Of a DNA stretch of 64,000 nt, positions 1 through 64,000 are shown in pieces. Numbering within the stretch: position 1 is the first letter of the stretch; every line of letters begins with the position of its first letter. Position numbers and translations under genes: made by a program. The stretch is from Geosiphon pyriformis (taxonomy: Eukaryota; Glomeromycota; Glomeromycetes; Archaeosporales; Geosiphonaceae). A model generated the notes under the pieces. The model was given only the letters and a program-made list of their open reading frames with translations, was not told where the DNA came from and ran no database searches. The DNA lies in contig JAAOMT010000303.1 of the NCBI GenBank assembly GCA_016748015.1, positions 921,748 through 985,747 on the forward strand, read 5' to 3'.

Positions 1-1280
1 AGACAAAACCAATGCAAATTAACACTTTTCAGAACTGGCATGGTTCTCATAATAGCATTTAATAATTCAACTAAATTAAAACAAACAACAACACATTTGG
101 TTTGAACATATGTGACTAGATAATGATCAATAGCACATGTTTTTCCACCCACAAATTCAATAAAATCTCATATATCATAAGCATTTGTTTTCATCAACAG
201 AGTATAAAGCAGTGTTCTATAAAGATCTTTTGCATCTTATATTTTTTTGTCAAAATCTAATCTAACAATACACATATTATTTTTTTAATTAAGATAGACT
301 ACTTAACCATAATCAAATTAGCCTAATTTAATTGGTCAAATTCCATCACAGCTTTTTGCTACAGTCTTACTAATTGTATTTTGATTAACTTAATTACTTT
401 AAATTTGAATAATACAGTATGCACAGCCTCAGCTGACATTTCAATCAGAATTTTTTTAAGTATCACAGCTCAATCTGAATGTTTAGTAGATTTTTTAAAA
501 TCAGAATTTACCAAGATCTTTGCACTCTTAGCTTTTTTGGTGGCCTGTATTAAGCTTAGTTCAAAAGTAAATATTATCTGAATAATCTCAGCAAATTTTG
601 AAAAAGTAGAGGCTTTTTCAAAACTATTGATTTTTGAAAATAATTTTCTAATTGCCACCAGTTTTTCTTAAGAGAATTTCTTAACTGTTTTATCCAAGCC
701 AATATTCAGAGCAAATGATTTTCTAATTAGAATATTAACCAAATTTTTTAAAAGAGGAGAGAAATTCAAGAAGTTGTCTAATAAAACATTATTATTATCA
801 TTGTTATTACTCAAAAAATCAATTTTTTTTAGTGGCTTTCCCAAAATTTTTTTGGTCTTAACATACAAACTCTTTAGTATTTGGTCAGTATTATTGCCAT
901 CAAAAGTGGTTCTATTACCATAGTCAAAGCTAGTTTTCTTAATCAAACACTCCTTTTTTATATTAATACTATCAGACTTAATAGTATTGTTAGTCTTTGA
1001 TTCTCAAGAATAATCATCTAATCTCTTAGCAAAAGCTTCTTTAATCTTAATATTATTATTTAAAACACCACCTCATTTTTTTTCTTGACAATACAGGTTT
1101 GAAACTATCTACTAGTTCAGTATTCTTAACAGTCTTCTTTATAACAATAATATTAAGGCCAACAGTGACTTTGTAATCAAGCAAAAATAGTTTTGATTTA
1201 TTATACTAAATGGTAAAAAAACTTCTTTCAAAAACTTTTGACTCTTTTTTTGGGAATTTGGGATGAAAAAAAGAAAGAAG
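1..1280 (-). mobile_element. LINE ORF1 fragment, decayed, runs off the left edge
   Basis: The minus strand carries the N-terminal part of a gag-like LINE ORF1. Open pieces at 946-668 and 658-470 lie in one line and continue toward base 1 with stops, including an RRM-like stretch with the signature QKAVMEF near base 340. The same text recurs on the minus strand at 28690-29590 and 61500-62900, which is how I recognise it as a repeat. The family, by recollection, is the ORF1 of glomeromycotan LINEs, which has RRM-like domains and a CCHC knuckle. The knuckle and all downstream domains would lie outside the window. Not functional: many stops and no CpG seen. Confidence 0.72.
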
Positions 1281-4200
1281 TTTTTAATTAAACCCAAATT
1301 AGAAGGTAATTTGTATTATATTACTAATAAATATTTTTAAAGATATCTTAATATTTATATTTACAAGAAAATAGAGTATTATAATTATAAGAAATTATTC
1401 AGAATATTTTAAATCAAATTTAACATCATTGAAATGTGTTTTTTTAAAACATATTCCTTTATTTTTATTACTGTACTATTTTAATTTTAGGTTTTTTAAC
1501 AGATTTAAATAGACTAAATATTGTTTAACTTTAATAGTCTTATTAAACTTTTGAAATTAAATATTTTTTATATCTATTTTGTACTTTTTTTTAAGTTTTT
1601 TAAGTTTAATAATAGAATAAAATATTTGAAGTAATGAGTTAAACAAAAAATTACACTTATTGCAATATTAAAAATGACAAAAAATTAAACAATAATTGTA
1701 TAATTTTGTATTAAAATTAACTAGTCTTTATTCTTATTTTTTTTAGATAGAAACAAGTTTTTAATACTGGTTTTAAAATGTTTTAGAATTATTAATAAAC
1801 AAATTATTCATTTTTTCTATAATTATTAAGACATTTTTTATAATATATATTTTCTTAATTATAATATTTTTTATTCTATGGTGGTTATTTTCCAGATTTT
1901 TTTTTATTGTAAAAGTATAAATCTAATTAATTTATTACTTAATTATAGACAACAGTGAATAAAGTTTTTTTTAAACCCAGTTATTAATTAAAATAATATA
2001 TTAACAAGATTTATTACATGTTTTTCTTTGTCAAGTACATTATTCCATAGTTTTTTGTTAAGCAAAATTTTATTATAAATAAAACATAATATGAAATCTT
2101 ACTTGTTTTATTATTTTAATTATTTTAATTATTTTAATTATTCTAATTATTCTAATACATAAAAATAACAATAGTATCTGATAATAGTTAACTATACTTT
2201 ATTATTTCTTATATATATACTTATAAAAAATAATTTCTTTTTACAATTAATACAAATTAATTTTAATAGTTAATATAATTAATTTTTTTAATTTAAAGAT
2301 AAATAGTCTAAAATTAATTCTTAAAATTCTTTATTAGCTTTGAATTTGATTAAAAATTAATTTAAAACAACTGTTTTAAAATATTTATATATAATAGATA
2401 TTCTGGTATATTATCTATTAAAAATAATTTAAAGTTTCTAAGTATTTTAATCAAGTGTAATATGGGCTTTTATTAACTAATTATTATCTATAAATACTTA
2501 ATACTGAATAGTTTTTATAACAAATACTTTAGTAAAAATTTTGATTTTATTGATTTTAAAAAAAATCATTAATTTCTTTAATTAATATTTTAATATTACT
2601 ATCTTTAATGATTATTCTAGTAGTAGCAATACAATTTATTTAATAATTTAATTAATCTATAAGTTGTTTTGTAATTATGCTGCCAGTTGATTTGCTGTTT
2701 AGGGTTAACTTAATATTCATTGGTCTTGTTTTAACATTAATATATATTGTTATAATTGGTTTGTTCTGATTTATAACAGCTTTATTAAAGAGATTAAAAG
2801 TGTTTAAAGTGTTAATATTAAATAAAAATATGGCTGTAAAAGTTTTATCTTCAATAATAATAGCTGAAAAATTGTTTTAATAATAGTTATATTATTAAAA
2901 AAAAAATTATCAATATTAACTATAGCTTTTTTTTTAAAAAAATACAATATTACCAAAATTTTAAATTTTAATAAAACCAAGATATAAAGCTTGGTTATAA
3001 TATCTTGCTAATAATATTTATAATAGTGGACAGTTTAAGTTTTAAAATGGTCTAGAAATTAACTAATTAAATTTTTAGCCATATTTTTTTATCTTTGATT
3101 ATAATCTAATATTATGGCTAAATTAAAACTGTAATTTAAGAATAGATAGTACTAATTAAATAATTATAATATATATTATGACTGTTAATACTGAAATAAG
3201 GAGTATTGACTTGTATTTAATTAGGAGTATTGTAATTATTGGTATTAGTTTTCTTAATTTTGGTTAAATATTTTTTTGTAATAGCTTTGCATAATATATT
3301 TAGGTTTTTAACAGTAGTAATAATTATAAGAGTTTTGTTTTTAAAGTTGCTATTGTTATTAGTAGTGTTGCTGTTGTTAATATCTCAAATTATTAGTATT
3401 TTCTCTGTATTATAATAACTAATAAGTTTCTGAACTTTTAACAAAAAATTTTTTAATTTTCTGAGTTAACTTTTTATTTAATTGGGTAAATTTTGCATTA
3501 ATATCTGAAGTTTTGTTTATAATTAAATTAATAACTTGAATATGAGTTGTTTTTTGTTTTATTGATTCAAAGTTGTAAGCAAAAATAATTATATCTTGTA
3601 AATTTCTAGAATGTTAGAATCTTATAAATCAAAGAATACTGCTTCTTAGTCTCTTGATAAATTGGTTGAAAATTTGATATAAAGTATAATAGTCTTTTTC
3701 AATTGCCTGAATTTTATAGAAAATTTGATTGAATTTTCTGATATAAATAATTATAACTTTGTAATTTTTCTGTTTTATTATGCTAAATTAATTTTGTAGT
3801 TTAATAAGTATATTTAAGTTGTAAAAATACTATAAAAAACAAGTTTAAAAATAACAAAATCAGTTGGCTTTTTATTGAAACTTAAATATTATAAGTTTAT
3901 AATTCCAATTAGAAAAAAAGATAAAACTTAAATTATTCTGGTCTTATTTTAATTGTTAACTATAATTGCTTTTTTGGTTTCTGTAATTTATGTATATGTA
4001 TTTTTTTTTCACTAGAGAATTTTTTTAGTCTAATAATATCTTTATAAATCATATTTAAAATAATAAGAATTTATTTATTTATTAACAAAAAAAATATTGA
4101 ATGAAAAATATTTGATTGTTTAATTAAACTTAAAACTAATTGTTTTTCTTTGTTGGTTGTTATAATAAATTAAAATAGTAATGTTTTTTCTAAGAAAGTA

Positions 4201-4899
4201 ATTGTTAATTTGGTTAATAGTTTTGATATTTGTTAATTTCAAAAAAAAGTATTTTAAAAAGTAGTATTTGTTGCTAAAATAAGATTTTTAAATAGTGTTC
4301 TATATTTTTTCAATAATTTGGTTCAGAAATTTCTGTTGAAGTTTTAAAAATAAAGATTTTTAGAAGTTTTTAGAGTTTTTGACTGTAAATTGTTTGGCTA
4401 ATTTAATAAAATTCTGTTTTTTAAAGTTTAATAATAGAATAAAATCAATAGTAAAAGAAATTTTAACTTTTTGCTTACTGTAAATTGGAGTTTTTTTTGT
4501 GCAAATTGCTACTAAGTATTGTTTTCTGTATTTGATTTGGATTTCTTAAGAGACTTTTGTGTTATAATTTTTTTTAAGCTGTGAATAATAATTTTACATA
4601 TATATCTCAATTTTTTTGTCAATAAAGAAAAAGGTTTTTATAATTGCTTTTTTGGTAATTAAAATTAAATATGATAGCAAGTTTTAATAAATCTGTTTTT
4701 CGAATTTTTTAGTATTTGTTGTTTATTTAAATAATAATAAATCTTAATATGTATATAGTAAAAAAAGTTACTTTTGACAACAACTGTTTCTTTTGAAATT
4801 CTTAAATCTTTTTAAAAGTATTAATATAATATTTTTTCAAAAAATGAATAATCACTATTTTTTGTAAGTTTTTGGAATGCTTTGTTTCTGTAAATTTTA
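1281..4899. other. A+T-rich spacer of relic DNA without a recognisable gene
   Basis: No open frame of note on either strand. The T- and G-rich plus strand around 2600-4900 looks like decayed coding DNA of unknown elements, because TG and CA are common while CpG is almost absent, but I could not match any domain. A short minisatellite lies at 2110-2156. Confidence 0.5.
2110..2156. repeat. 9-bp minisatellite, about five units
   Basis: Direct tandem copies of TATTTTAAT, the last two changed to TATTCTAAT. Seen directly. Confidence 0.8.
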
Positions 4900-5938
4900 T
4901 AATTTTATAAAGAGCACTAAATATCACAAGTTAATTTGGTAAGATAATATCATAACTTTTGGTGCTCAAAATTTAATAATATAAGCTAATTTAAACATTA
5001 ATATAATGGTTTTTTGGATTAAATTAGTTATTAATCTCTAAAAATTTTCTTGTCTAAAATTATATCTGTTAAGTTTTTTTATTATAAAGCACAAAATTCT
5101 GGTTTTTTTAATTACTGTTATAGTTATATTTTCTTTTAAGTTAGTAAATACAATTATTAAAGTTTAGTATTGTCTTTTTGTTTTTCTAATAAGTTAACAA
5201 GATATAATTAATATTTAAATCTAAGAAAGATTTTTTTTTTATCAAATTATTACAAAGTTTATTTCTAAACAGTCGATTTTCAATATTGCTGTTTTACAAA
5301 AAATTAAAAAAAAATAAAAAAAATAAAAAAAATAAAAGAAAAAGAAAAAAGAAATTAATATTATTAATTGTTATAATTAAGAGTAATTAGTCTAAGTTGT
5401 TAAAATTTTAAAGCTGTTTATGCTAATAATATTTGGCTTAAAACAAAACTAACAGAAACAATTAATTTGATTTTAACAATTAAAATATTGAAATTATATA
5501 CAGATAATTTAAAATGAGAAATTTTATTAAACTAGTTTACAAATATATATAAGATAAAGTTAATTTTATTTTGGCTAAGATTAAAATTTTTTTGAAAAAA
5601 GTGATTTTTTTTTATTTACTTGCTTGTTTTTTTTTTATTGTTAAAACTACTTGTTTTTATACATATTTTTTAGTTATATAAAATTGTTTTTAATTGTTTA
5701 TTATTATTATTGGTTGTTATTTCTATTATTGTTTTATTTTTTTATGCTATAACTAGTTATTTTGTGTTATTTTATATTATTATGTATTATTTTGTATTAT
5801 TCTGAATTATTTTATATTATTTTGCATTGTTTTATTTTATTATGTTTTTTCTATATTATTATGTATTAATCACGTTTTTTTTAATAATTTTGGATTGATT
5901 TTTTTACTTAAATAACATTAGAGCTGTTTTATTCTAAA
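4900..5938 (+). repeat. Left arm (C) of a 5-kb inverted repeat
   Basis: This stretch matches the reverse complement of 9270-10240 over its length. Shared landmarks are an A/T-rich run after TATTGCTGTTTTAC near 5285, TTGTTAAAACTACTTG near 5640, and a minisatellite-like run of TATTATTTTG variants at 5755-5860. The arms are diverged by many point changes, so this is an old structure. It ends where gypsy RNase H text starts, about 5940. No coding frame seen. It could be a non-autonomous element inserted twice in opposite orientations, or the two halves of a foldback element. Confidence 0.78.
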
Positions 5939-5939
5939 T

Positions 5940-7690
5940 TGGACTTGATAATTAAAAACATCCTATTGCTTATGTCAATTATAATACCAATACAACTAAA
6001 AAAATATATAGCATCACAAATTTAGAATGTTTTATTATTTACTAAGTTATATAAAACTAAAAATATTATTTTCACTAACTATTTGATTTATATACAGATT
6101 ATAAAAAATTAATTTGATTGCTTAGCAAATTTTAATTAAAAAAATATACAAAATAAAATATCTATAGCAATTTTTGTATAAAGTATATTATAAAGAAAAA
6201 ACCAAAAACATTAATGCTAATGACTTGTTAAAAATAACACAAATTTAATATTGTGCTAATAAACACATTTACTTGTCAATATTTATACCAATATTTGTTA
6301 ACACTTTAGTTTAAAAAAAATTATCTTAACAAAAATAAAGTCTTATATAAAAACAAGGCTAAAACTATCTTATTTACAATAAATATTTATACTAATAAAA
6401 ATACTAAAGTTATAAAACACTCCAATAAATCATAAAAATACAGAAAAAAAAACAATTTTGTTAAAATATTTACTTTAATTTAACTATAAGACATTTTAAC
6501 AAAAATATTACTTTAGAAAAACAATTAATTTATATTATTAACCAATAATATATAAAAATATTTTTAAATATGTCTATAATTATAACTTTTGCCAATAAAA
6601 AAAAAGCTAGAGTAACAAAACTACTTTGATCTATTTTAATTAAAAATCTATTTAATAGAATTGGGATTAATTTGATTAAATTTTTTTTAATTATTTTTAA
6701 AAAAAATGGATATATTATAATAGTTATAAACTATTTTACAAAAACTAAAAGCCTGAATCATTCAAGTTGCAAATGTTAAAACAATAACTAAATTTGTATA
6801 TTAAGATCTGATTTACTAATATAAATGTCCAAAAAAATTATTATTTGATTAAAAAAGTTATTTTGTTAATAGTATTTTAATAAAACTAAGCTAATAATTT
6901 AGAGTAAAATAATTTTTGTTATCTTTATATTATTTTTAAACAAATAAATTGGTAAAACAATTTAACCAAATATTATATAAAGCTCTAGCAAAAATAAGCT
7001 ATAAAAATACACAAAAATAAGACTTATTAATATTTTTAATATTATTTATATACTAAATATTGAAGCAAAATACTATCTAATTTACATTATTTAAACTAGT
7101 CTATAAAAAAAATTATACTGCCAATTAAACTAAAAATATTTTCCTTCTTAATTAAAACTATTACCAAAGAAAACTTTGAAATAATCTTATACTAAAAAAC
7201 ATATTAATTTATAAAAACAATCATAAAACAATGGCTAATAATATTTATAACTTTCAGAATTAACAAAAAAAAAAGACATAATAATTGTTTACTCAATTAA
7301 CTAGTTGAATTTAAGATTAAAAACAAAATATTATTACATTATACCAAAGCAAAAAAACAATAAAATAGAAATTTAAATCCAAAATAAAATAAATTATTTT
7401 ATATATATAAAGTTCTTGGCAATAAAGCTTATAAATTATAATTAAAAAACAGAATTTTAAAAAAAATCATACATAAAAATTATTTAAAATTTTATTACAT
7501 AATACAAAAATTGTTATTAATTATACTTTAACTAAGAACACAAATTCTATTAATTAGACTTGAAAATATCTTACAAAATTAGAACCAATTATCATAATCA
7601 AATACAACTTATGTACAAAAAATTTGAATTACATAAATTATATATATAAATACCAAAAAATTAAAGAAAAAAACTAAAAACATGTTCAAT
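5940..7690 (+). mobile_element. Ty3/gypsy pol relic: RNase H and integrase core
   Basis: Translated with stops ignored, the plus strand reads as gypsy pol. At 5948-6040 there is KHPIAY followed at normal spacing by YSIT and a LEC motif, which is the RNase H pattern. Further on comes the start of the integrase core: GIDLIK near 6665 and INYFTK near 6730. Then TKFVY and YKCPKK follow at 6790-6840, and ALAKISYK at 6985-7010, the usual integrase C-terminal landmark. Stops are scattered throughout, so it is dead. The upstream RT is missing because arm C abuts it, and element B begins at about 7697. Decayed gypsy-like text may resume at 8640-9060, but weakly. No LTRs were identified. Confidence 0.72.
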
Positions 7691-7696
7691 ATTATC

Positions 7697-8622
7697 AGTA
7701 GAATTTTAGCTATTAATTAACATGAAATTACTCTTATAATTTTTATTAATAATTAGCATATATTATTATTATTTTAATTATCACTTATTAGTTAACCAAA
7801 TTATCAAATATTACTATTTAATTAATAATCTAATTAGTATAATACACAAATACAATAATCAAATTATGCAGTACACCAAACTTTGTAACATTTAAAAATT
7901 CACAAAATATTTTAATAGTTTATTAAAATTATTTATAATTTGTAAAAATAATTTGTAGTTTATTAACATGTATTTTTAATTTGTCAAAATTATAACAAAA
8001 AAAATTCAAGTTTATAAAATAGTACTACAATAAATTGTATAAAAAAAAAGCTTTTCTTTTTAAAAAAATATATTTTATCTAATTCAGAATTATTTTATTT
8101 TAGAAATACTTTTATTTTTATTAATAAAATAATACTTAAAAAATAAATTTATTAATTATTTGTACTTAAAATTTTCTAAAACCCAATTAATGTTTTGAAA
8201 TTGATTAGTTACCAATTTTATTAATTCATTAATAATTTCAAGTTTAAACAAAAAACACTTTTCTTAACGAATTTTCATTTTTTTTATATTTTTTATATTT
8301 TTTTTACATTTTTTTATTATATATATTAAAATAATCTACAAATAAGATTACTGTAAAAGAATTGATTTTCACAACAAAATAATTACACATTTTTTAATAA
8401 GCTTTCAAATAAGTAATTCTTAAGAAAAAGTTGATTTTTATTGCAGAATAACTATAAAAATAACTGGCATAAAATTGGTTATTTTACTTATAAGTCCAGT
8501 AGTTCAAATTATAAGAGATAATTTGAAAATAAATTTAGTTATTAGAGATTTAACAGTTTTTAGTAATAACAGATTCACAACAAAATAATATTAACAACAT
8601 TTAGAAAAAGAGACCAAAAATC
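7697..8622 (+). mobile_element. Element B, copy 1 (about 0.93 kb, non-coding)
   Basis: This sequence is the reverse complement counterpart of 57645-58572. Matching landmarks are the left end (TTTTAGCNATTAATTA then ACATGAAATTA), the middle (a block with AGTAGTTCAAATTATA), and the right end (AACAACATTTA then CAAAAATCT). Having two copies with the same ends in unrelated contexts defines the element. No protein is seen. The ends may form a poor inverted repeat. It sits at the 3' side of the gypsy integrase relic. Confidence 0.75.
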
Positions 8623-9269
8623 TCTAGTAACATTAACATAGATTTTTTAAACAAAGTTTTAAAACTTTTACAATAACTGTTTAAAGTATTTTAATAATTT
8701 ACAATATTAATAGAAATTATAATTAATAGAAAAAAATATAATACAAAACTACAAGCAAAAAAAGATAGACAAAAGTTCAATTAAAACTAAATATTTTCAG
8801 TTTTATATAGAATCAAAAAAAAAGATCTAAATATTCAAACAATAAAAAAAATCAAAAAAACTTTAAACAACTTAACTATAAAACCAAACACTAAAAAATA
8901 AATACCAAAAATTTTTACAATATAAAAAAAAAACTTCTATTAACATATTAGTTTTTTAAAATTAATAAAAAACAAGACTTACAAATATTATACAAAAATA
9001 ATAACAAACAAATATTTAATAAAAAAACATTAAAAAAACAGAAAATTTTGTTGAAAAAAACAATTTAATATTATATTACAAGTTAATATACTAACTATAT
9101 TTGGCATTTAAATACTATTTAATCATATTATTAGACAATTTTTTGAAGACTATTATAGTCAATAACATTAAACAAATAACAAATTTCTAGTTTAAAAAAC
9201 TACAAAAGATAATATTTAATAAGACAATTAAATATTATATTAAAAAATTATTTTTAAAGATATATATAA
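8623..9269. other. A+T-rich spacer, possible gypsy integrase tail
   Basis: Between element B and the right foldback arm. The plus strand at 8690-8800 translates to a lysine- and glutamine-rich stretch with KLQAKKDRQKF, which resembles the region after a gypsy integrase core. This is weak, and nothing else is recognised. Confidence 0.3.
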
Positions 9270-10240
9270 TTTTATAAAAGCTTAATTTTAAAAAGAAGAG
9301 ATAATATTATTTAAATAAAAAAGTAATTAAAAGCTTATTAAAAAAATATAAGTGTTATATAAAAAAAACAAAAAAACATAATAATATAGAATTATACAGA
9401 ATAATATAAAATAACTTAGAATAATATAAGATAATATACAATAATACAAAATAGTGCAAAATAATTAATAAGCAATAGCTAATAATAATAAGCAATTAAA
9501 AACAATCTTATAAAACTAAAAAACATGTATAAAAACAAGTAGTTTTAACAAATAAATTAAATAAAACAGACCAGACAAAAATCAATTTCTTTTAAATGTC
9601 TTTTTTTTAATCTAATATGTTTTTATTTTATTTTTTCTATATTTTGTATTAATCAAATAAAATATTATTACTTAAATCTAAAAATATCTAATTTTAATAT
9701 TCTGATTTTTAAAATCTAATTGATTGTTTTCTTTTATTTTTATTTTAAATTAGATACTATTAACATAAATATTTATAAAATTTTAATAACTAGACCAATT
9801 GTTTTTAATTATGATAAGTAATAAAATATTAATTAATTTATTTTTTTTTGTATTTTTTATTTTTTATTTTATTTTTTTTCTGGTAAAACAGCAATATTAA
9901 AAATTGATTGTCTGAAAATAAACTTCATAATAATCTGATAAAAAAAAATTTTTTTTCTAGATTTAAATATTAATTTTATTTTGTTAATTTACCAAAAAGA
10001 TAAAAAGCCAATGTTAAATTTTAACAATTGTATTCAATTAACTTAAAAAAAACACAATCATAACAATTCAATTACAGAAACAATTTTTTTATGTTTTATA
10101 ACAAAAAAACTTAATAAGTAAAATTTTAAACAAAAAATTTTCAAAGATTGATAATTAACATAATCAACAAAACTAATTTATCTATATTTAATTAGCTCTT
10201 CTTATTAAATTATAAGCACTAAATATTATAAACATACCTT
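9270..10240 (-). repeat. Right arm (C') of the 5-kb inverted repeat
   Basis: Reverse complement partner of 4900-5938. It carries the same minisatellite run (ATAATATAAAATAA variants, 9380-9470), the CAAGTAGTTTTAAC mark near 9540 and GTAAAACAGCAATATT near 9880. The inner spacer between the arms is about 3.3 kb and contains the gypsy relic and element B. Confidence 0.78.
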
Positions 10241-13200
10241 ATCAAGTTTACTTATAACAATATATAAAAAAAAAGTTTTTTAAAAATTTTATTATCAATA
10301 TAAATATATAAAATTGTATTGCTTTTATTATTAAAAAATTTTATTAAGTATTATATATTTTTCAATTCAATTTTTAATAATAAAACTTATTTTATTTTTA
10401 ACTATTTTTGAATTTAAAATTATTTATTACTTTTTATTAAATAATTTAAAACCACTTTTTTAAAAGACTTTTCTAAAATATTTTTAATAATCTAATTTAT
10501 TATTATTAATAAATGTTTTTATATATTTAATAATAACAGTTTTAATATAAAAGTTTTTAATTATTTTATATTTATTTTTTATATTTATTAATATTTATTT
10601 TAAAATAGATTTATTAAAATAATATTTTAAACTTAAAAGTTTTAATTAAATTTAACTTGAATTAAATATTTAAAAAATTAAATATTTTGGCAAAGTTATT
10701 TAATTTAAAAACTCTTAATATTTTTAAAATTAATAATTTTAATTCAAAAAAGTCAAAAAACTTTTTATTTTTAACAATATTAATATTTTAGTATTAAATT
10801 TTTATCAAAATTTATTAACAAAAAAGATAATATTTTATTTAGATTAATGATTTTTTTGTATTATTAAAATTATTAATTATATTTAAGATCTTAATCAAAA
10901 ATATTTTATTAAATTACATTTATATATTTTCTTATATATTACAAATATTATAATTTTATTGGTTTTTATTAATCTGTTTATATCCAAAATTTAGTTAAAT
11001 ATTAAAAAAAATTTCAATTAATATTTATTAATATAATTTAATAATTATTAAAAAATTTATTAATTTATAAATAAGATAATTACAAATTAACTCAATAAAA
11101 CTTATATTAAAAAAACAAATTTTATGTATTTATTTATGTTTTTAAAATTAGATTATATTAAAATTTTTATTAAAAAAAACTATTAAAAAAATTATATAAA
11201 TCCAAATTTATAAACTTTTTAAAACTAAAATTGTAATTATTTTTATTTTTATTAAAGTTTTTTTTTAAAACAAAAATGTACTATTATTTAAAATTTTAAC
11301 TATTATAAAATTAATATTTGTATTAAAATTAACCACTTTTTTAAATAAATTTCAATATACAAATCCAAAATTATAACTAAAATTTAATTTTTAAATAGTA
11401 TATATATTAATAAAAATTATTTAATCATTTTAAAAATCTTGTAAATATATTTAATAATATTTTTATTAATAATAATTGTAATTTTATAATTTAAATTAAT
11501 TCTTAAAATAAACACTTTAATTTGTTTAAATTTGTTTATAATTTACAATTTAATATTATTTTTTAATTTAATTTTTATAATAATAAAAATCATATTATTT
11601 ATATATTGTTTTTCTACTTAATAAAATTACATATTTTTTTAATATTATATATAACAATTTTTCAAATTAAACTAGTTATTAGAAAAAAAAGTTTGTTAGA
11701 TTTTAATATTAAATCAAAATTATTATTTTTATTATTAAATTTATTATAATTAAACTAGTTTTTAAATTTAATTTTTTAAATTCCAAAAAAATTTATTTAT
11801 TAATGGTTTTATTATAAGTAATTATAATTATAATTATAATTATATTCATATTATTATTATTATTATATATTTATTTAATTTTGCTTTAAAAGAATTATTA
11901 ATAATTTATATTTAAAAGAAAACCAAAAAATTATTAATATAAATAAGTTTAATTTTTTTATTAATTTATTAACTTGTTTTATAAAATCAATAAAATTGTG
12001 TTTAAAATTAATAAATCTTATTTTTATATTAACAAAAAAAAATTAATATTTAAATAAAAACTGTAAAAATATATTATTAATAATTTATAATCAAGTTTTA
12101 TTATTAAAAAAAATAAATTTAACAATAAAAGTCTGTTTATATATATATATATTATTTAATAAGTACAATAATATTTTTTATAATCTAATTAAAAAATTTT
12201 TATTAGAATTATATTTTATAACAATATATTTAACTTATTTGTATTTTACATAAAATAATAGTATTAATTTAATTTAACACAATTTTATATTTTAATATCA
12301 AAATTATGTAAAAAACAGCTTTTTAAAAAAAAATTGTATTAAAACAAACAGTTATATATCTTTTACAAATATAAAATACAAAGTTTTAATTAAATATACA
12401 AATTTTTTTAATATAAAAAACCAAAAAATTAAAAAATTAAAAAATTATTAGTTATTATATTTATTAATAAAATATAAAAAATATTTAATAATTATTTTAA
12501 AAATTTAAATTTATATGTTATTTTTGGTTTTTATTATATATATTAAATTTTTTTTAACAAAAATAAATTACTTAAAAGTTATTTAACTTAGCAATACTAT
12601 GATTAACAAATTTTATTATAACTTTTTGTTATAAATTAATAAACTGTATTTTAATTAATATTATTTTATTAAATTTAATAAAAATTAATTTTATAATTAA
12701 TTAAAAAAATTTATTAAATTTTTTTAATAATTACTTTTTAATTTGCATATTTTTTTATATATTTTAGATTAATATTTATTATAATATTTGTTTTTATTAT
12801 CAAATTTTTAATTTTGTTTAAGCTTAATTTAGATATAAATATTAATTAAATAATTTTATAGAATTTTAAAAAAATAAAAACTTTTTAAATTATTTACTTG
12901 ATAAATAATTTTATATATAACTTTTAATTTATTTTAAGAAATTTTTTTAATAACTATTAATAAGTTAATATTTAATACAAAAAATTTTACAAAATCAATT
13001 TTTTAATAAAAAATTAAAACTAAAAACTTTAAACATAAAAAAAAATCAAAAATCTTAAAGCATTACAAACTTTTTAATTTATAATTTTGAATGCAAATTT
13101 TTACAAAGTTATTTATAGATTTAAAAATATTTATTTTTTTATTAACAATAAAATTAGTTTTTTTTACATAACTATTTTATATTTTTAATATTTATATCTT

Positions 13201-13324
13201 TATTAATATTATTATAACAACTATTAATTTGTTTTTTCAAAACTTAAATTCAGAGCTTTTACTAAACTTTATTATATTTGTGTTTAATAAACCAGTAAAA
13301 AAATTTAAAATTATTTATTTATTA
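10241..13324. other. Extremely A+T-rich gene-free stretch
   Basis: Close to 90 percent A+T with poly-A, poly-T and ATTA runs. No open frame, no CpG noticed and no domain text recovered. Probably transposon DNA decayed beyond recognition. Confidence 0.55.
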
Positions 13325-13445
13325 ATAATTTTTTTTTTAATTTAATAAATACAGTCTTATTATTATTTAATATACAAAAACAGATTAAGTATTTCAAATT
13401 AAATATAGCTTATGTATTTACTATATATAACTAATCATTCAGAGT
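13325..13445 (-). mobile_element. 3' tail of an ORF1-only (half-LINE) element
   Basis: The minus strand carries the same tail as the elements ending at 42630, 53095 and 53763. Shared text includes ATAAGCTATATTTAATTTGA and ATATAGTAAATACATAAG. The body of the element to its right (to about 14070) is too decayed to read. Confidence 0.5.
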
Positions 13446-14069
13446 TTTCTTGTTTTTTTATTTTATTAGAAATATGTATAAAAATATCTTTTTTTCTATT
13501 TAATTAAATCTTTATTTTGTTTTTTTATAATTAAACTAATAACAAAAAAATTTATTGTGTTTAGTTTTACAAATAAAAATATATTAAAAATAATAATTTA
13601 CAAACAGAATTTTTTATATTAATTTGATTTTTTTTATGTTTTTTAAGAATTATTTTAAAAATTTTTAAAACAAAACTAAAATTGTTATTTATAATTTTAA
13701 AAAACATAATTTTATAATTAATATTAATATAAAATATTTATAAAAATTAATTTTATATTAATAAAAATTATTTATATAAAAAAACAAATATTTAAAAATT
13801 AGTTTTTAATACTTAAAAAAATTAAAAACAAAACAAAAAAAGCAATATTATAGTAAATAATTATTTTTATTTATTTATTTTTATTATTATTAAAAAATTA
13901 TTAACAGTTCTTAAAAAATACTTGATTAATAAATTTAATTATTTTAATAGTTTTTATAAAAAAATTTTAAAAAAAAATTTTTAACAAAACATAAAAACAA
14001 TATTTACAAACCAAAATTGATTTTATTAAAATTAAGATTGTTTTAAATCAAAAATTAATTTAACTTATT

Positions 14070-14998
14070 AAATAATTTTTTTTTAATTTTATAATCAAAA
14101 TTAAAATTTTACTTTTTTTATAATAATTAATAAAGTTTTAATAAAAAAAAGTTTTTTTATTATTAAAGTAGTTAGACAAAATATTTTAATAATATTTTCT
14201 TTAAGTATTGATAATAAAAGACTGTTTTTAATAACTTTTAAAGTATTTTTTTTATTTTTAACTAATAATTCTTTTTCAATTGAGGTTTTTTTAAAAAAAT
14301 ATACTCAAATTAATTCAGTATTGTTTTTATTTCCTTTAAAAACCTTAAAATTTTTAATAATAGGTCGGTAAACAAGCTGGTTTTTTTTGTTTTTATTATT
14401 AACATTACTATTGTTATTTTATAAATAGCCAAAAAAGCCAAAACTCAAAAAAATAACAGCAGTTATTTGTATTTGTTATTATTGTATTAAATTTTTTTGT
14501 AGTTTTAAATAAAATCTTAAATAAAATCTTCTTAACAATAATTAATTTTTTTTTTAATATAAACAATATTAATAATAATATGTTTTTTAAGATAAATCAA
14601 AATTAATTATTGGCTGTATTGTTAAATATAATATTTTTTAACAGATTATTATCAGTTTTAAAAATAAAACAACTTATTAAGTCACTTAATTTTAAGAATT
14701 AAACCAATTAAATAAAAATTAAATTGTTTTCTAGTATTGTCTTTAATAGTACATAAAAAATAATTTCTAATTATTAAAAATTCTTTAAATAAATAATTTT
14801 TATTTTAATATTTAATATTATTTTTAAGATCAAATTGGCTTTTATTAAATTTTTGTTTTATTTGCTGTTTGGTTTTATTGGACTTAAGTCAGTTTTAAAA
14901 GACAATATTAAATTGTTTTATGTGAATTTTGCTTTTAAAACTTTATTAATGGTTCTTTCTTTTTAATTACACTTAAGATTGCAGAATCTTTTGTAATA
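14070..14998 (+). mobile_element. ORF1-only LINE relative, copy A0, part 1
   Basis: Matches the first part of the element at 50818-53095 on the same strand. The match starts at its AATTTTATAATCAAAATTAA, continues through GTTAGACAAAATATTTTA, and then AAGATCAAATTGGCTTTTAT at 14828. The protein frame is riddled with stops. At about 14998 the match breaks off and element E begins; it resumes at about 15850. Confidence 0.68.
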
Positions 14999-15850
14999 GT
15001 GTTATAAAATTATTTTTTTGGTATATTAAATATTAATATCTTGTTTTAATTATAATTAATTTTTTATAAATTCTTTAATTATATTTGTATAATAATATTA
15101 CTATTATATTAAAAACTTTTTTTTGATATTGTAATATAAGTTATTTTTTAATTTTTGATTGTTGTATATATGTTTATGTATTTTTTCCAAAGACTAAACT
15201 GAAATTTATTTGCTGTTTAGAATTTTCTGTAAAGCTATTTTTATAATTATCTAAAGTGTTTCTTTAATTTAGAAACATAAAACATTAATAATCTTTAATA
15301 TTTTTTTTAATTTTTACAATAAAATTTTTATTAATTAGTAATAATATAAATAATTTTGATTAGAGATTATTTTTTCAAGAGATTTAAATAATAAATAATA
15401 GTTTTATTTAATAAATAATACAAGTAAATTTCTTAATATTTTAAGTAATAATAATTTAGTTTTCAATTTTATTTTTATTTTTTTTTGATTAAAAGTTTCT
15501 TTGGATATTTATTTTAAAAATAAAAGTTAAAAAATAATTAAAATAAAAATTATTAGATGAATTTGTTGGATAAATTGTTGTTTTTTTTAATATTAAAACT
15601 ATTATATATATACATGTTTGTAATTTTATGAAAAAACATATTATAATATTTTTTTTTTAATATTTTAATCTAATGTTTGCTGCTATTATCAATAAGTATT
15701 TATCACTATTATAAATTGGTACTTGCTATTATTATAAGATAGTACTTGTTATTATGTTAATTATTATTTTTTTAAGATTATTATTATGCTATATTATAAT
15801 TAAATAATTTATATTATTTTATAATTTTTTTATTAAATTTTTGAACTGTA
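14998..15850 (+). mobile_element. Element E, copy 1 (about 0.85 kb), inserted in A0
   Basis: The near reverse complement of 16655-17510, with the same left end (GTTATAAAATT) and right end (TTTGAACT). Flanking A0 sequence is GTAATAGT on the left and GTAACAGT on the right. These could be an 8-bp target-site duplication with one C-to-T change, which would suggest a hAT-type DNA element, but the terminal inverted repeat is weak and no transposase is seen. Confidence 0.66.
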
Positions 15851-16655
15851 ACAGTAGTTTTGGCTTTCTTCTTTTTATCTTTATTGTACTTTATAATATT
15901 ATTTTTGACATATTTTTTAATAATATTAAAAATGTTTTTGGTGTTTTTAATATAATTATTTTAATTAAATTAAAGTTTACTGGTTTATAACAATAGTATA
16001 TTGTTAATTTTTTTTTACTGCTATTGTTTTTGGTAATTAGTTTATATTAATAAAAGGAAATATTATTAAAATCTTTTTTTCAACCAAAAAAAAATTATTG
16101 TTTTAAAAAACATTTTTAAAACCAAGTTGGTTAATCTTTTTTTTTAGTTGTATTGTTTTTAAAATTAGTAATTTGATTTTTTAAGTTGATAATCATATTT
16201 GTTTTATCTCTTATTTTTTTGATTTTTATTATTGTTAATGCTTTGTAATTATAATATTTGAATCTTAAGAATTTTTAAATTTAGCTATTATAAAAATTAA
16301 TATTTTGTGCAAATATTATATTTAATAAAAAATATATAAATATTATTATTGTTACAAGTATTAAAGTTTTAAGTATTTGGTTGTTAATTGTGTAATATTT
16401 CTATATATTTTTTTATATTGTTTGTTAAATTTTTTGTTGGCTTTAAGTCTTTTATGTTTTCTTTTATTAATAGAAAATTATATGTTAAAACTTCTATTTT
16501 TTAATTTTTTTTAACTATATTTGTTATTAATTTTGTTGTTAAATTTAGATTAAATTCTTTAAATTTTTAAATCTATTATTAAGTTAATTAATTTTTTGAT
16601 TATTTTAATTACTATTTTTTTAAACACTTTTTTTATTTTACATATTGTTACAGTT
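15850..16655 (+). mobile_element. Copy A0, part 2
   Basis: A0 resumes where it was interrupted. The text AGTAGTTTTGGCTTTCTTC matches the element at 50818-53095 around 51800. The match can be followed to the block of 52560-52610, where a second copy of E interrupts it. Confidence 0.65.
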
Positions 16656-17510
16656 CAAGAATTTAGCAAAAAAATTATAAAATAATATAAATTATTTAAT
16701 TATAATATAGCACAGTAATAATTTTAGAGAATTAATTATTAAAATAATAGCAAATACTATTTCACAATAGTGATAAGCACCAACTTACAATAGTGATTAA
16801 TATTAATTAGTAATAGTAATAAATACTAGATTTAAATATCAAAAAAAAGTATTATAATATGTTTTTTTGTAAAACTATAAACATATATATATACAGTAAC
16901 TTTAATATTAAGAAAAACAACAAGTTATAAAACAAGTCATAAAAACAAATTATTAAACAATTTATCTAACAGTTCTACTTTAATTATTTTCTAGTTTTTA
17001 CTTTTAAAATAAATATTTACAAAAATTTTTAATAAAAAAAAAACAAAAAAAACATTGAAAATTGAATTATTACAACTCAATATATTAAAAAACTTACTTG
17101 TATTATTTATTAAATAAAACTATTATTTATCAGTTAAATTTTTTAGAAGAATAATCTCTAATCAAAATTATTTATGTTATTACTAATTAATAAAAGCTTT
17201 ATTGTAAGAATTAGAAAAAGTGTTAAAGACTATTAACATTTTATTTTTTTAGATTAAAAAAATACATTAAACAATTACAAGAATAGTTTCAAAGAAAATC
17301 TTAAACAGTAAGTAGATTTTAGTTTAGTCTTTGAAAAAAAATACATAAAAACTTATATTATAATATTAAGAAAAAGTCTTTAGTATAGCAGTAATATTAT
17401 CACATAAATAGAATTAAGGAACTTATAAAAGATTAATTGCAATTAAAATGGAATATTAATATTTAATATATCAAGAAAATTATTTTATAATAATATGAAA
17501 ATTTAAAGAT
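16655..17510 (-). mobile_element. Element E, copy 2, opposite orientation
   Basis: Reads AGTTCAAGAATTTAG at its left end, the reverse complement of the end of copy 1, and can be aligned to copy 1 through its full length. Together the two copies form an inverted repeat of about 0.85-kb arms with a 0.8-kb loop. Confidence 0.68.
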
Positions 17511-17700
17511 TAATTTCTAATGTTTAAAATAAAGTATTTGTTTTTAATAAAATTATTAGTTAAGCTTTCTTAAATATAACAATAATAAAAACTAAATATA
17601 ATTATAATAATATTTATATAAATGAGTATAATACTAATTTACTTAATAATAAATTTTATATTAAATTAATTATTTTCAAAAAATATTAATTTAATAATAT
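17510..17700 (+). mobile_element. Copy A0, part 3 (short remnant)
   Basis: A weak match to 52610-52720 (TTTTAATAAAATTATTAGTT) continues A0 after the second E insertion, then is lost in A+T-rich DNA. Confidence 0.4.
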
Positions 17701-18500
17701 TAAGTTTAATATAAATATAACTATTAAATATTTAAGTAATTTAATTAAAAATAGTAATATACTAATTGCTATTATAAATAAGATATCTTTTTAAAATAAA
17801 TTTTTTTTTAATATATTTCTAATTGTATTATAATTTTTGAATTTTATAATAATTTTAATATAAATTAATTTAATATAAAAAAAACAAAAACAAATAAAAT
17901 ATTATAAAATTATGTATAATAATAATAATAATAATAATAATAAGTTTAAATTTATATTATATAATTACATAATTTTGCATATATAAAACCAGTTTTTTAA
18001 TATATAAAAAAAATATAATTTTTATTTATAATATTTACAAATATTTTATTGATTATTAATATTATTATTTTTACAATTTTTGTTTTTATAATTATGTTTA
18101 AATTATTTTTTTAATATAATAATAATAATATTTATATATATAAATTTTCAAAGTTTATTTAAAAATTTTAATTATAATAATGATTTTTAAGCCAATTAAA
18201 ATTAATTTTTGTATAATATTTTGAAAAAAAAAAATTACAAAATCATAAAATAATTGTAAATTATATAAAATAAGATTTTAATTAATAAAAAATCATTATA
18301 ATTATTGTAATAACAAAAAAAGTGTTTAAATTAATATTTATTTTGTTAAGTCTTATTACAATATGTCTTATTTTATCAAAAAAATATTATAATACAAAAA
18401 ACTAATAGCAAAATAATTTTTGAGTTATTTTTTAACATGGAAAAATTTTGACAATTAGAAAATAAAAGAAATTTTTATTGTGTAGTAAACTTGATAATAT
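17701..18500. other. A+T-rich spacer, edge of the decayed region
   Basis: No gene. A short (AAT)n tract lies near 17918-17943. Base composition changes abruptly after about 18420, where CpG and mixed-composition DNA begin. Confidence 0.5.
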
Positions 18501-18509
18501 CATTTTTAT

Positions 18510-18588
18510 TATAATTATTATCATTATCATAATCATCATCATCATTATTATAATCATTATAATCATCATTATCATAATCATAATCATT

Positions 18589-18653
<65 letters not shown>

Positions 18654-18658
18654 TATCA
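18510..18658. repeat. (ATC)n / (ATT)n microsatellite, about 150 bp
   Basis: A mixed ATT and ATC triplet tract that becomes pure ATC at about 18590-18650. It gives long isoleucine or methionine frames on both strands that are not genes. Confidence 0.93.
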
Positions 18659-18886
18659 AAAGGTTTGAATAGAATAAATTAATTTTATCTGATTCACAAG
18701 ATTTGCTTTTCCGCTTACTTGCATTAGCTTTGAATTTTGACGCAGAACACAAAAGGTATTTGAATATACCAATAATAAGAATGATTCTTTACTTCTGCTC
18801 CATTACGGTAAGTAAATAAGTAAATAAATAAATAAGTAAGCAAAGAAGTAACTTTGGGGCAAAAAACAATAAAGCAAAGATTAATG

Positions 18887-18925
<39 letters not shown>

Positions 18926-19570
18926 GACAGATTATTTTACTGAACGTGTAACCAGAAAAATCCATTTAGAAGTGATTATGACGACGATGAAAATAAGAGT
19001 AGCCAAAGATAATGTTTATTAATGAAGTGATTAAGTCATTGTTTAACGGTCAATTCCGTCGTTTGATGAATGGGGAAAAATAATTAGAAGTTAAAAATTG
19101 TTTTTTATTTTATTTTAAAAGTTCAACATTTTGAGTGCTGAGCAGAAATCCAGGGGGATTAGTTATGTAAATTATTTAAGTTTTTCATAATATATTTTTT
19201 TTAATGTTCCTTTACTTGGAAGACTCTTTCATTGTTTAAAAATCCTGTCCTGGTTTGGGTCTCTATAGTAATATTGTACAAGCTTCATGGGTTTAGATGT
19301 TTTGACGCGAAAATTTTTTTGCATTAAATTCACAGAGATCAAGTAATAAATTTATTATGCATAATCAAAACATTACCTCAATTTGAAATCAATAAACTTT
19401 TCTTGCAGGTAAAAGTTATAAATCAAATTACCAGAGACCAATTGTTTGATATTTTTCGTCTTTTTATGTGATTTTTTTTTCATCCATGCGCTTTTTTAAA
19501 AATTAAATATAATTTTTTTTGGAGAATAGTCCAATCAACTTAATATCATAACAATTAATTATCATTATCC

Positions 19571-19605
<35 letters not shown>

Positions 19606-19830
19606 TTCTCGTTTCGTACCGTTGTTCGAATTTCTTGGTCATTATTTCATAAACTTTTTTTAAATTCAACGCGTCAGTATCACCATATCATTCAAGGTGG
19701 TAGCACTATTATTCTCACTTCTAAGTTAGGGAGAGTGAGTAAAAAATGATGGTAATCAAAAAAATTGAAAATTGAAAAAAATGTCATTTATCATTTAAAA
19801 CGGTAAATTTTCATGTATATTTATAATAAC

Positions 19831-19884
<54 letters not shown>

Positions 19885-21201
19885 TTTTTATATATCAAAT
19901 ATAATTTAAATTACCTGTTCATTATTTATGGTTTTGAATGGTCTCTTTTGGAGTTCATTGTATTCTAATAAATGGAAATAATCATCACTCTCTATGAATA
20001 AGAAGGACATTATTTCTATAATAGTTCACTCTAAATGTCCCCCTCTCTCCTCTCCTCCTTTCAAATCTCAAAGCTTTTTTTAGTTCCCTTTTTTTAAATC
20101 TTCTACCTGCCAAATTTTTGATAAAATGAAACAATGAAAGCTCTGAAACAACCCCAAATATTTTTTTTTTTAAAAAAAAGCCAAATATGTAACTTATCCC
20201 CAAGGCCCACGTTTTTTCTTTGTTATTGTTCCTTGATGATATAAAAAAACTCATATAACACTACATGTCATGGTAACCTAACGGTTCATAATGATCAGAG
20301 TACCATTGAGAAACCTTAAAAAATAATAATAATAATAATAATAACCCTCTTTTGATTAAATTTCGAATAATAGATATAAACAGTTCATTTCCACAAAAGG
20401 TATCACTCGCATTGTTCGATGATTTTGAATCGCAGTGAAACATTGTTTAATTTGTTTGAATGGTTAACAATTCATTAATCGATTAAGGTCAGGTGAATTA
20501 AGGTTAAAACTCTTTTGATTGCTGTCCGACTTTTTTGGAAGGTATGTCCTGTTTTAGCATTAGAATTAAAAGTGATCAATTCCCAATCAAAAATTGCTTA
20601 GGATAGAACAGTGTGTTCAAATGTATCATGATGAATTATCTATTGAAAATATTTATATTCGGGTGATATTTGAACCACTAAAAGGTAGTAGTAATGAAAT
20701 CTTTCTCAACTTTACTATCATTATCATTATCATTATCATTTATCATTTATCATCATCGTCATTATCATCATTATCATAAAATTTTTGATACAAGATATTT
20801 TAGTGGAAGCACACTATATCATTAAAGATCTATTCGGATTACTCATTTAATACAATTATGCATGATGATCAATGATCATCAATGTCACCATTTATTGTCT
20901 TCTTTTTGCATTGTATTTCTTAAAAAAAACATGAAAATGAAGATGTATCATTATTGAACCCAATCATAAATCACCATAAAATAAAAATAAATAAATATAT
21001 ATATATATATACCATTCTTAAAACCCCGCAGCTTTAATGTATTATCCATTATATTCATTATTGATTTATATTCATATTCGGGTATCGATTAAAAAAAACC
21101 TCCCTAACTGGAAAAAATGGGGTGAAGAATTATTATCTCTTTATGGTAATATCCTTATTATATTACGATCACTTTTTTTCCCATACAATGTGACAGGTAG
21201 G

Positions 21202-21232
<31 letters not shown>

Positions 21233-21989
21233 GTATTTATGAATAAATGTATGTATGTATGTAAAGATCCTTATTTCCTTTTCCTATTCCTATTCCTATT
21301 CCGATTCCTATTCCTATTTCTATTTTTATTTTTATTCTTTTATATAGGTACGAAAAAGCTGGTTTTCTTCAAAAAGTTTGATTTTTTTTATGCTAATCTA
21401 ATTTTTTTTTCGAATCTTTATATGAAGCTAATCTTATTATATATAATTGATATTTCTATTCCTTATAAATTAAAAATAATAATTTTTAGCTTAAATAGCC
21501 TTAATTTAATAAACCCTTTCCTAATCGAGTCCGTATCATTTTTTACCAAAAAAGGTAATATCAAATTTAGGTTATCTTTATTTTTGTTTTTTTTTTTTAC
21601 TGTTGTCATTGTATTCTCAACAATCAGCGTGCCCCTATTTAACATGATCAAACTGGGAAATTTCTTTCTTTTGTTCCAATAAAAGGGAATGAAAAAAAAA
21701 GATCTTTGCTCATGATTTTCTGATCATGGCTTATGAAAATCATAAGTGACTAACGAGAAAGAGAACAATAAGGATATTTTTAATTCGAAAAAATTTTTAT
21801 TATTGATTTATTTTGATTTTGATTTTTGATTTGATTTGATTGATTGATTGATTCATACATTAATTGATTTAGGTAATTAATTTTAGTTGATGTTTGTGTG
21901 TGTGTGTGTGTATTATTAAAATTTAGAAATAGAATTAGGAATAATAAATAATAAATAATAAAATTTATATAAAAGTTTTTATAATTTAA

Positions 21990-22024
<35 letters not shown>

Positions 22025-22083
22025 CTTTTTTTGATCATTATATTATATATATATATATACTTTTTATATTTATTTTTATTTTT

Positions 22084-22126
<43 letters not shown>

Positions 22127-22955
22127 CACTGCTATTTCAAAATAAGTTATTGAATAAATTTAAATTTTTCATTTACAAATTTATTCTATTATTTAAGATT
22201 TTATAATGCATTTAATTTAATAAATTTTAAAAAAATCATTTCCTTCTTTTTATAAAAAATCTTTAATCACCATCTTTTTCATCATCATCATGATTATTAT
22301 TATTATCCCTATTATTAAAACTATCCGGATCTTTTTATCATGACTCTATTGTCCCAACTTCATTATTATTGTCAACCGCCAATCACTTCATTGTCTTTTC
22401 GATACGTATACCTATTACCCTATTGCCGTTATGTATTTTTTGTTTTGTTGTGTGTGCTGTGTGTTGTGTGTGTGTTACGCCCAAAAACAACAACGACGAC
22501 ACATTGACTAAATAACTACCCTTTTTCTGAAACTTTTTCGAACCCTTCTTTCATTTCATTTCTGGAAAATTATATAAATCCCTTTGTTTCTGAACTACCT
22601 TGGAAAATTTGTTGAATGAAAAATTAATAGACCGTTAAACACAAGAGTAACAAATACAAGAATAGAACAAAGAAGACTATCACTCACAATATAATAAAAA
22701 CTTATAAAGTATTACTATTACTATTACTATTAGTACTTTCCTGTTTTCCAAAAAAGACTTCACAAGCATAGAAGACCTTCGCACATTAATCTTTTCCAAC
22801 ATTTCATTCACCACTTTTGGTTTCTAAACTTTTTTACTTTGTTAAATATCTTCGCTGATCCCGTTTGTTGTTTATTATTTGTATTTTTTTTTTCTTTTTC
22901 TTCTAAAATTTTAATCAATTGTCATAATTACACACTTCCGCCCCTACCCTACCTT
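18659..22955. other. Intergenic region rich in microsatellites, no gene recognised
   Basis: Single-copy-looking DNA with normal CpG. Short tandem tracts seen are (AAT)n at 18886-18926, (TTA)n at 19570-19605, (AAT)n at 19831-19884, (GTAT)n at 21203-21260, TTCCTA units at 21283-21335, (TG)n at 21893-21911, (ATT)n at 21993-22024, TA at 22046-22060 and (CTTT)n at 22083-22126. Several open frames of 60-147 codons occur, but they are low in complexity or match nothing I know, so I do not call them. The last part is the presumed promoter of the gene at 23019. Confidence 0.75.
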
Positions 22956-22983
22956 ATCCTAACCCTAACCCTAACCCTACCCA
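22943..22983 (+). repeat. Telomere-like CCCTAA tract in the gene leader
   Basis: CCCTACCCTACC is followed by about three and a half CCCTAA units, ending 36 bases before the start codon at 23019. CCCTAA/TTAGGG is the common fungal telomere unit. Here it is interstitial and lies in the presumed 5' leader or core promoter. It could be a telobox-like regulatory site or a scar of break repair. Confidence 0.85.
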
Positions 22984-23018
22984 TTTCATAGATAGATAAA
23001 AAGTTTTCAAAGTTTGTA

Positions 23019-23597
23019 ATGGCAACAGTATCATCCTCATCACCTTTACCTTCTCATAATTCTAAAAGAACTTCGACAAATTCGAGTTCAAGAATGGAAC
23101 TTGTTGAAAATTATCACAACTCGGAAGTTTCAACGCCTGAAAAAAATAAATCATCTTCATCTAGTCCCACTTCAATTTTACGAAATCAAGAACGTTTATC
23201 AGTAGCTAGCATCTCGAATTTGATTAACCATCATGATGAATGGAAAAATCAATCAATTTCAACACAATCTTCATCTTTATCTGAAAAAGTTATCGAGAAA
23301 TTAAACAATAATGAACATAAAAAAAGAAAACAATCAGATATTCCTTCCCCTGAAGATTTTGCTGAACCAGTTCCTGATAGTTCAACAGCTGAAGCACTTC
23401 TCTCCTTATTCAAACGTCGACGTGTTTCGATATCAGAAAAAAATGGTGATGGTGATGACGATGACAATGTTAATGAAAAAAATCAAATTATTAATACTAT
23501 TGCTAATGCTAATGTTAATCATAGTAACAAAAACATTAAGAATAATAAGAATAATAACAATAATAGTATTAACAACAAAAACAAAAACAACAACAAC

Positions 23598-23628
<31 letters not shown>

Positions 23629-23653
23629 GTAATAACAAGATTCATTCTCGACT

Positions 23654-23698
<45 letters not shown>

Positions 23699-25468
23699 GG
23701 ATGATAATGATGATGATCAAATGGAAACAGATGAACTTATTCACTCAACACAACCATCTCCCGTTCCATCGACCGGATTCGATGACCCAAATCCTGTGGA
23801 TGACCCACCTTTAGAAGTTATGTCGAAACCTACTCCTACTCCTACTACTGTTACTGTTACTGCTACTACTAGTACTACAAAGATTTCAACGGCTCATTCA
23901 ATCTTTGGTGGTAACGGTCATGGTGTTATCCTTCCTCCAAGCACATTTAGCGGTAAACAGTCACGGAATAAAAAGGCTTACGTTCCACGTCCCCCAAACT
24001 CCTTCATTCTTTATCGTCAACATCATCATCCATTGATCCTTAATCAACGTCCCGGAATCAATAATTCCGAAATCTCTCGAATAATCGCCGAACATTGGCG
24101 TAAATTAGGTGATCAGGAGAAATTAGAGTGGAAACGAAAGGCTGAGGAAGCTAAAGAACATCATATGAAAGTTTATCCCGATTACAAATATCAACCAAGA
24201 CGACGAGCTGGTGCTCAGACCTCCAATTTTCGAAAAGCCGTTATTCCCTCCGCACATGGTACATCACATGAAGATTCATCTGGGAAATATTTGGACAATT
24301 TTGTGATTGAGATGAAAGGCCCTCAACACCACCAACCACAACCATCGATAAAACCACATAATCATCATAATCACAATCACCAGCATCAACATCATCATCA
24401 TTCCATTCAACTCGACGAAGATCATGCCGTTCCAAGGACAGAAATGGAAGATTTAAGGATCTCGTCAACGAAATCTCAAAGATTTATTCGACAGGTGAAC
24501 GATGTGGTCATCTTTGAAGGTGGTTCAACGGAATTGAAGAATATAGGTAAAATTTCTAAATCTATTTAGAATTCTTGCTTCAAAATTGTCACCGATCAAA
24601 TCTTTTTACCAATTCTTGAATTCTTTATCAAAATTAGCTCGTAATAAACCCACCCCAACCGAGGCTCTCAAGGCTAGATTATTACCACGTACTACATCAG
24701 GACCAGCCGCATCATCATCTCATTCTCTACCTGCCCCGCCGTCCGCTTCCGCATCCTCCTCGCAAAATTATTTTGTACATCCAACTCCCCCACCTCCATC
24801 CACTCCAACAACACCGAACCGGTTACCTTCACTAAATACCCTCATGCAATCACCCCAACAACCTACACCAGTCTCTTCAACAATATCAGCTCCTCCATCT
24901 CCGGTTCATGGTTCGACAGCTCGTGGTGCAATGATTGTTCTGGAAGGATGTGAGGATGGTTCTTCTTCCTTACAAGCAAACAAATTGCTAGAATTCTTCA
25001 AGCAAGAAGGAATCACTGCAAAACTATGGAAATTTCCTGATCATTCCACACCTTCCGGTAACGCATTAAAAGCCTATCAACAATCAGATTGTCAACCACA
25101 TCCGAAAACTCTTCATTTATTGATTGCATCTCATTGGTGGGAATTAATGTAAGTAATCTCGAATTGATTGTTTTTTTCTGAATCAAAATGTTTACCAATA
25201 AAATAACACATTTTTGAATTTTCCTTCCAGGCCAATCATGAAGGATCATCTTTTAAATGGAACCACGTTGATCGTTGATCGTTATGTTTATTCCGCGATT
25301 GCTGCTTCAGCAGCGGCAGGACTTGATCTGAATTGGTGTAAAGCCAGTTACGTGCATTTATTAAGTCCAGATCTTATATTCTTCTTGAATATTTCCGGAC
25401 TTGAAAGGGATCAATCATCTCAGCACCAGCACCAACAACAACAGCACCACCAACAACAGCAGCAACAA

Positions 25469-25499
<31 letters not shown>

Positions 25500-26013
25500 A
25501 ACAGCAACAACAACAACAACAGCAACAGCAACAAATGCAGAGAATTTCACCTACCACGGAGCCTACTTTTGATGATAATCGATCTTCGATTGAATGGCAA
25601 CGAAGAATGCAGGACGCATTTGGAAGGCTGGCAGAAGTTCATTGGAAGGTAAGAACAATCTTGAGTCTTTTTGCTTTTGATGTTTCAAAATTTAAAATTT
25701 ACACTTTTATTCTCTATACGAAAAGATTTTGGATGCGTGTGAATCAAATACCCTGGTTCACTTACAGATTGCCAAGGAATCAATAAAAGTGATTGAGCGT
25801 TGCCAAAATTGCAATACCAGTTACGGAACCAGTGGCAATAATAATATTCTACCAATCCATTATCCGAATATTGGTGGTGGTGGTGGTGACGAGAGCATGA
25901 TTTCAAACAAACTAACAGGTCGTGTATCACAACATCAATCATCACAACAAAGGTTATCACTTCCGTTCGCACATCATGAAGAATACCCAAGACCTGTTCA
26001 TGTACAGCTCTAG
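23019..26013 (+). CDS. MATA-type HMG-box protein fused to a degenerate thymidylate kinase-like domain
   Basis: Proposed exons are 23019-24546, 24638-25148, 25231-25648 and 25726-26013 (914 residues). Residues 170-208 are asparagine-rich and 212-234 aspartate-rich. The HMG box spans about 318-396 and has the MATA/Ste11 pattern: RPPNSFILYR, then EISRIIAEHW, then YPDYKYQPRR. The thymidylate kinase-like part runs from about R605 to 850: GAMIVLEG leads into a P-loop, FPD at 642-644, WELMP at 677-681, VDRYVYSAIA at 695-704, PDLIFFL, and WKILDA at 818-823. The P-loop reads GCEDGSSSL, so the catalytic lysine is gone, the arginine after FPD is H645, and the LID is replaced by a polyglutamine tract (about 744-782). 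The kinase part therefore looks inactive. The HMG part should bind DNA in the nucleus. Introns 2 and 3 are firm. Intron 1, which makes the fusion, has a weak GTAAAA donor but is exactly in phase. The alternative is two genes, the first stopping at 24569 and the second starting at 24843. Confidence 0.72.
24547..24637 (+). other. Proposed intron 1 (fusion intron) of the HMG-kinase gene
   Basis: 91 bases from GTAAAA to AAATTAG. Splicing joins the HMG frame to the frame at 24640. That frame is open and codon-like for about 200 bases before its first ATG at 24843, so those bases need an upstream exon. Without splicing the HMG frame ends at 24567-24569. Confidence 0.6.
25149..25230 (+). other. Intron 2 of the HMG-kinase gene
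   Basis: 82 bases, GTAAGT to TTCCAG. Splicing restores WELMPIM, a conserved thymidylate kinase segment. Confidence 0.9.
25649..25725 (+). other. Intron 3 of the HMG-kinase gene
   Basis: 77 bases, GTAAGA to AAAAG, phase 0. Splicing restores VHWKILDA, a conserved C-terminal thymidylate kinase segment. Confidence 0.9.
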
Positions 26014-26451
26014 ATTGGAAAAGATAATCAACTTTTATCTTATACAACCGATTCTTCTCCTTCCTAAACTTCCTCAGATCAGCAATGTATTATTATTATT
26101 ATTCGTACTATTTGCAATGACTTTTTTGTAGTCTGCATTTCAGTTGATTAGCATAATGAAAAAAAAATGATGGGTAGTTTTGAGAGTACAAGTCTTTGAA
26201 ATCAAATTTAATTTTACATTCAATATATATTTTTTTGACTCTGAACCATTAGTTCCACCTAAGGCTTGTATTTCTAGACTCAATCCTCTCTATATTTCTT
26301 TTTGAATACTTTTCAGTTCCATTCAAATTTTTTTTATAGTCCATTTCTTTTTCTTTAACTTTATCTGTATATTTTTTCTTTGCACTTTTCATTACCAAAT
26401 CTCGATACACACAAATCCATTCATCATTCTCACACATATACATAAACACGT

Positions 26452-26500
<49 letters not shown>

Positions 26501-26717
26501 TACACTTAAAAAAACTTCAATCAGTACATATATACACACACAAATGTATACAGATAAAAATGATAAAAATATTACCACACTTCATTTTTAAATTGGGACA
26601 CGAAAAAATTCTGTGGTCTTATCTTCCTCTATTTAACATATATCACATCTTATTTGAACGTTCATTAGAGCAAAAAAAAAATTAAATAATTCAGAACATA
26701 TTTTTGGAAACCATATA
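26014..26717. other. Downstream intergenic region with a (CA)n tract
   Basis: No gene. A CA microsatellite lies at about 26464-26493 among ACAT/ATAC repeats (26430-26550). Confidence 0.7.
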
Positions 26718-27966
26718 CAGTTAGACCTTCATAAAAGAACCACCTTTTACAAAAAACATTTTTTTATAGAACCAATTGATTAATTAACAATTTTCTCTTT
26801 ATATAAGAACAATCTATAAAAAAACAAGAACATAATTTTATCAAACGTTTATTCGAAATTTATTTTCCTATAAGAACAAATATCACGTGTTAGATGTTAA
26901 TTAATAATTGAGAAAACACTTAATCTTTATTATATTTCAATTTAGATTTGTTAAAACCAATTTAATATTATTATTATAAACACATTTTTTAACAAACTTG
27001 CTAAATTATTACAATATTAGAATTTTTATTCAAAAAACAAAAATAAACAGCAGTTAATAATACTTTTTATAAAGAAATTTGTTAATATTCCAAAAATTAC
27101 TATGACATAAAACATAATAATATTGTAATTTATTTTAATTATAAATATTCAGAACTTTATATTTTTTATTTAGCTGTTTTTAAGATAATCAAAAAGCATA
27201 TAAAGTTATTGAATATTAAAATTAATAAAATCTTAAAAAGATTTATTTAACATAAAAACATTAAATTTCTATTATTAAACTAAGTTTTAAGTTATTAAAT
27301 AGAACAAGTAATTACAACCACTATTAAATTCAATAATTAATTAATTAAAGAAAAAAAAAATTTTGCTAAATTTTTTGGTATACATAAAAATAAAATACAA
27401 TTCTTAAATAAATAAGTTCAAAAATTAAAAAAATAAAACCAGTTATATGTTTACTAATTTTATAATAAAACAGAAAGTATATTAATTGGATTTTTTATAA
27501 GATAAATTTCGAATTATAATTTTTTATGTTACAAATTTAATTGGATTTTACAAATTGCAATATTTAATAATTAAACATCCAAAAAATTTAAGATGCTTTA
27601 AAAAAATTAATATTTTTAATTTATCTGTAATTTACAAATTTAATTTCGAAACATAGATACATTTAAATATATAAAAAATATGGCTTAAATATATAAATAA
27701 AGACTTTTAAATTCAAAATTGGAATATATTATTTTTGGTTAATAATATAACTTTTTATCATATTTAAATTGAGAAAAATTTATTTTAATTGACCAATATT
27801 ATTTTGCACTATTTTTCTTTAAATATTATATTATATTTTTAATCAATAGATATTAACATTATTAAATTTTTTAAAAGCAAATATAAGCACTTTTATTGTT
27901 AATATATTTTACATTAATTTGAACAAAAAATTAATATTAAACAATTAAATAATATAATATATACAA

Positions 27967-28012
<46 letters not shown>

Positions 28013-28680
28013 TATATAATTTGATCTAATATTAATTTATTTTTAGAAATAAATTAAATATAAAACAAGCAATTAATTATGTTATTCAATCATGATTTTA
28101 AATAACATTTATTACAATTTAAAACTATTGACAAAAAACAAATATTCTTTTTTATAATCAAGAATTAGAAATTTAAGAATCCAAAACATTAATTGCTATA
28201 AATATATTTAACAATTTACCATTAAATACACAACAATTGATCAAAAATTTCGAAAATTATACTGTAGTAATTGATGAATTATTGGCAACCAAAAATATTT
28301 TTAATGATAATAAAATTATAGATATGATTTTAACTAATGCTTAAATTAAAACCAATATAATTAATAACTTAAAAAAAAAATTAAAAGAATTTTCATTTGT
28401 TATAATTATAATTACAAAAACATATAAAGCATTAAAAAAGATAATTAAATTTAAAAAGCAATTAGCAGAAAAAAATTTTAATATAAAAAACAAAAATTTA
28501 TTTAAAAAAAAATTATATGATATAAAAAAATAAAGAAAAATTCTAAAAAACAGATAATAATTAATTAATATTTTAATAATAATAATAATTATTATTATTA
28601 TTATTTAATTTAATAAATAAATATAGTTATTTAATAATAATTATAAAACTCTATAATAAAACATCTCTATTTTAATTAAT
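26718..28680 (+). mobile_element. Tigger/pogo-like DNA transposon relic (DDE_1)
   Basis: It begins with CAGTTAGACCTTCATAAAAG, a terminus of the Tigger/pogo type. The plus strand at about 28190-28530 translates, with stops, to the C-terminal part of a jerky/Tigger-like transposase (text around TYKALKKIIKF and KNLFKKKLYDIKK). That matches the conserved end of these proteins in glomeromycotan fungi as I remember it. A presumed right end lies near 28640-28680 but is not well defined. An (ATT)n tract is at 27968-28008. The DDE catalytic region was not readable. Confidence 0.55.
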
Positions 28681-28689
28681 CTAATAATA

Positions 28690-29590
28690 CTAAAATTAAT
28701 AAACATAATTACATAGTCTTTAAAGATGTTTTTACCAAAATTTTTTACTTAATTTGTCTAATTGTTTACTGAATGTCTAAGATTAATGTTTACTACAATA
28801 CTTTTAATATTTGCCAAATTTGCTGTAGTTATTATTATCTTCTTAAAAATAAAAAATGCTTGAATTATTTTACTAAATTTTAAGAAAGTAGAAATTTCTT
28901 CAAGACTATTTACTCCAAAAAAAAATTTCTAATAATTTTTAATTTTTTTGAGCCAATTTTTTAAATACAGCAAAAAAATTAATATTTAAAGTATAAAATT
29001 TACAAATTAAAATATTTACTAAAAACTTTAAAGAAAAAAAAGAAAAAAAAAATAGAACTGTTTAAGATATTTTTTATATTATTACTATTAACATTAAAAT
29101 TAATTTGTCCAAAAAATTTTCCAAGTATATACTTAGTAACAATTTTTTTTGGTCTTTTAGAAGTTATGTTTATATTATTGTGTTCTAATTTATTACTACT
29201 ATTAAGCTAAAACCTAGTTTTTTCAATAAGAAATTGTTTTTTTATATTTATGTTTTCTATATTAATAATATTACTAGTATCTAAACCAAATATTTTGCTA
29301 ATTTTGAGCAATTCTTAAAAAACACTAATACTGATTCCAATAACAGATTCTTTTAAAACACTATCTTTATGCTTTTTTTTGACAGATAAATTTAAAACTA
29401 TAAACCAATACCAGATTTTTTCTTGGATTTTTTTATATTCAAACTACTGTCAATATTAGCAGTCTTATATTTAAACAAAATAAGATATCTAATTAAATAG
29501 TAAAAATAAAACAAAAACAGAAAATTTTTTTTTTAAAATAAAGCATTTTTTCGAAAATTTAAGACAAAAAAAAAGCTTTTTTATTTTCAA
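28690..29590 (-). mobile_element. LINE ORF1 fragment, decayed
   Basis: Minus-strand text parallels 1-1280 and 62100-62900 in the same order (the block with TTTTTTTGGTCTT near 29140, then a serine/phenylalanine-rich part near 28900-29050). Stops are everywhere and only the 5' part of the element is present. Confidence 0.6.
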
Positions 29591-31250
29591 CAATATAATT
29601 AATAGTTAATTTTGGTTTATTATAAAAAATATATTATTATTATTGTTATTTATATTAAAAAAAAGCTAATTACTATAATAAAAATTTTATTTAAAATTAT
29701 AAAAAAATTTAATATAATAATAATAAATAAAAACTATTGTTGTTTTTTAAAGTTTTTGGCTTTTTTAATTATTTGTAAAATAATAATAGTAATAGTAAAA
29801 GCAAAAGTAAAAAAAACTTATTTATTAATTAATTTATTATTAAAAACTTTAAAACTTTTAAAAAAAATAAAATATTAAATATCTTTTAAAAAAAATTTTG
29901 ATTAAAAATAATCATTAACTAAAAAGAAAAAAATATTTTAAAAATTATTAAAAATAGGTTTAGATTATTATAATAAAAAATATTTTTTTTGTTAAATTTT
30001 TATTAATTATTATAAGAAAAATAATATTTAAACTTTTTTTACTTTTTGTTTTAATTATAATTATAAAAATAAAAAAAAAAATTTATTAATTATATATATT
30101 TATTATTAAATTATATTTTTTTATAATTAATAAAAATAAAACCAAATTTATTAAAAAGCCAATAAGTATAATAACAAATTATATTAATTAAATTATTTTT
30201 ATAAAGATATTAATTTTAAGTTAATAATAATATTAAAAAATATTACAAAATAAAAAAATAAAAAATAAAAATTTTAACATATAATATTAAATTAATAAAC
30301 TAATTATTAAGAACTTTAAACACAATTAAAAACTTATTAAAAATTTTTAATAATTAAAAAGTATTGGCTTTATAGACAAATAATTTAAAATATTAATATT
30401 TAAAAGTTTTTTACTAAATATTAATATTGGTTTTAATAATAACAATATTAAAAATATTTTTTGGCTTAAAAATAACATAATATATTTTTAATAATAATAA
30501 TTAAAAAACAAGAAACAAAAAAAGTTTAATTGTATATTTAAACAATTATATTGTTAATTTGGTTATAAAAGTATTATAAAAAACAATTAATAAAAATAAC
30601 TTTAAAAATTTTAAAATAAATAATAATATATTATTACAAACAACAAATCTTAATTTAACATTAATAATTTTTACCAAAAACTTAAAAAGTATTTTTAATA
30701 ATATTAATTAAAATATTATAAAAAACCACAATAGCAAAAACAAAAACAAATTTAAAAATTACAATAAACTTTGTAATTTTAAAAATAGTAAAAATAAAAA
30801 TTTAGCAAGTTTAATATTAATAACAATATTTAAAAAAAGATAAAATACAAATTTTATACAAAAGTTTAATATTATTCTTAATAATCAATTTTATATTAAT
30901 AAAATTATATAAAAACTAGAATACAGCTTTATTATAACCTATTATAATATATTTAAACATTATTTATTATTATTATTAAAAATTAGGTTTTAATTTTTGT
31001 AATTATTATTTTTATTATTAATTTTTGTAAACCAATTTAAAATAATTAGTATTTGATTTTTTTAAAACTATTAACAAAATTTATTGTGAATATTTAAATT
31101 GTTTTTTGTAATATGTTTACAATAATAATAAATTTAATTTTTATAAGTTTTTTTAATGTAAATAAGTATTTATTAACAATAAATTTTGATCAGAATATGA
31201 AAAAAATAGGTTGTTAATGAATATAGATATAAGTTTTATAGGTTATATTC
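29591..31250. other. A+T-rich gene-free stretch
   Basis: Nothing recognised. A lysine/isoleucine open frame at 29612-29878 is low in complexity and is probably chance. Confidence 0.55.
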
Positions 31251-31305
31251 AAAATAATATTAAGAAGGTGTCTTTATTAAATTACTCAAGTTTTTTCAAT
31301 AGAAT

Positions 31306-32664
31306 TTAAAAGAACATGTCAAAAATATTTCCACTATGAAGACAAAGTCCAAGATTGCTTTTTGCAATTGTATTTCCCGCCTTCGCTGCTTTTAAATAAA
31401 GTTTCAATGCTTTTGCCAGATCCTCTGTTGTTCCCATTCCATTCTCATAACAAATTGCAAGATTGTATTGTGAATCTTCATATCCTGCCTCGGCTGCTTT
31501 TAAATAGAGTTTAAATGCTTTTACCAAATTTTTTGTCGTTCCTTTTCCATTAGCATAACAAAGTGCAAGATTGTATTGTGCATTTAAATCTCCCGCCTCT
31601 GCAGCTTTTGAATAGAGTTCAAATGCTTTTTCTAAATTTTTTGTCGTCCCTTTTCCATTAGCATAATAAACTGCAAGATTGAATTGTGCATTTAAATGTC
31701 CCACCTCTGCTAGTTTTGAATAGAGTTCAAATGCTTTTTCTAAATTTTTCATCGTTCCATCTCCATTAGCATAATAAACAGCAAGATTGTATTGTGCATT
31801 TAAATGTCCTGCCTCTGCAGCTTTTGAATAGAGTTCAAATGCTTTTTCTAAATTTTTTGTCGTTCCTTTTCCATTAGCATAATAAACAGCAAGATTGTAT
31901 TGTGCATTTAAATGTCCTGCCTCTGCAGCTTTTGAATAGAGTTCAAATGCTTTTTCTAAATTTTTCATCGTTCCATCTCCATTAGCATAACAAAGTGCAA
32001 GATTGTATTGTGCATTTAAATTTCCTGCCTCTGCAGCTTTTGAATAGAGTTCAAATGCTTTTTCTAAATTTTTCATCGTTCCATCTCCATTAGCATAACA
32101 AAGTGCAAGATTGAATTGTGCACTTGTATCTCCCGCCTCTGCAGCTTTTGAATAGAGTTCAAATGCTTTTTCTAAAATTTTTGTCGTTCCTTCCCCATTA
32201 GCATAACAAAGTGCAAGATTGAATTGTGCACTTGAATCTCCCGCCTCTGCAGCTTTTGAATAAAGTTCAAATGCTTTTTCTAAATTTTTGGTCGTGCCTT
32301 TTCCATTAGCATAACAAAGTCCAAGAATGTATTGTGCATTCGAATATCCCGTCTCTACAGCTTTTGAATAGAGTTCAAATGCTTTTCCTTGATCTTCTGA
32401 AGTACCAAATCCAGTATAATGACAACATCCTAAAATGAATTGTCCAAAAGTATCTATCAAACACTGTGAATTTTTCTCATTCAAGCAATCAAAAAAATCT
32501 TCAGGTGTTTTCTGATTGCGCGCAAGATATTTTTTCCCTAATTCAATGACTTTTGAATATTCACTAGCTTGAAAAATGGCCAAGTTTTCTTTTATGACAA
32601 TCAATGTTCCTTCGAGCCAGTCGAGGGGGGAAGTTGGGTTTTCAATTGAAGAGGTTGAAGACAT
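31306..32664 (-). CDS. Sel1-like repeat protein, ten repeats, no kinase domain
   Basis: A 452-residue single-exon protein starting at MSSTSSIENP. The frame is open 34 codons further up to 32766, but that text looks like leader. After an N-terminal linker of about 90 residues come ten 36-residue Sel1 (SLR) repeats and a partial eleventh, with consensus LAxxYANGxGTxxNLEKAFELYSKAAEAG. Such repeats form alpha-solenoid scaffolds for protein interactions. In these fungi Sel1 arrays are often attached to a protein kinase domain (recollection). Here the linker resembles the part between kinase and repeats and no kinase is present, so this is a kinase-less form or a derived duplicate. No signal peptide is evident. 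Composition differs from the flanking relics. Confidence 0.9.
   Translation of the reverse strand: MSSTSSIENPTSPLDWLEGTLIVIKENLAIFQASEYSKVIELGKKYLARNQKTPEDFFDCLNEKNSQCLIDTFGQFILGCCHYTGFGTSEDQGKAFELYSKAVETGYSNAQYILGLCYANGKGTTKNLEKAFELYSKAAEAGDSSAQFNLALCYANGEGTTKILEKAFELYSKAAEAGDTSAQFNLALCYANGDGTMKNLEKAFELYSKAAEAGNLNAQYNLALCYANGDGTMKNLEKAFELYSKAAEAGHLNAQYNLAVYYANGKGTTKNLEKAFELYSKAAEAGHLNAQYNLAVYYANGDGTMKNLEKAFELYSKLAEVGHLNAQFNLAVYYANGKGTTKNLEKAFELYSKAAEAGDLNAQYNLALCYANGKGTTKNLVKAFKLYLKAAEAGYEDSQYNLAICYENGMGTTEDLAKALKLYLKAAKAGNTIAKSNLGLCLHSGNIFDMFF
31410..32400 (-). repeat. 108-bp tandem repeats encoding the Sel1 array
   Basis: Units of 108 bp. Units at about 31540-32330 are nearly identical in DNA, including synonymous sites, pointing to recent unequal exchange. 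Variants alternate (GKGTTKN with GDGTMKN, ALCYANG with AVYYANG), so part of the growth may have been in two-unit blocks. Confidence 0.88.
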
Positions 32665-35242
32665 GATTTTCAAGCAACACAAATAGATTATTAAACTTTG
32701 AATCTTTTGTATGGGTAAAAAAGGATTTTCAAAAGAGTTTGTCTTCCTAATAAATAAGGATTTCAACCTCTGATCACATTCCTGAAAAGGCTAGGCCTTT
32801 ATCTAGATTGCTTAAACGGATAGAGATCGTCTGGAACTCCAATGTCATTGTCTTTATTGCCATTTTAAACCTAAAGTCGAGATTTTTTCGTGTAACAATC
32901 TAAATGCATTACCCCCAAAAATATTCTTTAAATATCAAAAAAATGTATATCACTCTCGCTTGTGTAAAGTTTATCTTGGATTTCAGTCAGTCAGTCGATA
33001 ACACCAATTTAATTAAACCATTTTTTAGAAACTGTTTTATCAATAATAAATAACATGACAAACTTCCCCTTATTATAATGATGTAACTTCAATGAGAGCG
33101 TGTGAAATAAAATTAATTGTTTTTTTTGTAGGCGATGATAAAAAAGCCAGGTTTTCGGAGTAGGCAAATTTATTATTTTGTTAGTTTCTTATTAATGCCT
33201 AAATTCTAGAAAAATTAATAAATTCAATTAAAAGTTGATAACTTTAAATTTTCAAAATAATAATAATAAGGAATTATTTTCAAATAACACAATCAGAAAT
33301 GGAATATAATTTCTTACTCACATATAGAACATGAGTTGGGCTCCAAGATTTATTTTAAATGTTAAAGAAAATAAATACATTTTTTCCAATCTTATATCTG
33401 AGAATTATCTTCAAAAATTGCTTCAAATTTGAATTATGATTTAAGCTTTTATTTTAACAATAATATTTTTTGAACAGATTTTATTTCGAGATAATATTTC
33501 AAGTACTAATACTAGTAAGAATATGGTTATATATTAAATTACTAAGTTCAACAAAATAATGTCCTTAACATAATCAAAATTTTACTGTGCAAAGTTTAAT
33601 ATATGAAAAATTCTAAAACTGCAAATATTTTTAGCAAAATATGGTTTAATGCTCAAAAAACTTTTTGGGAAAAAAACCAAAAAACATAAAGATTAATCTT
33701 TATGAATTTTTTCAAAAATATATATATTATCTATAATTAACTTTTAAATTTATTTGATTATGTTTATATTTTTTAATAGGCTTTTAATTTTTGAATTGTA
33801 TTCTAATTATTAAAATTACAAATAATTTATTTTTGTAATATATATAATTCAATATTTAACATAATAATAAATTAAAAAAATGTATTGTAATTAATAAAAT
33901 AATAAACCAAATTTTTGCATTTTTTGAAAATTAAATTTCAAAATTAAATTAATTACATACAAAAAACAAAAAATTATAAACTTGAACTTAATTTAATTCA
34001 TAACAAATTTTTTAATACAATATCTAAAAAAAATTTATATTAATTACATAATTAAATTTTTATAATTAATAATTTAAATGCTTTATTGATATTATTTTAT
34101 AAGTGTTTAATTAAATTTAAATTATATTATTATAATAATTATTAAACATTAACTAGATTTTTTGATAAAAGACTAAATATATTAAAAAATTAAGTATTGT
34201 AAAATTTTTTGATAAAGCTATTAAATTATTATTTAAAATAAAAAATTAAAGAATTATTAGTCAAAATATTTATTTTATTCTGAAATTTATTAATAAACAA
34301 TTTTTTTTTACAAAAAACAACGTAATTAAATTATTTAAAATTAAAAATTTTAATAAACTTTATTAACAAATATTCGAAAATTCAAAAAAAGTTTTTTAAA
34401 AAACTAATAATTATTTTTTTAAATAAAAAATTCAATTTTTTTTATATAATCTAAAATTTTAATAAAATATTTAACACATTTGGTTTTATAAAATACAATA
34501 AAATTAGTTAATTATAAATAAAAACTAAAACAATAATCTGTTAATTATTAAAATATTTTAATATATAATATTTTTTATTTTAAATTCTATTATTATTATT
34601 TTACTAAATTTTAAGCCAAAAAAAATAGTATAATTATTTAAATAATAATTTTTAAACAAAAAAAATAAAGAATTAATCTTAAATTAATTAAAAATTATAA
34701 TATATATATTTATTAATTTTAAATAACAAAATTAATTTTTAATTTTTAATTATAAATATTTTTAAATTTAATTAGTACTGTATTATATTATATTATTAAT
34801 AATTTTAAGTTTAATAATAATTTATAAAATTAATAATATAAAAAAAATTTTTAATTTTAATATATATATTAACAAAAACTAAATATTTTAATTTAAAACC
34901 AAGTTTAATTAATTTATAATATAACTTACAAATAAAGTTTTAATTAATTATATTTATATTAAATAAAAATTATGGTTTTTTAAAATTAATATGCAATTTT
35001 GTTTTAAGTAACCAAATTTTATTTTATAAAATATTATAAAAAAACAAATTAATTTTATAATTTTTATTATATTAAATTAATTAATTTAAAAATAATTAAT
35101 GTTTTAATACAAGTTTTAAACATAAAATTTTTAATTATATATATATTATTTATTAATAAAAATCTATTAAATTTATTTAAAAACAAAAGATTAAAAATTT
35201 TTTATAAAATATAAAAATCTTTAATTAATATAAATTATATAT
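32665..35242. other. Upstream region of the Sel1 gene, then A+T-rich spacer
   Basis: 32665-33560 has mixed composition with CpG and would hold the Sel1 promoter; no clear motif was picked. 33560-35242 is decayed A+T-rich DNA without a gene. Confidence 0.6.
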
Positions 35243-38200
35243 ACTAAATAAGATTATTCAGATAGGATCTTATTAGTATATAGTACTTTTGATGTTTTGC
35301 ATAAGAACAATTTTTCAGTTCTAAAAAGTACAATGATGCAGTCTTCCATTTTTGCCATTGATTCAGTAATTAAAGATGTTTTAGAGAAAGGTCATGAACT
35401 TTGGTTGGTCTTACAGAATATGCAGAAGGCTTATGATTCTGTTGGGTGGAAGCATTTTTGGAACAGTTTGGTTAGGATAAAGATGTGTAGCAGGTTCATT
35501 AGATTTTTTGGTAGTATCCATAATGATCATGTTAATAGGGTTATGACAGATTTTAGTTTAATGGATGGGTACAAGATACATGATGGCTTGGACCAGAGAG
35601 AGGTGTTCTCGCCACTTTTATGACACATATTTTATGATCTTCTTTTGTGTAAGATCAAGAGACAGGCAAATAGATGTAGATATAGGTTAAATTCTTACTT
35701 TATTTTTAAATATGGTCATGCCAAATCTCGGGCTGGCCTTTTTTTTTTTTTTGCCATGGGTGCTTTTGTTAATAATACTATATGAATTGGCAGCAATCAA
35801 AGTACTACACAGCACATTCTTAATGTTGCTAGTGATTTTTTTAATATCAATAATATTTTAATTAATAATAACAAGATTGTGGCCATTCTCATTAATTGCA
35901 AGGTTGTGGATCCTTCTCTGTTAATCAGTGGGTTACCTATTTTTATTGCCAAGAAAGAGGAATTGCATTGCTATTTAGGGATCTATTTGTCGACTAAGGG
36001 TCTTTCAAAGCCTAACTTGGCCAAAACACATTTTGATGTCTGGTTTTTTGCTAATTTAGTTCTTAGAAAGGCAGTATCTGATAAGCAGTTTTTGTATTTG
36101 GTTTTAGCAGTTCTTTTTCCTATCATTGGCTATAGAACACAATTCAGTTATGTTCTTATCAGTGCTTATGAAAAGTGTGACACTTTGATTTATAAGAACT
36201 TGAAATCTAAGTTTGGCTTGCCACATGATTTTTCTAGTGATGTAATTCATTACTCTTTTATGTATGGTTTGAAGACTTTTGAGCAGATTCAGGCTGAGAA
36301 TAAATCAGTCTCAGTTGTTTTTTTTACAAACTCTGTTGAAATTTTGGGTCATTTATTCTCTTACCAGTCACATGATCTTCAGGTTCTCTGCTGGCATCCA
36401 CTTCATCTCTTGTGGTACCCAGTTCATGTCAAAGTCAACCCTTTGAATAATTTTCTAGCAGGTATGATGTGCATTTTTTCTGGGAGTGATTTGTCCTTGG
36501 GTGGCTCTCTGACTGATGCTTTTTATCATTAAAGTAGAACTCCTATGTCTTGTGTTCTTGGTAAATCAATCTATTTTAAGTGTGTTTCTTCACTTTGGCA
36601 TTATAGAATTGCCTTTGTGGACCAGCTATATGACCAAAGTGGGGCTATTTTTGATTGAAAAACCTTCAGACGATAGAAGTGGTTGGATCCGCATAGTCTA
36701 GTTCCTGCCTAGTTTGAGCTTTTTGTTCAATTTTTTGGTGGTGCATCCTCTTTTTTTGTCTATTCCTTGTCTTTGAACAATGGCAACTTTTTAAATGTTC
36801 TTTGGTCTTGTGAGTTTGGTGCTATTAGTGCCAATTTGTTGTGTTCTAATATTGATCGTCTTTCTGTCTATATGGATGGATCTTTGAGTGATTTGAAGAC
36901 TGTTGATATAAAAGCTGGGGCTGCTGTTTTCTTTAAGAACATTGGTATGGATTTGGGTGTGGAAATGTCTGGTTTGATGTTTTCTACCTTGACAAAGTTG
37001 CAGGCCATTGCTCTAGCTCTCAAGTGTGTCTCTCTTTCTTGCTCAATTGATTTGTTCTTAGACAGTCAAGCTGTTTTGGATGCTTGCAAGTTGGAATTGA
37101 ATTTGGTTTACCCAGATTTTAGAAATTAGTGTTGGATTGAATGTCACCACATTGTAAATGTCATTTGTCATAAGAATTTGAATATTAATTGGTATAAGGT
37201 CAAAGGTTATTCGGGTGTTTCAGGCAATAAGCATGTGGATGAGTTGGCCAAAGCTATAGCTCTTTCTAGTTGGCATCTGCCCCATTTTATCAATAAATGT
37301 TATCTTAGGGTTGGTGGTGCTGCCATTTCTGGTAATTCTAAGCATTTTGTTTAGGATGTTTTTCAGTCAGTTCATTATGCATGTTGAGAAATTGGTTCTA
37401 GTTCATGGATGATGGTGAATAGTCTGTGTATAGATATTGATTGGTTCAAATCATTACTGATATGGCATCCGAATTCTCACATGGCTGCTGGCTTCACTAG
37501 CAAGCAGACTGCTGGTTTCCAGACGTATTTTATGAAGGCATTGTATAATCAGCTCCCTGTTGCCATGTGTAAACAGCTTTATGATAAGAGTTACCCTAGT
37601 GTAGTGTGTTTGTTCTGTGGTGATGTTGAAGTTTTGGACCATGCTTTTTCTTGTTTGTTTGATGCTGATGATTATGCTTGGTTGTTGGACACTCATGCAT
37701 TAGCTTAGGGGGTGCAATCTGGCCTGGGTCATTCTTTTTCAGGTGTTTTGTAGCTGTTGTTTATTTGTGCGTCTGACATTTTGGTCAGCACTGCTCTGTG
37801 CAAGAATTTTGTTTTCAAGGATTGATTTCATGAGTCTGTTTCTGTTTTTAAGGATTCCAAAATAGTGAGTCAGAACATTGTGGCCTTTGTGCATGAGTTT
37901 AATTTTGCTTTTTGAAAAGACATTTGGTTAGTTCATGTCAAGCACTGTACTTTTATGGAAAAAAATGGACTTATTCCACATGATGAATCTGTTCCTATCT
38001 CGATTTCTGGGCTTCCTTCAGTGCTGTTGGCTGGTGTGGTTGGATTACTGGGTATTGTAGAGGTGATTGGTGTTGGTTTCAGTTTTTGTAAGTCTTGTTT
38101 GTTTTTTTTAGACATAAGTGACATAGTTTCTGTTCATATAGGTGTATAGTGTCATTCTGATTAATCCGAGTGGCTAGTCACATGTAGAAAGCACATGATT

Positions 38201-38290
38201 CACACCTAGTTTAGATTATTTGTATGATGTATTGCACTAGGCAGTGTTTGGACTTTATTCATTGTTACAAGTGACTATTTCTGGTGTTGA
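35243..38290 (+). mobile_element. LINE relic, 5' truncated: RT palm, RNase H, zinc motif, 3' tail
   Basis: One reading frame (that of 35297, 35879, 36767, 37409 and 37955) is kept for about 2.9 kb, broken only by stops. It starts inside the RT fingers. The RT palm has MQKAYDSVGW, but the catalytic aspartate before it is asparagine, and the second motif reads AFVNNT instead of VDD. RNase H follows: VYMDGSL near 36868, LFLDSQA near 37060, and NKHVDELA near 37230. The active-site glutamate region reads TLTKLQA, so the glutamate appears lost. A C-terminal knuckle CLFCGDVEVLDHAFSC is at 37605-37655. The tail with ATTGCACTAGGCAGTG is at 38230-38250. Most stops fit changed Trp or Arg codons. Not functional. 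Confidence 0.9.
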
Positions 38291-38892
38291 ATTAAATAAC
38301 AAACCCATAACTTGGTGCTTAAATCTAGTTGCAGTTGATAGTAATCTGAAGGTTTGTGTCTAAAAGATCTGTATCTGAAGGATTTGATTGAATTCTTTGT
38401 ATAATGGACAGAGATTCAATAGTAATAGTTTTATCTATAGCTTCCTGAAACTGCAGTTTTGTCAATTTCTTTCTCAGCTTGATGGCTGGTATTTCTCCTG
38501 GTAAGCTATTCTCAATCGAGTGTTCTATTTTTATTTCTGGGTTTTTTACCAGTCACGTTTATTCTGACGTCACTACCCTGCACATTAATTCTCAATAGAG
38601 TTAGTAAACATTAATAAAATCAAAACAAGAAATAAAGAAAAAAAAAAAAAATAAAGAAAAAAAAAAAATAAGCCAAGACAATTTGCAAGTTAGTGTTCTG
38701 TCAATAACCATGATTAAGAGCTATTGTTCCAGTATGATTAAGTATCAATTACTATCAACATAAAGTGTTGATAGTGGCAGCAGGTTTGAGATAACAAACA
38801 GTTATTTATTTGTGGTTTTGGAAAGTTGGTTAGATAAAATCTAAATTGAGAAGTCTGTTTTTTTAGCTTTTAATCCTACTGCTATATATACA
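38291..38892. other. Spacer with an A-rich tract
   Basis: Moderate composition, no gene seen. An A-rich tract with two AAATAAAGAAAAA units lies at 38628-38672 and could be the tail of a retroposed sequence whose body I cannot name. Confidence 0.5.
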
Positions 38893-39140
38893 TAATTGAA
38901 ATTCCTTAATTCTTCAATTCTTTACAACAAAAATTTTGGGATTCTTGGAATCCTGCAATTCCTTTGAGAGAAATCCTGGAATTCTGAAATTCTGTGATTC
39001 TTTGTAAGAATCTTGTAATTCCTGAAATTCTGCAATTCCTAAGAGAAATCCTGGAATTCCACATTTTACTATGTCTACTTCTGATTGGTTAATAACTATG
39101 CTAATATATATTTCCTATATTTCTATGAGTAATATCATTA
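38893..39140 (+). repeat. Dispersed repeat F, copy 1, built of GGAATTCC-like palindromes
   Basis: Internal repeats of GAAATTCTG, CAATTCCT and GAGAAATCCTGGAATTC, then a unique end TACTATGTCTACTTCTGATT and TTTCTATGAGTAAT. The same order and end are found at 55857-56022. No coding potential is seen. Confidence 0.75.
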
Positions 39141-39654
39141 AATGTTAAAAAAAAAAAAGATTACATATAAAAATTATGTTTAATTTAATATTTAAGTTAA
39201 TAATATATAAAAATATAATTAAATAATTTTAATTTTATATATTTTTATATTATTATAAATAATTTTTTATATTATATAAGTTAAAAATTTAATATATTTG
39301 AATTAATAAAATTAAATTTAAATAGTAAGTTTGAATATAATATTAATATTAGCTTATTTTAATTAATATTTAAAAACTTATTTTATATCTTAATTTTTAT
39401 TAAATACAATTAACAAAATTTAAAAATAGTATAAATTAAATGTTAAATATTATTTACAAACTATAATTTAATATTAAACAATAAATATAAGTTTAATTAA
39501 TATTAATAATATTGTTTTATATAATTTTATATTTATATTATATTATATTTTTAAAAAAGACAATAATACTATTTATTACATAAATTAAATTTATATATTA
39601 CACAAATTTTTAATAAAAAAATTCAAATCATTTGTTTTATAAACAATAAAACCA
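39141..39654. other. A+T-rich spacer
   Basis: No gene and no recognisable element. Confidence 0.5.
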
Positions 39655-40169
39655 ATTTTTTTTGAATATTAATTATTCTTTGTTTCTTTAATTTTATAAC
39701 TATAATCAAAACAAAAAATAAAAAAGCTGTAACTAATATCTTATTTTTGGTATCTTATAAAGTTTCAACCAAAAAAATTTTTTTTGTTGTAGAAACAATT
39801 AAACAAAATGTCTTAAAAGCTTTTTCTTTAGCTAATAATAATAAAAAACTGCTTTTAGTAATTGTTAAAGCATTTTTTTCATCTTTAATTGGTTTTTACC
39901 AGTCAAAGTTTTCTTAAAAAACCCACTTGAGTTGTCTCTACTTTTTTTAAGAGCTTAAAAGTTTTTAATAACAGACTAGTTAACAAATCGGTTTTTTTTA
40001 TTATAGTTTTTATACTTAGTGTTTCTAATATTATTTTTTCAAAAATAATAATTAAAAAAACTAAAGTTGCAAAAAAATAGAGACAGCTGTTTGTTTCTGT
40101 TATTATTATATTAAACTCTTTTGTAGTTTCTAATAAGATCTTAGATAAAATTTCTGTTATATTATTTAG

Positions 40170-40855
40170 TCTATTATAAGTTGAAATAACAAATTAATAG
40201 ATAGCAAGAAAGAACAAAATTGTAGAATGATAGAATTGATTAAAGAAAATTCAACTTTAAAGAGTGAATTAAATAAGTATAGATTTAATGTGTAAGATCA
40301 ATTTCATAAAATATTTCAGTTGCTATTTTTTTCAAAAAATAACTGAAAAATCTAAAGATAGAAAGATAATTCATACTATTAATAATAATAATACATTAGT
40401 ATAATTCTATGTCTTATATTAGCACTCTTAAAATTTAATATTAAGTATTAGATATACTTTTTAGTCATATTTTATTTAATAATCTTTAAATGTTACAATT
40501 ATATAAGTCAGAAAAAGGGTAGATAAATGCCAACAAGTAATTTTTTATTTTAAAATATTTAGATACTTAAAGATAAAAAAAAAGAAATAATCAATAAAAA
40601 AAAGATTGAGATAATAGTTATTATTTTATTTATTCTTAATTAATTATTACATTAATTATTTGTTATATTAATATTTTTTACAGCTAAAAAACTTACTGTT
40701 TATATAACTATTAAAGAGTAATTAATGATCAGGTTAATAATTAGGTTAATAATCAGGTTATTAATCAGGTCAATAATTACTATATAAAAATAAAATGGCT
40801 AATTATATAATATTAGTAACTAATACATATTATAACTAATAAAAACTATGGATTT
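40170..40855. mobile_element. Unidentified insertion inside A1 (about 0.69 kb)
   Basis: Absent from the sister copy at the same point (after TATTATTTA, compare 51345). It contains a short coiled-coil-like frame on the plus strand at about 40204-40290 (IELIKENSTLKSELNKY) and a run of TTAATAATCAGG-like units at 40725-40780. It may be a captured host gene piece or a separate element; I cannot say which. Confidence 0.5.
40725..40780. repeat. About 12-bp tandem repeat
   Basis: Four to five imperfect units of TCAGGTTAATAA inside the insertion in A1. Confidence 0.75.
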
Positions 40856-42630
40856 TAACTATAACATTATTACTTAAGATAAACCAAAATTAACTACTGG
40901 CTATATTGCCAAATATAATGTCTTTTGACAGATTATTACTGATTTAAAATTAAAACAACAGTCTTTTGTTAAATCACTTGTTTTTAAAAACTGAACTGAT
41001 TAAATAAAAACTAAATTATTTTTTTTGCTAATTTTTAATGCTATTATTAGTGGTGTTTGGAAAACTATTACTAATCATTAAAGATTTGCTGGGTGAATAG
41101 TCTCTATTCTGGTGTTTAATACTACTTTTAAGATTAAATTGGCTTATGTTAAGGCTCTTTTCCAGTTTGTATGTAATTTTTTGAGTGTAAAGTTAGTGTT
41201 AAAAAACAATATAAAGCTCTTTTGTATAGAGTTTACTTTTTAAGAGTTTTTGAAAACTGCTTTTTTGGTTGAGCTTATGAGCTCTATTTATTTAGCTATT
41301 CTTAAAAGTGTCAAGTTTTTGGTAATTTTTAAGTCTGGTTTTTTTTGCTGCTGTTGTGCTATGTAATATGTTTTTGAATATGTTTATTGTTAATATTAAG
41401 ACAGTTTTTGGTATGTTTGTTAAAGTTGTCTGTATTATACTAAAGCTTACTAATATTTGGTAATATATAATTGTTTATTTTAAAAAACTGGACTTTGTTG
41501 TATCTGTTTTAAATTATTGATTAATTTTAATAAGTAAAGATAGTGTTAAGATTTTCTTTTTGGTAAATCAAAATAAGATTATTATATCTTGCAATAAGTT
41601 TAAAACCAAGTAAGTTAATTTTTTTTTGATTATATTACTTTTAAAATCAGTAATATGATTTTTTAAGTTAATGGTCAAACATGTTTTATTTCTTGCTTTT
41701 CTAATTTTGGTTGTTGTTTTTAGCTTACTCTAATTATATTTAGATCTTAGATTGATTTGAATATTGCAATTATCAAAACTAATATGTTAAAAAAATGCTG
41801 TATTTGATAAAAAACTTCTAAAAATTGACACTGTTTTTGGTATTAGAGTTTAGATCATCTGGCTTTAAATTGTAAGATGTCTTTATTTTTTTTTTTTAAA
41901 GCTCTCAAGGCTTTTGTTTTTTATGTTATTGACAACAAGTTTTATTCTAAAGCTGCTGCTTTTGTACTTTTTTTGGCTTCTTGGCTTTTAATTGGTTTAG
42001 TTTTTTTTGCTAATATAATGATTAATGATTCTGTGATTTCTTTTTGGTTAACTTTTCTAGAATCTGAGTTGGCCAAGCTTTCTGTTCTGGTTAATTCTAT
42101 TGTTAAGCCAGTTAGTTTTATGGTCATTGTGTTTAAACAATTTGTTAATGAAAATTTGGTTTCAAGTAATGCTTTTAGTCTTGGAGTCAATAAAATTTTG
42201 GTATACATGAGTATTTTTAGCAAAGCTATTAATAAGTTAAAGTAAAAAATAGTTGCTTTGAAAATTAGAAAAACATTAATATAACTAGCTTCTATGTAAA
42301 TTTGTTTTTTGTTAATAATAATATGTTTTCTAATTTGATATTATTTTGGAAATATAAACCTATTGCTGTAAAAACTATTACCTTAAAAATGGCTAAATGG
42401 CTGATTGAACTAGTTAGTAATAGTACTACATTGTTTAAGATTGTTTAAAGAATATTTTCTTTAGATAAATTTTTTTTAAAGTAATAATATAATATAGCTT
42501 GAACTAACTTAAATAACTGGTTATATATAAAAAGCATATAAACTATATTTAGTATTAGAATACTTAGTTTGTTTCTAATTTTTAGATAGTAGTTGAATCA
42601 TATTTATTAAATTTTAATAAAAAATAAAAA

Positions 42631-43137
42631 AATAAAATCATTATTAATATTAGTTATATTTACAAAAAAAGTCAAATTATACAAAAAATTAAAATTAAAA
42701 CAAATATAATATTTTTAAATATTTAATATACTTTTTAAACCAAGTAAAAACAAACTTTTTTGAATTTTATTACTTCTATTTTTTATATATTTTTTAGTTA
42801 TAAACAATATTTTTACTGTTTTTTAATTAATTTATATATGTTATTTTAATTGTTTTTAAATATTTAATTGTTTTTTAAGATTTAAATTTATTTAAAATAT
42901 TTATTTTGTAATTAAATAAATAAATATTTATATTGTTTATAATATAATTAATTAATAAATTTAAAATTTAAATTAACTTTATAATAAGTTTTTATAATAA
43001 AATACTTAATATTTTTTAAAATATAAATTTTGTTAACAGTTTTCAAATGTTTTATTTTAGTATTAAATAACAATTAATAAGTTAAATTAAAAATTATATT
43101 TGTTATATTTTTATTTATTAATATTTAATGAATAAAG
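42631..43137. other. A+T-rich spacer between two tail-to-tail elements
   Basis: No gene. It lies between the 3' end of A1 (+) and a 3' tail on the minus strand. Confidence 0.5.
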
Positions 43138-43235
43138 CCTAATTATTATCTAATACATAAAACCAAACTAAGTGGCTCAAATTAAATATGACTTATGCTT
43201 TTACTAAATATAATCAGTTACTTGAACCAGACAAA
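43138..43235 (-). mobile_element. 3' tail of an ORF1-only element
   Basis: The minus strand has the shared tail (reverse of CCAAACTAAGTGGCTCAAAT and TAATCAGTTACTTGAACC), facing A1. The element body to its right is unreadable. Confidence 0.58.
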
Positions 43236-44040
43236 ACAACATTAAACATTTAGTATTAACAAATATATTATCATTCAAACCAAAAAAAAAAAGATATAGT
43301 TTGCATCTATTAAAACTAATCACAAAAGATTTCACAATACCAAGCAAACAAATCATCTTATCTAATAACATAAACACTATATATTGTTATAATATCAGTT
43401 ATTTTATTATTTAAAATATTAAAATGTTTTTTAATTTTAATTTAAAATATTACTAAATATTTATTTTTAATTAAATTAATTATATAATGTTTTTTATTTA
43501 ATATTTGCTTTTAAAGATTAGTTTAAAATTATTGTTTGAAAAATTATATATATTTATAACTACATAATTATTTAATAGTGTCTTAATAAAATTATAATAT
43601 AATATTACAAAAAAAGCAAAAATAATAAATTAAAACTTAATAAATATTAAAAACATCAAATTTTTATCTTTATATTTACATTAATTTTAATTTTAATAAA
43701 GTAAACAACAGAATTTTTTTTACCAAATTAGTGTCAAAATACTTAATAAATTTATCTGTAAATATAATTAATTAAAAATATTTTTTATTAAATTAAAATA
43801 GTTTAAAAACTAAAAATTATTGTATATGTCAAAAATTGTTTGTAATTTTAAATATTTAAGCCAAATTTAAAGTATAAAAAAATTATATTTATATATTTAT
43901 AAACTTGTGTTTTTTTATTAAAATATGTCATTTAAATTTTTTAGAAAAATAAAACAAAAAATTATTTTTTCTTAAAAATTATAAAAACTAAAGAAATTAT
44001 TAACTGGCAAATATCAAAACCAGTATTGATTTAATCATAA
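43236..44040. other. A+T-rich spacer
   Basis: No gene recognised. Decayed element sequence is likely. Confidence 0.5.
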
Positions 44041-44726
44041 ATCATTGAGTTGATTTATCAATAATATTTGGAAGCTTTCAGCAAAATAAAAATTAATAGA
44101 AGAAAAAGGATGAGTGTTTATGGATTTGCCATTGAGATTACATATCAAGTATTTGGTTAAAGACGAAAAGTGCCCTTGATAATCTGTTTGTAAAAATACA
44201 TCTCTGATAAAACTTTTCTTGATAAATGGTCTTTTTAAGATTTAAATAGGAACAAGTTAGCCATCATCAAAACTGATAAATAAGCTTTCTTACTCCAATT
44301 GGGTATTTTCGATAGCTTCGAGATCAATCTTCAATTTAAACTCATGTTCAAAATGCGATTTGTACTGCCAAACGAAAACCACGAGAGCCAAGTTACAGCA
44401 TTCAATTGATAAGACAAAAGAAGGCACTAGGTATTACCTTCAAGACCTCGCGTGACAATCACATAATAATTAATGATTATATATCATTAAGAAAATGAGG
44501 GGTCATTGCCATTTTCAGCAGCTATTTAGTTGACCTTCCTGACAAGAAACTAAAAACGTGTTCTGAGGGAGTCTTTTCATTCGCAAGTCTTTATAAATTA
44601 TAGCAAGAACTGTAAGGACTCACAACTATCCTGTAGTTCTTGAAATATTACTTGTCGTTCTTGGAACAAGAATAGAGTTCTCATTCAAAAGTTTTATTGT
44701 AATTGTAAAGTTTCTTAACTTCGAAC
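44041..44726 (+). promoter_or_regulatory. Upstream region of the coiled-coil gene
   Basis: Mixed-composition DNA with CpG, unlike the relics to the left, so it belongs to the host island. It holds the promoter and leader of the gene at 44727. No individual motif is supported. Confidence 0.45.
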
Positions 44727-47335
44727 ATGAGCTTATTTAACATAAATAGAGGACCTGGTAATAAAGATGTTCCAAAGGCTTCTGGTCAAACCCGGCCTAC
44801 AGTAAATAGCGCCATAATTCAGGGTTTAGGTGGGAACTTCACAGATAATTTTCGTGGTTTAAAAGCCTTTGCCGCTCAAGGTCATTCAAAGTCAAAAGAG
44901 GAAGAAGAGGAAGAGGATTTGGAAGAGGAAGAGGAAGAGGAAGAGGAGGAGGAGGAGGAGGAGGAGGAGGAGGAAGAGGAGGAAAGTGAAGGGGGTTCTC
45001 GTAGTGCTGAAGAATCTGAAGGGACCGAATCTTCTGACTCCTCAACAACAAGAGTTGAACACCATGAAACAGCGGCCAAAAGCTCAACATTAGCCAACGA
45101 TACGGGCATAAATACTAATAACAGAAGTTATGAGATAGACGGTTGTGAAGATGATAGTCAAGACATGAAACCGGTTAAATCACGGGCTAAAGTTAATACA
45201 AACAATATTTTGTCAGGTCATACAAGTAGTTTTAGACAATTAGGGAGACAACAACGGGAACATCAACAGGGATTATGTAATGAGCCTTTTTCTTCTAATA
45301 ATCCTGGTGAGATTCGTTCAGGAATTTCTGGACGTCATAATAATTCACGACGTTTACAAACTAATACTTCAGCAATAATCGAAGAACCAATGAGTTATAA
45401 TAAGAGTAATACGGCAGAGTTTTATTCCCCGCTTCATGAACGCCGAAAAGTTTCATTTGATTCGACCAATTATGATGCTGGCGAAAAATCCCCGGCTAGT
45501 TTTTCTTGGACAAACGATGATAATGGACAAAACAATCCCAGAAGACCGAACGCGAAATCTAATATTTTAGAAGAAAATACATATTCAAGACGACAATGGA
45601 CATCCTCAAGTAATGATCATCATCATCATCATCATCATCCTGTAGACGTTCAATCAGAAATAACCCTAAATACGGATAAAATAAATCTAAAACCAAGAGC
45701 ACAATCTACTGTTGAATATGGGCACCCACGTGGCCAAGATTCAGTTAAACAATCAAATATCTATTCGGATCCATACGTGGAATCAAAATCAAAACCAACA
45801 GTCTATTCACCACCTTCAACTCCAAGAGCATGGTCAGAAGTTATTTACCATCCGCCTGCAGCCAGGACCGAAATTTCTCGTCTCAGTGATCCAGGTCCAG
45901 CAGGAAATCGGCGACCAACTGTCAAAATTAATGCTCGTATCCCAATGACTAATGAATTAGAAGAAGTTTATCTTCAACAGAGTCGAAACGTTGATTTAAG
46001 GAATAAACCCAAAGTTTCATCAAGTGCCATGATTGATCTTACTGGTCTCCATCCAAAAAGAAAAGTAACTGCATCAGCACAGATTCAACTTCAAGACGAG
46101 GATTTTCATTATGAGAATAATAATGAAGATGGCGAAGAAAATTGGGAAGATGATCAAGAAGAAAGTGAAGAAAGCGATGTGACTGAAAAGGAACAGCAAG
46201 TGAAAAAAAAAGTAGATAGTGAACAGATTCAGGATGATTTATTGAAGCTTTCTAAAGATCCCAAGATTCGTGAAAAGGTTGATTTGATTATAGAGAATCA
46301 TAATCGCAATCTATATATATATATTTCATTTTTACTGTCGAATGATTCATATTTTTATTCTTTTCTTTTCAGATTACTAATCTTAGAACATCTAATGAAG
46401 CTCTAATGACCATGAATGCTCAACTCAAATCAACTTTAAAAGACCAGCAGGCAAAAATAGAACAATTAAACGGGCTTGACTCAGTAGCTGAATCCCAAAA
46501 GCAACAATTAAAACACCTTGCTAAAGTTGAGGAATTAGTTCAAGAACTTTCGACAAAAGTATCTTCCCAAGAAGCTGAAATTAGTGGCCTAAGGGGACAA
46601 TTAGTCAAGGCAGAATTGTATGTATAACCTTTTTATTTCGGTATTTTGCATAAATCTTTTATACTCACAATAATATTGCCGAATATTTAACATCTTTAAA
46701 TATATTAGAAAACAAAAAGATCAGCAACAAGTTAAGTTAGATGAAAATGTTGGTTCAAGAATTCATCAACACCAGTTAACTAATTTTTTCTTCTTTAAAG
46801 CCACCAGCATCAATACTTTATAATCCTAGACTATTGCCTATAAACTCTCTACCACGTATAATTTATGAACGAGGTATATGATCTATCTTTTTACAAAGAG
46901 AAAATTAAAAATTATATTATCCATTAATTAATATTATATTACTTTTCAATAGTCTCCGATGATGTTACTATACTCTTTACCGTGGTCACTTCGCTCATCT
47001 ATACAATATATGTTTTCCCATTAGTTGTAATTGCAAAAGCATTTAAAGAACTTGCTGATAAATCTAGAGCTAAAATTCAAGAAATAACCAGTAGTGATGC
47101 CCAAGATTCTACCTCATCATCATCATCATCATCCTCATCCTCATCATCCTCAGACATTACGACTGTCAATCAAAACAGTACAAACAATGTGAGTAAATAA
47201 TCTTGTGTGTTCTCGGTAAATGTTAGTAATAATTTCTTTTACCTTTTTTTATTCTTTTCCACCACCACCAACATTTCTATTTAGTTTCTTACCAATTTTG
47301 ACGATGAGTCTGATAATTTTATATTTATTTCTTAA
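44727..47335 (+). CDS. Acidic coiled-coil protein with one C-terminal membrane segment, unknown function
   Basis: Proposed exons are 44727-46277, 46373-46617, 46715-46748, 46801-46873, 46953-47188 and 47285-47335, in phase, giving about 729 residues. Residues 57-88 are nearly all glutamate, a histidine run lies near 298, and the middle is disordered and charged. A coiled coil starts after exon 1 (TSNEALMTMNAQLKSTLKD and LKHLAKVEELVQELSTKV). Then comes a hydrophobic segment at about 641-662 (LFTVVTSLIYTIYVFPLVV), a polyserine run and a short acidic end. It looks like a membrane-tethered coiled-coil or tether protein, but I recognise no family. Weak points are the first donor (GTTGAT), the third exon end, and the last intron. 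If the GTGAGT at 47189 is not used, translation stops at 47200. It is followed 383 bases later by the carrier gene on the same strand. Confidence 0.66.
44896..44990 (+). repeat. GAG/GAA tract encoding polyglutamate
   Basis: Purine triplet tract inside the coding region. The opposite strand gives polyproline or polyserine frames that are only shadows. Confidence 0.92.
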
Positions 47336-47718
47336 TTAAACCCTTTGCACACTTTCACTTTAGTAATACTGTAGAATATGTTAAATTTTTTTTTACATAC
47401 CTTCATCATGATTTTCATTTTATCTTTTTTATTCAAAAACCGAAAAAAAATGGGAATAAACAACTTGTAAAAAGCTTCGAGAATCTTCAAAAATATTTGT
47501 GACTGGCTTATGAGTTCAAGGGAAACTATTGACGTTTTATTATTGAAAATGATGCAGATTTAATATTGCTTGTTTCTCTTCAGCATTTGAATCGATCTGA
47601 TTCGTTGATCCACGAATCCTGATTTCGATTTCAATCATATCAATTAATATTTACTTATTTCGCATATAAACACCAAGGATCAACAAATGGCCTTTCAAAA
47701 TCGACCTTTAGACTTGTA

Positions 47719-49348
47719 ATGGGTATGTAATATCAAATTGCGATACAAAAATTTTCAGATATCAGGGAATAAACATAATTTTGATTCTATTATGATTAGC
47801 TGCCAGTGTTAATGACTTCTTAGCAGGTACGTCTTCTATTTAAATTACCAGAATGGGTACATTAATCAAATTGAAGCTTTTCTCCATATTTCTTTTAATT
47901 CAATTTTTTTTGATAACAGGATATGTGAGTGGTGTCGCCGGACTTCTGATTGGGAACCCTCTCGATGTTCTGAAGGTATTATTTTAAAGTTCTGTCGAAT
48001 TGGGACTATCCTTCAGGTGTCTCCTCATGTGGAATCTGGGGATTTTGAGTGATCTATAGGTTCGCCTCCAAACTCAAAAAAACCCCCATAATCCAAATGG
48101 AAGTGATATAATTGTTACACCACAATTAACAGGTTTAAGAAATTTGCGGCGCATGGTACAAGTTGAAGGGGTAAAGATGGTTTTTGATCATTTATATATT
48201 CAGATGCAATTCTTGATTAAAAACTTAATCGGTATAAAGAAATTAATTTTAAATGTAGCTGGGTTCAATGTTTAAAGGAGTAGCGTCTCCAATAATTGGA
48301 CTCGCTTTCTTAAATTCCATATTATTTGTTTCATACGGGAATATCTTAAGGTTACTTCAAGGTTTCGAGAAACCAGATTCAAAAAAAGGAAATACCCTAG
48401 TACCTTCGATGTTGAATGTTTACTGGGCAGGATTTGGAGCTGGTTTAGCGTGTTTTTTTGTGAGTACACCCACCGAATTAATCAAGTGTAAAACACAAGT
48501 TATTATCCCGTTGCCTATGTCATCACAAAATCAAAATAGAGATGCAAATAGTAGCAATGATTTTTCTTGGAATATATTCAAAGATGTGCTAAGACGGCAA
48601 GGAATTAGAGGTGAGAGAGGAAGGGAATTTTCTTTTGATAACTCAGTATAACAAAACAAAAATTTTAGGCCTTTATCATGGAGGATGTATAACTATTATG
48701 AGAGATACAATAAGTTATGGTGTTTATTTTTGGTAATTATCGGGGTCAGCAAAGAGTTTTTACTCTTTAATTTTTAAATAGCACCGAATTTTTTATATTC
48801 CCTCATAGGGCCTACGAAGGATTAAAACGAATATTAGGAGAGACATCAGATAGTTCAAATACTTCTATGGTCCTCAAAACTTTGTTTGCTGGAGGAATGG
48901 CAGGAGTTTTATCTTGGGTTAGTATATACCCATTAGGTAAGAAATTTCTCTACCTAAACAAAAAACTAGTCTTTGGACCTGCAAACCTTAACTACTAAAT
49001 TAAAATTCATTTTCAAAAAAATTAGATGTAATAAAAACTCGAATTCAAACAGAATCAATCAGTACCAGTTCTACAAATTTCGTCGAAACTCACCGTTCTA
49101 TTCGAACTTCTGTAAATTATTCCTCATCCTTTGATTCACATCACGTCCATTCCTTGTCAGATGACACTAGGCCATATTCAGGAATACTTGATTGTGCACT
49201 GAGATCATATAGAGCTGAAGGAATCACCGTATTTTGTAAAGGAATTGGACCAACTGTGTTAAGAGCTTTGCCAGTGAGTGCGGTTACTTTTTATGTTTAT
49301 GAGATTATGATGAATTGGTTAAAATCTGATCATGGCATAGTACCATGA
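47719..49348 (+). CDS. Mitochondrial carrier family (SLC25) protein
   Basis: Eight exons: 47719-47722, 47800-47826, 47920-47975, 48060-48170, 48259-48610, 48669-48732, 48809-48936 and 49026-49348. All phases agree, giving 354 residues. The first exon is only ATG plus one base; the start MAASVNDFLAGYVSG fits the first helix of the fold. The three carrier signatures are P24-L-D26-V-L-K29, P137-T-E139-L-I-K142 and P246-L-D248-V-I-K251-T-R. The second carries Glu in place of Asp, as in ornithine/amino-acid and carnitine-type carriers. The protein should sit in the mitochondrial inner membrane with six helices. Loops after repeats 1 and 3 are longer than usual. The substrate is not decided by sequence; an amino-acid or carnitine-like substrate is a guess. 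Confidence 0.9.
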
Positions 49349-50817
49349 TTTCTTATTTCTGATTTATCGTGAAATTCGAACTATACTGAGAAGAGGGTTA
49401 TTTCCATATGTAACAAATGGTGAAATACTATCTACAAAACCAAATACATTCTCTTATTACTGCAGAAAAGCAATATTCCAAATTTTTGTGATGTTTGACA
49501 TTTAGAAGCCTGGCCTTTGGTGCATGCGTTGCCTTTTATAAATAAATTATTTGAAAATTTGGAGGGAGTTGAGGTCTCGATTATTAATTTTCGAAGAAAA
49601 ATTTAAGAAATTGGCTTATGATCTCAATGCTACAGCTTTCACAATTTTCTGTTTTATTTTTATTGCATAAATTTTTAATTGAGAATGACTGAAAACATAA
49701 TCATTAGCCTTTTGAATACGTCTTATTGCAAGCCCCATTCCGAATATTCACAAGTGAGTTAGTGTTTTTATGGAAGAAAAAATAATTAGTTAATAGATTC
49801 ATTAAAGCAATAGAATGCTAAATACAAAAACAAACCTCAACTTTTTAATCATTAAAAATTGATCATTTACTTGAAATAGCTTTGTCTTTTTCAAGAAACA
49901 AGCCTTTTGTTTTTCAATTCAATGCATAAAAATTGTAATTGAAATCTAACTCTCACAAATTTATTTAAATACCACATTTTAATGCACACAAAACTCATCA
50001 ATAGTGTACAAAATTTTAAAGTTAACACATTTTACATATTATATATATCAACTAAAAAATCAAGTTTATTATTTATATTTTTGAACTATTAATCTTAAAC
50101 AGTCTTTTTAATCTCAATTTAATAACTGTTTTCAAGTTATTACAAATGCTTTTTAAAGTATTGTTGATTTAAAACTTTGTATTATATGTTTTTAAAAAAT
50201 ACTCATTTATTAAATACAAATTTTTAATAATAAATAATAATAATTTTGGTTACAATATTGATTAAATTATTTAAAAAAAAACTTTTTAACATTAAAATAA
50301 ACAACAATAAATAATAACATAAAAACAAAATTAAAAAAATTTATGTTTAACTATTTTAAAATTAAAATTTCTAATATTATATATAATTTTGTAACTTAAT
50401 ATTAAGATAATATTAATTAAGTTTTTTATATAATAGACAAAAATTTATTAATAATAAACAATATTTAGTATTTAATTTCTTAACATAATAACTAGTTTAT
50501 TCTAATGTTTTTTACTTTTTTAATAAGTAATTCTAATTTTTAATTTATTTTTTATACTATTTTTTGTATTTTTTATTAAACAATTCTTGATATTATAAAC
50601 TTAATACTTTTTTTAATTAATTAGTAATTTTACAAATACAATAAAATAAAATAAATTAATATTTTAATAATTATAATTAAAAACTATTGTTTTAATATAA
50701 TAAATTTTTTTAATAAATATAATTAATATTTATGTTTTAAATTATATTAAAAATAAATAATAAATAAATTTACAATAAATATATTAATTACATATAACTT
50801 GAATTAAATATCAATAA
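49349..50817. other. Carrier 3' region, then A+T-rich spacer
   Basis: 49349-50000 is ordinary intergenic DNA with some CpG. From about 50000 composition shifts to the decayed A+T-rich type. No gene. Confidence 0.6.
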
Positions 50818-53095
50818 TTAAAATTATAATAACTCTTTGTCTTCTTAATTTTATGACCACAATCAAAGCAAAAAGTAAAAAAGCTGTACCTAATATTTTT
50901 TCTAAGATATCTAATAAAATTTCAACCAAAAAAGCTCTTTCTGTTGTAAAAGCAACTAGACAAAATATTTTAGAAGTCTTCTTTTTACTCAGTAATTGTA
51001 AAAAACTGTTTTTAGTAGCCATTAAAGCAATTTTTTCAATTTTGGCTGGTCTTTCACCAGTCAAAGTTTCTTCAAAGAAACATACTTGAGTTAGTTCTAG
51101 TATTGTTTCTATTCTTTTAAAGAGCCCAAAAATTTTTAATAACAAACCAGTTAACAAGTTGGTTTTTTTTTCTATAGCTTCAACACCAGGTGTTATCAGC
51201 ATCTTTTCTTCAAAAAAAATGGTCAAAAAAACCAAAAGTTCAGAAAAGTAAGAGCAGTTACTTGCTTTTACTATTATTACACTAAACTTTTTTGTAATTC
51301 CAACTGAAATCTTAGACAAAATCTCCACTGTTTTATCTGACATATTATTTAAGATAGGCCAAAATCAACCATTGACTGTATTGTCAAATGTGGTGCTTTC
51401 CAGCAAATTTTCACTGATTCTAAAAGCAAAGCAACTATTTTCTATAGTGTCATCTGTTTTTAAGAATTGGGCTAACCAAATGAAAACTGAATCATCATCT
51501 TTTTTGGTTTCTGGTGCTGTTGTTAATAGTGCTTAGAAAAGTATTGCTAGTCATTAAAGATTTGCTAAGTAAGTAGTCTCTATTCTAGTGTCTGATACTA
51601 CTTTCAAGATCAAATTGGCTTATGTTAAGACTGTTTTTCAATCTGTACATAGTTTTCTGAATGCAAAATCAATATCAAAAAACAATGTGAATTTTTTCTG
51701 TATGGAGTTTGCTTTTCAAGTGTTTTTGGAAGCTGCATTTTTGGTTGAACTTACAAGTTTTGTTTGTTTGGCCACTCTTAAAATTGCTAAGTTTTTGGTA
51801 GTTTTTGAGTTTGGTTTCTTTTTTGCTGCTGTTGTGCTATATAATATATCTGCTGCTAACATTAAAACAGCTCTTGGTGTGTTTAATAGCATTACTTGTG
51901 TTATGTTAAAGTTTATTAATGTTTGGCAATATGGAGTTGTTTATTTTAAAACATTAGACTCTGCTGTATTTGCTTTGAGTTATTGGTTAGTTTTGATGGA
52001 CAAGGATAATATTAGGATCCTCTTCTTAATGAATTAGAATAAGACTATTTTGTTTTGTAATAAATTTAAGGCCAAGCTGATTAATCTTCTTTTTGGCTGT
52101 ACTGCTTTTGAAATCAATAATATGGTTTCTTAAGTTGATAGTTAAACATGTTTTATTCCTCACTTTCCTGATTTTGGTTATTGTTTTTGGTTTGCTTTGG
52201 TTATATTTGGATCTTAGGTTGATCTGGATGTTGTTATTATTAAGACTAATACACTAATAAAATGTTGTATTTGGTAAAAAATACTTGGTTGTTGGCACTG
52301 TTTTAGGTGTTAAAAAATGGGCCACTTGGCTGTGGATTGTGAAATGTTTCTGTTTCTTCCTTTTAAGACTTTCAAAATATTTATTCTATGCTTTGTGAAT
52401 ACAAAGTTTTATGCTAAAATGTCTGTCTTTTTGGACTTTTCTGATTTTCTTCCATTGGTAATTTCTACTTTTTTTTTTGGAGTTAAAGATGATTTTTTGA
52501 TTTTGTTTTAGCTTATGTCTTTGGAATTTGACTTGGTCAAGTTGTTAATATTAGTTGAATTTATTGTTAAGCCTGTTGGTAGGTTGGTAACTGCTTTTAA
52601 ACAATTTATTAAAAGTAATCTTATGTTTAGCAGCAAGTTTAGAAACAAGATTAATAAGCTTATGATATATTTAGGTGCTTTCAGCAAATTTGTTGGTAAG
52701 TTGGAGAGAAAAGTGGTAATATTAAAGACTAAATATAATATGGAAAATGTTGATTTGTCTGATGATTCTGGTGTTCTAGTTGGAGTAAGTAATAAGATGT
52801 TTGGTGAATTAATGGCACTTTGGAAATTTGAATCTCTTGAGATTAAGTTCAATTCCATGAAAACAGCTAAGTTGCTTATTGGATTGGTTTTTAGTAGTCT
52901 CACTTTGTTTAATATAATTCAAAAGATGTCTATTTTGGGCAAGTTTTCTTGTAAGTTGTCAACATATTATAGCCTAAAATAGCTGGTTATATGTAAAAAA
53001 TACATAAACTTCACTTAGTTTAGAACACTTAATTTGTTTTATTGTACTAAGTAGTAGTTGGGTCATATTCATTAAATCTTTAATAAAAAATAATA
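50818..53095 (+). mobile_element. ORF1-only LINE relative, copy A2 (best preserved)
   Basis: The plus strand reads as a long gag-like ORF1 in pieces. A basic N-terminus comes first (50853-51345). An RRM-like domain lies at 51588-52037: VVLYNISAANIKTAL, then VWQYGVVYF. A CCHC knuckle is at 52305-52345, with CFRC, a stop, KMGHLAVDC at correct spacing. A C-terminal part with KLERKVV follows (52515-52982). It ends in the tail at 52990-53095 with ATTGTACTAAGTAGTAG and a TAA-rich end, which resembles the LINE tail at 38230. There is no endonuclease or RT. I saw no CpG in the whole copy. Being ORF1-only with a LINE tail, it resembles half-LINE (HAL1-type) elements. Confidence 0.78.
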
Positions 53096-53752
<657 letters not shown>

Positions 53753-53762
53753 TTAAATTTAA

Positions 53763-55856
53763 TAAGTATAGCTCAACTACTATCTAATACTTTAGAACAA
53801 ACCAAATGTTCTAAACTAAGAATAGTTCATGCACTTTTTATATATAACTAGCTACTTAAATCAATTTAAGTTATATTATATTGTTACAATAAAAAGAAAT
53901 TTATCTAAAACTGATATTTTTTGAACTATATCAAATAATCTAACACTATAAAAAATTAATTTAATCAGTTATTCAACTGTTTTTAAGAGATTAATTTTAA
54001 TACTATTGGGCTTATATGTTCAAAAAAACATTAAATTAGAAAATTTATTATTATTAATATATCATTATTAATGTCAACTGAAAGATCTGAATTACCAGAC
54101 ATGTCAATATTATTCATACAGCATTTTTTTTTCAATAAAACTACTTTTCTTTCTAACTTATTAACAATTTTGCTAAAAAAATTCAAATAAATTATAAGTT
54201 CATTAATTTTGAGGCTAAAAACACTGTTTGAAACCAAATTATTATTAATAAACTGTTCAAACATAGTAATTAAAAAGCTAATAGGCTTAACAATTAATCC
54301 AACCAATGTTAAAAGTTTGGTTAGATTAGATTCCAAAGAAAACAATTAAAACAGCATTAAAAGATTACTAATAATAATTAAAAGAAAAGCAGAAATTGTT
54401 AAAAGTGGAAACTTAAAGGAGCTCAAAAAAACAAAAGCTTTAATATAAGACTTAGAGTTTACAAAACACAATGTAAATATTTTGGAAGTCTTGGAAGAAA
54501 AAAATAGAAACATCTTATAATTCGATAATTATTTCCTAATACCTAAAACAATACTAATAGTCAAAGATTTTTTATTAGATATAATACTTTCTTAGTATAC
54601 TAATTTTGTATACAACAGTATTCAAATCTACTTAAAATCCAAATGTAATCAAAACAAATTGAAAATAATAACCAGAATCAAAAAAACAAGAAATAAAACA
54701 TGTCTAATTATCAATTTAAGAAATCATGTTACTAATTTTAAAAACAGTACAACCAGAGAGAAGATTAACTAACTTAGCCTTAAATATATTACAAAATATA
54801 ATAGTCTTATTTTGATTTACCAAAAGAAAGATCCTAACACTATTTTTATTTACTAAAACTAATCAATAATTTAAAACAAATACAGCAAAATTCAGTTTCT
54901 CAAAATAAATAATTACATATTGTCAAATACCAATAGGCTTCAATACTACACAGACAATTTTACCAAACACACTAAGAGCTATTTTAATATTAACAACAAA
55001 CACACTTAAAGACATATTATACAGTACAACAACAGCAAAAAAAGAACCAAACTCAGAAATTACCAAAGACTTGGCAATCTTAAGAATAATTAAACAAACA
55101 GAGCTTGCAAGTTCAACCAAAAGAACAGTTTTTAAAGACTCTTAAGAAGCAAATTTCATGCAAAAGAGTTTTATATTGTCTTTTAATACTGATTTTGTAT
55201 TCAAAAAACTATAAACAGACTGGAAAACAATTTTGACATAAGCCAATTTGATCTTAAAAGTAGCATTAAACATTAGAGTGAAGGTTATCTACTTAGCAAA
55301 CTTTTAATAACTAGAAATAGTTTTCTAAACAACACTAATAATAGCACCAGAAACCAATAAAGAATATGATTTAGTTTTTATTTGGTTAGTTTAGTTCTTA
55401 AAAATAAATAACTTCACAAGAAATAATTGTTTTGTTTTTAAAACCAGTAATAATTTGCTAAAGAACATCACATTTGGCAATATAATCAGTAATTAATTTT
55501 GGCTTATTTTAGACAATAAACCAGATAATACAATAAAGATTTTATCTAAAATTTTATTAAAAACCACAAAAAAGTTTAGTTTAACAATAGCAGAAGCAAA
55601 TAACTGTTCTCATTTTTTTGAATCTTTGGTCTTTTTAATCATATTTTTTAAAAAAGTGATATTAGCTATACCAGATATAAAAGCTATAGAGAAGAAAACC
55701 AGCTTGTTAACTAGTTTGTTATTAAAAACTTTTGGGCTCTTAAATAAGATAGAGACAACACTAAAACTAACTTAAGTATGTTTTTTTAAGAAAATTTTGA
55801 CTGGTAAAAAACCAACCAAAAATGAAAAAAATGCTTTAATAGCTATTAAAAGTAAA
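53763..55856 (-). mobile_element. ORF1-only LINE relative, copy A3
   Basis: Reverse counterpart of A2, from its tail (53763-53880) through the C-terminal part (54345-54031, with KLERKVV), the region of the lost CCHC knuckle (about 54500-54560), the RRM-like part (55120-54923) and the basic N-terminal part (to 55856). There it is cut off by repeat F. Many stops; not functional. Confidence 0.75.
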
Positions 55857-56022
55857 AATTCTGAAATTCTGCAATTTTTGAGAGAAATTCTGAAAGTTTG
55901 AAATTCTGGAATTCTGTAATTTCTTGAGAAAAATTCTGGAATTTCTTTTTTTACTATGTTTATTTTTGATTTGTTATTTTATCTATTATTATAATTTTTA
56001 ATTTCTATGAGTAACAATATAC
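55857..56022 (+). repeat. Dispersed repeat F, copy 2
   Basis: The same internal GAAATTCTG blocks and the same end (TTTTTACTATGT, TTTCTATGAGTAAC) as 38893-39140. It lies exactly between the broken 5' side of A3 and the broken 3' side of the LINE at 56027. Confidence 0.75.
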
Positions 56023-56026
56023 ACAA

Positions 56027-59000
56027 GTCAGATGTAATCTTATTTATGTATTTAACAACCATATAAGAATCAGAGTACCACAGTAAAACTATAAGTTTCT
56101 AATTAAAGTTACCAATTTAAGAAGTATTTATAATTCTAATACTTGATCTATTTTTTTATTGAAAACATTTAATAATATTATTTACAATTCTCACAAAGTA
56201 ATAAATATTGCCAGATACTATTTTATTATTAGACATTAACATTTTTTCTAATATTAACTGGTAAAACAAACCCAAAAATGTGGCTTAATTAGCCAATTTG
56301 TTAATCTGCTTATTGTTTAATACTTTAAAATAACTTTTTACTTTAACTTACTTTACTAAAATACTTTTATTCTTAATTAAGTTGCAAATGTGATAGTATT
56401 CAATCCAGCATTTGTTGTGAAAATCAAGAGCCACCAAATCCTTAGTTTAACATATATTTAAAAGAACTTAATTATCTAAAAAGATTGCAATATTGGAGAA
56501 GATTAGAACACATTCAAAAGCCAATATAATAGTATGCATTTTAGCCAGAATTGAGAATAATAGTCTGTAAACTTCTATACTTATAAATATACTCAGATCA
56601 AAAAAAATATGCAGCTGTACTGTCAACAGATTTAAAGAAACCAAAATTCTTGACAAAGTCATTAGTGTATATTAAAATCTTGAACAAAAACAAATTTCTT
56701 AATTTAGAATAAACAATATTAAATATGCTTACATTAATTACTCTTGTCTTGGAGAAGCTTTTAAAAGTAAAAGAATGTTCTTAAACTAAATCACCATTTT
56801 TCACAAAACTTGAGACTTTTTTGAACCAAAAAAAAACTGGGTCTTTGAGATCTAAAAATTTTCATTAATGAAAATTACTTTAAGTAAAGCATTTTTCATG
56901 GTTATTCAAAAACTAATTTGCAAAAATAATTTCAAAATACTTTAATGTCTTACAGAATCAAAAATTTTTTTTTTGATTCAGAACATCTATAACAGAAATT
57001 CTATGCTTAAAACAAAAAGCACTAGGTTGGCTATTGGCCAGAAACATATTATTGTTCAAAAATATTTTTGTGACACCAGCCAAAAAATTGTTCATCAAAT
57101 TGACTTTTAACTTAACAGAGAACTAAAAAAAGTTCTGGGGAACCCAACCTAAAATCTGCAAATTCAGTAACCTATGCCTAAAAAACTGGTTAAGAATATT
57201 TTTATTATTAGCAAAAATTATTATTGATGTCACTTTTTTTTCCACTTGTACTTAATTAAAAGGTTTTAAATTGTACAAAAACAAATAATACATAACTTTA
57301 TTAAAGAAATTTTTAAACAGATCAGTCTTTAATTTTAACTTTTTTTTAATCAAACAATTTTATCTTTTATACATACTTTTACCAATAAAGCTGAATTGAA
57401 TTTTATAAGCAACAATAGACTGTAAGATAGCTAAAACCAAATAGAAAAATTGTTTGTCTGAAATGGCTTTATACAAAACCATAAATAAGAAAAACTTTAT
57501 ATCTGAATCTGTTTTTTTTAAACTTAGACTAAAAAGACTCTTGGTTAACAAAAAAATATCCAAATAACAATAAGTCTTGTTTGCTTTTGTAATAGAAATA
57601 AATGTCTTACTTATGCTTAAAGAAATATTATATTGTTATTAAAGATTTTTGTTCTCTTTTCTTAAATGTTGTTAATGTTTGTTTACTATTAATTTACGTT
57701 TTTGAAAGCAGTTGAATTTCTAATAACTGAATTTATCTTCAAATTATCTCCTATAATTTGAACTACTGGGCTTATAAATAGAATGGCCAATTCTATGCTA
57801 GTTATTTTATATAGTTACATTATAGTAAATATTAACTCTTTTCCAAAAATTGTTTATCTAAAAGCTTACTAAATTGTATAGTTACTTTGCTATAAAAATC
57901 AACTTTTTTACAGAAATCTTATCTGTAGGTTATCTTAATAATTATATTAAAAATAAAAAAAATATAAAAAAAATATAAAAGAATTGAAATTTTATTAAAA
58001 AAATTGTTTTTTATTCAGACTTGAAATCATTAATAGTTTACTAAAACTGGCAGCTATTTAATTTTAAAACATTAATTGAATTTCAGAGAATGTCAAGTAC
58101 AATTATTTCAAAAATTGGTTTTTAAAGTATATTTTTATTTTAAATTGTATTAATAAGGATAAATTTAAAGTAAGATATCTATAATAAAAATTTTTTTTTT
58201 GAAAAGAGAAGCTCTTTTTTTTATATAATTTGTTGTAATATTAGTTTATAAACTTGAACTTTTTTTTTATTATAATTTAGATAAATTAAAGATATATTTT
58301 AACAAACTATTAATTATTTTGGTAAATTATCTATTATTTTAGCAAATTTCTACAAATTTTGGCAAATTTTTAAATATTACATAGTTTAAAATATTGTGTA
58401 ATTTGATCATTCTAGTTTTTATTGTATAAATCAAGTTATTAATTAAATAATAATTTTGATAATTTGATTAAGTAATAAGTAATAATTAAAATAATATTAA
58501 TATATGCTAATTAATAATAGGAATTATAAAATTAATTTCATGCTAATTAATGGCTAAAATTTTATGGATAACAATATACTCTTGGGTTGATTGGAATAAC
58601 CATTATTTTGTTTGTATTAATTGAAATATCTATAATATTAAAAAAATTGTTAATAATATCCAAAATATTTTGTATTATTATATAACAATTATCAACCCAA
58701 ATTATATTATCCACAAAAGCACCAGTGGCCAAATAAAAAGTCAGACTGATATTAAACTCAATTCTGCCAGTTCTGACAACTAATCTAGAATCAATACAAT
58801 ACCCAAATAGAGACTTCTGTCTTTTTACTTTACATAAAAAGAAGTTGTAAAAAATTCTTCAAAAAAAAGTAAAAACACTTTATTTTAATCCAATCTATTA
58901 TGAATTTTGTAACCATTAAATAAACCAAAATTTGGCATAACTCTATTTGTATGATCATTGTAAATCTAACCAAAGAACCTAATAAATTTATTACACATTT

Positions 59001-62000
59001 TAATCTGTATTAAACTATTCTTCAAATGTGTTTAACCTACTAAGTCATATGCTTTATACATGTCTTAAAGCACCAACCATATTTTTTTACTCTTTTTTAA
59101 AGCATTTTTGACCATAAAACCAAAAGCAAAGATAAAAAATTGAGTCAAAGTGCTCTTTAGAACCAAAAAGTTATCCTCATGTAAAACATTGTATTTGCAG
59201 CAAGCTGTAAAGATACAATCAGATAAAATTTTTAAAAGAATTTTTCTTGCTATCTTAATAAGAACTATAAGTTTGGTATTTGTTAGAACACTCTTTTATT
59301 CATAAGACTTTAGAATTATAGACATTCAAACTTCTATTTAGACATTAAAAATTAATTTATTTGTCAAACAAAAGTTGAACAGACACAAAAAACAAACTTG
59401 CTATTATGTTTCTATAGCTCATTAAAAATACTGAATAGTCCAGCAGTTTTGCTATTAAGTAGATTTTTAATTATTAACAAAAACTTATCAAAACTAATCC
59501 AAGACATTATACCAGAAAATGTGCTATTCATAATATAACCAAAAGGTTCAAATTGTCTTTGCCAATAATAAAAAATATTGGATTTAATTATGTATTTTTT
59601 GGTCCAATTTTTTATTATTAAATCAACTCTACATCTGATTGCATTGAATTCCAAAATTAATTTACTATTATCAACTAGATAATTTAATGTAATTTTTTTA
59701 AAGAGCCATTTTAGTATATCTCTTATCATTTAATCTTTATTATTAGCAAAAGCTTCTATTTGTTTAACAATAGCATTTCTAATCCAAGACTCTTTAGCAG
59801 TTTTAGCTTTTAATATTTTATGAAACTTATAAATTCTCTTAGAATGAGCCAATAATTGTTCAAACACAATTTTATCACTACTATTTTCTAGAGATTTTCT
59901 GAAATTTGTTATTAGAACAGAATTCAAATAAGCCTATTTGTTAAACAAAACCTAAAGCACTTTTGTATTTTTTGACTTATATGTCTTCAAAATCTTTAAC
60001 ACTAACAATTTCAGCTTGTAAAACTTAGAAAATACAGCATATTTGACCATTTTATTATCTTGGTGCCATATTTTTAAAAGGGTAACATTAGTGGTAGAGC
60101 AAATTACCCAATAAAAAATATGCCACATCCTATATATGTTATTTTTTTTCTTGTATTTTTTAAATTTAACAGCAGCAGCCAAAGCAGTCATCAGTAACAC
60201 ATTTTCAAATTTTTCTTAGATTTCTTTGTTAATGTTACCAATTTTAAATTTCCACTTATCTTTGGTAGTTTGTTTGCACACTAAATTGAATTGAAGATTG
60301 AGAAAATTTTCTTAAACCAATATTTACTAATATAATTAAATAGTTAGTATTAAAAAACTTATCTAAACAGTAAATACTATAGTTGAAATTTAAATCTTAA
60401 AGACTTTTATTAATTAGAACAAAGTCAATATATTTATTAACTCTTTTAAAATTGGACTATATGAAAAGTTTATGTAATAATAAATTACTAAAAAAATTAG
60501 ATAAGTCTAAATTCAAGAATTTCTTAAAACTTATACTCTGATCTGAATTATTTTCATTAAAATTGCTTCTAAAAATTATAAATATACTAGTATTTAAGCA
60601 TTAGCCATCATAAAATTAATATTACAGGACTGGACCAGTCTTTTTTTCAAAATGGTATTAATATACAAACTTAAAATTATTACCAAAAGATAATTCTTGA
60701 AAAATAAATGTATTAAAAACAACCAACCAGCTACTTTTGAAATCTTATAAACGTGTTTAGCTATATTATTGTTGATAATAATAGTAATACCAAAATCTAA
60801 ATAATTAGAATTAATACTTGAAGTGAAAATCCTGATTTTTTCAAGTTTATTTATAATCTACAAATGAATTTTATTCTTTAATTTTGTCTTTATAATAATA
60901 GACACAGAATTGTCTTTGGTTTTATGCCATTGAATAATATTTTTCTGTTTAACAAGATTATTTATCTCTTTAATATTGTACATAGTAATCTTTTAAACTA
61001 GATCTGTTATTAAGAATAGTTAAAATCCAAACCCAATTCAATATTTTTTACTTTGGCTAAAAAACTCATAACTATATTTAAAAGACTCATTATATTGGCT
61101 TCTAATTTAAAAACCATTGACATATTCAAAAAAGTCTACTCTTATAACAATTTCATTACCAGTAACCACATCTGAACTCTCACTTATTACTATATTTGCT
61201 CCTTAATTCTGTAATAAAAAAGTCACCAATGGCTAATATTTAGAGTTATGTTAAAAAATTATTAGTCTGAATGCATTCAACTTTCTAGCCAATTTATCAA
61301 CTTTTTTTGCAAGACTAGTAAGATTGTGTTTAAGAGTAACAAACTTATTATTTAAATTTTTTGATACTGGTTAAATAAACTTTACTTTTAAAGAAGAACC
61401 AATATTTACAAATTTATTCTGCATAAAAAAAGGAGAAAATAAAAATTCACCAACAATTTTGGCCTAAAATATACTCTTAAAAAAAACAGAACAGAATACA
61501 AGTACTAAATGTTTAACATAAATAGTGGCCAGTCTGCTTTTATTCACTTTTAATAATGTTCTACAAAAAAGCCACCAAAAAACACTTTTCTATTTACAAC
61601 ACATCTTGTAGAAATATAACCTATATTTCTATATTTAGCATATTTTGTAAAGTTCAGCCAAGATTATTTTAGATTGATACTTCTTAAAACCAGTATAGTA
61701 TTCATAACAGTATCTAATAATTTACTAAAATTAAAACAAATTACTGCATATTTAGCTTTGGCATATGTGACTGGATGTCAATTTATAATATATGTTTTTT
61801 TATCTACAGATTCAATTAAGTTCCAAATATTGTGAAAATTTGTTTTTATTAACAATATGTAAAACAGTGCTTTATATTAATTTTTTGTATCTTATGTGTT
61901 TTTGTCTAAATTTACTTTAGCAATTTGTACAGCATTTTTTTGATCAGAATAGACCATTTTGCTGTGACTAAATTGACATAATCAGAATGCTCAAACTTAA

Positions 62001-62950
62001 TTACAATCTTTTATTACAGTTCAAGTAATTGTATTTTGATCAACTTAATAATGCTAAATTTAGAAAATACAGTATATACAGTCTTAACTAATGTTCTAAT
62101 TAGAAATTTTATTATTATTACAGCTTAATCTAAATGCATTACTGATTTTTAAGATTAGTATTTACCAAGATTTTCATATTTCTAGTTTTTTTAGATGCCT
62201 GTGCCAAGCTTAATTCAGAAGTAAATATTGTTCTAATAATTTCAATAAATTTTAAAAAGATAAATATCCCTCCAAAATTATGGATTTTGGAGAATAAATT
62301 TCTGACTATTGTAAATTTGTCTTAAGAAAACTTCTTAACAATATTATCCAAACTAATATTTAAAGCAAATGATTTTCTAACAAAAACATTAACCAAATTT
62401 TTAGAAAAGATAGAAAAGCTGGCAGAGCATCCAACAAAATATTATTATTATTATTACTTAAAAAATTAATTTTTTTCAAAAGTGTTTTCAATGTTTTTTT
62501 GGTCTTTACTCATGAATTTTTTGGTATTCAATTAAAGTTTTCTCCAATAAAAGTGTTTTTTTTATCATAATTAATACTGGTTTCCTTTACCAAGCACTTT
62601 TTTTTTATATTAACACTATTAAATTCAATAGTATTATTAGTTTTAGAACTTTAAGAGCAATTATCTAAAGTCTTAATAAAAACTATTTTGTTATTAATAC
62701 TGTTCTTTAAAGCACCATTTTTTTTTAGAAAGCATTTGTTTATTATTGCTACTAAAACCAGAATTCTTGATAAATTTTTTAATAGACTTTTTTATAATAG
62801 TAATATTAAAACTAACAATAATCTTATAGTCAAGCAAAAAGAGTTTGAATTTATTGTATTGAATGATTAAAACTTCTATTTAATAAATATACTCTTTAGT
62901 AGGTTTTTGAATATAAAAGAAAAAAAAGTTTTTTGTTTATTTTTTTATTT
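56027..62950 (-). mobile_element. Long LINE relic (ORF1, endonuclease, RT, RNase H), interrupted by element B
   Basis: Read on the minus strand from right to left. ORF1 with RRM-like text is at 62900-61500. An EEP-type endonuclease is at about 61200-60600: IRIFTSS, then INNNIAKHVYKIS. The linker to the RT is at 60200-59412 (WTKKYI, then LLNSKTAGLFSIFNEL). The RT palm is at 59400-58590, ending with ATGAFVDN for the usual VDD motif. Element B follows (58572-57645), then the RT thumb at 57620-57360 (ISDKQFFYLVLAI) and RNase H at 56662-56468. The 3' zinc motif and tail are missing because the copy breaks off at about 56027. Decayed by stops, with frames still traceable. Confidence 0.8.
57645..58572 (-). 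mobile_element. Element B, copy 2, inserted in the LINE RT
   Basis: The LINE text breaks after PINPRV (about 58578) and resumes with SLSISKTFIS at about 57630, the expected next residues of the RT. The insert therefore spans almost exactly the B sequence also seen at 7697-8622. Copy 2 keeps one CpG (near 57696). Confidence 0.78.
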
Positions 62951-64000
62951 TTTTAGCTTTATTATGCAAAATTTTATTGAAATCTGTAATATAAATCAAA
63001 AACAATGTTAAATTTCTAAGTTAGTAATAGAATTATAAATTTATTAAAATTTAATAAGTTTTTTATTAATTGTATTAATAATTTTTATGGCTTTTTTCTG
63101 TATTAAAACATTAAAAAAAATTATGTTATCTATAATAATCTTTTTAATGATCTTTGAAATAGTTAGTATTAAAGTAGTTTAAATAATTTTAAAGTTTTAA
63201 AATAATAATATTTATTATAAAATATGCAAAAAATCTTGAATTAAAATTAAAATTATCAGATATTTTTCAATTTTTTGTGAAAATTTATGTTAAATTTTTA
63301 TATATATATTAATATACTTAATACATAAATTAAACTTTTAATGTGCTAAATTTTTTGTGTTTATTATATAATTATATCATAAAATCTTTGATATTGATTT
63401 GTAAAAGTTTTATAAATATAAAACTTGTTGTATTGTAATATAATTAAAAAAGCTTGTATATTAAGTGAGTTTAATAATAAATAAAATCAAAAATACAATA
63501 TTAAAGATATAATAAATCAGAAAATAAAAGACAAATAAAAAATATACTAAATTAGAAAATAAAAAATATGCTAAATTAAAAAATAAAAAACATATTAAAT
63601 TAAAAAATAAAAGATTTAAATTTATGATTATTTTTATATAAATAAAATAATATAATAAGTTAAAATATTTAGATTAATATATTTTTATAATAATTTTATT
63701 TATAAGTTTGATCATATTTATTATATAAGTTTGATTATATTATGTTATATATTTATAGTATATGTATTTATAATTATATATTATAAATAATATATTATTA
63801 TAATGTAAAATAATATTATTATAAAATATTTAATTACATATTTTATCAAAAAAAAGATGATTTTATAATAATTAGTAATAATATAATATATATTTATTTT
63901 TTTATTGTTTTTAATTATTATTGTTATTTTTTATGTTTTAATTAAATATAATTTAATTATATAAAATTTAAAAATTTTACAAATAATTAATATAATAATT
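62951..64000. other. A+T-rich end of the window, no gene
   Basis: Nothing recognised apart from short tandem repeats at 63535-63612 (three 24-bp units) and a 21-bp pair at 63698-63740. Confidence 0.55.
63535..63612. repeat. 24-bp tandem repeat, three and a half units
   Basis: Units of the type ATAAAAAATATACTAAATTA plus four more A/G bases, with point differences. Confidence 0.75.

Follow-up and report, generated by a model that had tools for sequence, protein, structure and literature searches.

A probable fusion of a MATA/SOX-class HMG box with a thymidylate kinase-like pseudoenzyme domain in Geosiphon pyriformis

Results

An HMG frame and a kinase frame lie on a single coding path

We analysed a 64,000-nucleotide stretch of Geosiphon pyriformis DNA, referred to here as the window, in which an HMG-box frame and a thymidylate kinase (TMPK)-like frame follow one another and can be read as one gene model of four exons (Table 1). 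The HMG frame runs open from its ATG up to the stop at 24567–24569, and the kinase frame is open from 24547, with its first ATG at 24844; of the 297 nt of open kinase frame ahead of that ATG, 206 lie 3' of intron 1. The coding sequence of the fused model comes to 2745 nt with the stop codon and yields 914 residues without interruption, and both Pfam domains, HMG_box and Thymidylate_kin, fall on this single path with scores above their curated cut-offs. The original prediction that the two frames are joined in phase by a 91-nt GT-AG intron was confirmed, as intron 1 links both frames. Its additional argument, that the summed exon length is divisible by three, is true of the model but has no evidential value, because in-phase sites were chosen. 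Three TAACCC units of telomere type stand in tandem at 22960–22977, about 40 bases 5' of the HMG start codon, and form a telo-box-like element in what is presumably the 5' leader.

Table 1 Features of the HMG-TMPK gene model (positions in the window)
Feature	Positions	Strand	Description
HMG-TMPK gene model	23019–24546, 24638–25148, 25231–25648, 25726–26013	+	Four exons; ATG 23019
Exon 1	23019–24546	+	N-terminus with Asn and Asp runs, then MATA-type HMG box, then His-rich stretch (gene model, Pfam)
HMG box PF00505	23985–24188	+	77.6 bits (genome profile scan, C319:945732–945935)
Intron 1	24547–24637	+	GT-AG, 91 nt, 24% G+C; contains in-frame stop 24567–24569
Exon 2	24638–25148	+	Pro/Ser/Thr-rich linker, then N-terminal half of TMPK-like domain including degenerate P-loop GCEDGSSSLQ
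Intron 2	25149–25230	+	82 nt, phase 2
Exon 3	25231–25648	+	DRY helix kept (VDRYVYSAIAASAAA), then polyQ tract at the expected LID place
Intron 3	25649–25725	+	77 nt, phase 0
Exon 4	25726–26013	+	C-terminal TMPK helix (IAKESIKVIERC) and tail; stop 26011–26013

The HMG box is complete and of the MATA/SOX class

The HMG box (residues 323–390, Pfam E = 2.8e-20) is complete, spanning profile positions 2–69 of 69, and has the best score of the at least 118 matches listed in the genome. Among solved structures it resembles SOX-class boxes by sequence, and its ends carry the signatures typical of the class (RPxNxF and YPDYKYxPR), with RPPNSFILYR at the start and YPDYKYQPRR at the end in alignments to SOX-4 and SOX-11. 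HMG proteins bind DNA, and the class features present point to a MATA/SOX-class box, for which DNA binding and gene regulation are predicted. MATA/SOX-class regulators, including those of arbuscular mycorrhizal fungi, have the same start and end of the box; compared with them, the Geosiphon protein adds a domain derived from a nucleotide kinase. Previous studies describe HMG genes in arbuscular mycorrhizal fungi, with multiple SexM-like copies (PMC3834313; PMC7490403), and the term thymidylate gave no hits in the former, which deals with these HMG genes. None of the nine HMG loci that we checked, among the 117 others listed in the genome, has a TMPK-like stretch within ~1.5 kb, and the fusion of HMG box and TMPK is therefore a single case.

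The TMPK-like domain has an intact frame and a degraded active site

The second half of the protein belongs to the thymidylate kinase family: the Thymidylate_kin profile matches residues 620–768 with E = 2.7e-22 and 79.8 bits against a cut-off of 27, and the best solved-structure matches of the domain, queried without the polyQ tract, come from human TMPK, with E values down to 8.6e-30. The genome yielded two TMPK-like genes, the fused copy and a normal copy (C398) that has an intact P-loop, GCDRAGKSTQ, and the DRY motif. Sequence identity is 40% between the fused copy and C398, 35% between the fused copy and human TMPK and 52.5% between C398 and the human enzyme. Compared by eye, intron 2 matches a C398 intron located after W-E-x-M in phase 2, and intron 3 matches one located after W-K in phase 0; two more C398 introns are missing from the fused copy. 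The two common positions and phases argue that the kinase part most likely goes back to a duplicated TMPK gene that carried introns. Searches of viral contigs with the kinase half and with the HMG box confirmed no relatives, and neither viral nor prokaryote contigs yielded one from fungi; one prokaryote-genome scan returned two bacterial loci, at 32% and 28% identity. Within the Geosiphon genome, primer AM1 matched nowhere when up to 1 mismatch was allowed, primer AML2 matched once with 1 mismatch, and the type I fatty acid synthase domain PF08354 was absent from a scan that had prokaryotes as controls (1 of 14 rings); placement in or near Glomeromycotina is probable.

We compared the active site at 28 selected positions of human TMPK (human numbering), including positions of the P-loop, the dTMP site, the DR motif and the LID arginines; the P-loop motif of active enzymes is GxxxxGK[ST]. 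C398 agrees with the human enzyme at 23 of the 28 positions and the fused copy at 9, with G13, S20, F42, D96, R97 and Y98 among those kept and D15, R16, G18, K19, T21, R45, F72, R76 and F105 among those changed. The P-loop of the fused copy fails the motif, with Ser at the position of lysine 19 and 3 of 10 residues identical to human (9 of 10 in C398); the dTMP-site residues R45, F72 and R76 are replaced by His, Ile and Trp, and the HLLFSANRWE motif retains 5 of 10 residues, all 10 being kept in C398. LID positions 142, 143 and 148–151 land in the polyQ tract, where the pairing of the alignment is arbitrary, and no RYE-like motif follows past the tract. By comparison, the DR motif (D96 and R97) is present within VDRYVYS, and 10 of the 16 DRY-helix residues are the same as in C398. 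The polyQ tract itself, encoded by CAG/CAA codons at 25420–25534 at the expected LID, is likely to vary in length between strains.

Thus, with changes at the P-loop lysine, at positions 45, 72 and 76 and in the LID, neither nucleotide site looks intact. Judging from these residues, catalysis has almost certainly been lost, and the Pfam match suggests that the core of the fold is retained. The fused copy has its family membership, DRY motif and C-terminal helix in common with C398 and with human TMPK (PDB 1e2d and relatives), and it differs from these enzymes in lacking the P-loop, the dTMP-site arginines and the LID and in sitting behind an HMG box. The label of a thymidylate kinase-like pseudoenzyme, proposed in the original prediction, is supported by this pattern, in which the P-loop lysine, two dTMP-site arginines and the LID are gone.

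Intron 1 resembles other introns of the genome

As a reference for splice sites we used 28 introns of this genome. They come from five chaperonin genes, on 5 of the 10 contigs with matches, and were obtained by spliced alignment to chaperonin sequences of solved structures. The spliced aligner models GT and AG only and not the wider consensus, and a few introns of the set, whose donors are weak, may be misplaced; the lowest leave-one-out donor score is −1.22. These alignments were used in place of a splice model built by expectation-maximisation on profile hits, which was noisy and was dropped.

The reference introns are 60–115 nt long (median 82) with a mean G+C of 0.27, and intron 1 (91 nt, G+C 0.24) lies within their range. 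Its combined donor and acceptor score of 9.07 is middling, exceeding 11 of the 28 leave-one-out reference scores, while intron 2 exceeds 23 and intron 3 exceeds 17. Intron 1 is therefore an ordinary intron with nothing striking about it, and sites scoring as well make up 7.0% of the 2473 GT and 14.4% of the 2539 AG dinucleotides of the window. Among the 35 competing in-frame, stop-free GT-AG pairs (donors 24223–24569, acceptors up to 24925, 45–400 nt), the 91-nt intron ranks 7th, six others scoring higher, and it has the top score among pairs of 60–115 nt. The best-scoring pair of all combines a donor at 24520 with the same acceptor, 24637, giving an intron of 118 nt that keeps the frame, so that the fusion results from either donor, 24520 or 24547.

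Composition and codon use past intron 1 are coding-like

The linker between intron 1 and the kinase frame's first ATG (24640–24842) has a G+C content of 51%; the window median is 19%, and across the rest of the 64 kb none of 1209 windows of the same length (203 nt) is as rich. G+C falls to 24%, as in introns, precisely over 24547–24637. We also scored synonymous codon use, in bits per codon, after training on 2400 chaperonin codons: the linker scores +0.11 in the kinase frame and −0.30 and −0.45 in the other two frames, compared with +0.24 for the kinase exon and +0.18 for the HMG box. The claim that the kinase frame is open and codon-like for about 200 bases before its first ATG therefore holds. 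A search of the genome with the linker found no match besides the linker itself.

Stop-free length was rejected as proof of coding, since 308 of 2000 dinucleotide shuffles of 24640–24842 and 52 of 2000 shuffles of 24547–24842 were equally open. The high G+C and frame-specific codon use of the exon past intron 1 are the strongest sign for one gene. Together, the gene model, Pfam matches, splice sites, codons and composition support the fusion put forward in the original prediction, with the join of the two frames supported, short of proof, and we regard it as probable that the HMG box and the TMPK-like domain form one protein. Counting against the fusion are the sequence AATAAA at 24643–24648 and the possibility that a standalone kinase-like protein starts at 24844.

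Discussion

Alternatively, the HMG protein, with 516 residues, could end at 24569 and be followed by a separate pseudo-TMPK gene that begins at 24844 or in an undetected exon. The in-frame stop and the AATAAA just past intron 1 would suit this arrangement, as would the ATG at 24844, which lies upstream of the entire kinase domain and leaves it whole, and the openness of the linker is not rare in shuffled sequence. However, stop and ATG are only 274 nt apart in a window with few recognised genes, the ATG has a C at −3, the bases past intron 1 are G+C-rich and codon-like while the rest of the window is AT-rich, and the drop in G+C coincides exactly with the proposed intron. We therefore consider two genes fairly unlikely. 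That the kinase part is instead a functionless domain drifting behind the HMG exon would agree with its single occurrence, the strong loss of active-site residues and the polyQ expansion, but we judge such decay very unlikely: across 193 residues aligned to the genome's own TMPK there is neither a stop nor a frameshift, and a frame intact at 60% divergence from a real TMPK suggests selection for a protein; introns 2 and 3, with their good splice scores, and the conserved DRY helix also speak against it. An assembly artefact uniting unrelated DNA, conceivable in that a single genome is involved, is scarcely credible for a locus that lies inside a 1.09-Mb contig, with continuous frames and with second and third introns whose positions agree with a real TMPK gene.

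For the fused protein, the original prediction had offered a nucleotide-sensing or a scaffold domain attached to a DNA-binding protein, and of the two it is the scaffold that fits best. A sensing factor, though catalytically dead, would bind a nucleotide (dTMP, dTTP or another) and so alter DNA binding or the choice of partner. The retained DRY motif and F42 favour such a role, as does yeast Ixr1, an HMG-box DNA-binding protein that can control dNTP pools and is required for these pools and for RNR1 expression (PMC3088718); tying HMG proteins to nucleotide supply is thus not absurd. The abstract on Ixr1 names no kinase-like domain. Changes at the phosphate-binding lysine, at R45, F72 and R76 of the dTMP site and at all LID arginines, with polyQ in place of the LID, speak against a dTMP sensor, and we hold sensing to be distinctly unlikely. 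More speculative still is a scheme in which the dead TMPK senses the nucleotide pool and retention of intron 1 toggles between an HMG-only and a sensor form, such that thymidine supply would set how active mating- or growth-related genes are in this symbiotic fungus.

We lean towards a single gene encoding a 914-residue HMG regulator in which the dead TMPK serves as a dimerisation or docking module. TMPK enzymes are dimers, and the simplest use of the dead domain would be to bring two copies of the protein together or to bind a partner, while the HMG box would bind and bend specific DNA sites. Such a protein may have arisen when a TMPK gene was duplicated, lost catalysis and was captured behind an HMG exon. 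Where intron 1 is retained, translation would stop at 516 residues and give a protein with only the HMG box, providing a possible two-form switch. We infer that the transcript is spliced as modelled, that the product has a role in gene regulation and that its dead kinase domain binds itself or a partner. The arrangement suggests that a metabolic enzyme has found a new use in a gene regulator, as its docking or dimerisation part. There is a parallel in the GKPID of Dlg, a nucleotide monophosphate kinase that, according to PMC4718807, lost its activity and gained partner binding at the former substrate site; it derives from guanylate kinase, occurs in animals and has no HMG box, and the likeness is one of kind that need not reflect shared descent.

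If the transcript is confirmed, the locus would add to the cases in which a nucleotide monophosphate kinase became a non-catalytic component of a regulator, here with a DNA-binding domain fused directly to it, and would distinguish one protein of a large HMG family in fungi as carrying a testable partner-binding or dimerisation module. Among the open-access texts searched, none pairs MATA-HMG with thymidylate kinase, and neither the Pfam names HMG_box and Thymidylate_kin nor the terms pseudoenzyme and thymidylate kinase were found together; open-access texts that combine thymidylate kinase, HMG box or pseudoenzyme describe no fusion in their titles or the beginnings of their abstracts. Elsewhere in the window, a single open frame of 494 residues on the reverse strand (31309–32790) contains ten Sel1 repeat matches, and two stretches within 48259–49345 that match the mitochondrial carrier family are probably exons of one gene.
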